Part shown: positions 1 through 64,000 of the stretch, piece by piece
Position numbering within the stretch: position 1 is the stretch's first letter
Layout of the letters: every line of letters begins with the position of its first letter
Source of the DNA: Sphaerotilus sulfidivorans
GTDB lineage: Bacteria; Pseudomonadota; Gammaproteobacteria; Burkholderiales; Burkholderiaceae_C
NCBI RefSeq assembly: GCF_013426975.1
Contig: NZ_JACCPY010000004.1
Location: forward strand, 62,001-126,000
Reading direction: 5' to 3'
DNA: 64,000 nt
Program-made: the position numbers and the translations under genes
The notes under the pieces: model-generated
Seen by the model: the letters and a program-made list of their open reading frames with translations, nothing else
Database searches by the model: none
What the model was told of the DNA's origin: nothing

Positions 1-809
1 TTGCCGAACACCGAGATGTCCGGGCGGAAGCCGGGAATCGCCGCGGCGTACAGGCTCTGCGCCGAGCCCGGCGCGACCCGGAAGCCCGTCATCACCTCGT
101 CGAAGATGAACAGCGCGCCATGCTGGTCGCACAGCTCGCGGATGCGACGCACGAAAGGCACGGCCGCGCGCACGAAGTTCATGTTGCCGGCGATCGGCTC
201 GATCATCACGCAGGCGATCTCGGGCCCGTGGGCCGTGAAGGCCTCCTCGATCTGCTCGAGGTTGTTGTACTCGAGCACCAGCGTGTGCTGCACCACCTCG
301 GCCGGCACGCCGGCGCTGGTCGGGTGGCCGAAGGTCGCCAGGCCCGAGCCGGCCTTGACCAGCAGCGCATCGGCGTGGCCGTGGTAGCAGCCCTCGAACT
401 TGATGATCTTCGAGCGGCCGGTGGCGCCGCGCGCCAGGCGGATCGCGCTCATGCCGGCCTCGGTGCCGGAGCTGACCAGGCGCACCTGCTCGATGCTCGG
501 CACGTGGCGGATGATCTCCTCGGCCAGCTCAACCTCGCGCTCGGTGGGCGCGCCGAAGCTGAAGCCCTCGACCGCGGCCTTCTGCACCGCCTCCAGCACC
601 GCCGGGTGGCCGTGGCCGAGAATCATCGGGCCCCAGGAGCCGATGTAGTCGATGTACTGGGTGCCCTCGGCGTCCCACATGTACGCGCCCTGGGCGCGTG
701 CGATGAAGCGCGGCGTGCCGCCGACGGCGCGGAAGGCGCGCACGGGAGAATTGACGCCGCCGGGAATCACCTGGCGGGCACGCTCGAACAGCTGGTCGTT
801 GGTGGTCAT
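1..809 (-). CDS. hemL: Glutamate-1-semialdehyde 2,1-aminomutase, 3' end beyond window
   Basis: PLP enzyme that turns glutamate-1-semialdehyde into 5-aminolevulinate, the C5-pathway entry to haem in the cytoplasm. The visible 269 residues begin [20 protein letters not shown] and contain the family segments [41 protein letters not shown], and the PLP-aspartate stretch [10 protein letters not shown]. The window ends after FG with the first two bases of the next codon (AA), which would be the catalytic lysine, so about 155 C-terminal residues are missing. The ATG is at 807-809. It lies 88 bp downstream of thiD on the same strand and may be cotranscribed with it. The family call is secure. Confidence 0.95.
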
Positions 810-897
810 CGGTCGCGGGCCGGTCGGAGCCGGCGGTCTTGTGGGGGCCGCGGGCGTCCGTCCGGTCCGGGCGGACCCCGATCGGCCGAAGGAAGGA

Positions 898-1833
898 TCA
901 GTGGATGCTGCGCGGCTTGCCGGGCGTCGGCTCCAGGCCGGCGGCCATCGGGTCCTCGGCGCCGTCCTCGCCTTCCTCGTCCTCGGGCGGCAGCGCCCAG
1001 AAGAAGCGGTCGGGCACGACATTGCCCATGCCCGGACGGAAGCCCGCGTCGAGCGACTGGTCGAGGAAGGCCAGCGCTTCCGACACCGCCAGATGCAGCT
1101 CCTGGCCGGTGGCCAGGAGTGCGGCCAGCGCCGCCGACAGCGTCTCGCCGGCACCGATAAAGCTGGTGTCGAAGCGCTCGAACTTCTCGCCGGTGATCGC
1201 GCCCTGCGGCGAGGCCAGCACATTGTCGACCTGGTTGTTGGGCAGCTGCACGCCGGTCACCAGCACATAGCTGGCGCCATGCTCTCCGGCGGCCACCGCC
1301 AGCTCGCGTGCGGAGGGCGGGCGCTCGGCGTCCCACTCGGGCAGCAGGAAGTCGGTCAGCGTCTTCTGGTTGCCCACCAGCACCTCGGTCTGCGGCAGCA
1401 CCAGCTCGCGCAGCGCGTCGAGATAGGCCTGGGCCTCGTCCTCGTCGTCCATCCAGGACAGCGTGGGCAGGTAGGTGACCAGCGGCACGTCGGGATAGTC
1501 GGAGAGCACCTCGGCGACGGCGCCGACCGTCTCGGCATTGCCGAGAAAGCCGACCTTCCAGGCCGAGAGGGTCACGTCTTCCAGCACGCCGCGGGCCTGT
1601 TCGGTCACCGCGTCGGCCTCGAGCGTGACCTGCTCGAAGACCTCGGCGGTGTCTCGCATCACGATGGTGGCGACCACCGGCAGCGCATGCGCGCCCATCG
1701 CGGCGATGGTGGCGATGTCGCCGGCGATGCCGCCGGCACCGGTGGCGTCACTGGCATTGAAGCTCATCACGCAAGCCGGGGCCGGCAGGTCCTGGGGGTC
1801 TTCGCTGGCGGGATCGGTTGCGATGGGGTTCAT
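898..1833 (-). CDS. thiD: Hydroxymethylpyrimidine/phosphomethylpyrimidine kinase-like protein
   Basis: Ribokinase-fold kinase of 311 residues, of the type that phosphorylates HMP and HMP-P in thiamine synthesis. The N-terminal [20 protein letters not shown] resembles the ThiD substrate-binding start, and the C-terminal anion-hole segment reads [15 protein letters not shown] (about residues 227-241). ThiD enzymes usually have Cys, and other ribokinases Asp, where this protein has Glu230, so catalysis should be tested rather than assumed. An acidic tail ([13 protein letters not shown]) follows. The start ATG at 1831-1833 is preferred because the upstream frame has no family-like sequence. It is divergent from rubredoxin. 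I found no TPP riboswitch in the 125 bp upstream. Confidence 0.8.
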
Positions 1834-1916
1834 CCGGGGGTATTCGGGCGCGGGAGGTTTCTGGGAATTGTTGCGGAGCTTGCTGCCTGTTCTTGCTTTT
1901 CGGGCAAGGCCAGTGG

Positions 1917-1938
1917 CTACAATCCTCAGCCATTGTAG
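1917..1938. promoter_or_regulatory. Inverted CTACAAT/ATTGTAG pair, candidate divergent promoters
   Basis: CTACAAT at 1917-1923 is mirrored by ATTGTAG at 1932-1938. Each arm reads as a good -10 hexamer (TACAAT) on its own strand, one facing rubredoxin and one facing thiD. A weak -35 (TTGCTT, 1893-1898, 19-bp spacing) precedes the plus-strand copy; no clear -35 is seen for thiD. The same dyad could also be an operator. Confidence 0.4.
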
Positions 1939-1958
1939 TGACAAGCTGACCCTCTGCC

Positions 1959-2132
1959 GTGAGTTCCCCGAAAACCTGGATGTGCCTGATCTGTGGCTGG
2001 ATCTATGACGAGGCCGCCGGTGATCCCGAGCACGGCATCGCGCCCGGAACCGCCTGGGCGGACGTGCCGATGAACTGGACCTGCCCGGAGTGCGACGCCC
2101 GCAAGGACGACTTCGAGATGGTCGAGATCTGA
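1959..2132 (+). CDS. rubA: Rubredoxin
   Basis: Small iron protein of 57 residues that carries single electrons in the cytoplasm. It has both metal-binding pairs, CLICGWIYDE and WTCPECDARKDDFE, that is two CxxC knuckles holding one Fe(SCys)4 centre, and the usual spacing PGTAWADVPMNW between them. The GTG at 1959 gives MSSPKTWMCLICG, matching the family start (xKTWMC); the in-frame ATG at 1980 would remove residues before the first knuckle. It lies directly upstream of pilG. Its partner oxidoreductase is not in the window. Confidence 0.93.
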   Translation: MSSPKTWMCLICGWIYDEAAGDPEHGIAPGTAWADVPMNWTCPECDARKDDFEMVEI

Positions 2133-2148
2133 CCCCCGCAGGGTCCGC

Positions 2149-2179
2149 GGACCGGCGCCTGTTCCGCGGTGGCCGGTCC
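2149..2179 (+). other. Inverted repeat between rubredoxin and pilG
   Basis: GGACCGGC (2149-2156) and GCCGGTCC (2172-2179) form a perfect 8-bp stem with a 15-nt loop. There is no T-run, so it is not a standard terminator; it may separate or stabilise rubA and pilG messages. Confidence 0.3.
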
Positions 2180-2224
2180 TGGCCCTGCAACGCTGACGAT
2201 GGCTTCAACCGAGGAAAGGTCGCC

Positions 2225-2647
2225 GTGGAACTGGAACCTGATTCGACGCCCCTCGATGCGGCACGCGAGCGCACCGCGATGCGGGTGCTGGTCATCGACG
2301 ACAGCAACACCATTCGCCGCAGCGCCGAGATCTTCCTGAAGCAGGGCGGCTGCGAGGTGGTGCTGGCCGAGGACGGCTTCGACGCGCTGGCCAAGGTCAG
2401 CGACCACCGTCCCGACCTGATCTTCTGCGACATCCTGATGCCGCGCCTGGACGGCTACCAGACCTGCGCGATCATCAAGCGCAATCCGCAGTTCGCCAGC
2501 GTGCCGGTGATCATGCTGTCGTCCAAGGACGGGCTGTTCGACAAGGCGCGTGGCCGCATGGTCGGCTCCGAGGACTATCTGACCAAGCCCTTCACCAAGG
2601 ACCAGCTGCTGCAGGCCGTGCAGCAGCATGGCCGGGTCGAGGCGTGA
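2225..2647 (+). CDS. pilG: Single-domain response regulator PilG
   Basis: CheY-like receiver of 140 residues that is phosphorylated by ChpA in the Pil-Chp pathway and promotes pilus extension in the Pseudomonas model. The receiver core is intact: VLVIDDSN (acid pair near 25-26), phospho-Asp69 in FCDILMPRLDG, and the LSSK and KPF switch segments. I chose the GTG at 2225 because GAGGAAAGG lies just upstream; an in-frame ATG at 2279 begins closer to the receiver fold but has no clear ribosome site. The stop overlaps the pilH start by 4 bp, indicating translational coupling. Confidence 0.88.
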   Translation: MELEPDSTPLDAARERTAMRVLVIDDSNTIRRSAEIFLKQGGCEVVLAEDGFDALAKVSDHRPDLIFCDILMPRLDGYQTCAIIKRNPQFASVPVIMLSSKDGLFDKARGRMVGSEDYLTKPFTKDQLLQAVQQHGRVEA

Positions 2648-3027
2648 GCGGGGCTGACCCGATGACCATCCGCAGCATCCTGCTGGTCGACGATTCCCGC
2701 ACCGAGCTGCATGTGCTGTCGGACCTGCTGGTGCGCCAGGGCTACCGTGTCCGCACCGCCGAGAACGGCGACGAGGCGCTGCGCCGCATCGCCGAGGAAA
2801 AGCCCGACCTGATCCTGATGGATGTGGTCATGCCCGGGCAGAACGGCTTCCAGCTCACCCGCACCATCACCCGCGATCCGCGCTATGCCGACGTGCCGGT
2901 GATCATGTGCACCAGCAAGGGCCAGGAGACCGACAAGGTCTGGGGCATGCGCCAGGGCGCGCGCGACTATGTGGTCAAGCCGGTCGATCCGGGCGAGCTC
3001 GTCCAGAAGATCCGGGCCTTCGGCTGA
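2644..3027 (+). CDS. pilH: Single-domain response regulator PilH
   Basis: Second CheY-like receiver of 127 residues. In Pseudomonas, PilH opposes PilG and helps control retraction. Receiver residues are present: LLVDDS, phospho-Asp60 in LILMDVVMPG, the CTSK threonine/serine segment, and KPVDPGEL. The GTG at 2644 overlaps the pilG stop (GTGA); an ATG at 2662 is an alternative that removes six residues outside the fold. It belongs to the pilGHIJ-chpA operon. Assignment of G versus H rests on gene order and weak sequence preference. Confidence 0.87.
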   Translation: MSGADPMTIRSILLVDDSRTELHVLSDLLVRQGYRVRTAENGDEALRRIAEEKPDLILMDVVMPGQNGFQLTRTITRDPRYADVPVIMCTSKGQETDKVWGMRQGARDYVVKPVDPGELVQKIRAFG

Positions 3028-3056
3028 GCCGGCCCACCACAGGACGGGACGCGACG

Positions 3057-3587
3057 ATGGCCAACAAGGAAGCGCTCAGGGCCCTGCAGGGGCGCCTGGC
3101 CGAGCGGCTGCAGGAGGTGCGCAGCATCGAGCATGTGTCGGGCTGGCTGGCGGTCGAGTGCGCCGGCCAGGCGCTGCTGTTCCCGCTGGCCGAGGCCGGC
3201 GAGATCTTCCAGCCCGGTGCACTGCTGGAGGTGCCGCACACCGAACCCTGGTTCCTGGGCGTGGCCAATCTGCGCGGCTCGCTGACCGGCGTGGTCGATC
3301 TGGCCGGGGTGCTGGGCCTGCGAGAGCGGGTGCCCGTCGCGGTGCGCGACCAGGCGCATGTGGTGGCCTTCAACCCGAGCCTGGACATCAATGTGGCGCT
3401 GCTGGTCGATCGGCTGGCCGGGCTGCGCCATCCTGAGCAGATGCAGGCGGTGGCGTCGGCCGACGCGACGGCGCCCGCCTTCGCCGGGGGCTGCTGGCGC
3501 GACGGGGCCGGGCGGCTGTGGCAGGAGATCCGGCTGTCGATGCTGCCGCGCGAGGAGCGTTTCCTGCGCATCGTCGCCGCCCGATGA
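3057..3587 (+). CDS. pilI: CheW-like adaptor PilI
   Basis: CheW-domain scaffold of 176 residues that should link the chemoreceptor PilJ to the kinase ChpA at the membrane. The fold is recognisable from [14 protein letters not shown], the [24 protein letters not shown] strand-turn segment (about 62-85) and the C-terminal REERFLRIV. The ATG at 3057 follows pilH by 29 bp. The next gene, pilJ, starts 59 bp after its stop. Confidence 0.88.
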
Positions 3588-3646
3588 CCCCGCCGGTCGC
3601 CGCTGCCGGCGTCCGGACGACAAGACACAGGAAAGACGAGGCGTGG

Positions 3647-5962
3647 ATGAGTTTCATGGACAGGCTCAAGGGGCGCGGCCGCAAGGACCGCGATGCCGCG
3701 CAGCACGAGGATTCCTCGCTCTCCGGCCCGTATTCGGGCCTCGAGGCCGATCTGCGCGACACCGTCCAGGACAGCGGGCTGGGCACCACCGTGTCGGTGC
3801 CTGACGCGATCATCAGCGAGGCCTCGCCCTCGGTGCTGGCGGTGGCCGGGCCGCGTCGCGTGGCTGAAGCCCTCGAGCGCCAGCCGCAGCCGGGATCGGG
3901 TGCGCGCCTGCCGCTGATCGGCCACTGGTCGTCCGACCGCCAGCAGCGCCTGCTCGGCGGCGTGCTGGCGGCGGGCGTGCTCGGCCTGGTGCTGGCCTCG
4001 GTGCTGACCGCACGCTCGGCCGGCGGCAGTGCCGCGCAGGTCGGCGCGACCGGCCAGGCGCTGATGCAGTCGCAGCGGCTGGCCAAGTCGGTGCTGCAGG
4101 CGGTGGCCGGCCGGCCCGAGGCCTTTGCCGAGGTGCGCGATGCCGCCGCGGTGCTGTCGGCCGATGTGCGCGGCCTGCATGGCGGCCGGCCCGAGACCGG
4201 CCTGCAGGCGCTGCCGCTGCATGCGCGCGGCCAGATCGAGCCGCTGCTGGCGGTGGTCGAGAAGACCGAGCGCCATGCCGCCACCGTGCTGGCGCAGGAA
4301 AAGCTGCTGACCCAGGTCTCGCAGGCGCTCAAGGCGATCAACCGCCAGTCCGGCGAGCTGCTGGAGACCGCCGAGGCGGTGGCCGCGGCCAAGGTGCAGC
4401 AGGATGCGCTGCCGGCCGAGGTGTCGGCCGCCGGCCGGCTGGTGATGCTGACCCAGCGCATCGGCAAGTCCGCCAACGAGGCGCTGACGATCGAGGGCGT
4501 CTCGCCGGAGGCGCTGTTCCTGCTCGGCAAGGATCTCAACAGCTTCCGCGACATCGCCCGCGGCCTGCTCGACGGCAATGCCGACCTGCGCCTGACCGCC
4601 ACCCGCGACCCGGCGCTGCGCGCCCGGCTCGAGGCGCTGCTGAAGGCACATGACGAGCTGCGCGTCCAGGCCGGCGCGATCCTGGGCAATCTGCAGGGCC
4701 TGGTGTCGGCCCGCGAGGCCCAGGCCGCGATCATCACCGATGCCGAGGTGCTGCGCCTCGGCCTGGAGCAGGTGCGCACCGGCATCGGCTCGGCCGGCGG
4801 GCTGGGCTGGTTCAATGTGGCGTTGCTGGCGGTGTCGCTGCTGCTGGGCGCGGTCGGTGGCGTCGGCCTGCTGATGGTCTTCACCCATGACCAGCGCACC
4901 CGCGCGCTGCTGTCGGACAGCCAGCGCCTGGAGGCCGAACGCCAGGAGCGCGAGGCCAAGCGCGTCAACGACGCCAACCAGGCGGCGATCCTGCGGCTGA
5001 TGAACGAATTGCAGACCGTGGCCGAAGGCGACCTGACGCAGCAGGCCACCGTGACCGAGGACATCACCGGCGCGATCGCCGACTCGGTGAACTACACCGT
5101 GGAGGAGCTGCGCTCGCTCGTCTCGCAGGTGCAGGGCACGGTGGCGCGCGTCACCGACACCACGCAGCAGGTCGAGGCCACCTCCACCGAGCTGCTGGCC
5201 GCGTCCGACGAGCAGCTGCGCGAGATCCGCGAGACCGGCGAGGCGGTGCTGCAGATGGCCGGGCGCATCCAGCGCGTCTCGGGCCAGGCGCAGCAGTCGG
5301 CCGACGTGGCGCGCCATTCGCTGTCGGCGGCGACCTCGGGCCTGACCGCGGTGCTCGACACCATCGGCGGCATGAACACCATCCGCGAGCAGATCCAGGA
5401 GACCTCCAAGCGCATCAAGCGGCTGGGCGAGTCCTCGCAGGAGATCGGCGAGATCACCGAGCTGATCTCCGACATCACCGAGCAGACCAACGTGCTGGCG
5501 CTGAACGCGGCGATCCAGGCGGCGTCGGCCGGCGAGGCGGGGCGCGGCTTCTCGGTCGTGGCCGAGGAGGTGCAGCGCCTGGCCGAGCGCTCGGCCGATG
5601 CCACCCGCCAGATCGCGGCGCTGGTCAAGACCATCCAGACCGACACCGCCGATGCGGTGGTGGCGATGGAGCGCTCGACCCAGGGCGTGGTCGAGGGCGC
5701 CAAGCTCTCCGACAACGCCGGCACCGCGCTGACCGAGATCGACCGTGTCTCGCGCCAGCTCGCCGAACTGATCGAGGCCATCTCGGCGCAGTCCCGCCTG
5801 GAGGCCGAGTCGGCGACCATCGTCGCGCAGAACATCCAGCACATCTTCGCGGTCACCGAGCAGACCGGCGAAGGCACCCGGTCCACCGCGCAGCTGGTCC
5901 GGCAGCTCTCGCGCACTGCCGAGGAGCTGCGGCAGTCGGTGGCGCGCTTCAAGATCAGCTGA
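3647..5962 (+). CDS. pilJ: Methyl-accepting chemotaxis protein PilJ
   Basis: Inner-membrane chemoreceptor of the Pil-Chp system, 771 residues. A roughly 100-residue cytoplasmic N-terminal extension precedes TM1 (about 102-122); the periplasmic part carries the PilJ-type repeats ([32 protein letters not shown]); TM2 is about 386-412; then come a HAMP-like linker and a long coiled-coil signalling domain with hairpin tip [20 protein letters not shown] near 617. The ATG at 3647 follows a purine-rich GAAAGACGAGG. Neither a CheR-like methyltransferase (PilK) nor a CheB-like esterase (ChpB) lies in the cluster, so adaptation by methylation is uncertain. Confidence 0.92.
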
Positions 5963-5972
5963 GCGAGTTCCC

Positions 5973-8900
5973 ATGTCATCGCCCCGAGACACTGCCCCGA
6001 CCGACGATCTCAGCGCACTTGCCTGGGTCCATGACGAGCTGCGCCGCACGCTGGAATCGGCCCAGAAGTCGCTGCGCCGCTACCTGCGCGAGGTCGGCGA
6101 GGCCGACCGCTCGGACCTCGACGATGTCGATCCGTCCATCCTGCGCCAGGCCCGCCAGCAGATCCATCAGGGCGCCGGCGCGCTCGAGCTGGTCAACCTG
6201 CCGGAGGCCGCGCTGGTGATGCGTTCGGCCGAGCAGCTGGTGCAGCGCTTCGTGGCGCGGCCGCAGCGCCTGGACAGCGCCGGCGTCGAGGCGGTCGAGA
6301 AGGCGCTGTTCGCGCTGCTCGACTTCCTGGCGCGCAAGCTCGCCGGCCAGCCGGTGCAGCCGGTCGGGCTGTTCGCGCAGTGGCGCACGCTGCTGGAGCT
6401 GACCGGCGCCGAGCGCATTCATCCGGCCGATCTGTGGCGGCGCGACTGGCAGTGGCATGCGCTGCCGGCCGCTGTCGAGGTGCCGGCGGCGCTGGTGAAG
6501 CCGGCCGACGCGACGCAGCTGGCGCGCTTCGAGAAGGCGCTGCTGGTGCTGATGCGCCAGAACCATCCGGGCGCCGCGGCCGCGCTGTCGCGCGAGTGCG
6601 CGGTGCTGGGCGCGGCCAGCGCAGGCCATGAGCAGGCGCTGTGGCGGCTGGCCGCGGCCTTCTTCGAGGCCTGGGCGCTGGCGCTGCTGGCGCCCGACCT
6701 GTATGTCAAGCGCAGTGCCTCGCGGGTGATGGCGCAGCTGCGCGGCCGTGTCAAGGGCGATCCGGACCTGTCCGACCGTCTGGCCCAGGATCTGCTGTTC
6801 CACTGCGCGCGTGCCTGGCCGGCCGAGGCGCAGGCGGCGCCGTGGCTGCGTGCGGTCCATGCCGCCTGGCATCTGGTGCCCGAGCCGCTGGTCAGCTATG
6901 ACGAGCCGCTCTACGGCCGGCGTGATCCGGCGCTGGTGCTGCAGGCGCGCCGTCGCCTGCAGGCCGCCAAGGAGGCCTGGGATGCGGCTGCGGCCGGCGA
7001 CGCGCAGCGCATGCTGCATCTGGGCGAGACCTTCTCGCTGGTGGGCGATTCGGTCTGCCGGCTCTACGCCGACGGCCGTGCGCTGGCCGGCGCCCTGAGC
7101 CAGGCCGCCGAGACGACGCTGCGCAGCGGCCGCGCGCCCCAGCCCGAGCTGGGCATGGAGGTCGCGACCAGCCTGCTCTATCTCGAGGCCGCGATCGACG
7201 CGGGCGATTTCGACGGCGGCGTGGCCGCGCCCGCGCACCGGCTGGCCGAGCGCATCGGCCGGGTGCTGTCCGGCCATCCCGCCCAGCCGCTCGAGCCCTG
7301 GATGGAGGAACTCTACCGCCGGGTCAGCGACCGCCAGACCCTGGGCAGCGTGGTGCAGGAGCTGCGCGGCGCGCTGCTCGAGGTCGAGCGCCAGATCGAC
7401 CAGTTCTTCCGCTCCCCGCGCGAGAGCGGCCTGCTGGCGCCGGTGCCGGGCCAGCTCGGCGCAATGCGCGGCGTGCTCTCGGTGCTGGGGCTCGATGCCG
7501 GCATCTCGACGCTGCAGCGCATGCGCGCCGATGTCGAGCAGCTGCTGCACGACGACCGCGGGCCGCAGGATCCGGTCACGCTGGGCGCCTTCCAGCGTCT
7601 GGCGGCCAATCTGGGCGCGCTCGGCTTCCTGGTCGACATGCTGGGCGTGCAGCCGCAGGTGGCGCGCACCCTGTTCGTCTTCGACGAGCGCCTGGGCGTG
7701 CTGGCGCCGCTGATGGGACGCTCGGCGGTCGATGTCGACGTGATCGAGCGCGCCGAGGCGCTGGTCGAGGCGGTGCGGGAGGCGACGCTGCCGCTCGACC
7801 AGATCTCCTCGCAGCTGCAGGCGCTGCAGGACGAGTCGCGGGTGGCGGCGGTGCCGGCGCTCAGCGATCGCCTCGAGGCGGCCCGCCAGGCGCTGACGCA
7901 GGCCGATGGCGCCGGGCGGGCGCAGGCGGTGCAGGCGGTGCAGGACTTCGTGGCCACCGCGACCGCGCCGCTGGACTTCGACCCGCTGGGGCCGCCGCTG
8001 ACCGAGCGTCCGCTGGCACCGCCGCCGCTGGCCGAGCCGCCCGCCTTCGCGCCGACCGGTCTGGAGGACGATCACGAGATGCGCGACGTCTTCCTCGAGG
8101 AGTCGCGCGAGGTGATCGCCGATGCGATCGACGCGCTGCGGCAGCTCGAGGCCGATCCGTCCAGTCTCACGCTGATCACCCGGCTGCGCCGCGCCTTCCA
8201 TACCCTGAAGGGCAGCGCGCGCATGGTCGGCCTGAACGCCTATGGCGAGGCCGCCTGGTCCTGCGAGCAGCTCTACAACCACTGGCTGGCCGCGCAGGTG
8301 CCGGCCACGCCGAACCTGCGCACGCTGACCGGGGACGCCATCGCCTACCTGTCGGCCTGGACCGAGGCGATCGCCGGAGGTGACGCGCAGATCTTCCTGC
8401 CCGAGCCGCTGATCGCCGCCGCCGAGGCGATGCGCCAGGCCGGCGAGCTGATGCGGGTGGTGCTGCCGGGCGAGAGCCGGCCGCTGCCGATGCCGGCGCA
8501 TGGGTCCGTCGGCCTGCCCGGCGTCGAGCCGGCGGTGGACCTGGAGGTCGACCTGGAGGTGCCGATCGGCACCCAGACCGCGCCGCTGATGGAGCCGCTG
8601 CAGGCCACCCGGCCGATGGATCTGCCGCTGCTGCTGCCCGAGACCGCACACGCGGCGCCGCCGCCGGTCGAGCTGCTCGACCTGGATCTGGGCGAGCCGC
8701 ATCCGGCGCCGGCGGACTTGCCGCCCGCACCCGCATTCGCCCCCGCGTCTGGCCTGGACCTGGATCTCGATCTGGCCCCCGATCCGGCGCCGGCCGAGGT
8801 GGTGGCGCAGGCCGAGTCGGTGGACATGCCGACTCCGACCGACACCCAGTCTCCGTCCACCACGCATGCGGGCGGTCTGATGGCCGAGTCCGATCTGGTG

Positions 8901-11900
8901 CGCGAGCCGGTCGCGCCGATCACCGAACTCGAGCCGCTGACGCTCGAGATGCCGGACGCCGATGCCGATGCCGCGCCGGCCGGGGCCGAGGTGATCCAGC
9001 TCGAGGAATTCCGGGCCCAGGTCGGCGCCGAGGTGCTGCGCGCGGCCCAGCCCGAGCGCGATCCGGATGCCGACCAGATCAAGGTCATCGGTCCGCTGCG
9101 GCTGCAGATCCCGCTGTTCAACATCTATCTGAACGAGGCCGACGAGGTCTCGCGCCGGCTCGGCACCGAGCTGACGCTGTGGTCGATGGAGCTGCCGCGC
9201 GCGCTCGACGCCGAGGTGGTGGTGCTGGCGCACCGGCTGGCCGGCAACTCCGCCACCGTGGGCTTCACCGACCTGGCCCAGCTGGCCCGGCTGCTCGAGC
9301 AGGCGCTGCAGCAGGTGCCCTCGCTGCAGCGCCATGCCCTGCTCGAGGCGGGAGACGCCGAGCTTTTCGTCACCGTCAGCGACGACATCCGTCGGCTGCT
9401 GCACCAGTTCGCCGCCGGTTTCCTGCGGCCGGCCTCGCCGGTGGTGCTGGAGCGGCTGCAGGCCTGGCTCGACGAGGTGCCGCGCCGCCTGCCTGCGCCG
9501 ACGGACGGTCTGAGCGGTGACAGGGCCGCGGACGGGGCGGCCGACATGGCGCCTGACGTGGCAGCGGCGGCGGCGCCGCAGCCCCTGCCTGTTCTGGCGC
9601 CGTCATCCGCGCGCCAGCCCGATCCCGAGCTCGAGGCCGACATCGACCAGATCGATCAGGTCGATGCCGACCTGTTCCCGATCTTCGTCGAGGAGGCCCA
9701 GGAGCTGCTGCCGCTGATCGAGATGCAGGGTGCCGCCTGGCAGCGCGACCCCGATCTGTGCGAGCCGGCGCCGGCGCTGATGCGGGCGCTGCACACCTTC
9801 AAGGGCAGCGCACGGCTGGCCGGCGCGATGCGCCTGGGCGAGATGGCGCACCGCCTGGAGTCGGCGGTCGAGGCGCTGGGCATGGCGCCCGACGGGCCGG
9901 GCCTGCAGCGGCTGTCGCGCCAGATCGATGCGCTGTCGGCGGCCTTCGAGGCGCTGTGCGCCCGTCAGGCCGGTGCGCCTTCGACGCTGACGGTGTCCTG
10001 GGCCACCCGGCCGGCACCGCTGCCGCCGGTCGAGCCGAGCCGCCCCAACCATCCGCCGGAAGCGGCGATGATCTCGCTGGTCGATCCGCCCCGGACGGCT
10101 GTGGTGCCGGCCGGTGCCGCGGTGGCTGCGCAGCCGCCCGCCGAGTCCGCGCCCGCGCTGCCGCCGGCGCAGCCCGGCGAGGGCGTCGACTGGAGCCGCT
10201 ACCTGGCCGCTGCCGCCGCGATGCCGGCGATGCCGCAGCCGCCCGAGCGCGCGCCGGTCAACCCACAGCCGCTGCGGGTGCGTGCGCCGCTGCTCGACCG
10301 GCTGGTCAATCTGGCCGGCGAGGTCAGCATCACCCGCTCGCGGCTGGAGTCCGAGCTGGCGCAGATCCGCGGCTCGCTGGGCGACCTCACCGACAACCTC
10401 GAGCGCCTGGGCCGCCAGCTCCACGACGTGACGCTGCAGGCCGACACCCAGCTCGAGTCGCGCCAGGCGGCCGCGCGGGCGGCGGCGCAGGAGTTCGATC
10501 CGCTCGAGCTCGACCGCTACACCCGGCTGCAGGAACTCACCCGCATGATGGCCGAGTCGGTCAACGACGTGGCCACCGTGCGCGGCGCGCTGCAGCGCAC
10601 GCTGCAGACCGCCGAGGACGAACTGGCCGCGCAGGCCCGGCTGACCCGCGAGCTGCAGGGCGATCTGCTGCGCACCCGCATGGTCGAGTTCGAGAGCCTG
10701 TCCGAGCGGCTGTACCGCGTGGTGCGGCTGGCGGCGAAGGAGACCGGCCGCCAGGTGCGCTTCGACATCGTCGGCGGCTCGATCGAGGTCGACCGCGGCG
10801 TGCTCGACCGCATGAACGCGGTGCTCGAACACCTGCTGCGCAACTGCGTCACCCACGGCATCGAGCCGCCCGAGCAGCGCCAGGGCGCCGGCAAGGATCC
10901 GACCGGCAGCATCGTCATCACGCTCGAGCAGGAAGGCAACGAGGTCAGCGTCGAGGTCCGCGACGATGGCGCCGGCCTGGATCTGCCGCGCATCCGCCGC
11001 CGTGCGGTCGAGATGGGCCTGATCGCCGAGGGCGCCCGGCTCGACGAGCATGAGCTGGCGAACCTGATCTTTGCGCCGGGGCTGTCCACGGTCGAGGTGC
11101 TGACCGAGGTGGCCGGGCGCGGTGTCGGCATGGATGTGGTCAAGTCCGAGGTGCAGGCGCTGGGCGGGCGCATCGAGATCCTCAGCCGAGCCGGGCGCGG
11201 CACGCGCTTCCGGCTGGTCATGCCGCTGACGACGGTGGTCACGCAGGTGGTGCTGCTGCGCGCGGGCAGCCGCTCGATCGCGGTGCCGTCCCATCTGGTC
11301 GAGCTGGTGCAGCGCCAGCCGCTCGAGCAGGTGCAGCAGGCCGCGCATGACGGCCAGTACCTGTACGGCGGCCTGCGTCTGCCGTTCTACTGGCTCGGCG
11401 CGCTGCTGGGCGGCAGCGGGCACAGCCTGGAGATGGCCGGTGCACGCACCCTGCCGCTGGTGGTGGTGCGCTCGGCGCAGCAGCGGGTGGCGCTGCAGGT
11501 CGACGAGGTGCTCGGCAGCCATGAAGTGGTGGTCAAGAACCTGGGGCCGCAGCTCTCGCGCCTGCCGGGGCTGGCCGGCATGACGCTGCTGGCCTCCGGC
11601 GCGGTCGCGCTGATCTACAACCCGGTCACGCTGGCGGCGGTCTACGGCGCCGAGGCGCAGCAGCTGATGCAGGTGCCCGAGGCGCTGCCGCGCGGCACCG
11701 CGCCGCTCGAGCCGGTGCGGCCGGCGCCGCTGGTGCTGGTGGTCGACGACTCGCTCACGGTGCGGCGCATCACCCGGCGGCTGCTCGAGCGCGAGGGCCT
11801 GCGGGTCGCGCTGGCCAAGGACGGCATGGAGGCGCTGGAGCTGCTGGCCGGCGAGCGCCCGGCGGTGGTGCTGTCCGACATCGAGATGCCGCGCATGGAC

Positions 11901-12107
11901 GGCTTCGACCTGCTGCGCAACATCCGCGGCGATTCGGCCCTGGCGGACCTGCCGGTCATCATGATCACCTCCCGGATTGCGCAGAAGCATCGTGATCTTG
12001 CGCACGAGCTGGGCGCCGACGGCTATCTGGGCAAGCCCTATGGCGAGGAGGAACTGCTAAGGCTGATCCGTCGACATGCCGATGTAGCGGCACCTCTCCC
12101 GCTCTGA
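5973..12107 (+). CDS. chpA: Hybrid chemotaxis histidine kinase ChpA/PilL
   Basis: Central kinase of the surface-motility chemosensory pathway, 2044 residues. Order of parts: an N-terminal helical region related to decayed Hpt/FimL-like modules; Hpt with HTLKGSAR (His about 743); a weaker Hpt-like module with LAHRLAGN (His about 1087); Hpt with HTFKGSAR (His about 1274); Pro/Ala-rich linkers; dimerisation helices; CheA-type ATPase with LEHLLRNCVTHGIE near 1620 and the GAGL and GRGVGMDVV glycine boxes; CheW domain; and a C-terminal receiver with phospho-Asp about 1969 in LSDIEMPRMDG. It starts 10 bp after pilJ. It is the last gene of the classical set. Confidence 0.93.
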   Translation: MSSPRDTAPTDDLSALAWVHDELRRTLESAQKSLRRYLREVGEADRSDLDDVDPSILRQARQQIHQGAGALELVNLPEAALVMRSAEQLVQRFVARPQRLDSAGVEAVEKALFALLDFLARKLAGQPVQPVGLFAQWRTLLELTGAERIHPADLWRRDWQWHALPAAVEVPAALVKPADATQLARFEKALLVLMRQNHPGAAAALSRECAVLGAASAGHEQALWRLAAAFFEAWALALLAPDLYVKRSASRVMAQLRGRVKGDPDLSDRLAQDLLFHCARAWPAEAQAAPWLRAVHAAWHLVPEPLVSYDEPLYGRRDPALVLQARRRLQAAKEAWDAAAAGDAQRMLHLGETFSLVGDSVCRLYADGRALAGALSQAAETTLRSGRAPQPELGMEVATSLLYLEAAIDAGDFDGGVAAPAHRLAERIGRVLSGHPAQPLEPWMEELYRRVSDRQTLGSVVQELRGALLEVERQIDQFFRSPRESGLLAPVPGQLGAMRGVLSVLGLDAGISTLQRMRADVEQLLHDDRGPQDPVTLGAFQRLAANLGALGFLVDMLGVQPQVARTLFVFDERLGVLAPLMGRSAVDVDVIERAEALVEAVREATLPLDQISSQLQALQDESRVAAVPALSDRLEAARQALTQADGAGRAQAVQAVQDFVATATAPLDFDPLGPPLTERPLAPPPLAEPPAFAPTGLEDDHEMRDVFLEESREVIADAIDALRQLEADPSSLTLITRLRRAFHTLKGSARMVGLNAYGEAAWSCEQLYNHWLAAQVPATPNLRTLTGDAIAYLSAWTEAIAGGDAQIFLPEPLIAAAEAMRQAGELMRVVLPGESRPLPMPAHGSVGLPGVEPAVDLEVDLEVPIGTQTAPLMEPLQATRPMDLPLLLPETAHAAPPPVELLDLDLGEPHPAPADLPPAPAFAPASGLDLDLDLAPDPAPAEVVAQAESVDMPTPTDTQSPSTTHAGGLMAESDLVREPVAPITELEPLTLEMPDADADAAPAGAEVIQLEEFRAQVGAEVLRAAQPERDPDADQIKVIGPLRLQIPLFNIYLNEADEVSRRLGTELTLWSMELPRALDAEVVVLAHRLAGNSATVGFTDLAQLARLLEQALQQVPSLQRHALLEAGDAELFVTVSDDIRRLLHQFAAGFLRPASPVVLERLQAWLDEVPRRLPAPTDGLSGDRAADGAADMAPDVAAAAAPQPLPVLAPSSARQPDPELEADIDQIDQVDADLFPIFVEEAQELLPLIEMQGAAWQRDPDLCEPAPALMRALHTFKGSARLAGAMRLGEMAHRLESAVEALGMAPDGPGLQRLSRQIDALSAAFEALCARQAGAPSTLTVSWATRPAPLPPVEPSRPNHPPEAAMISLVDPPRTAVVPAGAAVAAQPPAESAPALPPAQPGEGVDWSRYLAAAAAMPAMPQPPERAPVNPQPLRVRAPLLDRLVNLAGEVSITRSRLESELAQIRGSLGDLTDNLERLGRQLHDVTLQADTQLESRQAAARAAAQEFDPLELDRYTRLQELTRMMAESVNDVATVRGALQRTLQTAEDELAAQARLTRELQGDLLRTRMVEFESLSERLYRVVRLAAKETGRQVRFDIVGGSIEVDRGVLDRMNAVLEHLLRNCVTHGIEPPEQRQGAGKDPTGSIVITLEQEGNEVSVEVRDDGAGLDLPRIRRRAVEMGLIAEGARLDEHELANLIFAPGLSTVEVLTEVAGRGVGMDVVKSEVQALGGRIEILSRAGRGTRFRLVMPLTTVVTQVVLLRAGSRSIAVPSHLVELVQRQPLEQVQQAAHDGQYLYGGLRLPFYWLGALLGGSGHSLEMAGARTLPLVVVRSAQQRVALQVDEVLGSHEVVVKNLGPQLSRLPGLAGMTLLASGAVALIYNPVTLAAVYGAEAQQLMQVPEALPRGTAPLEPVRPAPLVLVVDDSLTVRRITRRLLEREGLRVALAKDGMEALELLAGERPAVVLSDIEMPRMDGFDLLRNIRGDSALADLPVIMITSRIAQKHRDLAHELGADGYLGKPYGEEELLRLIRRHADVAAPLPL

Positions 12108-12120
12108 CGGAGTTTTCCAG

Positions 12121-13218
12121 ATGTCCCAGAACCCACCTAGCCGGTGTGCACCGTCCATCGCGGCACCGCTGGATCTGCTGATCGAGATGACCTGCACCCG
12201 CGAGCGGGTCATGATCGACTCGGCCCTGCTGGCTGCGCTGTCCGACACCGACGGGGTGCAGGAGGTGCGGCTGTGGCGCCTGATCGGCGAGGCCGACGGT
12301 CCGCGCTTCTGGATCCTGTGCGGCCTCCAGCGTGCCGGCCGCGAGCCGCCGATCGTGGCCGACCAACTGCCCGACGACGAGCGCGATCCGCTGGTGCTCT
12401 CCAGCCTGCCCTCGCACTGGCAGTGCTTCGAGCGGGCCGAGGTGACGACGACCGTGCAGGGCGAACGGCATCTGCTGCTGCTGCCGATGGCCGGCGACCT
12501 GCACACCGCCGGCGTGCTCGAGGTCTGCTCCTCGCGGCCGGTCAGCGACTCGGTGCGCACGCTGCTGGCCTGCGTGCTGCGGGTGCATGGCAACTACATG
12601 TCGCTGCTCGACTACAGCGAGCGCGACACGCTCACCGGCCTGCTCAACCGCAAGAGCTTCGACTCCACCTTCCTGCAGGCGACGGTGGTCGACGCGCACC
12701 GGCTCTATTCGGTGCACGATGTGGCCGCCACCGCGACGGCCGTGCCCGAGCGCCGCCAGGACGGCCCGCGGCGCTACTGGCTCGGTGTCATCGACATCGA
12801 CCATTTCAAGCAGATCAACGATCGCTTCGGTCATCTGGTCGGCGACGAGGCGCTGACGGTGCTGGCCCGGCTGATGCGCTCGACCTTCCGCTATGACGAC
12901 CGCCTCTACCGCTTCGGTGGCGAGGAATTCGTCGTGCTGCTGTCGGCGCCCGACGAGGACAGCGCCCGCGCCGCCTTCGAGCGTTTCCGCCATGCGGTGG
13001 AGAGCCACTACTTCATCGGCATCGGCCGCTCGACGGTCAGCATCGGCTTCAGCGACGTGCGTGCCGGCGACACCCCGCAGGCCTGCTTCGACCGGGCCGA
13101 CAAGGCGGTCTACTACGGCAAGACCCACGGCCGCAACCAGGTCTGCTCGCAGCTCGCGCTGGTGGCGGCCGGCGAGCTCGAGGACAACATGAAGTTCGGC
13201 TCGGTCGAGCTGTTCTGA
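12121..13218 (+). CDS. Diguanylate cyclase (GGDEF domain)
   Basis: Predicted c-di-GMP synthase of 365 residues with no membrane segment. An N-terminal GAF-like sensory region (about 15-160) precedes a GGDEF domain with DTLTGLLNR, metal-binding DIDHFK (225-230), active-site GGEEF (266-270) and an RxxD inhibitory site (R257-D260) five residues before it, so product feedback is expected. About 20 extra residues sit between the DTLTGLLNR helix and the DIDHFK strand compared with typical domains. It begins 13 bp after chpA, with a GGAG ribosome site, so its output is probably tied to type IV pilus signalling. The physiological signal is unknown. Confidence 0.92.
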   Translation: MSQNPPSRCAPSIAAPLDLLIEMTCTRERVMIDSALLAALSDTDGVQEVRLWRLIGEADGPRFWILCGLQRAGREPPIVADQLPDDERDPLVLSSLPSHWQCFERAEVTTTVQGERHLLLLPMAGDLHTAGVLEVCSSRPVSDSVRTLLACVLRVHGNYMSLLDYSERDTLTGLLNRKSFDSTFLQATVVDAHRLYSVHDVAATATAVPERRQDGPRRYWLGVIDIDHFKQINDRFGHLVGDEALTVLARLMRSTFRYDDRLYRFGGEEFVVLLSAPDEDSARAAFERFRHAVESHYFIGIGRSTVSIGFSDVRAGDTPQACFDRADKAVYYGKTHGRNQVCSQLALVAAGELEDNMKFGSVELF

Positions 13219-13225
13219 GTCTGGC

Positions 13226-13254
13226 CTGAGCCTGGCCGCGCCGCCGCGGCTCAG
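13226..13254. terminator. Possible hairpin between convergent genes
   Basis: CTGAGCC (13226-13232) and GGCTCAG (13248-13254) make a 7-bp stem overlapping the photolyase stop codon. It has no T-run on either side, so the terminator reading is weak. Confidence 0.25.
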
Positions 13255-14750
13255 CGCCGCGCCGCGACCTTCTTCACCGCCTCGAAGCGCGCCAGCGTGC
13301 GTGCCCGCGCCTCGTCATGGTCGACGACCGGCTGCGGATAGGTCCTGCCCAGCTCCACGCCTGCCGCCAGCCGCTCCATCGGCCTGGCCTGCCAGGGCGC
13401 GTGGATCGCGTCGTCGTCCAGCCCGGCCAGCTCCGGCACGTAGCGGCGGATGAAGCGCCCCTCCGCATCGAACTTCCGGCTCTGCGTCATCGGGTTGAAG
13501 ATGCGGAAGTAGGGCTGCGCATCGCAGCCGGTGGACGCCGCCCACTGCCAGCCGCCGTTGTTGGCGGCCAGGTCGAAGTCGTTCAGGTGCAGCGCGAACC
13601 AGGCCTCGCCGCGGCGCCAGTCCAGCCCCAGATGCTTGGTCAGGAAGCTGGCGGCGATCATGCGCAGCCGGTTGTGCATGTAGCCGGTCTGCGCGAGCTG
13701 GCGCATCGCCGCATCGACGATCGGATAGCCGGTCTGTCCGGCGCACCAGGCCTCGAAGAGCGCATCGGCCGCCTTGCCGTGCTCCCAGCGGATCGCGTCG
13801 TACTCCGGCTTGAAGCAGTGGCCGACGACACGCGGATGGTGGTGCAGGATCTGGAAGTAGAAGTCGCGCCAGATCAGCTCCGACAGCCAGACCTCGGCGC
13901 CGCGCGAGCCGGCCGTCACCCGCTCGTGCGCCAGCCGCGCGAGCTGGCGGATCGACACCGTGCCGAAGCGCAGGTGCACGCTCAGGTAGCTCGGGCCCTT
14001 GATGGCCGGGAAGTCGCGGCTGCTGTCGTAGCGGTCGATGCGCTCGAGAAAGTCCAGCAGCAGGTGCTCGCCGCCCGAAGCGCCCGGATGCAGCCGCGCG
14101 GCCATGTCGGTGGGCGCGAAGCCGAGCGCCTCCAGCGTCGGGATGCCGAGGTCGAAGTCGGTCGGCACCGGGGCGAGATGGCGCGCGTGGCGCTCGACCG
14201 GATAGGCCTTCAGGTAGAAGCCGCCGCCCTCGGCCAGCTTCTTCAGCCAGGCGTTGCGGTAGGGCGTGAAGACTGAGAAGGGCGTGCCGGCGGCGGTCAG
14301 CACCTCGTCGGTCTCGAAGATCGTCTGGTCCTTCCAGCTGAGGAAGGAGATGCCGGCGTCGGCCAGCGCGCCGCGCACCTTCGCGTCGCGCGCGATCGCG
14401 GCGGGCTCGTGGTCACGCGCGACATGCACGGCCTGCACATGCAGCGCCTTCGCCAGCCGCGGGATCTCCTCGCGCGGGTCGCCCTGGCGCACGATCAGGC
14501 CGCCGCCGAGCGCGCGCAGCCGCCGGTCGAGCTCGTGCAGCGCGTGCCAGATGAACTCGACGCGGCGGTCGGCCTGGGGCAGCCCGGTCAGGATCGTGGT
14601 GTCGAGAATGAAGACGCACCAGACCTGGCGGGCCTGGCGCAGCGCGCGGTGCAGCGCGGCATGGTCGTCGGCGCGCAGGTCGCGGCGCAGCCAGACCAGC
14701 GCCCGGTCGACCGGATCGAGCGTGGGGGAGGGGGGCAGTCGCGTGGGCAT
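13251..14750 (-). CDS. phrB: Deoxyribodipyrimidine photo-lyase (cryptochrome/photolyase family)
   Basis: Flavoprotein of 499 residues that uses light to split cyclobutane pyrimidine dimers. It has the N-terminal Rossmann antenna domain (ALVWLRRDLRADDHAAL, about 14-30) and the helical FAD domain with GTVSIRQLARL, SELIWRDFYFQIL, TGYPIVDAAMRQL, the NRLRMIAASFLTKHL segment and LNDFDLAANNGGWQWAASTG, all typical of class I CPD photolyases. The ATG at 14750 gives a normal N-terminus (MPTRLPPSPT then DRALVWLRRDLR); upstream in-frame starts extend into yqgE. It is divergent from yqgE with a 34-bp gap. Confidence 0.93.
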   Translation of the reverse strand: MPTRLPPSPTLDPVDRALVWLRRDLRADDHAALHRALRQARQVWCVFILDTTILTGLPQADRRVEFIWHALHELDRRLRALGGGLIVRQGDPREEIPRLAKALHVQAVHVARDHEPAAIARDAKVRGALADAGISFLSWKDQTIFETDEVLTAAGTPFSVFTPYRNAWLKKLAEGGGFYLKAYPVERHARHLAPVPTDFDLGIPTLEALGFAPTDMAARLHPGASGGEHLLLDFLERIDRYDSSRDFPAIKGPSYLSVHLRFGTVSIRQLARLAHERVTAGSRGAEVWLSELIWRDFYFQILHHHPRVVGHCFKPEYDAIRWEHGKAADALFEAWCAGQTGYPIVDAAMRQLAQTGYMHNRLRMIAASFLTKHLGLDWRRGEAWFALHLNDFDLAANNGGWQWAASTGCDAQPYFRIFNPMTQSRKFDAEGRFIRRYVPELAGLDDDAIHAPWQARPMERLAAGVELGRTYPQPVVDHDEARARTLARFEAVKKVAARR

Positions 14751-14771
14751 CTGCGCAGTGTGCGTGATCGC

Positions 14772-14777
14772 TACAAT
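14772..14777 (+). promoter_or_regulatory. -10-like TACAAT just upstream of yqgE
   Basis: TACAAT lies seven bases before the yqgE ATG at 14785. If used, transcription would start at or next to the A of the start codon, giving a leaderless or nearly leaderless message. No good -35 is seen at the expected distance. Confidence 0.35.
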
Positions 14778-14784
14778 CCGCGCC

Positions 14785-15366
14785 ATGTCCGGCCTTGGCA
14801 GCATCAACCTCACCAACCAGTTCCTGATCGCCATGCCCGGCATGGCCGACGATCATTTCGCCGGCTCGGTCGTCTACCTGTGCGAGCACACCGAGCGCGG
14901 CGCGCTCGGACTGGTCATCAACAAGCCGATCGACATCACGATCGCCAATCTGTTCGAGCGCGTCGAGATGGCGCTGGACCGCGAGGACCTGGCCGCCGTG
15001 CCGGTGCATTTCGGCGGCCCGGTGCAGACCGAGCGCGGCTTCGTGCTGCACGATCGCCCGGCCGACGATGCGGCGGCCTACGCCTCCTCGCTGCTGGTGC
15101 CCGGCGGCCTGGCGATGACCACCAGCCGTGATGTGCTCGAGGCGCTGTCGGGCGGCAACGGCCCGCGCCGGGTGCTGATCACGCTGGGCTATGCCGGCTG
15201 GGGCGCCGGTCAGCTCGAGGACGAGCTGTCGCGCAACGGCTGGCTGACCGTCGATGCCGATCCGGCCATCATCTTCGACACGCCGGCCGAGCAGCGCTAC
15301 CAGCGCGCGCTGTCGCTGCTGGGCATCGACCCGGCCTTCCTGGCTCAGGAGGCGGGTCACGCATGA
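14785..15366 (+). CDS. YqgE/AlgH family protein
   Basis: Protein of 193 residues in the UPF0301 (DUF179) family, whose biochemical role is unsettled; AlgH in Pseudomonas was linked to alginate control. Family features are NLTNQFLIAMPGMADDHFAGSVVYLCEH at the start, GLVINKP, HFGGPV and the C-terminal GYAGWGAGQLEDEL. The ATG at 14785 begins exactly where the family does. The stop overlaps the ruvX start (ATGA), and the yqgE-ruvX-pyrR-pyrB order is shared with pseudomonads. Confidence 0.92.
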   Translation: MSGLGSINLTNQFLIAMPGMADDHFAGSVVYLCEHTERGALGLVINKPIDITIANLFERVEMALDREDLAAVPVHFGGPVQTERGFVLHDRPADDAAAYASSLLVPGGLAMTTSRDVLEALSGGNGPRRVLITLGYAGWGAGQLEDELSRNGWLTVDADPAIIFDTPAEQRYQRALSLLGIDPAFLAQEAGHA

Positions 15367-15833
15367 GCCAGCCGCGATCGCCCGAGACCTATCTGGCCTT
15401 CGACTACGGCCTGCGCCGGACCGGGGTGGCCAGCGGCAGCCGCACGCTGGGCCGCGGCTCGCCGCTCAGGACCATCGCCGCCGAGGGCCAGGCCCGCTTC
15501 GCGCCGATCGAGGCGCTGATCCGCGAATGGCGCCCCGATGCGCTGGTCGTCGGCGTGCCGCGCCACCCGGACGGCGCCGACCACGAGAACACCCGCCGTG
15601 CCCAGCGCTTCGCGCGCCAGCTGCAGGGCCGCTTCGGCCTGCCGGTGTTCGAGGTCGACGAGCGCTACAGCACCACCGAGGTGCTGGCCGCCGGTGCGCG
15701 CGATGCCGATGCCGCCGCTGCGGCCCTGCTGCTGACGCAGCACCTCGACGAGCTCGACCGCGCTGCGCGGGCTGCCACGCTGGCGCGGCTGCAAGAACAA
15801 GACCCCGAAGAAACGAACCCACCGAAGGATTGA
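15363..15833 (+). CDS. ruvX: YqgF/RuvX family Holliday-junction resolvase-like nuclease
   Basis: RNase H-fold protein of 156 residues. Homologues are implicated in pre-16S rRNA end processing and have been proposed as Holliday-junction resolvases. The first catalytic acid is in FDYGLRRTGVA, followed by GSPLRTI, LVVGVPRHPDG, the ENTRRAQRFARQL helix and the second acidic motif VDERYSTTEV. The C-terminal tail QEQDPEETNPPKD is polar and poorly conserved. It is translationally coupled to yqgE by a 4-bp overlap, and pyrR follows after 4 bp. Confidence 0.92.
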   Translation: MSQPRSPETYLAFDYGLRRTGVASGSRTLGRGSPLRTIAAEGQARFAPIEALIREWRPDALVVGVPRHPDGADHENTRRAQRFARQLQGRFGLPVFEVDERYSTTEVLAAGARDADAAAAALLLTQHLDELDRAARAATLARLQEQDPEETNPPKD

Positions 15834-15837
15834 CCCC

Positions 15838-16347
15838 ATGAGTCTGCATCTCGATGCCGAGGCGCTCTATGGCGAACTGCTGGCCGGCGTGCGCGGGCTG
15901 CTCGAGCCCGACGCCGTCCTGGTCGGCGTGTGGTCCGGCGGCGCCTGGCTGGCCGAGCGGCTGCAGCGCGATCTCGGCCTGGCCCTGCCGCACGGCGTCA
16001 TCTCCAGCACGCTGCACCGCGACGACTTCAGCTCGCGCGGCCTGGGCTCGACCACCGACGCGACGAACCTGCCGTTCAGCGTCGACGGCCGCCCGATCGT
16101 GCTGATCGACGACGTGCTCTACACCGGCCGCACGACGCGTGCGGTCATCAACGAGCTGTTCGACTTCGGCCGGCCGTCCTCGGTCCGGCTCGCCGTGCTG
16201 GTCGACCGGGGCGGGCGCCAGCTGCCGATCCAGGCCGCCTTCGCCGCCGCGCGCATCGCGCTGCCGGCCACCCAGCAGATCGCGCTCGACCGCGACGAGA
16301 CCGGCCGCTTCCGCTTCACGGTCCGCGACACCCAGGAGACCCGCTGA
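15838..16347 (+). CDS. pyrR: PyrR-like uracil phosphoribosyltransferase / pyr regulator homologue
   Basis: Phosphoribosyltransferase-fold protein of 169 residues. The PRPP-binding loop is [15 protein letters not shown] (about 90-104), with the PyrR-type flap containing STLHRDDF and a C-terminal [11 protein letters not shown]. In Firmicutes PyrR controls pyr mRNA by attenuation; in proteobacteria it may act as an enzyme or a different regulator, and I see no attenuator hairpin in front of pyrB here because the genes overlap by one base (TGATG). Confidence 0.9.
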
Positions 16348-17309
16348 TGCTCTCGCGCCGCAATCCCCAGCTCAACAAGCACGGCGAGCTGATCCATCTG
16401 CTGTCGATCGAGGGCCTGCCCCGGGCGGTGCTCACGCACATTCTCGACACCGCCAGCACCTTCCTGGCGGTCAACGACCGCGAGGTCAAGAAGGTGCCGC
16501 TGCTGCGCGGCAAGTCGGTGTTCAACCTGTTCTTCGAGAACTCGACCCGCACCCGCACCACCTTCGAGATCGCCGCCAAGCGCCTGTCGGCGGACGTGAT
16601 CAACCTCGACATCGCCAAGTCCAGCGCGTCGAAGGGCGAGAGCCTGCTCGACACCATCGCCAACCTGTCGGCGATGCATGCCGACATGTTCGTGGTGCGC
16701 CACAGCGAGTCGGGCGCGCCCTACCTGATCGCGCAGCACTGCGCCCCGCATGTCCACGTCGTCAACGCCGGCGACGGCCGCCACGCGCACCCCACGCAGG
16801 GGCTGCTCGACATGTACACGATCCGCCACTACAAGAAGGACTTCACCAAGCTGCGGGTGGCGATCGTCGGCGACATCGTGCACAGCCGCGTCGCGCGCTC
16901 GGACATCCATGCGCTGACCACGCTGGGCGTGCCCGAGATCCGCGCGGTGGGCCCGAAGACGCTGGTGCCGGGCAATCTGGCCGAGATGGGCGTGCAGGTC
17001 CACCACGACATGGCCGAGGGCATCCGCGATGCCGACGTCATCATCATGCTGCGCCTGCAGAACGAGCGCATGAGCGGCGCGATGCTGCCCAGCGCCGGCG
17101 AGTACTTCAAGAGCTACGGCCTGACCGAGGAGAAGCTCGCGCTGGCCGCGCCCGACTGCATCGTGATGCACCCGGGCCCGATCAACCGCGGCGTCGAGAT
17201 CGACTCGGCGGTGGCCGACGGCCGGCACAGCGTGATCCTGCCGCAGGTGACGTTTGGCATCGCGGTGCGCATGGCGGTGATGTCGATCATCGCGGGGAAC
17301 GAAGCATGA
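16347..17309 (+). CDS. pyrB: Aspartate carbamoyltransferase catalytic subunit
   Basis: Cytoplasmic enzyme of 320 residues that condenses carbamoyl phosphate with aspartate, the committed step of pyrimidine synthesis. Carbamoyl-phosphate residues are in [19 protein letters not shown] (about 59-77), followed by [41 protein letters not shown] and [11 protein letters not shown]. The ATG overlaps the pyrR stop by one base, and the stop overlaps the next start by four. The downstream inactive dihydroorotase homologue suggests a PyrB-PyrX complex as in pseudomonads, and no regulatory pyrI gene is present. Confidence 0.96.
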
Positions 17310-18598
17310 AGATCCTGATCCAGAACGGTCGCGTCGTCGATCCGGCCTCGGGCCGCGACGAGATCGCCGATGTGGCGATCGCCGCCGGCCGCATCGTCGC
17401 CATCGGCGCGGTGCCGACCGACTTCCAGCCCAGCCGCACCCTCGACGCACGCGGCTGCGTCGTCGCGCCCGGCCTGGTCGACCTGGCTGCCCGGCTGCGC
17501 GAGCGCGGCATGCTCGAGAGCGAGCTCAACGCCGCGGCCGCCGGCGGCGTGACCAGCCTGGTCTGCCCGCCCGACACCGATCCGGCGCTCGACGAGCCCG
17601 GCCTGGTCGAGATGCTGAAGTTCCGCGCCCGCAAGCTCTCGCTGTGCCGGCTGTTCCCGCTGGGCGCGCTGACCCGCGGCCTGAAGGGCGAGGCGCTGAC
17701 CGAGATGGCCGAGCTGACGGCCGCCGGCTGCGTCGGCTTCTCGCAGGCCGAATCGGCGATCAAGGACACCCTGGTGCTGCAGCGCGCGATGATGTACGCG
17801 TCCTCGCACAACCTGTCGCTGTGGCTGCGTCCGGTCGATCCGTGGCTGGGCAAGGGCGTGGCCGCCAGCGGCGCGGTGGCCACCCGGCTGGGCCTGTCGG
17901 GCGTTCCGGTGGCCTCCGAGACCATCTCGCTGCACACCCTCTTCGAGCTGATGCGCGCCACCGGCGTGCGGGTGCATCTGTGCCGTCTGTCGAGCGCCGC
18001 CGGCGTCGAGCTGGTGCGCCAGGCCAAGGCCGAGGGCCTGCCGGTCACCGCGGATGTCAGCATCAACTCGCTGCACCTGACCGATGTCGACATCGGCTAC
18101 TTCAACCCGGCGATGCGCCTGACGCCGCCGCTGCGCCAGGGCCGCGACCGCGACGCGCTGCGAGCCGGTCTGGCCGACGGCACGATCGACGCGCTGGTCT
18201 CCGACCACACGCCGGTCGAGGGCGATGCCAAGACGCTGCCCTTCGGCGAGGCCGAGCCGGGCGCGACCGGCCTGGAGCTGCTGCTCAGCCTGGCGCTGAA
18301 GTGGGGCCAGGACCAGGAGCTGTCGCTGGCGCAGACGCTGGCGCGCGTCACCTCGGATCCGGTGCGGGTTCTGGGCGATGCGCTGGGCTCGCTGGCCTCG
18401 AGCGCCGGCCGGCTGGTCGAGGGCGGCGTGGCCGATGTCTGCGTCTTCGATCCCGACGAGACCTGGCCGGTCACGCCCGATGTGCTGCACAGCCAGGGCA
18501 AGCACACCCCGTTCGCCTTCGCCGACACCGGCATGGCGCTGCCGGGCCGGGTGCGCGCGACGCTGGTCGCCGGCACCATCGCGCACGAGCTGCGCTGA
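17306..18598 (+). CDS. pyrX: Dihydroorotase homologue lacking metal ligands (PyrX/PyrC' type)
   Basis: Amidohydrolase-fold protein of 430 residues overlapping pyrB by 4 bp. The start of the active-site barrel reads [15 protein letters not shown], so the HxH zinc motif of active dihydroorotases (DLHVHLREPG) is Ala-Ala-Arg at 61-63. Later ligand regions are also altered: [11 protein letters not shown] for the usual HxS segment, [10 protein letters not shown] for the PHHL segment, and SDHTPVEGD for TDHAPH. Family scaffold such as [12 protein letters not shown] and [10 protein letters not shown] is kept. By comparison with Pseudomonas this should be a non-catalytic partner needed for PyrB assembly. 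An active dihydroorotase must be elsewhere. Confidence 0.9.
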
Positions 18599-18612
18599 GG
18601 CCGGGCCGCGGC

Positions 18613-19371
18613 GTGCTGCGCAGTCTCAGGGCGATCTGGCGCCTCGGCCGGGTGCTGGTGCACATCCTGCACGGCGTCTGGGTCGCCTGGCGGGAGTTCG
18701 ACGGCGCCAGCGCCGCGCACCGCTGCGCCCGCATCCAGTGGTGGTCGGCGAAGCTGCTGGCGCTGCTGGGCCTGCGGCTGCGGCCGGACGGGCGCTTCGC
18801 GCCGGGCGCGCACCTGATCGCCGCCAACCATGTCTCCTGGCTGGACATCACCGCGGTGCATGCGGTCTGCCCGCAGGCGCGCTTCGTCTCGAAGGCCGAT
18901 GTGAAGGCCTGGCCGGTGCTGGGCTGGCTGATCGCGGCCGCCGGCACGATCTTCATCGAGCGCGAGAGCAAGCGCGACGCGCTGCGGGTGGTGCACCAGT
19001 CGGCCGAGGCGCTGGCCGCCGGCGACACGGTGGCCTTCTTCCCCGAGGGCACCACCTCCGACGGCCATCATCTGCTGCCCTTTCACGCCAATCTGCTGCA
19101 GGCGGCGGTCACCGCGGGCGTGCCGGTGCAGCCGCTGGCGCTGCGCTTCTCCGAGCCCGGCCACCCGGTCAGCCCGGCGGCGGCCTACATCGGCGACACC
19201 ACGCTGCTGCAGAGCCTGTGGCGCATCGCCTCGGCCGACGTGATCGAGGTGCGCATCGGCATCCTGGCGCCGATCGCGTCGGCCGGCCTGGATCGCCGCG
19301 CGCTGTCGCTGCTGCTGCGCGCGCGCATCGCCGCCGCGCTCGGCATCGTGTCCGACACGCCGCCGGCCTGA
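18613..19371 (+). CDS. 1-acyl-sn-glycerol-3-phosphate acyltransferase family protein
   Basis: PlsC-type acyltransferase of 252 residues, probably adding an acyl chain to lysophosphatidic acid or a related lyso-lipid at the inner membrane. The catalytic NHxxxxD motif is in AANHVSWLDITAVH, the substrate-binding FPEGTTSDG follows, and RFVSKADVKAWPVLGWLIAAAGTIFIER is the usual inter-motif block. A hydrophobic N-terminal helix (LGRVLVHILHGVWVAW) can sit on the membrane. The GTG at 18613, 14 bp after pyrX, is the nearest reasonable start. The exact acyl acceptor cannot be told. Confidence 0.88.
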   Translation: MLRSLRAIWRLGRVLVHILHGVWVAWREFDGASAAHRCARIQWWSAKLLALLGLRLRPDGRFAPGAHLIAANHVSWLDITAVHAVCPQARFVSKADVKAWPVLGWLIAAAGTIFIERESKRDALRVVHQSAEALAAGDTVAFFPEGTTSDGHHLLPFHANLLQAAVTAGVPVQPLALRFSEPGHPVSPAAAYIGDTTLLQSLWRIASADVIEVRIGILAPIASAGLDRRALSLLLRARIAAALGIVSDTPPA

Positions 19372-19428
19372 GTCTCGGGCAGAATCGACCGGATCCGGCA
19401 ACGACGAACCGTTCGAGAAAGCCCGACC

Positions 19429-19752
19429 ATGCTCTACAAGTTCCGCTCCAAGGCCTCCGGCGACGTGATCATGACCTCCGAGGTCGGCGACCGGCTGATG
19501 CGCCTGATCGGTCGCGAGCCGGCGCCGCAGGGCATCTTCCAGCCGGCGCAGATGCCCGATCTGATCGGCCAGCTGGAGTCGGCCGTGCGCGACGAGGAGG
19601 AGGCGCGCCGTCGCGCCGAGGCCGAGGCCGCCGCCGAGGGCCGCACGCTGCCGGCCCCGAAGGGCGTGAGCCTGCGCCAGCGCGTCTGGCCGCTGATCGA
19701 CATGATGCGGCGCTGCGCCGCCGCCGAGGAAGACATCGTCTGGGGCGTCTGA
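19429..19752 (+). CDS. DUF1840 family protein
   Basis: Small soluble protein of 107 residues of a family common in Betaproteobacteria with no established function. Family features are the start MLYKFRSKASGDVIM, GREPAPQGIF and the C-terminal WPLIDMMRRCAAAEEDIVWGV. The middle (about 50-80) is strongly charged and helical. It stands alone between the acyltransferase and the YbhB-like gene, 57 bp after the former. Confidence 0.85.
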   Translation: MLYKFRSKASGDVIMTSEVGDRLMRLIGREPAPQGIFQPAQMPDLIGQLESAVRDEEEARRRAEAEAAAEGRTLPAPKGVSLRQRVWPLIDMMRRCAAAEEDIVWGV

Positions 19753-19802
19753 GCGCGCCCCTCGCTCCCCGCGTCCCCGAACCCGCAAGGAAGACCGCTC
19801 CC

Positions 19803-20438
19803 ATGCAACTCCGCAGCGACAGCCTGACCGACGGCGCCGCCATTCCCGCCCGCCTCGCCGCCGGCCGCCCCGACGAGGCCAGCATCGTCACCTTCTCCGA
19901 CAACCTCAGCCCGCACCTGGCCTGGAGCGATCTGCCGGCCGGCACGAAGAGCCTGGCGTTGATCTGCCACGACCCGGACGTGCCCAGCCGCGGCGACGAT
20001 GTCAACCAGACCGACCGCGAGGTGCCGGCCGAGCTGCCGCGCGTCGACTTCTTCCACTGGGTGATGGTCGACCTGCCGCCCACGCTGGCGCAGCTGGGCG
20101 AGGGCGAGTTCAGCCAGGGCTTCACCGCCCGCGGCAAGGCCGGCCCCGAGACGCTGCACGGCGCGCGCCACGGCCTGAACGACTACACCGGCTGGTTCGC
20201 CGGCAACCCCGACATGTCGGGTTCGTACTTCGGCTACGACGGCCCCTTCCCGCCGTTCAACGACAGCCTGGTGCACCACTATGTCTTCACGCTGTTTGCG
20301 CTGGACCTGGAACGCTGCCCGGTCGAGGGCGCCTTCACCGGCGCGCAGGTGCGCGAGGCGATCGCCGGCCATGTGCTCGGCCAGGCCTCGATCACCGGCA
20401 GCTACACGCTGAACCGACGCCTCGGCGCCGGCGCCTGA
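19803..20438 (+). CDS. YbhB/YbcL family (PEBP-like) protein
   Basis: Phosphatidylethanolamine-binding-protein fold, 211 residues, cytoplasmic since no signal peptide is seen. Motifs are NLSPHLAWSDLPAGTKSLALICHDPDVP (the DPDxP ligand site), FFHWVMVDLP, GSYFGYDGPFPPFND and HHYVFTLFALDL. Bacterial members have no firmly known role; the Raf-kinase-inhibitor name is only structural. The insert GDDVNQTDREVPAELPR after DPDVPS is longer than in the E. coli proteins. The ATG follows AAGGAAGA. Confidence 0.9.
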   Translation: MQLRSDSLTDGAAIPARLAAGRPDEASIVTFSDNLSPHLAWSDLPAGTKSLALICHDPDVPSRGDDVNQTDREVPAELPRVDFFHWVMVDLPPTLAQLGEGEFSQGFTARGKAGPETLHGARHGLNDYTGWFAGNPDMSGSYFGYDGPFPPFNDSLVHHYVFTLFALDLERCPVEGAFTGAQVREAIAGHVLGQASITGSYTLNRRLGAGA

Positions 20439-20449
20439 GGGGGCGCGGC

Positions 20450-21127
20450 ATGGGCCACGGCACCCGCATTCTCGCGATCCGTCACGGCGAGACCGCCTGG
20501 AACGTCGACACCCGCATCCAGGGCCAGCTCGACATTCCGCTCAACGACACCGGCCGCTGGCAGGCCGGGCGGGTCGCCGAGGCGCTCGCCGGCGAGGACA
20601 TCGCGGCGATCTACGCCTCCGACCTGGTCCGTGCCGCCGATACCGCCGCGGCCATCTCGCTGCGCACCGGCCTGCCGGTCATTCACGACCAGGGCCTGCG
20701 CGAGCGGCGCTTCGGCCTGTTCCAGGGCCGCACCGTCGCGGAGATCGAGGCGATCCACCCGGACCTGGTCCGGCGCTGGAAGTCGCGTGAGCCCGACTTC
20801 GAGCCCGAGGGCGCCGAGTCGCTGCGCGTCTTCTACCAGCGCTCGGTCGATGCCGCCCAGCGCCTGGCGGCGGCTCACCCCGGCGAGACGGTGGTGCTGG
20901 TGGCGCACGGCGGCGTGCTCGACTGCCTGTACCGCGCCGCCTGCGGCATGCCCATCGAGGCGCCGCGCACCTGGCAGCTCGGCAACGCCAGCATCAACCG
21001 CCTGCTGTTCACCGGCGAGCGGCTGACCATGATCGGCTGGGGCGACATCCAGCACCTCGAAGGCGACGCCCTCGAGGAAAGCAGCGATGGCGGCCGCAGC
21101 CTCACGCCGGCGCACAGCCTGTCCTGA
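20450..21127 (+). CDS. Histidine phosphatase family protein (GpmB-like)
   Basis: Phosphoglycerate-mutase-like phosphatase of 225 residues. The phospho-acceptor motif is AIRHGETAWN (His about 12), followed by the family arginine in YASDLVRAADTA, the acid in LRERRFGLFQGRT, and the second catalytic His in LVAHGGVLDCLYRA. Substrate is unpredictable; this subgroup includes broad phosphatases acting on sugar phosphates and nucleotide precursors. It starts 11 bp after the YbhB-like gene and converges with ruvB with only 6 bp between stops. Confidence 0.9.
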   Translation: MGHGTRILAIRHGETAWNVDTRIQGQLDIPLNDTGRWQAGRVAEALAGEDIAAIYASDLVRAADTAAAISLRTGLPVIHDQGLRERRFGLFQGRTVAEIEAIHPDLVRRWKSREPDFEPEGAESLRVFYQRSVDAAQRLAAAHPGETVVLVAHGGVLDCLYRAACGMPIEAPRTWQLGNASINRLLFTGERLTMIGWGDIQHLEGDALEESSDGGRSLTPAHSLS

Positions 21128-21133
21128 GCGCGG

Positions 21134-22213
<1,080 letters not shown>

Positions 22214-22272
22214 GCGCGGAATTGTCCGTCAAAGCCGGCCGACGACCGGCCGGAAACCGTGCGAAGGACTGT

Positions 22273-22851
22273 CTATTTCACCAGTGATTTCAGCGCCGCG
22301 CGAATGCCGTCGCTGACGCCGATGTCGGCGGGCAGCGCCTTGATCGCGGCGGCCGCGTCCTTGTCGCTGTAGCCCAGCGCGACCAGCGCCTGCACGATGT
22401 CGGCCTGGGCGTCGCTGGTGACGACCGAGCCGGCGGGCACGCCCAGGTCGGGCGCGAGCTTGCCCTTGAGCTCGAGCAGCAGGCGCTCGGCGGTCTTCTT
22501 GCCGATGCCGGGCACCTTGACCAGGCGGCCGGGTTGCTGCTGGCTCACCGCCTGCGCCAGTTCCTGCGCGCTCATGCCCGACAGCACCGCCAGCGCGATG
22601 CGCGGGCCCACGCCGCTGATGCGGATGAGCTGGCGGAAGGTCTCGCGCTCTTCCAGCGTCAGGAAGCCGTAGAGCAGCTGCGCGTCCTCGCGCACCACCA
22701 TGTGGGTGTGCAGCGTGACGCGCTCGCCCAGGTGCGGCAGGCTGCAGAAGGTGCTCATCGGCACGTCGACCTCGTAGCCGACGCCGCCGACATCCATGAG
22801 CACGAGCGGCGGGGATTTTTCCGCCAGGGTTCCGGTGAGTCGTCCGATCAT
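22273..22851 (-). CDS. ruvA: Holliday junction DNA-binding protein RuvA
   Basis: Tetrameric junction-binding subunit of 192 residues. The N-terminal OB fold starts [20 protein letters not shown]; helix-hairpin-helix motifs are in [19 protein letters not shown] and [23 protein letters not shown]; the C-terminal RuvB-binding domain [19 protein letters not shown] follows a short linker. It is the first gene of the ruvAB pair. Confidence 0.97.
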
Positions 22852-22873
22852 GGGACGCGATTATGCGAGCGCC

Positions 22874-23545
22874 TCAGCGCCGGAACAGGCCCAGGCGCTG
22901 AGCCTCCAGCGCCGCTTCGGCGCGCGAGCTCACGTTGAGCTTGCGGTAGATCTGCTTCACATAGTCGGCGATGGTGTGGCGGGACAGGCCGAGCTGCACG
23001 CCGATCTCCGGCAGCGTGAAGCCCTTGGCCACCCGCAGCAGCACCTCGCGCTCGCGCTCGGTGAGCTGCACGTTGGGCATCAGCGAGTCCTGGGTCTGCT
23101 GCGGCTGCAGCGCCGGGCGGTTCGCCTGCGCCGAGAAATAGGAGATCATCCGGCGCGCGATCGACGGCGACAGCGGCGGCTCGCCCTGGCTGATGCGCTG
23201 CAGATGCTCCATCAGCTGCTCGCGCGGCTGCTCCTTGAGCAGATAGCCGTAGGCGCCGGCCTGCAAGGCCGGGAAGAGGTGATCGTCGTCGTCGTGGATG
23301 GTGACCACCACCGACTGCGCGTCGGGCTGGGCCTCGCGCAGCGCCTGCACCACCTTGACGCCGGAGCCGTCGGGCAGGCCCAGATCGATCATCGCCAGGT
23401 CGAAGCGGTGCGCGCCGACCTGCTGCAGCGCGTCATGCACCCGTGCGGATTCCACCACCGTCGAGCCGGGAAACACCTGCACCACCAGGGCGCGCAGCCA
23501 GGCACGGATTTCGGGAAGGTCTTCGAGCAGCAGGATCGTTTTCAT
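22874..23545 (-). CDS. NarL/LuxR-family response regulator
   Basis: Two-component transcription factor of 223 residues. The receiver spans about 1-120 with phospho-Asp54 in AMIDLGLPDG; the helix-turn-helix spans about 158-223 (LTEREREVLLRVAKGFTLPEIGVQLGLSRHTIADYVKQIYRKL). A linker of about 40 residues containing SAQANRPALQPQQ separates them. It lies 160 bp downstream of the sensor kinase gene on the same strand, the expected partner. Target genes cannot be read from the sequence. Confidence 0.92.
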   Translation of the reverse strand: MKTILLLEDLPEIRAWLRALVVQVFPGSTVVESARVHDALQQVGAHRFDLAMIDLGLPDGSGVKVVQALREAQPDAQSVVVTIHDDDDHLFPALQAGAYGYLLKEQPREQLMEHLQRISQGEPPLSPSIARRMISYFSAQANRPALQPQQTQDSLMPNVQLTEREREVLLRVAKGFTLPEIGVQLGLSRHTIADYVKQIYRKLNVSSRAEAALEAQRLGLFRR

Positions 23546-23682
23546 CGTCTTTTCCTCGGGAACGTTCGGCCGGATGCGAGTGTGGACCCGGCCGGGCCGA
23601 CTGGAGCCCCACGGCGGATCTGGTTACGAAAATGACCGGATTTCGTGAAAGATCACTGGCGTTGCCAGGGCATTGGTACTTC

Positions 23683-23700
23683 GTGGTTCACGTGATTCAC
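23683..23700 (-). promoter_or_regulatory. Tandem 9-bp repeat in front of response-regulator gene
   Basis: On the minus strand GTGAATCAC is followed directly by GTGAACCAC, about 140 bp upstream of the regulator's start and just after the kinase stop. The junction contains the palindrome TCACGTGA. This could be an operator for autoregulation or for a separate regulator promoter; no direct evidence exists. Confidence 0.3.
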
Positions 23701-23705
23701 GCCGG

Positions 23706-25766
23706 TCACAGCGGCAGCGTCAGCCGGATCGTCGTGCCGTAGCCGGGGCCGGATTCCACCAGGCACTGGCCCTGGAGCTGCTTGGCGCGGCCCTTCATCG
23801 TCGACATGCCGTGGCCGCGGTCGAGCTTGCCGTCGAGCTCCATCGGAATGCCACGGCCGTTGTCGGAAATGGTCAGCTCGAAGTCGTTGATGTCCATGCG
23901 CATCGAGATCTCGCAGTGGGTCGCGCCGCTGTGCTTGAGCACATTGCTGACCGCCTCGCGCAGGATGCGGGTGGTCTGCACATAGGCGCGTGCGCTCATC
24001 GCGCGCTCGCTCATCAGCAGGTCGTCGGGCGTGTTCCAGTTGAGCTCCACGCCGCCCTGGCTCAGGCGCATCATGACCTCGCTGCGCCAGTCGCCGATGG
24101 CGTCGCCGAGCTGCACCGCGCGGCCGGTCAGGCCGCGCACCGACAGCCGCATCTCCTCGAGCGCCTCGCGCGCCAGCGTGGCGATGCGCTCGCTCTCGCT
24201 GGTGTGCACGATGGTCAGCAGCTTGGCGCCGAGGTCGTCGTGCAGGTCGGCGGCGATGCGCTTGCGCTCCTTGGCGGTGACCTGCTCGACGCGCATCTCG
24301 GCCATGTGGCTGTAGTTGCGCTCCATGTCGCTGGTGATCTCCTCGACCCGGCGCTCGGCGGCCAGCCGGCCGGCCTCGGCCGCACCGACCGCCGCCTGCA
24401 TCTGCTGCAGCATGCGCAGCACCATGCCGGCGAACATCACCACCGCGCCGATGCTGATCGCACGCACGCCGGGCAGCAGGATCTCGTCGGCCACCATCAT
24501 CCGCTCGAAGGCCGCGCCCACCAGCGTCATGCCCAGCGCGATGCCGACGACGCGGAAGTCGGCCGGCGAGCGCGCCCAGGCCCGGTGCAGGAACACGCCC
24601 AGCGCCACCAGCACCTCGAGCGAGAGGATCACCATCCACGGCTGGGTGATGGTGCTGATGCGGTCGGGCGCGGCGATCAGCAGGCTCAGCGGCACCACGA
24701 TGCTCTGCAGCGCCACCGACAGCTCGATCCAGCGCACCTGGATGCCGCTGTAGCGCATCAGCGAGAGGATCGCCGCCACCGCGATCGGCGGCATCAGCGC
24801 GCCGGTCAGCCATTCGTAGGCGGGCACCGACAGCGGCAGGTGGGCGCCGGTCAGCAGCGCGCACAGCATCGCCCAGCCCAGGCATGCGGCGCCGAAGTAG
24901 CCGAGATAGGGCAGGCGGCTGAGCGCGGCCAGCAGCAGCGCGGCGGTGCCCACCGCCCCGACCAGCATCGCCAGCGCCTGGGTGATGCCGGTGTGCAGGG
25001 TCTGCAGGCGGCGCTGCATGCCCTCGAGCTGATGCATCGGGCCGATGCGCACCGGCGACAGGTAGCCGGCATGCTCGCTGACCGCCACCTGCGAGCGCAC
25101 CTGCGCGGCCAGGATGATGTCGAGCTGGTTGTCGGCCGGACGCAGCATCGCCGGCGGCAGCGCCACCAGCACCGGGTCGAGGCATTCGTTGGGGCGCGGC
25201 ACGTCGAGCCGCCCCCGCACCGCCAGGCGCCAGCCGTTGAGCCGGATCTCGTGCGCGCCGCACAGGCGTTCGATGTACAGGCCCGCCATGCCTGCCAGCC
25301 CGGCCGAGCCTGCGGCGGACGGGGCGCGCGTCGGCAGATCGAAGCGGACCCGGTAGCCCAGCGGCGCCGACAGCCGCGGCGAATGATCCCAGGCGTGCGG
25401 CAGGGTGATCAGCCGGGGGGCGCCGGCCTGCGGCCGCTCCGGCGTGGGCATCGCCATCAGCGTCGCGCTGCGGATGACGGTCATGTCGTCCTGGCTGCCG
25501 CGGCTGCCGAGCTCGACCAGCCACAGGCCGCCGACGATCAGCGCCAGCACCAGCAGGCCCCAGCGCGCCGGGTGCAGCGCCGCCAGCAGCGAGCCGCCGC
25601 TCAGGCGCTCGATGCGCTGGCGCAGCGAGGGCCGGACGGCGCCGCCCGCGTCGGGCATCGCAGGCTCGTGCAAGGAGCCTGGCGCGGCGGACTCGGGCGG
25701 CGTGTCGGTCGCCTGCGAGGCATGGATCGTCGGGACGTCGGCGGCCGGAACGGGAGGCGGGGTCAC
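23706..25766 (-). CDS. Sensor histidine kinase with 7TM (7TMR-DISM-like) input
   Basis: Membrane kinase of about 686 residues. A signal-anchor helix (WGLLVLALIVGGLWLVEL) is followed by a periplasmic region of about 180 residues, then seven closely spaced hydrophobic helices, a coiled coil (AEAGRLAAERRVEEI) and a HisKA_3-type kinase core: phospho-His in AADLHDDLGAKLL, N box REAVSNVLKHSGA, G boxes DNGRGIPM and GHGMSTMKGRAKQLQG. This layout matches 7TMR-DISM receptors. The GTG at 25766 is one of several possible starts; an ATG at 25658 also keeps the first helix. It pairs with the NarL-type regulator downstream. The ligand is unknown. Confidence 0.85.
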   Translation of the reverse strand: MTPPPVPAADVPTIHASQATDTPPESAAPGSLHEPAMPDAGGAVRPSLRQRIERLSGGSLLAALHPARWGLLVLALIVGGLWLVELGSRGSQDDMTVIRSATLMAMPTPERPQAGAPRLITLPHAWDHSPRLSAPLGYRVRFDLPTRAPSAAGSAGLAGMAGLYIERLCGAHEIRLNGWRLAVRGRLDVPRPNECLDPVLVALPPAMLRPADNQLDIILAAQVRSQVAVSEHAGYLSPVRIGPMHQLEGMQRRLQTLHTGITQALAMLVGAVGTAALLLAALSRLPYLGYFGAACLGWAMLCALLTGAHLPLSVPAYEWLTGALMPPIAVAAILSLMRYSGIQVRWIELSVALQSIVVPLSLLIAAPDRISTITQPWMVILSLEVLVALGVFLHRAWARSPADFRVVGIALGMTLVGAAFERMMVADEILLPGVRAISIGAVVMFAGMVLRMLQQMQAAVGAAEAGRLAAERRVEEITSDMERNYSHMAEMRVEQVTAKERKRIAADLHDDLGAKLLTIVHTSESERIATLAREALEEMRLSVRGLTGRAVQLGDAIGDWRSEVMMRLSQGGVELNWNTPDDLLMSERAMSARAYVQTTRILREAVSNVLKHSGATHCEISMRMDINDFELTISDNGRGIPMELDGKLDRGHGMSTMKGRAKQLQGQCLVESGPGYGTTIRLTLPL

Positions 25767-25887
25767 GGAAATGTGAAATCCGGAAGAGGTGGCGGGCGGG
25801 CGCCCGATTCTGCCGGACCGCCCCGGATGCCGGCGCGCGGCGACAATCGTGGCTCCGGCCCCGTGCCTCATAGTTCACACTCGACCC

Positions 25888-26895
25888 GTGATCCTGCGCC
25901 ACGCCTTCATTCCCCACGACAACCAGCGCCTCGCCCATGTCTGCGGCGCGCTGGACGAGCATCTGCGCACGATCGAGGCGGCCTTCGATGTCAGCATCCG
26001 CCGGCGCAACGAGTCCTTCCGCATCGAGGGCGCACGCCGCGCCGCCGAGCGCGCGGTCGCGGTGCTGCAGCAGCTGCACGAGCGTGCCACCGCGCCGATC
26101 GAGCCGGCCGAGCTGCAGCTGCTGCTGGTGCAGGCACTGCATGACGAGGGCCCGGCGCTGCGGGTGGTGCAGGCCGGCGAGACGGTGATCGAGCCGGCCG
26201 GCGAGGAGCCCGAGATCGTGCTGAAGACGCGCCGCGCCGAGCTGGCCGGGCGCACCCGCAACCAGGTCGCCTACCTGCGCAACATCCTCGGCCACGACAT
26301 CACCTTCGGCCTGGGGCCGGCGGGCACCGGCAAGACCTTCCTGGCGGTGGCCTGCGCGGTCGATGCGCTCGAGCGCGGCAGCGTGCAGCGCATCATCCTG
26401 ACCCGCCCGGCGGTGGAAGCCGGCGAGCGCCTGGGCTTCCTGCCCGGCGATCTGGCGCAGAAGGTCGACCCGTATCTGCGCCCGCTCTACGACGCGCTCT
26501 ACGACCTGATGGGCATGGAGCGGGTGGCCAAGGCCTTCGAGAAGGGCCAGATCGAGATCGCGCCGCTGGCCTTCATGCGCGGGCGCACGCTCAACCATGC
26601 CTTCGTCATCCTCGACGAGGCGCAGAACACCACGCCGGAGCAGATGAAGATGTTCCTGACCCGCATCGGCTTCGGCAGCCGCGCGGTGGTCACCGGCGAC
26701 ACCACGCAGGTCGATCTGCCCAAGGGCCAGAAGAGCGGCCTGGTCGACGCCGCGCAGGTGCTGCGCCAGGTGCGCGGTATCGCGATGACCCGCTTCACCG
26801 CCGCCGACGTGGTGCGCCATCCGCTGGTGGCGCGCATCGTCGAGGCCTACGATGCGGCGCGGCCGCGCCCGGTGGGCGAGCGGCCCGAGGCCTGA
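25888..26895 (+). CDS. phoH: PhoH-like ATPase
   Basis: Cytoplasmic P-loop ATPase of about 335 residues (YbeZ type), probably acting with YbeY in RNA metabolism. Walker A is [16 protein letters not shown]; other conserved blocks are [54 protein letters not shown] (Walker B) and [14 protein letters not shown]. An N-terminal small domain (about 1-110) is KH-like. I prefer the GTG at 25888 ([14 protein letters not shown]), since upstream in-frame sequence is not family-like. It is divergent from the kinase gene; a GACAAT -10-like hexamer lies near 25841. ybeY follows after 52 bp. Confidence 0.9.
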
Positions 26896-26947
26896 GTAAC
26901 CGTCCTTCGATCCGCTCTTCGATCCGATCCCGAGAAAGTCCCCTCCC

Positions 26948-27409
26948 ATGCCCGCTGCCCGCCCCGAACTGAGCCTGTCGCTGCAATTCGCCGATCCGCG
27001 CCACCGCGCGCTGCTGCCGCGCCACAAGGTCGCGCGCTTCATCCGCGCCGCGCTCGAGCTGCCCGGCGAGATCACCGTGCGCATCGTCGGCGCCGAGGAG
27101 GGCCGGACGCTCAACCGCGAGTACCGCCAGAAGGACTACGCGACCAATGTGCTGACCTTCGACTACGCCGACGAGCCGGTGGTGATGGCCGATCTGGTGC
27201 TGTGCGCGCCGGTGGTCGAGGCCGAGGCCGCCGCCAACGGCAAGGAGTTGCTGGCCCACTACGCGCACCTGCTGGTGCACGGCACGCTGCACGCCCAGGG
27301 CTACGACCACGAGGACAGCGAGGAGGAGGCCGAGGCGATGGAGCAGCGCGAGCGCGAGGTGATGGCCGCGCTGGGCTTCGCCGATCCGTACGCGGAAGGT
27401 GCGGCATGA
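26948..27409 (+). CDS. ybeY: Endoribonuclease / rRNA maturation factor YbeY
   Basis: Zinc-dependent RNase of 153 residues needed for 16S rRNA 3'-end maturation and ribosome quality control. The metal site is [12 protein letters not shown] (HGxLHxxGYDH, about 113-124); the strand motif [19 protein letters not shown] is also typical. It sits directly after phoH as in many proteobacteria. The stop overlaps the start of the peptidase gene by 4 bp. Confidence 0.96.
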
Positions 27410-29520
27410 GCGCCGTCGACCGCCCCGAGGGCGAGGCCCCGGACCTCTGGCTGGAAGAGGTGCATGGCGAGGCCGCGCTGGCCTGGGTGCGCGAGCACAA
27501 CGCCCGCACCGAGGGCGAGCTGTGCGCGCGTGCCGACTACGCCGAGTTCCGCCCGCGCCTGAAGGCGCTGATGGACGCGCGCGAGCGCATTCCCTATGTC
27601 AGCCGCATCGGCCACGACTTCTACAACTTCTGGCAGGACGCCGAGCATCCGCGCGGCCTGTGGCGCCGCACGACGCTGGCGAGCTACCGCCTGGCCGAGC
27701 CGGTCTGGGAGACGGTGCTCGACCTGGACGCGCTGGCCGCGGCCGAAGGCGAGAACTGGGTCTGGCACGGCGCGGACGTCTGCACGCCGGCGCGTGACGC
27801 CGAGGGCCGCCCGGTCTGGCGCCGTTGCCTGATCGACCTGTCGCGCGGCGGCGCCGATGCGACCGTGGTGCGCGAGTTCGACCTGGTCGAGCGCCGCTTC
27901 ATCGCGGCCGGCGAAGGCGGCTTCACGCTGTCCGAGGCCAAGAGCAGCGCCAGCTGGATCGACGCCGACACGCTGGCGGTCGGCACCGACTTCGGGCCGG
28001 GCTCGATGACCGATTCGGGCTATCCGCGCGTCATCAAGGCCTGGCGCCGCGGCACGCCGCTGGCGGACGCGCCGACGATCCACGAGGGCGAGGCGAGCGA
28101 CGTCTCGGCCTGGGTCAGCATCGACGACACGCCCGGCTTCGAGCGTGTGATCCACGGCCGCTCGATCGATTTCTACACCACCGCGATGTGGCTGGTCGGG
28201 CCGGACGGCAGTCGCCGCGAGATCTCCAAGCCGGCCGACGCCAGCCTGGGCTTTCACGAGCGCTGGGCGGTGATGGAGCTGCGCAGCGACTTCGTGCTGG
28301 CCGACGGCACGCGCCATCCGGCCGGCTCGCTGCTGGTGGCCGAGGCCGACGCGCTGATGGCGCAGGGCTGCGAGGCGGTGCGCTGGACCGCGCTGTTCAC
28401 GCCGACGCCCACCTGCTCGCTGGGCGGCAGCGCCTGGACCCGCGGCCATGTGCTGCTGAACCTGCTCGACCAGGTCGCCAACCGGGTCGAGGAGCTGCAT
28501 TTCGATGCCGCCACCGGCGGCTGGATGCGCCGCGCGGTGGCGCTGCCGGGTCCGGGCACGCTGGGGATCGGCGCGCTGCACGAGCCGCATCTGCCTGACG
28601 ATCCGCTGGCCGAGCACTACTGGGTCACCTATGCCGACTTCCTGACGCCGGACTCGCTGATGCTGGCCGAGACCGGCCGCGACGCGCCCGAGGTGCTCAA
28701 GCAGCGCCCGCGCTATTTCGACGCCGCCGGGCTGGTGGCCGAGCAGCGCTTCGCCACCAGCGCCGACGGCACGCGCGTGCCGTACTTCGTCGTGCGCCCG
28801 AAGGACGCGCCGATGGACGGCAGCACGCCGACGCTGCTCTACGGCTACGGCGGCTTCGAGGTGTCGATGCAGCCCTGGTACTCGGGCGGCTTCGGCCTGG
28901 CCTGGTACGAGCGCGGCGGCGCGCTGGCGGTGGCCAACATCCGCGGCGGCGGCGAGTTCGGCCCGGCCTGGCATCAGGCGGCGGTCGGCGAGCACAAGCC
29001 CCGCAGCCACGAGGACTTCATCGCGGTGGCCGAGGATCTGGTCGCCAGCGGCCTGAGTTCGCCGGCGCGGCTGGGCATCATGGGCGGCAGCAACGGCGGC
29101 CTGCTGGTGGGCGCGGCGATGACGCGCCGGCCGGACCTGTTCGGCGCGGTGGTCTGCCAGGTGCCGCTGCTCGACATGCTGCGCTACCACCGGCTGCTGG
29201 CGGGTGCATCGTGGATGGCCGAGTACGGCGACCCCGACCAGCCCGAGCAGCGCGCCTGGATCGAGCGCTACAGCCCCTACCAGGCGCTGCGCGAGGGCGT
29301 GAGCTACCCGCGCGCGCTCTTCACCACCTCGACCCGCGACGACCGGGTGCATCCGGGCCACGCGCGGCGCATGGTCGCCCGGCTCGAGGCGCTCGGCCAG
29401 CCGGTGCTGTACTACGAGAACATCGAGGGCGGCCACGGCGGCGCGGCCGACAATGCCCAGCGTGCGCACCTGCAGGCGCTGGAGTTCGCCTACCTCTGGT
29501 CGCGCCTCGGCGGCCGCTGA
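27406..29520 (+). CDS. Prolyl oligopeptidase family serine peptidase (S9A)
   Basis: Predicted cytoplasmic prolyl oligopeptidase of 704 residues with no signal peptide. The N-terminal part (about 1-410) is the beta-propeller gate beginning [20 protein letters not shown]; the hydrolase domain has [10 protein letters not shown], the nucleophile in [14 protein letters not shown], the acid in [16 protein letters not shown] and the histidine in [12 protein letters not shown]. The ATG overlaps the ybeY stop by 4 bp and gives the family N-terminus. Such enzymes cut short peptides after proline; the natural substrate is unknown. Confidence 0.92.
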
Positions 29521-29531
29521 TCGCCACGCCC

Positions 29532-31235
29532 ATGGCATTTCCCTCCCTGACGGCAGCCCGCGATCTCGGCCGGCTGCAGGAGATCGCGGCGGTCTTCATT
29601 CGCCACGGCCTGGGCGATCTGGTGCGCCGGCTCGGCTGGGCCGATCGGCTGGCCCGCGCCGGCCATGTGCTGCGCATGGACCATGCCGCCGACCTGGCGC
29701 GGCTGGATCCGCCGGTGCAGCTGCGCATGGCGCTCGAGGATCTGGGGCCGACCTTCGTCAAGCTCGGCCAGATCCTGGCCGGCCGCGCCGACCTGTTCGG
29801 TCCGGCCTGGATCGCCGAACTCGAAAAGCTGCACAGCCAGGCGCCGACGGTGCCGATCGAGGTGGTGCGCGCCCAGCTCGCCGAGGACCTGGGCGCGCCG
29901 CCCGAGGAGGTCTTCGCCCGCTTCGATGCCGAGCCGCTGGCGGCGGCCTCGATCGCGCAGGTGCACGGCGCGCAGCTGCACGACGGCACCGAGGTCATCG
30001 TCAAGGTGCGCCGGCCCGGCATCCGCCCGGTCATCGAGGCCGATCTGCGCCTGCTCGAGCGCCTGGCGCAGCTGGCCGAGGACGAGTGGCCCGACCTGCG
30101 CCCCTACCAGCCGGCCGGCCTGGTGCGCCAGCTCGGGCGCTCGCTGCGCCGCGAGCTGGACCTGCAGAGCGAGTGCCACAACGCCGAGCGTGTCGCCGCC
30201 CATTTCGCCGGGCGCGAGCACATCGTCATCCCGACCGTCTACTGGGACTGGACCGGCGAGCGGGTCAATGTGCAGCAGCGCATCGACGGCATTCCCGGCC
30301 ATGAGCTGGCGCGGGTGGACGCCGCCGGGCTCGACCGCATGCTGCTGGCGCAGCGCGGCGCGCAGGCGGTGCTGAAGATGATCATCGAGGACGGCTTCTT
30401 CCACGCCGATCCGCATCCGGGCAATGTCTTCTACCTGCCGGGCAACCGGCTGGCCTTCATCGATTTCGGCATGATGGGCCGGCTCAGCGATGCGCGCCGT
30501 GACCAGCTGCTGTCGCTGATGCTCGGCCTGGTGCAGCGCGATCCCCAGGCGGTGGTCGAGGTGCTGATGGAGTGGACCGAGGATGCCGGCCACACCGACA
30601 TGGAGGCGCTGCAGCAGGATGTGGTCGCCTTCGTCGACCAGTACCGCGGCACCGCGCTGGCCAAGCTCAGCCTGGGCGGGATGATGAACGATGTCACCAC
30701 CATCCTGCGCGAGTACCGGCTGGCGCTGCCGGCCGATCTGGCGCTGCTGGTCAAGACCTTCATCACGCTGGAGGGGCTGGGGCGCTCGCTGGCGCCCGAC
30801 TTCCACATGGCCACCGAGGCCGAGCCGCTGCTGGAGGCGGCGGTGCGGGCGCGCTACTCGCCCCGGGTGCTGGCCGAGCGGGGCTGGACCTCGGCGGTGC
30901 ACGGCCTGCGCCTGCTCGGGCGCCTGCCGCGCGAGGTCGCGCGCATGCTGCGCCAGACCAAGCGCACCGGCGTGCAGGTGCATGTCGAGGTGCGCCATCT
31001 CGAACGGGTGGTCGACCAGCTCGACCGTGCGGTCAGCCGGCTGACGGTGGCGATGGTGGTGGCCGCGCTGATCGTCGGCTCGTCCATCGTCATGACCGTG
31101 CGGGGCGGGCCGATGCTGTTCGGGCTGCCGGCCTTCGGGCTGCTGGGGTTCCTGATCGCCGGCATCGGCGGCATCTGGCTGGCCTGGTCGGTGCTGCGCA
31201 GCGGCCGGGCCGCGCGGGTGGCGCATCGGGACTGA
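29532..31235 (+). CDS. ABC1/UbiB-family atypical kinase
   Basis: Membrane-anchored protein-kinase-like ATPase of 567 residues. It has the KxGQ motif in FVKLGQILAGR, the alanine-rich nucleotide loop in AAASIAQVHGA, the catalytic HADPHPGN segment and the DFG triad in FIDFGMMGRL. Two hydrophobic helices near the C-terminus (VAMVVAALIVGSSIVMTV and FGLPAFGLLGFLIAGIGGIWLAW) anchor it. UbiB itself supports ubiquinone synthesis, but this gene is not beside other ubi genes, so a paralogous role is possible. It starts 11 bp after the peptidase gene. Confidence 0.88.
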   Translation: MAFPSLTAARDLGRLQEIAAVFIRHGLGDLVRRLGWADRLARAGHVLRMDHAADLARLDPPVQLRMALEDLGPTFVKLGQILAGRADLFGPAWIAELEKLHSQAPTVPIEVVRAQLAEDLGAPPEEVFARFDAEPLAAASIAQVHGAQLHDGTEVIVKVRRPGIRPVIEADLRLLERLAQLAEDEWPDLRPYQPAGLVRQLGRSLRRELDLQSECHNAERVAAHFAGREHIVIPTVYWDWTGERVNVQQRIDGIPGHELARVDAAGLDRMLLAQRGAQAVLKMIIEDGFFHADPHPGNVFYLPGNRLAFIDFGMMGRLSDARRDQLLSLMLGLVQRDPQAVVEVLMEWTEDAGHTDMEALQQDVVAFVDQYRGTALAKLSLGGMMNDVTTILREYRLALPADLALLVKTFITLEGLGRSLAPDFHMATEAEPLLEAAVRARYSPRVLAERGWTSAVHGLRLLGRLPREVARMLRQTKRTGVQVHVEVRHLERVVDQLDRAVSRLTVAMVVAALIVGSSIVMTVRGGPMLFGLPAFGLLGFLIAGIGGIWLAWSVLRSGRAARVAHRD

Positions 31236-31330
31236 CGCGGGATTGATGTACCTGCCTCGTAACCGAAAAGGATTTTCATAGACCAAGTCAACAGGATGGT
31301 CTTTTGTGGCTCCTCTTGATCAGGAACCTG

Positions 31331-31381
31331 GGGTTTACCCTAAACTCCTGCCATCAACCAAGGGTTTTCCCTAAGGAGTTT
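31331..31381 (+). promoter_or_regulatory. Repeat-containing leader that can mask the ribosome-binding site
   Basis: Two near-identical 13-mers, GGGTTTACCCTAA (31331-31343) and GGGTTTTCCCTAA (31362-31374), start 31 bp apart, close to three helical turns. AAACTCCT (31342-31349) is exactly complementary to AGGAGTTT (31374-31381), which holds most of the AAGGAG ribosome site of the next gene; inside the loop AGGG-TTTT-CCCT can form a small hairpin. The region may be a protein operator, an RNA switch or both. Confidence 0.45.
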
Positions 31382-31384
31382 GTG

Positions 31385-31648
31385 ATGGCCCAGATCCTTG
31401 TTCCCGTTCAGTCGCAGGCTTTTGCTGCCGCCCAGGCACCGCTGGTCCGTCTGGTCGGCTGGCTGGTCGATCAGTGGCAGGCCGCGATGAAGGCCGCCCA
31501 GAGCAGCCTGCAGCCGCGCGAGCCGCGCACTGCCGAAGAGCTGATCGAGTGGGCCGGCCGCTATGAGGCCACCCAGCCTTCGTATGCCGCCGACCTGCGT
31601 GCCGCCGCGATGCGCGCCCAGCAGATCACCGGCAGCCGCTCCATCTGA
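31385..31648 (+). CDS. Small protein of unknown function
   Basis: I do not recognise this 87-residue protein. It begins MAQILVPVQSQAFAAAQAPL, has an amphipathic helix (LVRLVGWLVDQWQAAMKAAQ) and a polar C-terminal half with PRTAEELIEWAGRYEATQPSYAADLRAAAMRAQQI, which looks like a small helical domain. The ATG at 31385 sits 6 bases after AAGGAG (31373-31378), a strong ribosome site. Coding character (length, RBS, high GC third positions) supports a real gene. It stands alone between the UbiB-like gene and the thiolase terminator. Confidence 0.75.
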   Translation: MAQILVPVQSQAFAAAQAPLVRLVGWLVDQWQAAMKAAQSSLQPREPRTAEELIEWAGRYEATQPSYAADLRAAAMRAQQITGSRSI

Positions 31649-31674
31649 CGCTGACGCTAACGCAGGCGCAAAAA

Positions 31675-31698
31675 AGGCCGGTCGTCGCCGACCGGCCT
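31675..31698 (-). terminator. Rho-independent terminator for thiolase gene
   Basis: GGCCGGTCG (31676-31684), loop TCGC, CGACCGGCC (31689-31697) forms a perfect 9-bp stem, extended by A-T to 10 bp. On the minus strand it is followed by a run of six T, so it ends transcription of the thiolase gene about 85 bp after its stop. The plus-strand side lacks a T-run but could still slow transcription from the small gene. Confidence 0.85.
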
Positions 31699-31783
31699 GT
31701 GAACGACCTCTGAATCGAGGCACGCATGAAAGAGGTGGACGGTGCCGGCCGGATGCGGCCTCACCGTCCCGGGCGTCTGCCGA

Positions 31784-32965
31784 TCAGCAGCGCTCGAAGA
31801 TCGCCGCGATGCCCTGGCCGCCGCCGATGCACATCGTCACCAGCGCGTAGCGGCCGCCGGTGCGCTGCAGCTCGTAGACCGCCTTGGTGGTGATGATCGC
31901 GCCGGTGGCGCCGATCGGGTGGCCCAGCGAGATGCCCGAGCCGTTCGGGTTGACCTTGGCCGGATCCAGGCCCAGTTCCTTGTTGACCGCGCAGGCCTGG
32001 GCGGCGAAGGCCTCGTTGGCCTCGATCACGTCCATGTCGGCGACCGTCAGGCCGGCGCGCTCGAGCGCCTTGCGCGAGGCCGAGACCGGGCCGATGCCCA
32101 TGATGGTGGGCTCGACGCCGGTGTGGGCGTAGGAGACCAGGCGGGCCAGCGGACGCAGGCCGTGGCCCTTGACCGCCTCGCCGCTGGCCAGCATGACCGC
32201 GGCGGCGGCGTCGTTGATGCCCGAGGCGTTGCCGGCGGTGACCGCGCCGTCCTTCTTGAAGGCCGGGCGCATCTTGGCCAGGCTCTCGGCGGTGGTGTCG
32301 GCCTTGATGTGCTCGTCGGTCACGAAGCTGATCGTGCCCTTGCGGCTGGCGATCTCCACCGGAACGATCTGCTCGGTGAAGTAGCCGGCGGCGGTGGCGG
32401 CGGCGGCGCGGCGGTGGCTCTCGGCCGCGGCCTCGTCCATCTGCTGGCGGCTGATGCCGAACTGCTCGCCGACGTTCTCGGCGGTGATGCCCATGTGGAT
32501 CTTGTGGAAGGGATCGTGCAGCGCGCCGACCATCAGGTCGACCAGCTGCGCGTCGCCCATGCGGGTGCCCCAGCGCGCGCCGGGCATCAGGTAGGCGCCG
32601 CGGCTCATGTTCTCGGCACCGGCGCCGATCGCCACTTCGCAGTCGCCCAGCAGGATGGCCTGCGAGGCCGAGATGATGGCCTGCAGGCCCGAACCGCACA
32701 GGCGGTTGACGTTGAAGGCCGGGGTCTCCTTGGGCAGGCCGGCGTTGACCGCGGCGACGCGGCTCAGGTAGCAGTCGCGCGGCTCGGTGGTGACGACCGT
32801 GCCCATCGCGAGGTGACCGACGGCGTCGGCCGGCGCGCCCGAGCGGGCCAGGGCTGCCTTGACGGCGGTGGTGGCCAGATCGGCCAGAGGAACGTCCTTC
32901 AGCGTGCCTCCGAACGTGCCGATCGCGGTGCGTGCGGCGCTGACGACAAAGACTTCACGTGCCAT
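31784..32965 (-). CDS. Acetyl-CoA C-acetyltransferase (thiolase)
   Basis: Thiolase of 393 residues, joining or cleaving acetoacetyl-CoA in polyhydroxybutyrate synthesis or acyl-CoA breakdown. The nucleophilic cysteine is in NRLCGSGLQAIISASQ (about 88), the histidine in GHPIGATGAIITTK, and the second cysteine in MCIGGGQGIA. The ATG at 32965 follows GGAGGAAG; upstream extension overlaps the divergent gene. No phaB or phaC is nearby, so the pathway is not fixed by context. Confidence 0.92.
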   Translation of the reverse strand: MAREVFVVSAARTAIGTFGGTLKDVPLADLATTAVKAALARSGAPADAVGHLAMGTVVTTEPRDCYLSRVAAVNAGLPKETPAFNVNRLCGSGLQAIISASQAILLGDCEVAIGAGAENMSRGAYLMPGARWGTRMGDAQLVDLMVGALHDPFHKIHMGITAENVGEQFGISRQQMDEAAAESHRRAAAATAAGYFTEQIVPVEIASRKGTISFVTDEHIKADTTAESLAKMRPAFKKDGAVTAGNASGINDAAAAVMLASGEAVKGHGLRPLARLVSYAHTGVEPTIMGIGPVSASRKALERAGLTVADMDVIEANEAFAAQACAVNKELGLDPAKVNPNGSGISLGHPIGATGAIITTKAVYELQRTGGRYALVTMCIGGGQGIAAIFERC

Positions 32966-33032
32966 GGCTGTCTTCCTCCGGAAAAATCGGTGTGCGGGGT
33001 TGCCACAGTACTTGTCCTCCTCTACAGCGAAC

Positions 33033-33063
33033 TGACGCCGCGCAATGTCACACTGCGGCGTCA
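33033..33063. promoter_or_regulatory. 9-bp inverted repeat reaching the start codon
   Basis: TGACGCCGC (33033-33041) and GCGGCGTCA (33055-33063) are perfect inverted copies with a 13-nt spacer; the last base is the A of the downstream ATG. It could be an operator in the thiolase/EEP divergent region or an mRNA hairpin that limits initiation. Confidence 0.35.
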
Positions 33064-34094
33064 TGGATACCCCGCAGCCTTCATCGCCTGTCGCCGCGCC
33101 CGTCGAGTGGATTCCCCTGACGGTGGCGAGCTGCAACCTGCTCAACCTCGCGCTGCCCGGGCGGGTCTTCTATCCGAACCAGGAGCCCTACGGCATGGCC
33201 GAGCACGAGCGCAAGCTCGACTGGATCGGCCAGATGCTGCGCCGGCTCAACGCCGATGTCGCCGGCGTGCAGGAGGTCTGGGACGAGGCGGCGCTGAAGG
33301 CGGCGGTGGCGCGCAGCGGCCTGCAGTCGATGCAGGCGCTGGCCCCGGGCGCCGAGACCGGCGCGCAGGGCACGCCGCGCGTCGGTCTGGTGACTCGGCT
33401 GAAGGTCGAGGCGGTGCGCAGCCTGGCCGAATTCGGCCCGGGCGAATCGGTCGTCGTGCCGGAGGTCGGCGAGCATGCCCGCTTCGAGCGCCCGGTGCTG
33501 CATGCCACGCTGCGCACCAAGCGCGGCCAGCGCCTGCATGTGCTGGTGGCGCACCTCAAGTCCAAGCGCCCGAAGTTCCTGCAGGACGCCGAGGGCCGCG
33601 CGCTCGAGGATCGCGACGATCCGCGGGTGGCCGCGCGGGCGTCGCTGCGCTCGATGATCATGCGCGGGGCGGAGTCGGCGGCGCTGCGTGCGCGGGTCAT
33701 CGAGCTGATCCACCGCACCCGCGATCCGCTGGTGCTGCTCGGCGACATGAACGACGGCCCGCATTCGGTCACCAGCCAGCTGATCGCCGCGACGCAGGCG
33801 GTGGCCTACGACCGCCAGGCCCGCGATGTCGCGCTGTTCCATGCGCTTGATGTGCAGACCGAGCCGGCGCTGCGCCGCGATCTGGCCTATTCGCATGTCT
33901 TCCAGGGCTGGCCCGAGCTGCTCGACCAGATCTGGGTCAGCGAGGAGTGGGTCGGCAGCTCGCGCTTCGCGCTGGGCGACGTGCGCCGCGTCGAGGTCTT
34001 CAACGACCATCTGCACGAGGGCCGCGACCGCACGCGCAGCGACCACGGCTTCGTGCGGGCACTGCTGCGGCTGAAATCCTCGCCCGCCGCCTGA
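33063..34094 (+). CDS. Endonuclease/exonuclease/phosphatase family protein
   Basis: Metal-dependent phosphoesterase of the EEP (DNase I-like) superfamily, 343 residues, no signal peptide. Signature parts are VASCNLLNLALPG near the start, the metal glutamate in AGVQEVWDE, LHVLVAHLKSKRP, LVLLGDMNDGP (DxN) and the C-terminal RSDHGFVRALL. A charged stretch (about 180-215) after the HLKS strand is an insertion. It may act on nucleic acid, phospholipid or inositol phosphate. No operon partner is clear. Confidence 0.88.
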   Translation: MDTPQPSSPVAAPVEWIPLTVASCNLLNLALPGRVFYPNQEPYGMAEHERKLDWIGQMLRRLNADVAGVQEVWDEAALKAAVARSGLQSMQALAPGAETGAQGTPRVGLVTRLKVEAVRSLAEFGPGESVVVPEVGEHARFERPVLHATLRTKRGQRLHVLVAHLKSKRPKFLQDAEGRALEDRDDPRVAARASLRSMIMRGAESAALRARVIELIHRTRDPLVLLGDMNDGPHSVTSQLIAATQAVAYDRQARDVALFHALDVQTEPALRRDLAYSHVFQGWPELLDQIWVSEEWVGSSRFALGDVRRVEVFNDHLHEGRDRTRSDHGFVRALLRLKSSPAA

Positions 34095-34143
34095 TGCTGA
34101 CCGGATCTGCGGAGCCGGGCGGCCGGCGAGTGCGGGCGCTGCG

Positions 34144-34149
34144 TACACT
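34144..34149 (+). promoter_or_regulatory. -10-like TACACT upstream of NYN gene
   Basis: TACACT lies 48 bp before the NYN-domain ATG. No convincing -35 is seen at 16-18 bp, so this is a weak promoter proposal. Confidence 0.25.
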
Positions 34150-34197
34150 GCGCCCCTCGCGACCCCGCTCCTGATCCTCCGATCCTGACCCCACACC

Positions 34198-35640
34198 ATG
34201 AAGTCGGCCCTCTTCGTTGATTTCGACAATGTCTACTCGGGCCTGCGCAAGCTGGATCCGGCGGTGGCCGAGCGCTTCGGCCGCCATCCGCTGGAATGGA
34301 TCGGCTGGCTGACCGACGGGCTGGGCCTGCCCGAGGGGCTCGACGAGGCCCAGGCCCGCACCCGGCGCCGGCTGCTGGTGCGGCGCGTCTACCTCAATCC
34401 GCAGGTCTACCAGCGCTTCCGCCCGTCCTTCAACCATGCCGGCTTCGAGATCGTCGACTGCCCGTCGATGACCAGCGAGGGCAAGACCAGCACCGACATC
34501 CACATGGTGCTCGACATGGTCGAGCTGCTGCAGCATCCGGTGCACTACGACGAGTTCATCGTCTTCTCGGCCGACGCCGACTTCACCCCGGTGCTGCGCA
34601 AGCTGCGCCGCTGGGACCGCCGCACCACGGTGCTGGCGGTGGGCTTCCCGTCGGCGGCCTACCGCGCCTCGGCCGATCTGCTGATCGAGCCCGACCGCTT
34701 CATCCGCGAGGGCCTGGGCTTCGGCGCCGAGGTCGACGAGGCTGCGGTGCCTGCGCCGACGCCGACCGTCACGGTGCCGGAGGCAGCCGAGCCGACACCG
34801 TCCGGCCCCGCCGCAGCCAACCTGGCCACGGAGCTGCCGCTGCAGCAGATGACCGCCTGGCTGCGCGCCGAGGTGGAGCGTGCCGACCAGCCGGTGCCCT
34901 GCGCCCGGCTGGCCTCGCGGCTGATGGCCGGCCATCCCGGCCTGGCACCGGAGTGGGGCGGCCAGGGCAGCTTCCGGCGCTTCCTGGAGGCGCTGCCGCT
35001 GGCGCCGCTGCGCCTGGACTGGAGCGCCTCGGGCGGCCATCTCTATGACCCGGCGCGCCATGTGCCGCCGCGTCCGCTGTCGGCGCCGCAGACGGTGCGC
35101 CCGCATCCGGCCGCCTCGGCCTGGGGCTCGGATCCGTCGCTGTTCGCGCTGGCGCGCCAGATGCACGACGCCATCGGCATGCCGCTGCTGTCGCCGCGCG
35201 ATTTCCGCGCGCTGCTGGAGATGATCGCGGTCGATGTCGCGGCCCAGCCCTTCCAGCTCAACGAGACCGGCAAGCGGGTGCGCGACCGCTGCCGCGAGGC
35301 GGGCCACGAGGTCAGCCGCGAGGCGGTCAACTGGGTGCTGCGCGGCCTGCTGCTGTGCGGGCACGAGTTCGGCCAGGGCCATGACGACCTGCCCACGCTG
35401 TCCTACCGGTTGGTGGGCAACCTGCTGAACCTGTGCCGGCGCGAGCAGCTGGTGATGGACGAGGGTGCGCCTGCGCTGCTGCAGCGCTGGGTCAGCGGCA
35501 AGATCGCGCCGAATGCCGCCCCGAATCCTGCACCGGAGGCCGAGCCGCAGGCCGCCGTCCCGATGCCGGCCCAGGCCGAACCCGCCCAGGAACCCGCCCC
35601 GGAGCCGGCCGCAGCCGCCGATCAGTCCACCCAGTCCTGA
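34198..35640 (+). CDS. NYN-domain protein with LOTUS (OST-HTH)-like domain
   Basis: Predicted RNA-acting protein of 480 residues. The N-terminal PIN-like NYN domain (about 1-180) keeps the acidic residues D8/D10 in FVDFDNVYSG, D100 in TSTDIHMVLDMVELL and D126/D128 in FSADADFTPVLRKL, the arrangement of metal-dependent RNases. Residues about 215-285 resemble an OST-HTH/LOTUS RNA-binding fold (ending FLEALPLAPLRLDWSASGGHLYD). A second helical domain (about 305-435) and an Ala/Pro-rich tail follow. Known NYN-LOTUS proteins are linked to RNA control, but no bacterial substrate is established here. The 3' end overlaps an opposing gene remnant by 19 bp. Confidence 0.85.
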   Translation: MKSALFVDFDNVYSGLRKLDPAVAERFGRHPLEWIGWLTDGLGLPEGLDEAQARTRRRLLVRRVYLNPQVYQRFRPSFNHAGFEIVDCPSMTSEGKTSTDIHMVLDMVELLQHPVHYDEFIVFSADADFTPVLRKLRRWDRRTTVLAVGFPSAAYRASADLLIEPDRFIREGLGFGAEVDEAAVPAPTPTVTVPEAAEPTPSGPAAANLATELPLQQMTAWLRAEVERADQPVPCARLASRLMAGHPGLAPEWGGQGSFRRFLEALPLAPLRLDWSASGGHLYDPARHVPPRPLSAPQTVRPHPAASAWGSDPSLFALARQMHDAIGMPLLSPRDFRALLEMIAVDVAAQPFQLNETGKRVRDRCREAGHEVSREAVNWVLRGLLLCGHEFGQGHDDLPTLSYRLVGNLLNLCRREQLVMDEGAPALLQRWVSGKIAPNAAPNPAPEAEPQAAVPMPAQAEPAQEPAPEPAAAADQSTQS

Positions 35641-36105
35641 CGCCAGGCCAGCCGCGCCAGCTCGAAGTCGCTTGGGGTGTCGGGCTTGGACTTGATCTGG
35701 TAGTGAATGAGCCGTTCCGCCCAGGCCAGACCGACCTGATCCCAGTGCACGCCGACCTCGATGGTGCCGGCCTTGATGCCGGCCGGCAGCAGCAGCGGCA
35801 GCCGCACCCGGTCCGCAGTGCGCGCCGATCTCCCGCTCGTCGAGCGCCTGCAGCCGCACGCACAGCAGCAGCCGCCGCTCCAGGTCGGCCAGCACCTCCA
35901 GCCGCACCGGCACCTGCTCCAGATCGCGCCCGAAGGCGCTGAGCTGCCGGGCCAGATCCTGATGCAGCAGCTGCGCGACCAGCCGCGCGGTGGCCGGCAG
36001 CGCCGCGCGCTCGGCCCGGCGCAGCAGCGTGCGCTGCAGGTCGAGCGCGGGTTGCAGCGCGTCGGGCGCGATCGCGGGGGAGAGAGGCCAACGAAGGTGA
36101 CCTCA
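35622..36105 (-). pseudogene. 5'-truncated, frameshifted remnant of an unidentified gene
   Basis: Minus-strand coding remnant ending QIKSKPDTPSDFELARLA then WRQDWVD and a stop at 35622-35624. An N-terminal part in another frame reads LQPALDLQRTLLRRAERAAL and later VPVRLEVLADLERRLLLCVR, plausible helical protein. The two parts join if one base is removed near 35815 (the CTGCGGACC region on the minus strand). No start codon precedes it: the coding trace fades near 36080, where the opposing phytase-like frame begins, also without its start. I could not identify the family. Confidence 0.6.
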
Positions 36106-37490
36106 ACGGCGGCAGCCGCGGCTTCACCCTCTTCAACACCGACGGCAGCGTGGCCTTCGATGTCGGCATGGACCTGGAATACCGCCTCGCCCGCATCGGC
36201 CACACCAACGACCGCCGCAACGACGCCAAGGGCAACGAGCCCGAGAACGTCGCCTTCGGCCGCTTCGGCTCGACGGACTACCTGTTCGTCGCGTCCGAGC
36301 GCTCCAGCGTGGTGGCCGTCTACGACATGAGCCAGCCGACCGCGCCGGTCTACAAGCAGGCGCTGCCCGGTGCGCTCAGCCCGGAAGGCCTGGTGACGAT
36401 CCCGTCGCGCGGTCTGATGGTGTCGGCCAGCGAGATGGACGACCGTGGCCTGCCGGCCCGCGCGGCGTTCAACATCTATGCCTATCAGAAGGCGGCACCG
36501 GCCTATCCGACGATCCAGTCCGCCGACCGCGCGGACGGCAAGCCGATTCCGTGGGCCGCCCTGTCCGGCATGGTGGCGGCGCCCAGCGGCAGCACGGTGT
36601 ACGCGGTCGACGACAGCTTCTTCCGCGCCAACCGCATCTTCACGGTCGATGTCGGCGTCACGCCCGCCGTCATCCGCAGCGAGCTGCGCATCACCGATGC
36701 CAACGATGTGCTGAAGACCTTCGGCGCCACCCTGCCGGCCGCCCGGGACAACCAGGCTTTCGACCAGACCGACGTCGCGGCGATGATCAACGCCGACAAG
36801 ACGGTGAACCTGGACCCGGAAGGCATTTCGCTGGCCAGCGCCGGCGGCTTCTGGATCGCCTCGGAAGGCGCGGGCTCGAAGACCGCCTACGAGACCGGCC
36901 GCAACATCACCTCGGCCAACCTGCTGCTGCGGGTGTCGGCTGCTGGCGTGATCCAGGAGGTGGTGACCCTGCCGGATGCGGTCAACGCGCTGCAGGCCCG
37001 CTACGGCTTCGAGGGCGTGGCCGAGTCGAACGGCAAGCTGGTGGTGGCGATGCAGCGCGCCTGGCTGGGCGAGACGATGCCGCGCATCGCGGTGTACGAC
37101 CTCACCGCCAAGACCTGGCAGTTCCACTTCTACCCGCTGGACCCGGCGACCTCGCCCAACGGCGGCTGGGTGGGCCTGTCGGAAATCACCGCGCTGGGCA
37201 ACAACCGCTTCCTGGTGGTCGAGCGCGACAACCAGAACGGCCCGGATGCGCGCATCAAGCGTCTCTACCGCATCGACCTGACCGGCGCGGCCGATGGCAG
37301 CACGTTGACCAAAACCCTGGTGCGCGACCTGATGCCCGACCTGCGGGCCACCCGGGGGCCGGTGCTGGAGAAGATCGAGGGCCTGGCGGTGCTGGCCAGC
37401 GGCGAGGTGCTGTTCGTCACCGACAACGATGGCGTCAACGACAGCAGCGGCGAGACGCAGCTGGTGCGGCTGGGCAGGATCCTGAACTGA
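36084..37490 (+). pseudogene. 5'-truncated esterase-like-activity-of-phytase / choice-of-anchor I type protein
   Basis: Open frame of 468 residues that begins abruptly with EANEGDLNGGSRGFTLFNTD, an internal motif of secreted beta-propeller proteins in this family. Further matches are NEPENVAFGRFGSTDYLFVA, LSPEGLVTIPSRGLMVSASE, NLDPEGISLASAGGFWIASE and GGWVGLSEITALGNNRFLVVER. No signal peptide is present; full-length relatives have several hundred more N-terminal residues. A GTG at 36150 could start translation but would give an unexported partial propeller. The missing 5' end coincides with the loss of the 5' end of the opposing gene. Confidence 0.75.
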
Positions 37491-37496
37491 AGTTGA

Positions 37497-37513
37497 GAGG
37501 GCGGGCTGCCCTC
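37497..37513. terminator. Short hairpin between convergent genes
   Basis: GAGGGC (37497-37502), loop GGGCT, GCCCTC (37508-37513). It lies between the phytase-like remnant and icmF stops. There is no T-run, so termination is uncertain. Confidence 0.3.
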
Positions 37514-37517
37514 GGCT

Positions 37518-40500
37518 TCACATCGATCGCCGATACTGCCCGCCCACCTCGAACAGCGCACTGGTGATCTGCCCCAGCGAGCACACCCGCACCGCGTCCA
37601 TCAGCACCTCGAACACGTTGGCGTTGTCGATCACCGCCTGCTGAAGTCGCTTGAGCATCGCCGGCGCCGCGGCGGCGTGGCGGGCGTGGAAGTCGTTCAG
37701 GCGCTGGAGCTGCGACTGCTTCTCCTCCTCGGTCGAGCGCGCCAGCTCGATCGACTCGGGCACTGCGTCGCCGTGCGGGTTGCGGAAGGTGTTGACGCCG
37801 ATGATCGGGTACTCGCCGGTGTGCTTGAGCATCTCGTAGTGCATCGACTCTTCCTGGATCTTCGAGCGCTGGTAGCCCGTCTCCATCGCGCCGAGCACGC
37901 CGCCGCGGTCGGCGATCTTCTCGAACTCGGCCAGCACGGCTTCCTCCACCAGCTCGGTCAGCTCGTCGATGATGAACGCGCCCTGGTTCGGGTTCTCACA
38001 TCGAGCCAGGCCCCACTCGCGGTTGATGATCATCTGGATCGCCATCGCGCGGCGCACCGACTCCTCGGTCGGCGTCGTGATCGCCTCGTCGAAGGCGTTG
38101 GTGTGCAGCGAGTTGCAGTTGTCGTACACCGCGATCAGCGCCTGCAGCGTCGTGCGGATGTCGTTGAACTGGATCTCCTGCGCGTGCAGGCTGCGGCCGG
38201 AGGTCTGGATGTGATATTTGAGCTTCTGGCTGCGGTCGTTGGCGCCGTATTTGTCGCGCATCGCCACCGCCCAGATGCGGCGGGCGACGCGGCCGAGCAC
38301 GGTGTACTCCGGGTCCATGCCGTTCGAGAAGAAGAACGACAGGTTGGGCGCGAAGTCGTCGATGTGCATGCCGCGCGCCAGATACGCCTCCACGAACGTG
38401 AAGCCGTTCGACAGCGTGAAGGCGAGCTGGCTGATCGGGTTCGCCCCGGCTTCGGCGATGTGGTACCCGCTGATCGACACCGAGTAGAAGTTGCGCACGT
38501 CGTGGTGGACGAAGTACTGAGCGATGTCGCCCATCACCTTCAGGCTGAACTCGGTCGAGAAGATGCAGGTGTTCTGGCCCTGGTCTTCCTTCAGGATGTC
38601 GGCCTGCACCGTGCCGCGCACATTCGCCAGCACCCACGCCTTGATCTTCGCGGCTTCGTCGTCGGTCGGGTCGCGGCCGTTGTCGGCCCGGAACTTGTCG
38701 AGCTGCTGGTCGATCGCGGTGTTCATGAACATCGCCAGGATCGTCGGCGCCGGGCCGTTGATCGTCATGCTCACCGAGGTGGTCGGGCTGCACAGGTCGA
38801 AGCCGTCGTACAGCACCTTCAGGTCGTCGAGCGTGGCGATCGACACGCCCGAGTTGCCGACCTTGCCGTAGATGTCCGGACGCGGATCGGGGTCGGCGCC
38901 GTAGAGCGTGACCGAGTCGAACGCGGTCGACAGCCGCTTGGCCGGCATGCCCTCGCTGACCAGCTTGAAGCGGCGGTTGGTGCGGAAGGCGTCGCCCTCG
39001 CCGGCGAACATGCGGGTCGGATCCTCGCCCTCGCGCTTGAACGCGAAGACGCCGGCGGTGAAGGGGAACGATCCGGGCACGTTCTCCAGCATCAGCCACT
39101 TCAGCAGCTCGCCGTGGCATTCAAAGCCGGGCAGGGCGACCTTGCGGATCTTGTTGCCGCTCAGCGTGGTGTGGATGAGGTTGGTGCGGAGTTCCTTGTC
39201 GCGGATCTTCACGACGTACTCGTCACCGGCGTAGGCGCGCTGCATCTCGGGCCACATGGCCAGCAGCTTGCGGGCGGCCGGATCGAGCCGCTGCTCGCGC
39301 TGCTCGGCCAGATCGGTCAGCGCTTCCACGCCGCGGTTCTTCGCCGGATTGGCCTGCCGGAACATCGCCGCGCTGGCGCGCAGTTGCTGGATTTCGCGGG
39401 CGAGCGTGGCCTGCTGGCGGACCCGGGCCTTGTAGCCGCGCACGGTGTCAGCGATCTCGGCGAGGTAGCGGGTGCGGGCGGCCGGGACGATGGGGGTCTG
39501 GTGCGTGCTGTGGCGGGTGTGGACCAGCGGCAGGCGGCCTTCGGCCAGCGGCAGACCGAGTTCGCCGAGCCGGACCTTGAGCGCCTGGTACAGCGCCGTC
39601 ACGCCGTCGTCGTTGAAGCGGCTGGCCATCGTGCCGAACACCGGCATCTGGTCGGGCATCACGGTGAAGGCTTCGCGGTTGCGCTGCACCTGCTTGGCGA
39701 CATCGCGCAGCGCGTCGGCCGAGCCCTTGCGGTCGAACTTGTTGATGGCGACGAACTCGGCGAAGTCGAGCATGTCGATCTTCTCGAGCTGGCTGGCCGC
39801 GCCGAACTCGGGCGTCATCACGTACATCGGCACGTCGACGAAGGGCACGATCGCCGCATCGCCCTGGCCGATGCCGGAGGTCTCGACGATGACCAGATCG
39901 AAGCCGGCCGCCTTGGCGGCGGCGATCACGTCGGGCAGCGCCGCCGAGATCTCGCTGCCGGTGTCGCGGGTGGCGAGGCTGCGCATGTAGACCCGCGCGC
40001 CCCGGGACCACGGACCGGTGGCATTCATGCGGATGCGGTCGCCCAGCAGCGCACCGCCGCTCTTGCGCCGCGACGGATCGATCGAGATGACGGCGATGCG
40101 CAGGCTGTCGTCCTGGTCCAGGCGCAGGCGGCGGATCAGCTCGTCGGTCAGGCTGGACTTGCCGGCGCCACCGGTGCCGGTGATGCCGAGCACCGGTGTC
40201 CGGCTCGCCTTGGCCGCTTCATGCACCGCGGCGACGACGCCCGCGTCCGCCTTGCCGTTCTCCAGCGCGGTGATGAGCTGGGCGAGCGCACGCCAGGCGG
40301 CTTCGGTGTGGCCCTGCAGCGCGGCGAGGTCGGTCGGCGCGTGCCCGGACAGGTCCTGGTCGCAGCGCATCATCATCTCGCCGATCATGCCGGCCAGACC
40401 CATGCGCTGGCCGTCCTCGGGGCTGAAGATGCGCACGCCGTGGCTGTGCAGGTCGCGGATCTCGGCCGGCACGATCACGCCGCCGCCGCCGCCGAAGACC

Positions 40501-40808
40501 TGGATGTGCGCGCCGCCGCGCGCACGCAGCAGCTCGACCATGTACTTGAAGTACTCGACATGGCCGCCCTGGTAGGAGCTGACCGCGATGCCCTGGGCGT
40601 CCTCCTGCAGCGCGGCGGTCACCACCTCGTCGACCGAGCGGTTGTGGCCGAGGTGGATCACCTCCGCACCCATGCCCTGCAGGATGCGTCGCATGATGTT
40701 GATCGAGGCGTCATGCCCGTCGAACAGGCTGGCCGCGGTCACGAAGCGGACCTTGTGCGTCGGGCGGTAGCTGGCCAGGGCCTTGTGGTCGGCAGCGAGA
40801 TCGGTCAT
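37518..40808 (-). CDS. icmF: Fused isobutyryl-CoA mutase IcmF
   Basis: Adenosylcobalamin enzyme of 1096 residues that interconverts isobutyryl-CoA and n-butyryl-CoA and carries its own G-protein chaperone. The N-terminal B12 domain has the lower-ligand histidine in FDGHDASIN (His32) and [13 protein letters not shown]; the MeaB-like GTPase has Walker [11 protein letters not shown] (211-220), [20 protein letters not shown] and [10 protein letters not shown]; the mutase domain runs from about 520 with [34 protein letters not shown] and [14 protein letters not shown]. Its role fits valine or branched acyl-CoA metabolism. A 20-bp palindrome lies 40 bp upstream. Confidence 0.96.
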
Positions 40809-40847
40809 CTGAGGGCTCCGAGGAACATCCGGACCGCGATTTTCGGT

Positions 40848-40867
40848 TGACGTTTACGTAAACGTCA
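40848..40867. promoter_or_regulatory. Perfect 20-bp palindrome upstream of icmF, LiuR-like operator
   Basis: TGACGTTTACGTAAACGTCA is a perfect palindrome 40 bp upstream of the icmF start. From memory it resembles operators of MerR-family LiuR, which control branched-chain amino acid breakdown genes in proteobacteria; that link is knowledge-based and not proved here. No liuR gene is in the window. Confidence 0.65.
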
Positions 40868-41305
40868 TTTGGGGGGAACCCTTGTTGCACCGATCCCGAA
40901 CGACTTGGCACCGGCTTCTGCACCGATCTGCAGCGAAGCGCACGGCTGCGGGGCGCCAGCGCGATGCATCGACTTGAACCGCGGCGCTTCATCTGCGTGC
41001 GCCCGGTCCGGCGCATGCCTGTCGATGGTGCGCCGCACCCGTCGCTGGCATGTCGTGGCCGGTCCGTCGTGATCATTCCGGCACGAAAGACCGCCTGTGG
41101 ATCGCCCGTGCCCGGGTTTTCAGGGGTTGGCACGCTCCCTGCAATACATGCAGCGAGGCCTCGGCGACGGGGCTTCACTAGGTGGGACATTTTTGGACAA
41201 CGGCGTCCGATCGTCCCGATGACCGGCGCAAGCCGGGTGTCGGACAACGATCGTGACGCCGCTTTTTTTTGCCGTCCCCGATTCTTCCTCTGGAGAGAGA
41301 TTCCC
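40868..41305 (+). other. Regulatory region between icmF and nitrate transporter genes
   Basis: No gene is supported in this 438-bp stretch. It holds the direct repeats TGCACCGATC at 40886-40895 and 40919-40928 (33 bp apart), a possible NtrC-like inverted half-site pair around 41011-41033 (GCGCATGC and GGTGCGC), and a sigma-54 promoter near 41129. The leader after the promoter is about 150 nt long and includes an eight-T stretch around 41265. Confidence 0.5.
41128..41144 (+). promoter_or_regulatory. Sigma-54 (-24/-12) promoter of nitrate transporter operon
   Basis: TGGCACGCTCCCTGCAA matches the sigma-54 consensus TGGCACG-N4-TTGCA, with invariant GG at 41129-41130 and GC at 41141-41142 exactly 10 bases apart. 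It lies about 160 bp before the first gene of a nitrate-type importer, so nitrogen-limitation control through NtrC is the natural reading. Confidence 0.8.
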
Positions 41306-42550
41306 ATGACGACGCCCTCGACCCCCATCGACTCGAATCGCCGTGATTTCATCAAGCGCACCGCTGCTGTTTCTGCCGCGGTTTCACTGCCCGGCGGGGT
41401 CTGGGCCGCAGGCTCGGATGCGCCCGAGAAGAAGGAGGTCAGGATCGGCTTCATTCCGCTGACAGACTGTGCCAGCGTCGTGATGGCCAGCGTGCTTGGC
41501 TTCGATCAGAAGTACGGCATCAAGATCATCCCGACCAAGGAATCGTCCTGGGCGGGGGTGCGCGACAAGCTCGTCAACGGCGAGCTCGACATGGCCCACG
41601 TGCTGTACGGCCTGGTCTACGGCGTGCACCTCGGCGTCAGCGGCCCGAAGAAGGACATGGCCGTGCTGATGTCCATCAATCACAACGGGCAGGGCATCAG
41701 CCTGTCTAAGGCGCTGGCCGACAAGGGGGCCGTGGACGGTCCTTCGCTGGCCAAGTACATGGCGGCCAACCCGCGGGATTACACCTTCGCGGGCACGTTC
41801 CCCACCGGCACGCACGCCATGTGGATGCACTACTGGCTGGCAGCCGCAGGCATCAACCCGGTCTCGGGCGCCAAGCTGATCACCGTGCCGCCGCCGCAGA
41901 TGGTCGCCAACATGCGCGTGGGCAACATGGACGGGTTCTGCGTCGGCGAGCCCTGGAACCATCGCGCCATCATGGATGGCATCGGCATCACGGCCAACAC
42001 CACTCAGGACATCTGGAAGGATCATCCCGAGAAGGTGCTGGGGACCAGCGCGGACTTCGTGAAGCAGAACCCGAACACCTGCCGTGCCGTGATCATGGCG
42101 GTGCTCGAGGCCAGTCGCTGGATCGATGCCAGCCTGCAGAACAAGATGAAGATGGCCGAGACGGTCGCCCAGAAGTCCTACATCAACACTTCGGTCGATG
42201 CGATCAACCAGCGCATCCTGGGACGCTACCAGAACGGCCTGGGCAAGACCTGGGACGATCCGAACCACATGAAGTTCTTCAACGACGGCGCGGTCAACTA
42301 CCCGTACCTGTCTGACGGCATGTGGTTCCTGACGCAGCACAAGCGCTGGGGCCTGCTCAAGAGCCACCCCGACTACCTCGGCGTGGCCAAGCAGATCAAC
42401 CAGACGGCGCTCTACAAGCAGGCGGCCGGTGCGCTGGGCGTCAGCATCCCGAAGAGCGATTTCCGCACGAGCAAGCTGATGGACGGCGTGGTCTGGGACG
42501 GCAAGGATCCCGCCAAGTACGCCGACGGCTTCAGGATCCGGGCCGCCTGA
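41306..42550 (+). CDS. nrtA: Nitrate/nitrite-type ABC transporter substrate-binding protein, Tat-exported
   Basis: Periplasmic binding protein of 414 residues of the NrtA/CynA group. The N-terminus has a twin-arginine signal (NRRDFIKRTAAVSAAVSLPG with cleavage likely near VWAAGS). Family parts are VRIGFIPLTDCASVVMAS, YGIKIIPTKESSWAGVRDKL, DMAHVLYGLVYGVHLG, PTGTHAMWMHYWLAAAGINP and GFCVGEPWNHRAI. The ATG at 41306 follows GGAGAGAGA. It is the first gene of a three-gene operon with permease and ATPase. Nitrate is the likeliest ligand; nitrite or cyanate cannot be excluded. Confidence 0.9.
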   Translation: MTTPSTPIDSNRRDFIKRTAAVSAAVSLPGGVWAAGSDAPEKKEVRIGFIPLTDCASVVMASVLGFDQKYGIKIIPTKESSWAGVRDKLVNGELDMAHVLYGLVYGVHLGVSGPKKDMAVLMSINHNGQGISLSKALADKGAVDGPSLAKYMAANPRDYTFAGTFPTGTHAMWMHYWLAAAGINPVSGAKLITVPPPQMVANMRVGNMDGFCVGEPWNHRAIMDGIGITANTTQDIWKDHPEKVLGTSADFVKQNPNTCRAVIMAVLEASRWIDASLQNKMKMAETVAQKSYINTSVDAINQRILGRYQNGLGKTWDDPNHMKFFNDGAVNYPYLSDGMWFLTQHKRWGLLKSHPDYLGVAKQINQTALYKQAAGALGVSIPKSDFRTSKLMDGVVWDGKDPAKYADGFRIRAA

Positions 42551-42605
42551 GCGCGACCCGAGACGACAAGAGACGACCTGTCCCCCGTCCCAGGAGGTTC
42601 CCGAC

Positions 42606-43520
42606 ATGAATGCCGCCACCCTGTCCGTTGCCGCAACCGCCGCGTCGACCGCTCCGGCGACCTCGGCCGCCGCCGCGCCGGCCGCCCCGGTGCTCGACGC
42701 CGAGACCCAGGCCCGCATGAAGGCCCAGGCCGAGGCCATGGCCCGTGCCCAGCGCCTGCGCACGCTCACCCGCATGGCCGCACCGGTGCTCGGTTTCGCC
42801 TTCTTCCTGCTGGTGTGGCAGGCGGTGGCGCACAGCGGCGACAAGCAGCTGCCCGGCCCGGCGGTGGTCTGGGACGCGGCGGTCAAGCTGTTCTCCGACC
42901 CGTTCTATGTCAACGGCCCGAACGACCAGGGCATCGGCTGGAACGTGCTGTCGTCGCTGCAGCGCGTGGCGGTGGGCTTCGGCCTGGCGGCGGTGGTGGG
43001 CATTCCGCTGGGCTTCCTGATCGGTCGCTTCGCGTTCTTCAACCAGATGCTCGACCCGATCATCAGCCTGCTGCGGCCGGTGTCGCCGCTGGCCTGGCTG
43101 CCGATCGGTCTGATGGTGTTCAAGGCCGCCAACCCGGCCGCGATCTGGACGATCTTCATCTGCTCGATCTGGCCGATGGTCATCAACACCGCGGTGGGGG
43201 TGCGGCAGGTGCCGCAGGACTACCTCAACGTCGCGCGTGTGCTGAACCTGTCGGAGCTGACGATCATCCGCAAGATCCTGTTCCCGGCGGTGCTGCCCTA
43301 CATGCTGACCGGCGTGCGGCTGGCGGTCGGCACCGCCTGGCTGGTGATCGTCGCGGCCGAGATGCTGACCGGCGGCCAGGGCATCGGCTTCTGGCTGTGG
43401 GACGAGTGGAACAACCTGAACGTCGCGCACATCCTGATCGCGATCTTCGTGATCGGTGGTGTCGGCCTGCTGCTCGAGACGCTGCTGGTGGCCGTCGCCC
43501 GCCGCTTCGACTACTCCTGA
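42606..43520 (+). CDS. nrtB: Nitrate ABC transporter permease
   Basis: Inner-membrane permease of 304 residues (BPD_transp_1 fold). An Ala-rich cytoplasmic N-terminus of about 55 residues precedes six predicted helices, beginning [47 protein letters not shown], the EAA-type loop [30 protein letters not shown] and [26 protein letters not shown] are typical of NrtB/SsuC permeases. It lies 55 bp after nrtA with an AGGAGG ribosome site. Confidence 0.93.
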
Positions 43521-43554
43521 TCCACCGACTTCCGACTCTCCGGGGACCCTCATC

Positions 43555-44394
43555 ATGAGCCAAGCCAATCTGGACACCCGCAACCAGCGTTTCCTGCGCA
43601 TCGAGAACGTCGGCATGTCCTTCCCGACGAAGAAGGGCACCTTCATCGCATTGCGCGATGTCAACCTGGAGGTGGCCCGCGGCGAGTTCATCGCGCTGAT
43701 CGGCCACTCCGGCTGCGGCAAGTCGACGCTGCTGAACCTGGTCGCCGGCCTGACCACGCCGACCTCGGGCGTGCTGCTGCTCGACGACCGCGAGCTGAAA
43801 GGTCCTGGCCCGGAGCGCGCGGTGGTGTTCCAGAACCACTCGCTGCTGCCGTGGCTGACCTGCATGGAGAACGTCTACCTGGCGGTCGAGCGGGTCTTCG
43901 GCGCCACCGAGAACAAGGCCAGGCTGCGCGAACGCTCGCTGGCCGCGCTGGATCTGGTCAACCTGAGCCATGCCAGGGACAAGCGTCCCGGCGAGATCTC
44001 CGGCGGCATGAAGCAGCGCGTGGGCATCGCCCGGGCGCTGGCGATGGAGCCGAAGATGCTGCTGATGGACGAGCCCTTCGGCGCGCTGGACGCGCTGACC
44101 CGCGCCAAGCTGCAGGACGAGATGATGAAGATCGTCGCCACCACCGGCTCGACCGTCATGATGGTGACGCACGATGTCGACGAGGCGGTGCTGCTGTCGG
44201 ACCGCATTGTGATGCTGACCAACGGCCCGGCGGCGACCATCGGCGAGATCCACCAGGTGCCGCTGCCGCCGATCCGCGAGCAGTTCCGCCCGCGCCTGGA
44301 GATGGCGCACGATGCCGGCTATCTGGCCTCGCGCGAGGCGGTGCTGGAGTTCCTGTACCACAAGCAGGCGCATGTCGAGAAGGACGCGGCCTGA
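43555..44394 (+). CDS. nrtD: Nitrate ABC transporter ATP-binding protein
   Basis: ATPase subunit of 279 residues. Walker A is [18 protein letters not shown]-loop in [13 protein letters not shown], signature [17 protein letters not shown], Walker [13 protein letters not shown] and H-loop [12 protein letters not shown]. It ends soon after the ATPase domain, so it is NrtD-like rather than the longer NrtC that carries a regulatory binding-protein domain. It is the last gene before a strong terminator. The assimilatory nitrate reductase genes usually beside such operons are absent from the window. Confidence 0.92.
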
Positions 44395-44483
44395 GTCCGA
44401 TGCGGGCCTGAAGCGTTGTTTCTGCAACACGGCCGGGATCCCGGCTTGTCACGCGGGTGACGCATTCGTCTTGTGAGAACCTG

Positions 44484-44511
44484 ACCCGACGGTACCCCGT
44501 CGGGTTTTTTC
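44484..44511 (+). terminator. Rho-independent terminator of nrt operon
   Basis: ACCCGACGG (44484-44492), loop TACC, CCGTCGGGT (44497-44505), then TTTTTTC. A perfect 9-bp GC-rich stem and T-run about 90 bp after the nrtD stop. The remainder of 44395-44640 shows no gene. Confidence 0.93.
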
Positions 44512-44640
44512 TTGTGCCAATCTGAAACAGCATGTCAGGGCTTCGGCGGCGTGATCTGGCCGTTCTGGGCGCACAATCGGCTCATGCCGTGTGCGGAATG
44601 ACGATGACCTGCATCGCGCCGACACCGGTCGGAGGCATCC

Positions 44641-45156
44641 TTGGGCATTCCGTGCAAGACAGCGGCCGGCCACGCCGAGATGGCGGCCCGCGAGCAGCGC
44701 CTGTCGCAGCGTCACCGGCTGCTGCTGCTGCTGGTCGACGGACAGCGCACCCTCGAGGAGGTGGTCGAGCAGGGCCGGCGCTGTGGCGTGCCGCGCGGCT
44801 ACATCGACGAGCTGTTCGCGCTGGGCCTGATCGTCATCGGGCCGCCGCCGACCGCGCCGATGCCGCTCGACGGGCCCGACACCCTCGGGCCGGGCAGTGC
44901 GGTCAGCGACACCGAGCTGGCCCGGCTCGATGCCACGGACGGCAGCTTCGCCCAGGCGCGCCAGGTGCTGCTGGGGCTGCTGCGGGCCCATGCCCCGGTG
45001 TCGGGGGCAGTGATGATGCTGAGGGTCAGGCGGGCCCGCTCTCGCGCAGAATTGCGGGCCCTGCTGCCGGATGTGCAGGCGCGACTGCAGCGCGTGCGGC
45101 CGCAGGGCGAGACGCGCGAGCAGCTGCTGCGCGTCGAGTCGCTGCTGGTGTCCTGA
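44641..45156 (+). CDS. Uncharacterised conserved protein upstream of coaX
   Basis: Protein of about 171 residues without a named domain that I can assign. The segment [20 protein letters not shown] then [20 protein letters not shown] resembles the N-terminal part of many betaproteobacterial hypothetical proteins (KT..G..E...R..L..R.R.LL.LVDG), possibly a small winged-helix-like fold. The C-terminal half (about 95-171) is helical and arginine-rich. The TTG at 44641 is preferred because GGAGG lies 5 bases upstream; an ATG at 44680 is the alternative. It is followed after about 80 bp by coaX. Confidence 0.6.
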
Positions 45157-45164
45157 TCCGCACT

Positions 45165-45188
45165 CGAATCCGAATCCGAATCCGAGTC
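45165..45188. repeat. Short hexanucleotide tandem repeat
   Basis: CGAATC repeated three times and a fourth imperfect copy (CGAGTC), lying between the uncharacterised gene and coaX. Such a tract can vary in length by slippage; at 48 bp before the coaX ATG it could affect leader length. Confidence 0.7.
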
Positions 45189-45235
45189 CGGTCAGGGGGC
45201 CGGCTTCACGATCCCTGTCGTCCTGTGGCGTTCTC

Positions 45236-46006
45236 ATGAGTTTCCTGGTCATCGACATCGGCAACACGCGTCTCAAGTGGGGCCTGTACGAGGCGCCCCG
45301 GCCCGAGGCGGCCCTGATCGCGCAAGGGGCGGTCTTTCTCGAGGCCATCGACCGGCTCGCCGAGGAGGACTGGGCCCGCCTGCCGGCGCCGCAGCGCATG
45401 CTGGGCAGCGCGGTGGCCGGCCAGGGCGTGCGCCGCCGCACCGAGGAGCAGCTCGATCTGTGGGATCTGACGCCGCGCTGGGTGGTGTCGCAGCCGCAGG
45501 ACGCCGGCGTGAGCAACGGCTACGAGCATCCGGCCCGTCTGGGCTCGGACCGCTGGCTGGCGCTGATCGGCGCGCGCGCGCGGGTGCTGGCCTCGGGGCC
45601 GGCGCGGCCTGCGCTCGTGGTGATGGTCGGCACCGCGGTGACGATCGACGCGATGGATGCCGAGGGCCGATTCCTGGGCGGGCTGATCCTGCCGGGCTTC
45701 GGGCTGATGCTCAAGGCGCTGGAGTCGGGCACCGCCGGACTGAAGGTGCCCACCGGCGAGGTGCGCGAGTTCCCGACCAACACCAGCGATGCGCTGATGA
45801 GCGGCGGCACCTACGGCATCGCCGGCGCGATCGAGCGCATGCACCGCCACCTGCTGCGCCGCTGTGGTGCCGAGCCGATGCTGCTGATGGGTGGCGGCGC
45901 CGCGGTCAAGCTCGCGCCCGAGACCGACCTGCCCTTCGAGCTGGTCGACACGCTGATCTTCGAGGGCCTGCTGCGCCTCGGGGCTCAGGAGTTCCCGGAC
46001 GGCTGA
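45236..46006 (+). CDS. coaX: Type III pantothenate kinase
   Basis: Cytoplasmic kinase of 256 residues catalysing the first step of coenzyme A synthesis, insensitive to CoA feedback in this class. ASKHA-fold motifs are [14 protein letters not shown] (phosphate 1), [22 protein letters not shown] (pantothenate/metal site), [27 protein letters not shown] and [11 protein letters not shown]. The ATG at 45236 starts exactly at the fold. The 3' end overlaps the opposing channel gene by 22 bp. A birA gene often adjacent to coaX is not present. Confidence 0.95.
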
Positions 46007-46806
46007 TCGTCGGGCGCTATCGTAGGTGCTGGCGCTGGCGTCGGCGGCAGCCGGCGCTGCAGCGCCTGCAGCTCGGCATGGGTGGCGCGCAGCTCGGTGC
46101 GCAGTTGGCCGATCTCGGCATGCAGATCCTGCAGGATGTCGCGCTCGACCTGGCGCTCGGTCGTCTCGACCCACATCGCCGCGATCGAGGCAGTCACCAG
46201 CGACAGGATGCCGAAGCCCAGCAGCACCACGAAGACCGAGAAGATCTTCGAGGCCGGCGTGCTCGGCACCACGTCGCCGTAGCCGACGGTCGCCGCGGTG
46301 GTGAAGGCCAGCCACAGGCCATCGGCCAGCGTCGGCGTGAGCGGCTCCAGCCACCAGAAGCCGGCGCCGCACAGCAGCAGCACGCCCAGCGCGGTGCCCA
46401 GCAGGGCCGGCAGGCTGTCGCGCGCGAGCAGGTGGCGCAGGCACCAGACCATGTGCATCAGCGTCAGCACCGCGGTCAGCGAGCGCAGCACCAGGGCCGG
46501 CGCCGAGGTCGAGCTGGGAGGCAGCAGGGCTGCGGCGACCAGACCGCCGATCAGCAGCCGAGTCAGCACCCGGCGCAGTCGGGGCTGCCGCGCGTGCACG
46601 TGCTGGTGCTGGCGTCGCCCGCTCAGAACGACGGTCAGCGCCGCGATCAGGTAGGCCGCGGTCGCCACCGGCGAGCTGCCGCCCGGTGACAGCAGCTCCA
46701 GATAGAAGGCTGGAATCGTCGCCACCAGGCTGCACAGCAGCAGCCAGTGCCGCGGCAGGCGCGAGGGCATGAACGAGAGTGTCGACGGCGATCGCTCCGG
46801 AACCAT
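45985..46806 (-). CDS. Two-pore-helix potassium channel family protein
   Basis: Membrane protein of 273 residues. Hydrophobic helices at about 20-40, 47-62, 83-97 and 104-126 precede a pore module: helix 133-152, selectivity filter TVGYGD (173-178) and a final helix ([26 protein letters not shown]). The C-terminal 50 residues form a predicted coiled coil ([20 protein letters not shown]) with a Pro-rich tail; there is no RCK/TrkA domain. The filter supports K+ selectivity. It is convergent with coaX. Confidence 0.9.
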
Positions 46807-46836
46807 GCGCTCAGCCTAGCAGAGCGGGCCCGGATG

Positions 46837-49266
46837 TCAGGTCGGGATGCTGGTGCGGGCGCGCTGCCAGGCTTGCAGCGCAACAGCGTCCATCGGGGCG
46901 CCGATGCCCATGCCCTGCAGCTGGTCGCAGCCGTGCGCCAGCAGGAACTCGCGCTGCGCCTCGGTCTCGACCCCCTCGGCGACGACCGTCAGCCCGAGGC
47001 CGCGTGCCAGCTCGATGATCGCGCCGGCGATCGCGGCCGATTCGCGCTGCTGCGGCAGCTCCCGCACGAAGGAGCGGTCGATCTTCATCTTGTCGATCGG
47101 CAGCTCCTTCAGATGGCTCAGCGAGGAGTAGCCGGTACCGAAGTCGTCGACCGAGAGCTTCACGCCGAGCTGGCGCAGCTGCGCCAGCCGCGCCAGCACG
47201 CCGGGCACATCGTCCATCAGCATGCGCTCGGTCAGCTCGAGCTCGAGCCAGCCGGGCGGCAGGGCGGTCTCGGCCAGCAGCTGCTCGATCGAGGCGATGA
47301 AGTCGGGGGCCTGGAACTGCAGCGTCGACAGGTTGACCGCCACCGTCAGCGGCAGACCGGCCTCATGCCACAGGCGCGCCTGGCGGGCGGCTTCGCGCAG
47401 CACCCAGGCGCCGATCGGCACGATCAGCCGGTGCTGCTCGGCCAGCGCGATGAAGGCGTCGGGCACCAGCAGGCCGCGCTCGGGATGATTCCAGCGGATC
47501 AGCGCCTCGACGCCGACAAAGCGGCCGTCGCGGGCGCAGACCTGCGGCTGGAACAGCAGCGCGAACTCCTCCTGCGCGATCGCCTGGCCGAGCTGGCCCT
47601 CCAGCACCAGGTTGTCCCTCGCCAGGCTGACCTGACGCGGCTCGAAGAAGACGCTGTGGGCGCGGCCGCGTGCCTTGGCCGCATGCAGCGCCGCATCGGC
47701 ATGCTGGATCAGCACATCGGGCGTGTCGCCGTCGTCCGGATAGACCGCGATGCCGATCGAGGGCGTGATCGAGATGTCCTGCGTCGAGCCGGCGATCCGC
47801 ACCGGATGCGCCAGCGCCTCGAGCAGCTTGCGCGCCACATGGGCGATCGCCTCGCGGCTGCGCACGCCCGGCAGCAGCACGATGAACTCGTCGCCGCCGA
47901 AGCGTGCCACCCGGTCGGTGCTGCGCACCCGCTCGCCCAGGCGGCTGGCCAGGGTCTTGAGCAGCGCATCGCCCGCGGCATGGCCAAGCGAGTCGTTGAC
48001 CCGCTTGAAGTGGTCGAGGTCGATGAACAGCAGCGCCAGCCGGGTGTCGGAGGCCCGGGCGGCGACCATCAGATGCTCGAGCTGGCTGAACAGCGCGTGG
48101 CGGTTGGCCAGGCCGGTCAGCGCATCGTGATGCTCCAGGTAGTGCAGCTGGTCCTGCACGTCGCGGCGCTCGCGGATGTCGCGCAGCACCGTCATGCGCA
48201 TCGGCGTGCCGCGCTGCAGCGTGCCGCGCTCGATCAGCTCGACCGGAATGCGCCGGCCGTCCTTCGCGATCAGGCTGGTCTCGATGCACAGGTCCTCCTG
48301 CGCATCGAGCCGGCGCGCCAGCCGGGGCTGGAATTCCGGCGCGATCAGGCCCAGCAGCGGCCGCTCCAGCAGCTCGTGCAGCGACTGGCCGATCAGCGTG
48401 CACAGCGCCGGATTGGCATCGACGATGTGGCCGTCGCGGTGGAAGACGATGCCCTCGACGCCGGCCTGCATGAAGCGCGCGAGCCGTTCCTCGGACTCGA
48501 GCAGCGCACGCTCGGCATGGTGGTGTCGGCTGTGGTCGCTGACCAGCAGATACAGGCCGTGGCGGCGGCCGCGTGCGTCGACATGCGGCGCCAGCGTCAG
48601 CTCGGCCCAGATCACGGTGCCGTCGGCCAGCGTGAGCCACTGCTCATTGCAGACCGCCTCGCCATCGCGCTCGAGCTGTGCGGTGGCGGCCTGCAGCCAG
48701 TCGGCCAGATCCGGGGTGACTGCACCGGCCAGTGGCTGGCCGATCGGGCCGCGTTCGGATGCAGCCGGGCACAGCGACTGCACGAAGGCCCGGTTGGCAT
48801 AGCTGCAGCGCAGCGCATCGTTCTCGCAGTAGGCCATCAGCACCGGGGCGCTGTCGGCCAGCCAGCACAGCCGGTCGCGCTCCCGGCGGAAGGTCGGCTC
48901 GGCCGCCTGCGGCGCACCGACCTCGCGCACCAGCGCCAGCGCCTGGCCGGCCTGTGCGCCGGCTGGCCAGGACAGGTCCAGCTGCAGCCAGCGTCCGGCC
49001 GCCGCCGGCAGGGGCTCGATCGGTCCGTGGCGCCGGTCGGACAGCGCCGCGAGCAGCGGCTCGATGCCGGCCGGATCGAGCGTGAGTCCGGCGCCTGCCA
49101 GCACCTGCCCGCGCAGGTCGAGCACCACCGCCGGCAGGCCGAGCAGGTCGGCGGCCGCCAGGGCAGTCTCGAGTTCCAGGGCGATCGGGCAGGGCATGTC
49201 GAAAATGATGAAATCGCCCCGCATCCGGGCGGAATCCGGGCGGGGCCGGTTCATCATATCGGCCAC
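46837..49266 (-). CDS. PAS-GGDEF-EAL c-di-GMP signalling protein
   Basis: Cytoplasmic protein of up to 809 residues. Two PAS-like domains (about 130-250 and 260-380) precede a GGDEF domain with FIDLDHFKRVNDSLGH and intact RFGGDEF (about 457), then an EAL domain with VEALIRWNHPERGLL (about 583), NLSTLQFQ, LELTERMLM, DDFGTGYSSLSHLKELPIDK and AEGVETEAQ. Both catalytic motifs look complete, so synthesis and breakdown are each possible. The domain ends QGMGIGAPMD rather than the usual QGYxxxxP. Starts at 49266 or 49197 (MPCPIALELE) are possible. Confidence 0.9.
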   Translation of the reverse strand: MADMMNRPRPDSARMRGDFIIFDMPCPIALELETALAAADLLGLPAVVLDLRGQVLAGAGLTLDPAGIEPLLAALSDRRHGPIEPLPAAAGRWLQLDLSWPAGAQAGQALALVREVGAPQAAEPTFRRERDRLCWLADSAPVLMAYCENDALRCSYANRAFVQSLCPAASERGPIGQPLAGAVTPDLADWLQAATAQLERDGEAVCNEQWLTLADGTVIWAELTLAPHVDARGRRHGLYLLVSDHSRHHHAERALLESEERLARFMQAGVEGIVFHRDGHIVDANPALCTLIGQSLHELLERPLLGLIAPEFQPRLARRLDAQEDLCIETSLIAKDGRRIPVELIERGTLQRGTPMRMTVLRDIRERRDVQDQLHYLEHHDALTGLANRHALFSQLEHLMVAARASDTRLALLFIDLDHFKRVNDSLGHAAGDALLKTLASRLGERVRSTDRVARFGGDEFIVLLPGVRSREAIAHVARKLLEALAHPVRIAGSTQDISITPSIGIAVYPDDGDTPDVLIQHADAALHAAKARGRAHSVFFEPRQVSLARDNLVLEGQLGQAIAQEEFALLFQPQVCARDGRFVGVEALIRWNHPERGLLVPDAFIALAEQHRLIVPIGAWVLREAARQARLWHEAGLPLTVAVNLSTLQFQAPDFIASIEQLLAETALPPGWLELELTERMLMDDVPGVLARLAQLRQLGVKLSVDDFGTGYSSLSHLKELPIDKMKIDRSFVRELPQQRESAAIAGAIIELARGLGLTVVAEGVETEAQREFLLAHGCDQLQGMGIGAPMDAVALQAWQRARTSIPT

Positions 49267-49323
49267 GCCCCGGTCCGGTCGGGATGACCCCTCCCCCTGT
49301 TCAGGGTGGTATCACGCCAGGTG

Positions 49324-50703
49324 TCAGAGGATGTAACGCGACAGATCCTCGTTGCCGGCCAGCTCGCCCAGGCGCGCGTCGACCTGCGCGGCGTCGATCG
49401 ACACCGTCTCGCCGCTGCGCCGCGGCGCGTCGAAGGAGATCTCGTCGAGCAGGCGCTCCATCACGGTCGAGAGCCGGCGCGCGCCGATGTTCTCGGTTCG
49501 CTCGTTGACGCCGTGCGCGATCTCGGCGATGCGGCGGATCGCGCCCGGCAGGAAGTCGAGCGTCACGCCCTCGGTGGCCAGCAGCGCCTGGTACTGCTTG
49601 AGCAGGCTGGCGTGCGTGCTGCTCAGGATGGCCTCGAAGTCGTCGACGCTCAGCGAGCCCAGCTCGACGCGGATCGGGAAGCGGCCCTGCAGCTCCGGGA
49701 TCAGGTCGCTCGGGCGCGACAGGTGAAAGGCCCCGGAGGCGATGAACAGGATGTGGTCGGTGCGCACCATGCCGTGCTTGGTCTTGACGGTGGTGCCCTC
49801 GACCAGCGGCAGCAGGTCGCGCTGCACGCCCTGGCGCGAGACATCGGCGCCGCCGCTGCCTTCGCCCCGGCTGGCGACCTTGTCGATCTCGTCGATGAAG
49901 ACAATGCCGTTCTGCTCGGTGTTGTGCAGCGCGCGGGTGACGATCTCCTCCTCGTTGACCAGGCGCTGCGCCTCCTCGTCGATCAGCAGGCGGCGCGCCT
50001 CGGCGATGGTCAGCTTGCGGGCCTTGCGCTTGCCCTGGCCGAGCTGCGAGAACATGCCCTTCAACTGCTCGGCCATGTCCTCCATGCCGGCCGGGCCCAT
50101 GATCTCGACCGCGGGCCGTGCCTCGGCGACCTCGATCTCGATCTGCTTGTCCTCCATCGAGCCTTCGCGCAGGCGCTTGCGGAAGGTCTGGCGTGCGGTG
50201 CTGTCGACCGGCGCCTGCGCGGGCGCCGCAGGCTCGGCGAAGCCGAAGCCCAGGCCGCCCAGACCGGGCGCGCTGGCCGGGCGCGGCGGCGGCACCAGCA
50301 CGTCGAGAATGCGCTCCTCGGCGGCGTCCTCGGCGCGGTGGCGCATCAGCTTCACCTGGCGCTCGCGCTCCTGCTTGACCGCACTTTCGACCAGGTCGCG
50401 GATGATGGTGTCGACATCCTTGCCGACATAGCCGACCTCGGTGAACTTGGTCGCCTCGACCTTGATGAAGGGCGCGTCGGCCAGCTTCGCCAGGCGCCGG
50501 GCGATCTCGGTCTTGCCGACGCCGGTCGGGCCGATCATCAGGATGTTCTTCGGCGTGATCTCGGGGCGCAGCTTCTCGTCGACCTGCTGGCGGCGCCAGC
50601 GGTTGCGCAGCGCGATGGCCACGGCGCGCTTGGCGCCCTGCTGGCCGACGATGTGGCGGTCGAGTTCGGAGACGATTTCCTGCGGGGTCATGGCGCTGCT
50701 CAT
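49324..50703 (-). CDS. hslU: ATP-dependent protease ATPase subunit HslU
   Basis: AAA+ unfoldase of 459 residues that feeds proteins to the HslV peptidase. It has the N-terminal [33 protein letters not shown], Walker [19 protein letters not shown], the GYVG pore loop in [17 protein letters not shown], a I-domain insertion (about 110-235), Walker [12 protein letters not shown] and the C-terminal NEDLSRYIL tail that docks into HslV. It follows hslV by 8 bp on the same strand. Confidence 0.97.
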
Positions 50704-50711
50704 GCTCGGGC

Positions 50712-51254
50712 TCACTCCAGGGTCTCGATGGTATGGGACTGGTTGGTGTAGATGCACAGGTCGCCGGCGATCTCCAGCGAGCGCTTGACCACCTCGGCCG
50801 GGGCCATCTCGGTGTGCTGCAGCAGTGCGCGGGCGGCGGCCTGCGCGTAGGCGCCGCCCGAGCCGATCGCCACGATGCCGTGCTCGGGCTCGAGCACGTC
50901 GCCGTTGCCGGTGATGATCAGCGAGGCGCTGCGGTCGGCCACCGCCAGCATGGCCTCGAGGCGGCGCAGCACCCGGTCGGTGCGCCAGTCGCGGGTCAGC
51001 TCGACGGCAGCGCGCACCAGGTGGCCCTGGTGCTTTTCCAGCTTGGACTCGAAGCGCTCGAACAGCGTGAAGGCGTCGGCGGTCGCGCCGGCAAATCCGG
51101 CCAGCACCTGTTCGCGGTAGAGCTTGCGCACCTTGCGCGCGCTGGACTTGACGACGATGTGGCCGAGCGTGACCTGGCCGTCGCCGCCAATGGCCACGGT
51201 GTTGCCGCGACGCACGCTGACGATGGTCGTGCCGTGAAAGGATTCGGTGGACAT
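50712..51254 (-). CDS. hslV: ATP-dependent protease proteolytic subunit HslV
   Basis: Threonine peptidase of 180 residues forming the core of the HslVU protease. It begins [17 protein letters not shown]; catalytic Thr9 would be exposed by removing the short MSTESFHG propeptide. Family parts are [37 protein letters not shown] and [19 protein letters not shown]. It is upstream of hslU in the usual order. The STAS-like gene lies 103 bp upstream on the same strand. Confidence 0.97.
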
Positions 51255-51357
51255 GATGGGGCGTGGGCTCGCTGGGAGCGTGGACAAGGCAGAGGGCAGA
51301 TGGGGCGCGCCGCAGCGCTTGCAAGGGCTGCGGCGGCAGGCGGGGCGAGGTGGGACT

Positions 51358-53097
51358 TCAGTCGCGGCGGATGGCCACGCGCGCCTGCTCGGTGATGCCC
51401 ATGGCGCCGCAGAACAGCGCCACCAGCCGGTGTGCATCGACGAAGGTCACATGGCGACCCTCGCCACGCCGGCCGATGACCCAGTTCAGCAGGTCGCCGG
51501 CGGCGATGAAGTCGATGCGCATCAGCCGCGCGCAGGAGATGTGGATGATGCTCGACTTGCCGATCTGCTCGTCCATCGACAGCAGCAGCCGGCTGATGTC
51601 GCCGAGCAGCTGGCCGTTGAGCTCGACCTGCGCCACCTCCAGCATGCCCTCGTCAGGCGACTGCGACTCCATGAAGCTGGTGGCGACATCGGCGATGCCG
51701 GTGGTCGGCGTCTCGACCACCACCTGCCCGGAGGCATCCGACAGCCGCACGCTGCAGCGTGCCGGCATCCAGGAGGGCGGCGAGACCTCGTAGGTCATGC
51801 AGTAGTCGATCGCGGCCTGGTCGAAGTCGTTGGTGCGGTGCGCCAGACGCAGCGCCTCCATGCGCAGCAGCCAGAAGGCCGGGTCGGCATCGCGCATGCC
51901 GTTGGGTGCCATCTCGGCCAGCACCGCCAGCATGCGGTCGGCGCCGATCCAGCGCATCTCGATCGGCTCGTCCGACCATTCATGCAGCAGCCGGTGCAGC
52001 ATGCCGGCCGCCTGCGGCTCGACGCGCCGCAGCGGCCGCCAGTCCAGCACCCAGGGCAGCGGCATCTGCAGCAGCTGCGCACGCAGATGGCCGACGGCAT
52101 CGACCTCGAGCCGCTCCGGGCTGACCCAGCCGAGATGGCCGTCGATCTGGGCCGGCGTGCCCGGGCTGCCGGGCGCATGCTGCGTGTCCTGGCGCTTCGC
52201 GTCGGAGGCGAGCTGCGGGATCGAGAACCACTGCGGCGGCGACATGCCGAAGCGCTCCTGGTAGTCGAGCGCAGCCGCATCGAAGCGGGTCTGGTTGCCG
52301 GTGGCCCGGTAGTGGTCGAACAGCACATGCCAGGTCTCGGCATGCCGGGCCCGCGGCCCGCTCAGGCTGATCAGCGCCAGCAGCGAGCGTTCGCACAGCT
52401 CGAAGTCGGCATTGGCGAAGGCGATGACCGCCTCGTCCAGGTCGGGGTCGTGGGCCAGCTCGGAAACCTGCACCTGGTCGCCACCCTCCACGCCCGGACC
52501 ATGCACGCTGATGCGGCCCGGGTTGGCGGTGCTCGGGCCGCTGTCGGTGCGCATCAGCACCGCTTCCATCTGCATCGGCGCGGTCGGCTTGAAGGCGTCC
52601 GACAGATGCGGGCTGGTGGCCATGACCTGCGGCGCGGTGGTGGCGTCGAAGCGCGATTCCACACGCGGCGGCGCCGGCCGGCCCATGACTGCGGCGCCGC
52701 GGCGCTGCGTCAGGCTCTCGCCGACCATCTGGCGCTCGATCGCGTCGATCTTGTCCTTGACGTCGTCGCCGTCGGGGCGGGTGCCGTAGCTGTCGTGGCT
52801 GCGCACCTCGGAGTCGTCGAGGTGGGACAGGCCCTCGAGGCCCTCGAGGCCGGCCAGCCGGTCGCCGGTCAGGCCTTCGCGGCGGATGCGGCGCAGCGCA
52901 TCGAACTCGCGCTTGCGCACGAAGTCGTTGCGGCGCTTGCGCTCGATCATCGCCTTGAGCTCCGAGCGGGCGTAGTCGTCCTGACGGGAGTCGGATTCGC
53001 TGCCGTTCAGATCTGCCCAGTCGGTGGTCGGGTTGAGCGCGAAGCGCACCACCTTGCGGAAGAACCCGCTTTTCGGGGAGTCCTTGGAGTCAGCCAT
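51358..53097 (-). CDS. Uncharacterised protein with duplicated helical and STAS-like modules
   Basis: Protein of 579 residues with no signal or membrane segment. An N-terminal third (1-220) is charged and low in structure. It then carries two repeated modules: a helical part (about 223-290, ending [16 protein letters not shown]; and about 400-440, ending [16 protein letters not shown]), each followed by a STAS-like fold (about 320-400 and 480-579). At the position where anti-sigma antagonists have DSxG, these read EPQAAG and DFIAAG, so the phosphorylatable serine is missing in both. It sits between dksA and hslVU. It probably binds a partner protein; function unknown. Confidence 0.8.
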
Positions 53098-53170
53098 GTG
53101 TGTTGCCTGATGGCGCTGCTGACGGCGCTTCGCGCGGACTCCGGCCGTCTCCCCGGAACATCGTCTGCGG

Positions 53171-53644
53171 TCAGTCGCCGAAGAGCTTTTGTTTCAGTTC
53201 CCTGCGCTGCTGCGCTTCCAGCGACAGTGTAGCGGTCGGGCGCGCCAGCAGGCGGCCCAGGCCGATCGGTTCGCCGGTTTCGTCACAGTAACCGTAGTCA
53301 CCGGCATCGATGCGGCTGATCGACTGGGAGATCTTCTTCAGCAGCTTGCGCTCGCGGTCGCGGGTGCGCAGCTCCAGTGCGTGCTCTTCCTCGATGGTGG
53401 CGCGATCCGCCGGATCGGGCACGATCGAGGTGTCCTCGCGCAGGTGCTCGGTGGTCTCGCCGGCGTTGGCCAGCAGGTCCTCCTTCTGCCGCTGCAGGCG
53501 CGCGCGGAAGAACTCGAGCTGCTGGTCGCTCATGTACTCGCTGTCGGGCATGGCCAGCAGCTCGGCATCCGTCAGGTCGCATCCGGCCTTGGTCTTCCAG
53601 GCGTTGGCGAGGTTCGGGTCGGTCTTCAGGTCGTTCTGGGGCAT
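53171..53644 (-). CDS. dksA: RNA polymerase-binding transcription factor DksA
   Basis: Secondary-channel regulator of RNA polymerase working with ppGpp, 157 residues. The coiled coil runs about 40-115 and its tip has the functional DxxDxA motif in DPADRAT (D77, D80). The globular domain keeps only one zinc cysteine: C120 in YGYCDETGEPIG, with T123, S141 and A144 at the other ligand positions, as in several alpha- and betaproteobacterial DksA proteins. It lies 73 bp upstream of the STAS-like gene on the same strand. Confidence 0.93.
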   Translation of the reverse strand: MPQNDLKTDPNLANAWKTKAGCDLTDAELLAMPDSEYMSDQQLEFFRARLQRQKEDLLANAGETTEHLREDTSIVPDPADRATIEEEHALELRTRDRERKLLKKISQSISRIDAGDYGYCDETGEPIGLGRLLARPTATLSLEAQQRRELKQKLFGD

Positions 53645-53848
53645 GGGAGCCTCGGGTGGCTGGCAGTGGAGAAGGCCGTGATGGCCACCGGGTCGATCGT
53701 GCCGATTCCGGGCGCGCGGATTGTAGCGATCTCGGCCTGCGCCACGCTGATCGGCATCAGGGCGCGGCGCATCCCGTGGCGCATCTGCCGCATCCGCTTC
53801 ATCCGGACGGGGGACATGGCCGGTCTCCGCTGTGCTGGCGGCGCCCGA

Positions 53849-54925
53849 TCAGGCCAGGCACTGGCTCAGGCCGGCCTGGAAGACATCGCGCGGCAGGTCG
53901 ATGCCGATGAAGACCATGCGGCTCTCGCGCTTCTCGCCCGGCGCCCACTTCGGGCCCAGGTCGCTGCCCATCAGCTGGTGCACGCCCTGGAAGATCACCT
54001 TGCGCTCGGTGCCCTTCATGTTCAGCACGCCCTTGTAGCGCAGCATCTTCGGGCCGTAGATCTGCACGATCGAGCCGAGGAAGTCCTCGAGCCGGGCCGG
54101 ATTGAAGGGCTTGTCCGAACGGAACACGAAGGACTTGACGTCGTCGTCGTGGCGATGGTGGTGCGGATGGTCGCAGCTCTCGCCGGGCGCGTGCTCATGG
54201 CCGCAGTCGGGGCCATGCTCATGACCGTGGTCATGGCCATGATGGTGGTGGCCGTGGTCGTCGGCGTCCAGGAAGGCCGGATCGATCTCGAGCTTGGCGT
54301 TGAGGTTGAAGCCGCGCAGGTCGAACACGTCCTTGATCGGCACGACGCCGAAGTCGACGCGGTGCTGCGGTGCGCGCGGGTTCATGTGCTTGATGCGGTG
54401 CGACAGCGCATCCAGCGTGGCGGCGTCCACCAGGTCGGCCTTGCTCAGGAAGATCTGGTCGGCGAAGCCCACCTGGCGGCGCGCCTCCTGGCGGGTGTCG
54501 AGCTGGCCGTCGCCATGCTTGGCATCGACCAGCGTCAGGATCGAGTCGAGCAGGAAGCTCTCGGCGACCTCGTCGTCCATGAAGAAGGTCTGCGCGACCG
54601 GGCCCGGATCGGCCAGGCCGGTGGTCTCGATGACGACGCGGTCGAAGTGCAGCTCGCCCTTGCGGCGCTTCTCGGCCAGCGTGGCCAGCGTCGCGCGCAG
54701 GTCCTCGCGGATCGTGCAGCAGACGCAGCCGTTGCTCATCTGGATGATCTGCTCCTCGGTGTCGGCCACGAGGATGTCGTTGTCGATGTTCTCCTCGCCG
54801 AACTCGTTCTCGATGACGGCGATGCGCTGGCCGTGCGATTCGGAGAGCACGCGCTTGAGCAGCGTCGTCTTGCCCGAGCCGAGAAAGCCGGTCAGGATGG
54901 TCGCGGGAATGAGGCCGTTGGACAT
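53849..54925 (-). CDS. CobW/COG0523-family G3E GTPase, likely zinc metallochaperone
   Basis: Metal-handling GTPase of 358 residues. Walker A is LTGFLGSGKTTLLKRVL, the metal-binding GCVCC is at 66-70, ETTGLADPGPVAQTFF is switch-like, and the GTP base motif is LSKAD. A histidine-rich stretch of about 40 residues (about 223-262) separates the G domain from the CobW C-terminal domain (VKSFVFRSDKPFNPARLEDFL). Zinc is the most likely cargo; nickel or cobalt is possible. It is upstream of dksA with 204 bp between. I saw no clear Zur box in the region toward corC. Confidence 0.9.
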   Translation of the reverse strand: MSNGLIPATILTGFLGSGKTTLLKRVLSESHGQRIAVIENEFGEENIDNDILVADTEEQIIQMSNGCVCCTIREDLRATLATLAEKRRKGELHFDRVVIETTGLADPGPVAQTFFMDDEVAESFLLDSILTLVDAKHGDGQLDTRQEARRQVGFADQIFLSKADLVDAATLDALSHRIKHMNPRAPQHRVDFGVVPIKDVFDLRGFNLNAKLEIDPAFLDADDHGHHHHGHDHGHEHGPDCGHEHAPGESCDHPHHHRHDDDVKSFVFRSDKPFNPARLEDFLGSIVQIYGPKMLRYKGVLNMKGTERKVIFQGVHQLMGSDLGPKWAPGEKRESRMVFIGIDLPRDVFQAGLSQCLA

Positions 54926-55107
54926 GGCGGGCAGCAGGTCAGGGGAAAAATGGATGGACGACTGTCTGTCAAGCCCCCTGTGCTGTCAAGTTCCGGCCCC
55001 GCTCGGGCTCCGCTGCGCCCCCGTTCCGTCCGGATCGCCCCGCAGGCGCGCGGTTCCTGGCGGATCCTTGCGGTATTCTTCGCCCATCTTCACTTCCGGC
55101 ACACACC

Positions 55108-55977
55108 GTGTCCGAACCCCAGCCGAGTTCCCGCAGCACCGCGGACCACCGCAGCCTGTTCGCGCGGGTGATCGAGTTCATTTCTCCCGGCCCCGACTCG
55201 CGCGACGAGCTGATGGAGACGCTGGCCGACGCGGAGCGGCGCGAGCTGATCGATCCCGAATCACGCGCGATGCTCGAGGGCGTGATCCGCATGGCCGACC
55301 TGACGGCCGGCGACGCGATGGTGGCCGCACCCCGCATCGACATGATCGACATCGCCACCCCGTTCGACGAGGTGCTCGATGCGGTGGCCGGCACCGGTCA
55401 TTCGCGCTTTCCGGTCTTCGAGGACTCGCGCGACAACATCATCGGCGTGCTGCTGGCCAAGGATCTGCTGCGCACGCGCGGCCTCGATGCGCCCGACCTG
55501 CGCATGCTGCTGCGCCCGGCGCTGTTCGTGCCCGAATCCAAGGGCCTCAACGAGCTGCTGCGCGACTTCCGCTCCAACCGCAACCACCTGGCCATCGTCA
55601 TCGACGAGTTCGGCGGCCTGGCCGGCATGATCACCATCGAGGATGTGCTCGAGCAGATCGTCGGCGAGATCGAGGACGAGCACGACGAGAAGCGCGAGGG
55701 CGAGTCCGGCATCTACACCCTGACCGACGGCAGCTCGCGGGTGGCTGGCGATGCGGCGGTGGTGGCGGTCAACGCCCATTTCGCCACCGACCTGCCGGCC
55801 GACGAGTTCGAGACCATCGGCGGGCTGGTGGCGCACAGCAATGGCCGCGTGCCGCGCCGCGGCGAGAGCGTCGATGTCGGCCCGCTGCGCTTTGCGGTGA
55901 TGCTGACCCGGGGCGGCGCGGTGCGCTGGTTCCGGGTGTCGCGCGTGCCTGCGGGCGACGACGCCAGCGGTGGCTGA
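55108..55977 (+). CDS. corC: HlyC/CorC family transporter-associated protein
   Basis: Cytoplasmic CBS-domain protein of 289 residues. It has the typical N-terminal segment (ESRAMLEGVIRMADLTAGDAM), two CBS domains (about 70-190, ending FGGLAGMITIEDVLEQIVGEIEDEHD) and a C-terminal CorC_HlyC transporter-associated domain (GDAAVVAVNAHFATDLP ... RFAVMLTRGG). In E. coli it was linked to Mg/Co efflux and sits upstream of lnt, as here. The GTG at 55108 is chosen from family alignment. Its end overlaps the lnt start by 8 bp. Confidence 0.93.
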   Translation: MSEPQPSSRSTADHRSLFARVIEFISPGPDSRDELMETLADAERRELIDPESRAMLEGVIRMADLTAGDAMVAAPRIDMIDIATPFDEVLDAVAGTGHSRFPVFEDSRDNIIGVLLAKDLLRTRGLDAPDLRMLLRPALFVPESKGLNELLRDFRSNRNHLAIVIDEFGGLAGMITIEDVLEQIVGEIEDEHDEKREGESGIYTLTDGSSRVAGDAAVVAVNAHFATDLPADEFETIGGLVAHSNGRVPRRGESVDVGPLRFAVMLTRGGAVRWFRVSRVPAGDDASGG

Positions 55978-57496
55978 GCGCGGTCTGTCCCGTGTGCCGG
56001 CGCCGGTCGGCAGCCTGCTGGCGCTCGGCGCCGGCGGCCTGCAGGCGCTGTCGCTGGCGCCTGAGCCGCGCGGTGTCTTGCAGGTGCTGGGCACGGCGCT
56101 GCTGGCGGCGCTGGTGATGCAGGCCGCGCCACGGCGCGCCTTCGTGCTGGGCGCGCTGGCCGGCGTGGCCTGGCTGGCCGGCACCTTCTGGTGGCTGTTC
56201 ATCAGCATGCATCGCTACGGCCACCTGCCGGCCTGGCTGGCGGCGGGCGCGGTGCTGGCGCTGGCAGCGGCGCTGTCGCTCTATCTGGCCGGTGCGATGG
56301 CGCTGTTCGCGCGCTGGCGCGGGCGCGGCGGCTTCGGGCGCGAGCTGCTGCTGTGGAGCGCGCTGTGGCTGCTGGCCGAGCTGGCGCGTGCGCAGCTGCT
56401 GACCGGATTCCCCTGGGGCGCCGCGGGCTACGCGCATGTCGACGGGCCGCTGGCGCTGCTGGCGCCGTGGCTGGGCGTGCACGGCATGGGCGCGGCCGGC
56501 GCGGCGCTGGGCTTCGTGCTGGCACGGCTGGCGCTGCAGCCGCGCCAGCCGGCGCGTGCTGCGGCGCTGGGGCTGACCGCGGCGCTGGCGCTCGCTCCGG
56601 CGCTGCGCGGGCCGGACTTCACCCGCGCCACCGGCGGCCTGTCGGTGACGCTGCTGCAGGGCAATGTGCCGCAGGACGAGAAGTTCGACTTCAGCCGGCT
56701 GCCGCAGACGCTGGACTGGCATGTGCGGGCGCTCTTCGCCTCGACCGCCGATCTGGTGGTGGCGCCCGAGACAGCCATTCCGCTGCTGCCGGCGCAGCTG
56801 CCGCAGGGGCTGTGGCCGGGCCTGGAGGCCCATTTCTCGCGTCGCACCACCTCGGCGCTGGTCGGCGTGCCGCTGGGCGATGCCGACAGCGGCTACAGCA
56901 ACTCGGTCGTCGGCTTCGGGCCCGGCCGGGCCGGCGCCGAGCTCTACCGCTACGACAAGCACCATCTGGTGCCCTTCGGCGAGTTCATTCCCTGGGGCTT
57001 CCGCTGGTTCGTCGACATGATGCGCATGCCGCTGGGCGACTTCTCGCGCGGGCCGCTGGCCGCGCCGTCCTTCGCGGTCGGCACCGAGCGGGTCGGGCCG
57101 AACATCTGCTACGAGGATCTGTTCGGCGAGGAGCTGGCCACCCGCTTCGTCGACGCGGCGCAGGCGCCGACGGTGCTGGCCAATGTCAGCAACATCGGCT
57201 GGTTCGGCGAGACGGTGGCGGTCGACCAGCACCTGCAGATCTCGCGCCTGCGCACGCTGGAGCTGCAGCGGCCGATGGTGCGCGCCACCAACACCGGTGC
57301 GACGGTGGCGATCGACCACCGCGGCCATGTCACCCACCGGCTGGCCCCGCATGTGCGCGGCGTGCTGGAGGCGCAGGTCCAGGGCCGCGAGGGCACGACG
57401 CCGTTTGCCTGGTGGGCCGGGCGGCTGGGTCTGCTGCCGCTGTGGGGGCTCGGGCTGGTGGCGGTCGCCTGGGCACGGCAGCGCCGCACCGGCTGA
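55970..57496 (+). CDS. lnt: Apolipoprotein N-acyltransferase
   Basis: Inner-membrane enzyme of 508 residues that adds the third acyl chain to lipoproteins. About 200 N-terminal residues hold six or more transmembrane helices with TGFPWGAAGYAHVDGP; the periplasmic nitrilase domain carries the triad E267 (VAPETAIPLLP), K330 (YDKHHLVPFGEF) and C380 (NICYEDLFGE), close to the E. coli positions. A last helix near 480-500 returns to the membrane. The GTG at 55970 overlaps corC. Confidence 0.96.
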   Translation: MAERGLSRVPAPVGSLLALGAGGLQALSLAPEPRGVLQVLGTALLAALVMQAAPRRAFVLGALAGVAWLAGTFWWLFISMHRYGHLPAWLAAGAVLALAAALSLYLAGAMALFARWRGRGGFGRELLLWSALWLLAELARAQLLTGFPWGAAGYAHVDGPLALLAPWLGVHGMGAAGAALGFVLARLALQPRQPARAAALGLTAALALAPALRGPDFTRATGGLSVTLLQGNVPQDEKFDFSRLPQTLDWHVRALFASTADLVVAPETAIPLLPAQLPQGLWPGLEAHFSRRTTSALVGVPLGDADSGYSNSVVGFGPGRAGAELYRYDKHHLVPFGEFIPWGFRWFVDMMRMPLGDFSRGPLAAPSFAVGTERVGPNICYEDLFGEELATRFVDAAQAPTVLANVSNIGWFGETVAVDQHLQISRLRTLELQRPMVRATNTGATVAIDHRGHVTHRLAPHVRGVLEAQVQGREGTTPFAWWAGRLGLLPLWGLGLVAVAWARQRRTG

Positions 57497-57520
57497 ACGG
57501 CCACCGCCTGAGGCTGCGGC

Positions 57521-58639
57521 TCAGACGGCGCCGCTCCAGCGCCGCGCCGCCGTTTCCACCACCTCCGACAGCGGCATGCCGGTGCGGTGCAGCCGGCGCA
57601 GCCAGGTGGCGTCGTTGCCCTCGCCGAGCGAGTCGCGGATCTGCTGGCAGGCGTCCCAGGACTTCAGGTCGACCGCATGCGCATCGACCTTGGCCAGCGT
57701 GCGCACGATGTCGTCGCGCAGGCGCGAGCGCTGCTTGGTCTGCGGATTGACCACCTCGCCGTCCAGCCCGAAGCGGCAGGCCTGGAAGCGGTTGTAGGTG
57801 TAGACCAGATAGTCGTCCTCGGCCGGCTCGAAGGGTCGCTCCTGGATCAGGTAGCGGCAGATCGCCTGCAGGTAGCAGGCCAGCGCGGCGGCCTTCTCCA
57901 CCGTCAGCGGCGTGTCGCAGACCCGCAGCTCGATCGTGCCGTACTCGGGCTTGGGGCGGATGTCCCAGTAGAAGTCCTTCATCGACTTGACCACGCCGGT
58001 GTCGGTCATCTTGTCGAAGTAGGTGCCGAACTCGGACCAGCTGCGCACGAAGGGCGCGCGCCCCGACAGCGGGAAGGCGAAGACCGCATTCAGCCGCGCC
58101 GAGTCGAAGCCGGTGTCCTGCCCCTGCACGAACGGCGAGGAGCCCGCCAGCGCGATGAAATGCGGCACATAGCGCGACAGCGCATGCAGCAGCCACAGCG
58201 CATCGTCGCCGTTCGGGCAGCCGACATGCACATGCTGGCCGAAGACGATGAACTGCTTGGCCAGGTAGCCGTAGAGGTCGCTGAGGTAGTTGAAGCGCTC
58301 GCCGGGATAGATCTGCTGCTCGCTCCAGTGCTGGTAGGCGTGCGTGCCGCCGCCGGCAATGCCGATGTTGAGCCGGCGCGAGGCGCGCACCAGCTGGTCG
58401 CGCATGTCGCGCAGCTCGGCCAGCAGCGGGCCGTGCTCGCGCTGGATCGAGCTGCCGATCTCGATCATCGAGCGCGCGATCTCGGGCTTGATGTCCCAGG
58501 CGCCGGTGTGGCGTGCGGTCTCGCGCAGCAGATCCTCGGCCTGCGGCACCAGGTTCTGGTCGTGGGTGGAGATCAGCTGGAGCTCGAGCTCGACGCCCAG
58601 CGTCAGCGGCTCGGAGGTGGCGAAGTCCTGCAGCGGCAT
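57521..58639 (-). CDS. ybdK: YbdK-type carboxylate-amine ligase (glutamate-cysteine ligase 2 family)
   Basis: ATP-grasp-like ligase of 372 residues related to gamma-glutamyl-cysteine ligase 2. Family parts are LTLGVELELQLIS, KPEIARSMIEIGSSIQREH, GGGTHAYQHW, FGQHVHVGCPNGDDAL, PEYGTIELRVCDTPLTVEKA and the C-terminal WDACQQIRDSL. E. coli YbdK has weak GCL activity; the physiological product is unknown. It converges with lnt, with 24 bp between the stops, and follows the exchanger gene on the same strand. Confidence 0.92.
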   Translation of the reverse strand: MPLQDFATSEPLTLGVELELQLISTHDQNLVPQAEDLLRETARHTGAWDIKPEIARSMIEIGSSIQREHGPLLAELRDMRDQLVRASRRLNIGIAGGGTHAYQHWSEQQIYPGERFNYLSDLYGYLAKQFIVFGQHVHVGCPNGDDALWLLHALSRYVPHFIALAGSSPFVQGQDTGFDSARLNAVFAFPLSGRAPFVRSWSEFGTYFDKMTDTGVVKSMKDFYWDIRPKPEYGTIELRVCDTPLTVEKAAALACYLQAICRYLIQERPFEPAEDDYLVYTYNRFQACRFGLDGEVVNPQTKQRSRLRDDIVRTLAKVDAHAVDLKSWDACQQIRDSLGEGNDATWLRRLHRTGMPLSEVVETAARRWSGAV

Positions 58640-58682
58640 GGCGGACGGTTTCCTGTCGGGGGAGGGCGGGGCGGGGGCGGAT

Positions 58683-60005
58683 TCAGTCGGGGCGGGCGTC
58701 GCTCTCGCGTGCGACCCCCCGCAGGCCGAGCTGTAGCCACACCGGGCCGCTGAGCTGCAGCAGCGTCAGCGCGATCAGCAGCGCCTGCATCGGCTCGGCC
58801 GGCGGGGCGGGCAGGTGTGCCGGCCAGCCCAGCGTCGCGCTGGTCAGCAGCAGCGGCAGGCTCGAGGCCGGCTGCAGCGCCAGCCCCAGCCCGAGCGACT
58901 GGCGCCAGCCCAGGCCGCTCGGCCGCGCCAGCAGCAGCACCGTGCCGACCTTGGCCAGCAGCCGCGCCCCGATGATCGCCGCCACCAGCGGCCACAGCCC
59001 GAGCAGCCCGTCGAGCGTCGACAGCAGGCCCAGCGTGAGCAGCAGCAGCAGCGTCAGCGCCGCCCCGCCGCTGCCGAGCTGCGGCTCGACCTGCAGCCGG
59101 TGGCCCATGCGCGCGCGCGCCACCATGCCGGCCACCAGCAGCGACAGCAGCGGCGAGACGGTGAACTGCGCCGCCAGCATCGCCGCGATCACCACCAGCG
59201 CGAGCTGCAGCGTCGCCAGCCCGGTGCCGCGGATCTGCCGGCTCAGCCGTTCGAGCAGCAGCCCGGCGAAGGCGCCCAGCAGGTAGGAGCCGCACAGCGC
59301 GTACAGCACGCCGGCCAGCGCCGGCTGCCATTCGAAGCCGTCGGCATCCAGCGTGACCGCAACCTGCCAGATGCTCAGCGCCAGCACCGCGCAGACGGTG
59401 TTGACCGCGGTCATCACCAGCAGCCGCTCGGTGACCTGACCGCGCGGGCGCAGCTCGCCCAGCACCGCCATCGTGATGACCGGCGAGCCGGCCATCGCCA
59501 CCGCGCCGGCCAGCGTCGCGCTCTGGTGGTCGATGCCCAGCAGCATCAGCGCGCCGGCCACCGCGAGACCCGACAGCAGCGCCTCGGCCAGGCTCTTGAG
59601 GGTCAGCCAGGGGTTGTCGCGCAGCCAGCGCGGCCGGATGCGCGCGCCCAGCTCGAACACCAGCAGGCCGACGGCCAGATCGATCAGCGGCTTCCAGGCA
59701 TCCAGCTCGGCCCGGGCCACCAGACTCAGCGCCAGCGGGCTGGCCAGCGCGCCCACCAGCATCGCGCCCAGCGCACGCGGCAGGCCGGTGGCACGGCGCA
59801 CCGCCTCGCCGGCCAGCAGCGCGATGATCATCAGCACCGCCAGGCCCAGCACCGGATCGGCGCCACGCAGCGCCTCGATCGGCCACAGCGCGATCTCGCG
59901 GCCCCAGTCGGCCGCCGCGCCGGCGCCGGTCGGCTCGAGCGCGTTCAGATCCTCGCTGGCCGGCAGCAGCCGGGCCATGGTGTCGGACAGGGCGATGCGG
60001 CTCAA
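58683..60005 (-). CDS. Kef-type cation/proton antiporter (CPA2) membrane domain protein
   Basis: Integral membrane protein of about 440 residues with about 12 hydrophobic segments in the Na+/H+ exchanger fold, for example GLPRALGAMLVGALASPL, WKPLIDLAVGLLVFELGARI and ATLAGAVAMAGSPVITMAVLGELRPRG. It stops after the exchanger domain and lacks the TrkA-N nucleotide domain of KefB/C. The TTG at 60005 has GGAG seven bases upstream and is preferred; the ATG at 59978 has no ribosome site. The transported ion is not predictable. Confidence 0.82.
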   Translation of the reverse strand: MSRIALSDTMARLLPASEDLNALEPTGAGAAADWGREIALWPIEALRGADPVLGLAVLMIIALLAGEAVRRATGLPRALGAMLVGALASPLALSLVARAELDAWKPLIDLAVGLLVFELGARIRPRWLRDNPWLTLKSLAEALLSGLAVAGALMLLGIDHQSATLAGAVAMAGSPVITMAVLGELRPRGQVTERLLVMTAVNTVCAVLALSIWQVAVTLDADGFEWQPALAGVLYALCGSYLLGAFAGLLLERLSRQIRGTGLATLQLALVVIAAMLAAQFTVSPLLSLLVAGMVARARMGHRLQVEPQLGSGGAALTLLLLLTLGLLSTLDGLLGLWPLVAAIIGARLLAKVGTVLLLARPSGLGWRQSLGLGLALQPASSLPLLLTSATLGWPAHLPAPPAEPMQALLIALTLLQLSGPVWLQLGLRGVARESDARPD

Positions 60006-60187
60006 ATCAGGTCTCCGGGTGTATGGGCCGAGGCTGCAGAGAGAAGGTTCGGCCCCGATGGTGGATGAATCGTGAATGGCGTCACGATTTCTGGCGGAGG
60101 GTGGATCAGTGTACCGATGCACTGCGACAGTGCGGTAACAACCGGCGCCTGGCAGGGGCCGGGATCGGCGGATCCGGCGCGGCCGGG

Positions 60188-60193
60188 GATAAT
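60188..60193 (+). promoter_or_regulatory. -10-like GATAAT upstream of uup
   Basis: GATAAT lies 26 bp before the uup ATG, in the 214-bp divergent region. No clear -35 is seen. The rest of this region shows no gene. Confidence 0.3.
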
Positions 60194-60219
60194 GTCCGAT
60201 TACCCTCCCGAACCCTGCC

Positions 60220-62118
<1,899 letters not shown>

Positions 62119-62131
62119 GCGATCCGCTCGC

Positions 62132-62590
62132 TCAGGCCGCCCGCGTGCTCGGGCGGCTGGCACCGGTCGGCGACGACAGCCGGCGGTGCCAGTGCACGAA
62201 GGCGGTCGACAGCATCAGCGCCTCGCCGTCGGCGACATGGGCGTCGGCCTCGGCCACCGTGCGGCACAGATGGATCAGCTCGGTGCACAGCCCGGGATCG
62301 TCGACCTCGTCGAGCAGGTCGCCGATCAGGCGCGGATCGATGCGGGCGGTGTCGTTCCAGACCATCGGGCATTGCACCAGCAGGTCTTCGCACAGTCCGT
62401 GCAGTACCTCGCGGCAGGCTTCGGCGCTCAGGCCCAGACGGCAGGCGATGTCCTGGCGCTGCAGCGTGTCGATCTCGATCAGGCTGACACATGACCGTCG
62501 GCGACCAGGGCCAGCGCGACGATGCGTGCGGCGGCCTCGGGGCTGTTGGCGGGATCGCCTGAAGGTGGTCGAGCAGCCGGTCGAGGCCGG
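62132..62590 (-). pseudogene. Frameshifted TerB-like gene remnant
   Basis: Minus-strand coding sequence spread over three frames. The longest intact part reads IEIDTLQRQDIACRLGLSAE, then LCRTVAEADAHVADGEALML and STAFVHWHRRLS, resembling TerB-like helical domains. Upstream, AARIVALALVADGHVS is in another frame and joins if the GTGT at about 62489-62492 is read as GT; further upstream DRLLDHLQAI is in a third frame. No start codon fits. It follows the CsoR-like gene within 10 bp. Sequencing error is an alternative to gene decay. Confidence 0.55.
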
Positions 62591-62598
62591 GCCGGTGC

Positions 62599-62889
62599 TC
62601 AGCGCACCTTGCCGAGCAGGGTCTGCACGTCGCCGAGCATCGCCTCGAGCTTCGGCGCGTCCTCCTCGCTGAGGTGGAGCTGGGCGCGCATTTCCTGCTG
62701 CATGAAGCACACCGTCATGCGCACATAGGCGCTGTCGAGGGCCTTGCGCACCGCGGCCATCTGGCTGGCGATGTCGAGGCAGGGCTCGCCGGCCTCGAGC
62801 ATGCGCTGGATGCCGCGCAGCTGGCCCTCTGCGCGCTTGAGCCGGTTGAGGATGTCGGTGCGACTGGATTCGTCCTGGAGCTGGGCCAT
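62599..62889 (-). CDS. CsoR/RcnR/FrmR-family transcriptional repressor
   Basis: Small all-helical DNA-binding sensor of 96 residues (DUF156). The DNA-contact helix reads DILNRLKRAEGQLRGIQRML and the second helix ASQMAAVRKALDSAYVRMTV. The sensing residues are unusual: C37 is in the normal place (GEPCLDI), but the copper or formaldehyde His position is F62 and the second CsoR cysteine position is E66, while a cysteine occurs at 61. I use the ATG at 62889; an upstream ATG at 62934 with AGGGA would add 15 residues. It heads toward no intact downstream gene; RND and DUF2892 genes are upstream on the same strand. Confidence 0.85.
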   Translation of the reverse strand: MAQLQDESSRTDILNRLKRAEGQLRGIQRMLEAGEPCLDIASQMAAVRKALDSAYVRMTVCFMQQEMRAQLHLSEEDAPKLEAMLGDVQTLLGKVR

Positions 62890-62996
62890 GTTGCAAGCCT
62901 GGAAGGGATTGACCGGGGGTTTCGGGATGCGCATTGTCCCTGCTCCGTGACAGATCGTGGTGGATTCCTTCGCTGCCCGTGAAACGGTTCCACCGC

Positions 62997-63230
62997 TCAG
63001 CGGCAGCAGCTGCCGCCGCTGCCCGTGTCATCGCGCACGCCGAGCTTGCGCAGGATCAGCCCGAGCGGGCAGAAGTTCGTGAAGCCGAACTGCAGCAGGT
63101 TGGCGCCGACGAAGGCGGTGAAGGCCAGCGCCCATTTGCTGACGAACAGCGGGCTGCCCTCGACGCCGAGCGCCAGCGAGATCAGGATGAAGCTGCCCGC
63201 GAAGATGCGGATCAGGCGGTCGACGGTCAT
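62997..63230 (-). CDS. DUF2892 (YgaP transmembrane-type) protein
   Basis: Membrane protein of 77 residues with two hydrophobic segments (IFAGSFILISLALGV and WALAFTAFVGANLLQFGF), then the family Cys-Pro motif in TNFCPLGLILRKLGV and a tail ending GSGGSCCR. The domain occurs at the end of rhodanese YgaP and as stand-alone proteins, often near sulfur or metal stress genes. It starts one base after the RND stop, so the two are one transcription unit. Confidence 0.88.
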   Translation of the reverse strand: MTVDRLIRIFAGSFILISLALGVEGSPLFVSKWALAFTAFVGANLLQFGFTNFCPLGLILRKLGVRDDTGSGGSCCR

Positions 63231-63231
63231 G

Positions 63232-64000
63232 TCAGGCTCCTTGGGGAAGGGTGGATGCAGTGGGTGCAGGAGGTGCAGGGAAGTCGGGGTGGTGCCGCCG
63301 GTAGACGGCGTAGTACAGCACCGGGATCACGACCAGCGTCAGCAGCGTCGAGACCAGGATGCCGAAGATCAGCGCGATGGCCAGACCGTTGAAGATCGGG
63401 TCGTCGAGGATGAAGAAGGCGCCGATCGTGGCCGCCAGCCCCGTCAGCACGATGGGCTGCGCGCGCACGGCGGCGGACTGCATCACCGCTTCCTTGAACG
63501 CCATGCCCTGCGCGACCTGCAGCTCGATGAAGTCCACCAGCAGGATGGAGTTGCGCACGATGATGCCGGCCAGCGCGATCATCCCGATCATCGAGGTGGC
63601 GGTGAACTGCGCACCCAGCAGCGCGTGGCCCGGCATCACGCCGATCATCGTCAGCGGGATCGGCGCCATGATGATCAGCGGCGTCAGGTAGTTGCGGAAC
63701 TGGGCGACTACCAGCAGGTAGATCAGGATCAGGCCGACGCCATAGGCCGCGCCCATGTCGCGGAAGGTCTCGAAGGTGATCTGCCACTCGCCGTCCCACT
63801 TGATCGCGTACTGGCGGTAGGGGTCGCTTGGCTGGCGGATCCAGAACTCGGCGATCTCGCCGGTGCCGGGCAGCGCGGCGTCCCCCAGCTTCGGGCGGAT
63901 CGCGAACAGGCCGTACAGCGGCGAGTCGAGCCGGCCGGCCATGTCGCCGAAGACGTAGCTCACGCCGTGCAGATCCTTGGTGAACAGCGGCTTGTCGATC
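63232..64000 (-). CDS. Efflux RND transporter permease, C-terminal part
   Basis: The last 255 residues of an AcrB-type inner-membrane pump; the gene continues past the window. Helices such as GAAYGVGLILIYLLVVAQF and PLIIMAPIPLTMIGVMPGHA, then MIGMIALAGIIVRNSILLVD, FIELQVAQGM, AVRAQPIVLTGLAATIGAFF and LALIFGILVSTLLTLVVIPV match the C-terminal membrane half of RND permeases. The final tail is Pro-rich. It is followed directly by DUF2892. Whether it exports drugs, metals or another compound cannot be told from this part. Confidence 0.9.
   Translation of the reverse strand, partial: IDKPLFTKDLHGVSYVFGDMAGRLDSPLYGLFAIRPKLGDAALPGTGEIAEFWIRQPSDPYRQYAIKWDGEWQITFETFRDMGAAYGVGLILIYLLVVAQFRNYLTPLIIMAPIPLTMIGVMPGHALLGAQFTATSMIGMIALAGIIVRNSILLVDFIELQVAQGMAFKEAVMQSAAVRAQPIVLTGLAATIGAFFILDDPIFNGLAIALIFGILVSTLLTLVVIPVLYYAVYRRHHPDFPAPPAPTASTLPQGA

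Follow-up and report, generated by a model that had tools for sequence, protein, structure and literature searches.

Paired near-palindromic sites at the putative promoter of a small-protein gene in Sphaerotilus sulfidivorans: a probable tandem operator with copies at other promoters of the order

The small gene and its leader

The window, i.e., the whole 64,000-nucleotide stretch of Sphaerotilus sulfidivorans DNA that was analysed, carries a gene for an 87-residue protein (87-residue ORF, 31385-31648). The leader holds two 13-mers, GGGTTTACCCTAA at 31331-31343 and GGGTTTTCCCTAA at 31362-31374, which are spaced 31 bp start-to-start, as well as an exact 8-bp complementarity between AAACTCCT (31342-31349) and AGGAGTTT (31374-31381) and an inner AGGG-TTTT-CCCT at 31361-31372. 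All of these elements were found as an earlier note on this DNA had described them. The 13-mers are copies of a near-palindrome, AGGGTTWWCCCT, that is kept upstream of the small gene's relatives. The features of the locus, partly predicted, are the following (A1 denotes the alignment of the window with six close relatives):

31316..31321, forward strand: putative -35 hexamer TTGATC, 4/6 to TTGACA, with a 19-bp spacer; hexamer and spacing are identical in L034, L035, and L036
31330..31341, no strand: predicted operator 1, GGGGTTTACCCT, 1 mismatch to AGGGTTWWCCCT; present in 7/7 rows of A1
31341..31346, forward strand: putative -10 hexamer TAAACT, abutting operator 1; TAAACT, TATACA, or CATACT stands there in the six relatives
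31353, forward strand: predicted transcription start, placed about 7 nt downstream of the -10 from the position of that hexamer
31361..31372, no strand: predicted operator 2, AGGGTTTTCCCT, matching AGGGTTWWCCCT without a mismatch; located 3' of the predicted start and 5' of the Shine-Dalgarno sequence
31373..31378, forward strand: Shine-Dalgarno sequence AAGGAG, invariant in the 7 rows of A1
31385..31648, forward strand: small gene (87 aa); C-terminal motif EELIEWAxxYEATQPSYAADLRAAA in close relatives

Predicted operator 1 is placed inside the promoter spacer and shares the first base of the putative -10. The putative promoter is weak, with its 19-bp spacer, and was missed by a consensus scan restricted to spacers of 16-18 bp, which found no promoter at this locus. 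Upstream, an inverted repeat AGACCA-N11-TGGTCT at 31280-31302 is followed by TTTTG and kept in L034-L036; it is perhaps a weak terminator of the preceding gene, which we take by appearance to encode an ABC1/UbiB-like kinase. On the minus strand, a strong terminator-like hairpin at 31675-31698 fits the end of the gene at 31784-33145, presumably thiolase-like by its appearance.

The 87-residue protein has no match in Pfam or NCBIfam, the two libraries scanned, in agreement with the absence of a known domain claimed earlier; a Pfam search up to E = 5 returned 0 families, with the HMMER filters dropping most matches above about 0.1. It was also rightly called conserved-looking, as matches occur in 21 of 150 genomes of the family (own genome included) and at 8 further loci in named or MAG records. 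The 23 protein matches in the 150 genomes include five with an internal stop in the matched stretch, and the weakest has an E-value of about 7e-4. By the 87-aa gene, the closest named relative is Sphaerotilus natans ATCC 13338 (95% identity). Searches of the window protein against phage records and of a small paralog against plasmid records gave no match. The AlphaFold2 model (mean pLDDT 63.7, pTM 0.34) was too weak for a fold search. At five loci (L016, L018, L019, L022, and L041), the family is represented by tandem paralogs whose N-termini have diverged and whose C-terminal motifs are similar.

The repeats were compared with shuffled sequences at up to 2 mismatches over the 13-mer. The window yields 3 such matches, two of them exact and the third differing at 2 positions; the shuffles averaged 0.41, with 1 of 100 reaching 3. 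Across the 4,393,628-base genome, the exact sequence GGGTTTNCCCTAA has 3 copies, two of them at the window locus, and 4 more places differ from it by one mismatch; its reversed control has 0 copies in the whole genome. Among 12 inverted repeats in the 501 bases around the locus, three are 100% complementary, the proposed stem included. The observation of a structured, repeated leader hence stands in part: the repeats are a real signal beyond chance, and the stem, not clearly beyond it, is not distinguishable from chance.

Conservation of the sites and their recurrence at promoters

When the 13-mer pair was sought in related genomes, both sites were found to be kept in the six close relatives of A1 while the surrounding sequence changes. 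The operator 1 position reads AGGGTTAACCCT in L037 and AGGGTTTACCCC in L038 and L012, and the operator 2 position reads AGGGTTAACCCT in all three, so that this perfect dyad occurs twice in L037 and once each in L038 and L012. Some changes in relatives complete the palindrome (GGGTTTTCCC to GGGTTAACCC). The start-to-start distance of the pair is 31 bp in the window, 30 in L037, 28 in L038 and L012, and 27 in L039; because it varies between 27 and 31 among these relatives, helical phase is not fixed. The placement on the same helix face, claimed for the window, is therefore not a conserved property, and pairs elsewhere lie 18, 24, 25, 34, or 35 bp apart. At many distant loci, a single exact-core site runs straight into a hexamer of the type CATAAT, CATACT, or TATACT, in a scan that used a short list of exact cores and could miss weaker second sites.

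Across the family, the pattern TAGGGTTWWCCCTA was found in 38 of 150 genomes, in 62 rows corresponding to 53 distinct places (9 self-complementary sites being counted on both strands), compared with 7 rows for a reversed control that is itself an inverted repeat of the same composition. One of these places, in G090, belongs to L027, where the gene downstream of it encodes a protein of the window's small-protein family; the other 52 were inspected individually and grouped by neighbouring ORF, with the labels GNAT, membrane, metallophosphoesterase, MFS, and DegS presumed from sequence appearance. The neighbours were GNAT-like genes (13), small membrane-type genes (7, of which 6 are divergent from a LysR gene), DUF3563 genes (5), the window's small-protein family (4), fadP (3), a metallophosphoesterase/60-aa protein (3), and MFS/DegS (2), and by this reading of predicted ORFs 15 sites adjoin genes seen once only. 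All five DUF3563 neighbours scored over the PF12086 cut-off, and a 90-residue GNAT-like fragment matched no Pfam family over the cut-off.

The sequence around perfect sites has the anatomy of promoters. TANNNT abuts at least one side of 56 of 65 distinct perfect sites, compared with 44% expected at 25% T, an expectation that rises if the T content is higher; a strict -10 is present at 39 of the 65. T occupies the sixth flank position in 73/130 cases and the next two positions in 51/130 and 39/130. At 45 promoter-like sites, TTGACA-like hexamers are enriched at spacers of 17 and 18 bp (mean 2.1 and 2.4 matches, compared with 0.7-1.5 for the remaining spacers in the 14-22 range), and the best TTGACA-like match was 3.33 vs 2.66 in shuffles. 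A second site lies within 50 bp in 10/130 flanks (9 distinct pairs), compared with 0/130 control stretches.

DUF3563 genes were inspected as a class, and a site with up to 2 mismatches was found at 16 of 23 in a stretch from 180 bp upstream, which is approximate for the short loci L213 and L219, the latter counting as a miss although its site is visible in L059; the control stretch gave 0/23. Six Burkholderia and Caballeronia regions were fetched. In the four Burkholderia promoters, TATAAT has a site on either side, the second of which has diverged in L231. Both Caballeronia promoters (L228 and L229) carry GGGATTACCC together with GGTAATTACCC or GGTAGTTACCC, which the pattern does not match and which suggests operator drift. 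DUF3563 (PF12086) thus resembles the window's gene in being small, of unknown function, and preceded by the same motif; it differs in that the window protein does not match PF12086 and the window's genome has no match to the DUF3563 profile.

In the window's own genome, an exact site running into TAAAAT lies upstream of a 93-aa ORF near gltA (L001), and a near site precedes an 88-aa ORF (L042) that, by eye, looks similar to a small protein encoded close to DUF3563 in other genomes (L059 and L101). A search of the own genome with AGGGTTWWCCC returned 5 rows on each strand, and the control 0 forward and 2 reverse; several of these sites lack an obvious small gene, and one (L049) is inside a long reading frame. 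Since the own GNAT-like gene has a decayed site only (3 mismatches), DUF3563 is absent, and the own fadP lacks the site (see below), a regulon would be small in this genome.

An order-wide search with CTAGGGTTWWCCCTA returned 13 of 300 genomes: five in family f4, two each in f32 and f22, and one each in f5, f10, f19, and the window's own family (which supplied 9 of the 300). In f4, sites lie at a 77-aa protein family (L190, L191, and L194) and at a 69-aa protein (L192), and all four of these loci have a second site. Of the f32 loci, L189 is identified by Pfam as a DUF3563 gene, and L188 shares its promoter and start with the Burkholderia DUF3563 genes. Sites in L193 and L196-L200 are at other genes or within a reading frame.

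Additional motifs were observed near some sites. TGCACTGCAACA or a similar sequence stands directly 3' of the -10 at several small-gene promoters (L013, L016, L017, L019, L041, L067, and L070), and TTGCATTGCAACA lies near GNAT-like genes at three loci (L056, L064, and L065); these sequences may resemble PhaR-type sites.

Alternative readings of the repeats

The repeats are probably paired DNA sites for one transcription factor, forming a repressor-type promoter of the small gene with tandem operators, as judged from the sequence comparisons above. As is expected of a transcription-factor operator, the palindrome is found repeatedly at promoters, in several genomes and at several genes, in excess of its composition-matched control, and the "operator pair" proposed in the earlier note is supported by the conservation of this near-palindromic DNA site at many promoters. 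The same note had offered an RNA switch or thermometer as the other option. On such a reading, AAACTCCT would base-pair with the Shine-Dalgarno stretch and keep the ribosome site covered until the stem is opened by temperature or by a ligand. RNA thermometers that sequester the Shine-Dalgarno sequence are known, and in the window a stem able to cover AGGAG can be drawn from the 8-bp exact complementarity. Four of the stem's 8 pairs and the complete inner set of 4 are invariant among the 7 sequences, but these bases are constrained anyway, as they overlap the -10, the Shine-Dalgarno sequence, and operator 2. None of the pairs has a compensatory change in the 7 sequences, and the stem is complete (8/8) only in the window, with 6/8 pairs in five relatives and 5/8 in L037. 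Over the alignment, 84.5% of cells pair, compared with 27-56% in slid versions, although structures derived from one row tend to exceed slid ones. Compared with shuffles, the window leader has no unusual folding energy (z of -1.23, -0.74, and -0.23 from 31325, 31342, and 31353, respectively). Four relatives were also folded; L034, L036, and L038 gave z of -0.64 to -0.72, and L037 reached -2.81, though in a different structure. An Rfam scan of 31200-31800 gave five matches up to E = 5, all under the gathering score, the best with 21.6 of 43.2 bits and on the minus strand. Moreover, the 5' arm shares bases with the putative -10 and, if transcription starts near 31353 as predicted, would lie upstream of the transcript. 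Unlike a thermometer, the window stem is thus neither conserved nor unusually stable, and its 5' arm is probably untranscribed. On the grounds of folding, covariation, and promoter geometry, an RNA switch was rejected and is regarded as very unlikely.

Among readings with DNA-binding proteins, the palindromes could instead be activator sites, e.g., for a factor that works inside a long promoter spacer. The 19-bp spacer of the window and three near relatives and the fixed position adjoining the -10 would suit such a factor; the palindrome is off-centre in the spacer, the -35-like enrichment at other sites is at 17-18 bp, and second sites can fall downstream of the start, all of which argue against it, and we consider activation unlikely. 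As to which protein would bind, a LysR-type regulator is divergent from the small gene's relatives in many genomes (G058 and others), adjoins 7 of the 52 perfect-site loci, and has gene matches in 101 of 150 genomes. Against it, no match was found at E <= 1e-60 in the window's own genome, which is 99.95% complete (15 of 38 first-look candidates scored), nor in at least five perfect-site genomes (G026, G032, G040, G053, and G061; 15 first-look candidates scored per genome). The LysR regulator was rejected over the own-genome result, obtained with 15 candidates scored, and appears extremely improbable.

FadP is described in PMC5343134 as a TetR-family regulator of fatty-acid degradation in beta-proteobacteria, and a TetR-family gene was named here after that description and from its neighbourhood. 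It was found in 138 of 150 genomes, own included; in the own genome it is followed by an ORF that looks acyl-CoA-dehydrogenase-like. FadP was favoured at first as the protein behind the palindromes, with three of the 52 perfect sites (L074, L095, and L098) just upstream of fadP. Fifty upstream regions were fetched, consisting of the 30 best matches and 20 others (own genome, G058, and 18 chosen genomes), and three in which the fadP marker peptide was not found (L114, L154, and L156) were dropped. A AGGGTTWWCCCT site at up to 2 mismatches is present in 29 of the remaining 47, compared with 0/47 coding controls, in a set where 18 of the 50 regions came from genomes picked for perfect sites elsewhere. 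A different palindrome, ACGANCGTTC or a variant of it with one base changed, is present in all 47, among them the own region; it is the likelier candidate for FadP's own, autoregulatory operator, and the own region lacks AGGGTTWWCCCT (4 mismatches). Because of this, fadP looks like a target of the AGGG sites and not their source, and FadP as the regulator was set aside as highly unlikely. Compared with the FadP regulon of PMC5343134, fadP itself is a recurrent target of the AGGGTTWWCCCT motif too, but its regions carry their own ACGANCGTTC, from which the AGGG sites are separate. The palindrome of the own fadP promoter, CTAGAGTTTCAACTCTAG (L137, G000:C81:6358-6373), has one place in the genome within 2 mismatches, and CTAGA-N8-TCTAG was seen in 5 of the 47 upstream stretches.

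The tandem-operator promoter and its possible regulon

In the preferred reading, that of a promoter with tandem operators, the leader would be the promoter of the small-protein gene with two AGGGTTWWCCCT operators for one transcription factor. A dimer bound at operator 1, in the spacer and touching the -10, would block RNA polymerase, and one at operator 2, just 3' of the start, could tighten repression, either cooperatively or by acting as a roadblock. Once the regulator is released by a signal, transcription would begin at about 31353 and yield a leader of about 32 nt. The type of mechanism, palindromic operators at a promoter, is ordinary. Tandem-operator repressor promoters are known in which a palindrome between -35 and -10 is joined by an auxiliary site; the window, L037, L038, and L012 are alike in having two palindromes, one touching the -10 and the other just 3' of the start, and in L082, L190, L191, and L192 the second site is upstream instead. 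These candidate operators differ from the known ones in that the site spacing varies.

The sites are conserved, near-palindromic, partly paired, placed next to -10-like hexamers, and shared among recurring classes of target genes. It is likely that a single factor would bind them all, and that it represses rather than activates. Promoters in the window's family and in two further families of the order would then be under the same regulator, and its targets would be uncharacterized small proteins, DUF3563, a GNAT-like protein, and the fadP operon. We lean slightly towards these sites marking an undescribed regulon, in which one regulator in three families of the order acts via AGGGTTWWCCCT on unrelated very small proteins (the window's family, DUF3563, the 77-aa ...SGSQW family, and others) and on acyl-CoA genes. 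By title, the open-licence PubMed Central papers among the matches listed contained no description of the AGGGTTWWCCCT motif or regulon, and no open-licence PubMed Central paper was found on DUF3563.

For the reading of leaders in general, the constraints of an operator, a -10, and a Shine-Dalgarno sequence can by themselves produce an apparent RNA structure. The motif joins several small unknown protein families, DUF3563 among them, into one apparent regulon, and the identity of the regulator would make the role of the small proteins testable. If the regulon is real, it would be the first handle on what these small proteins do.
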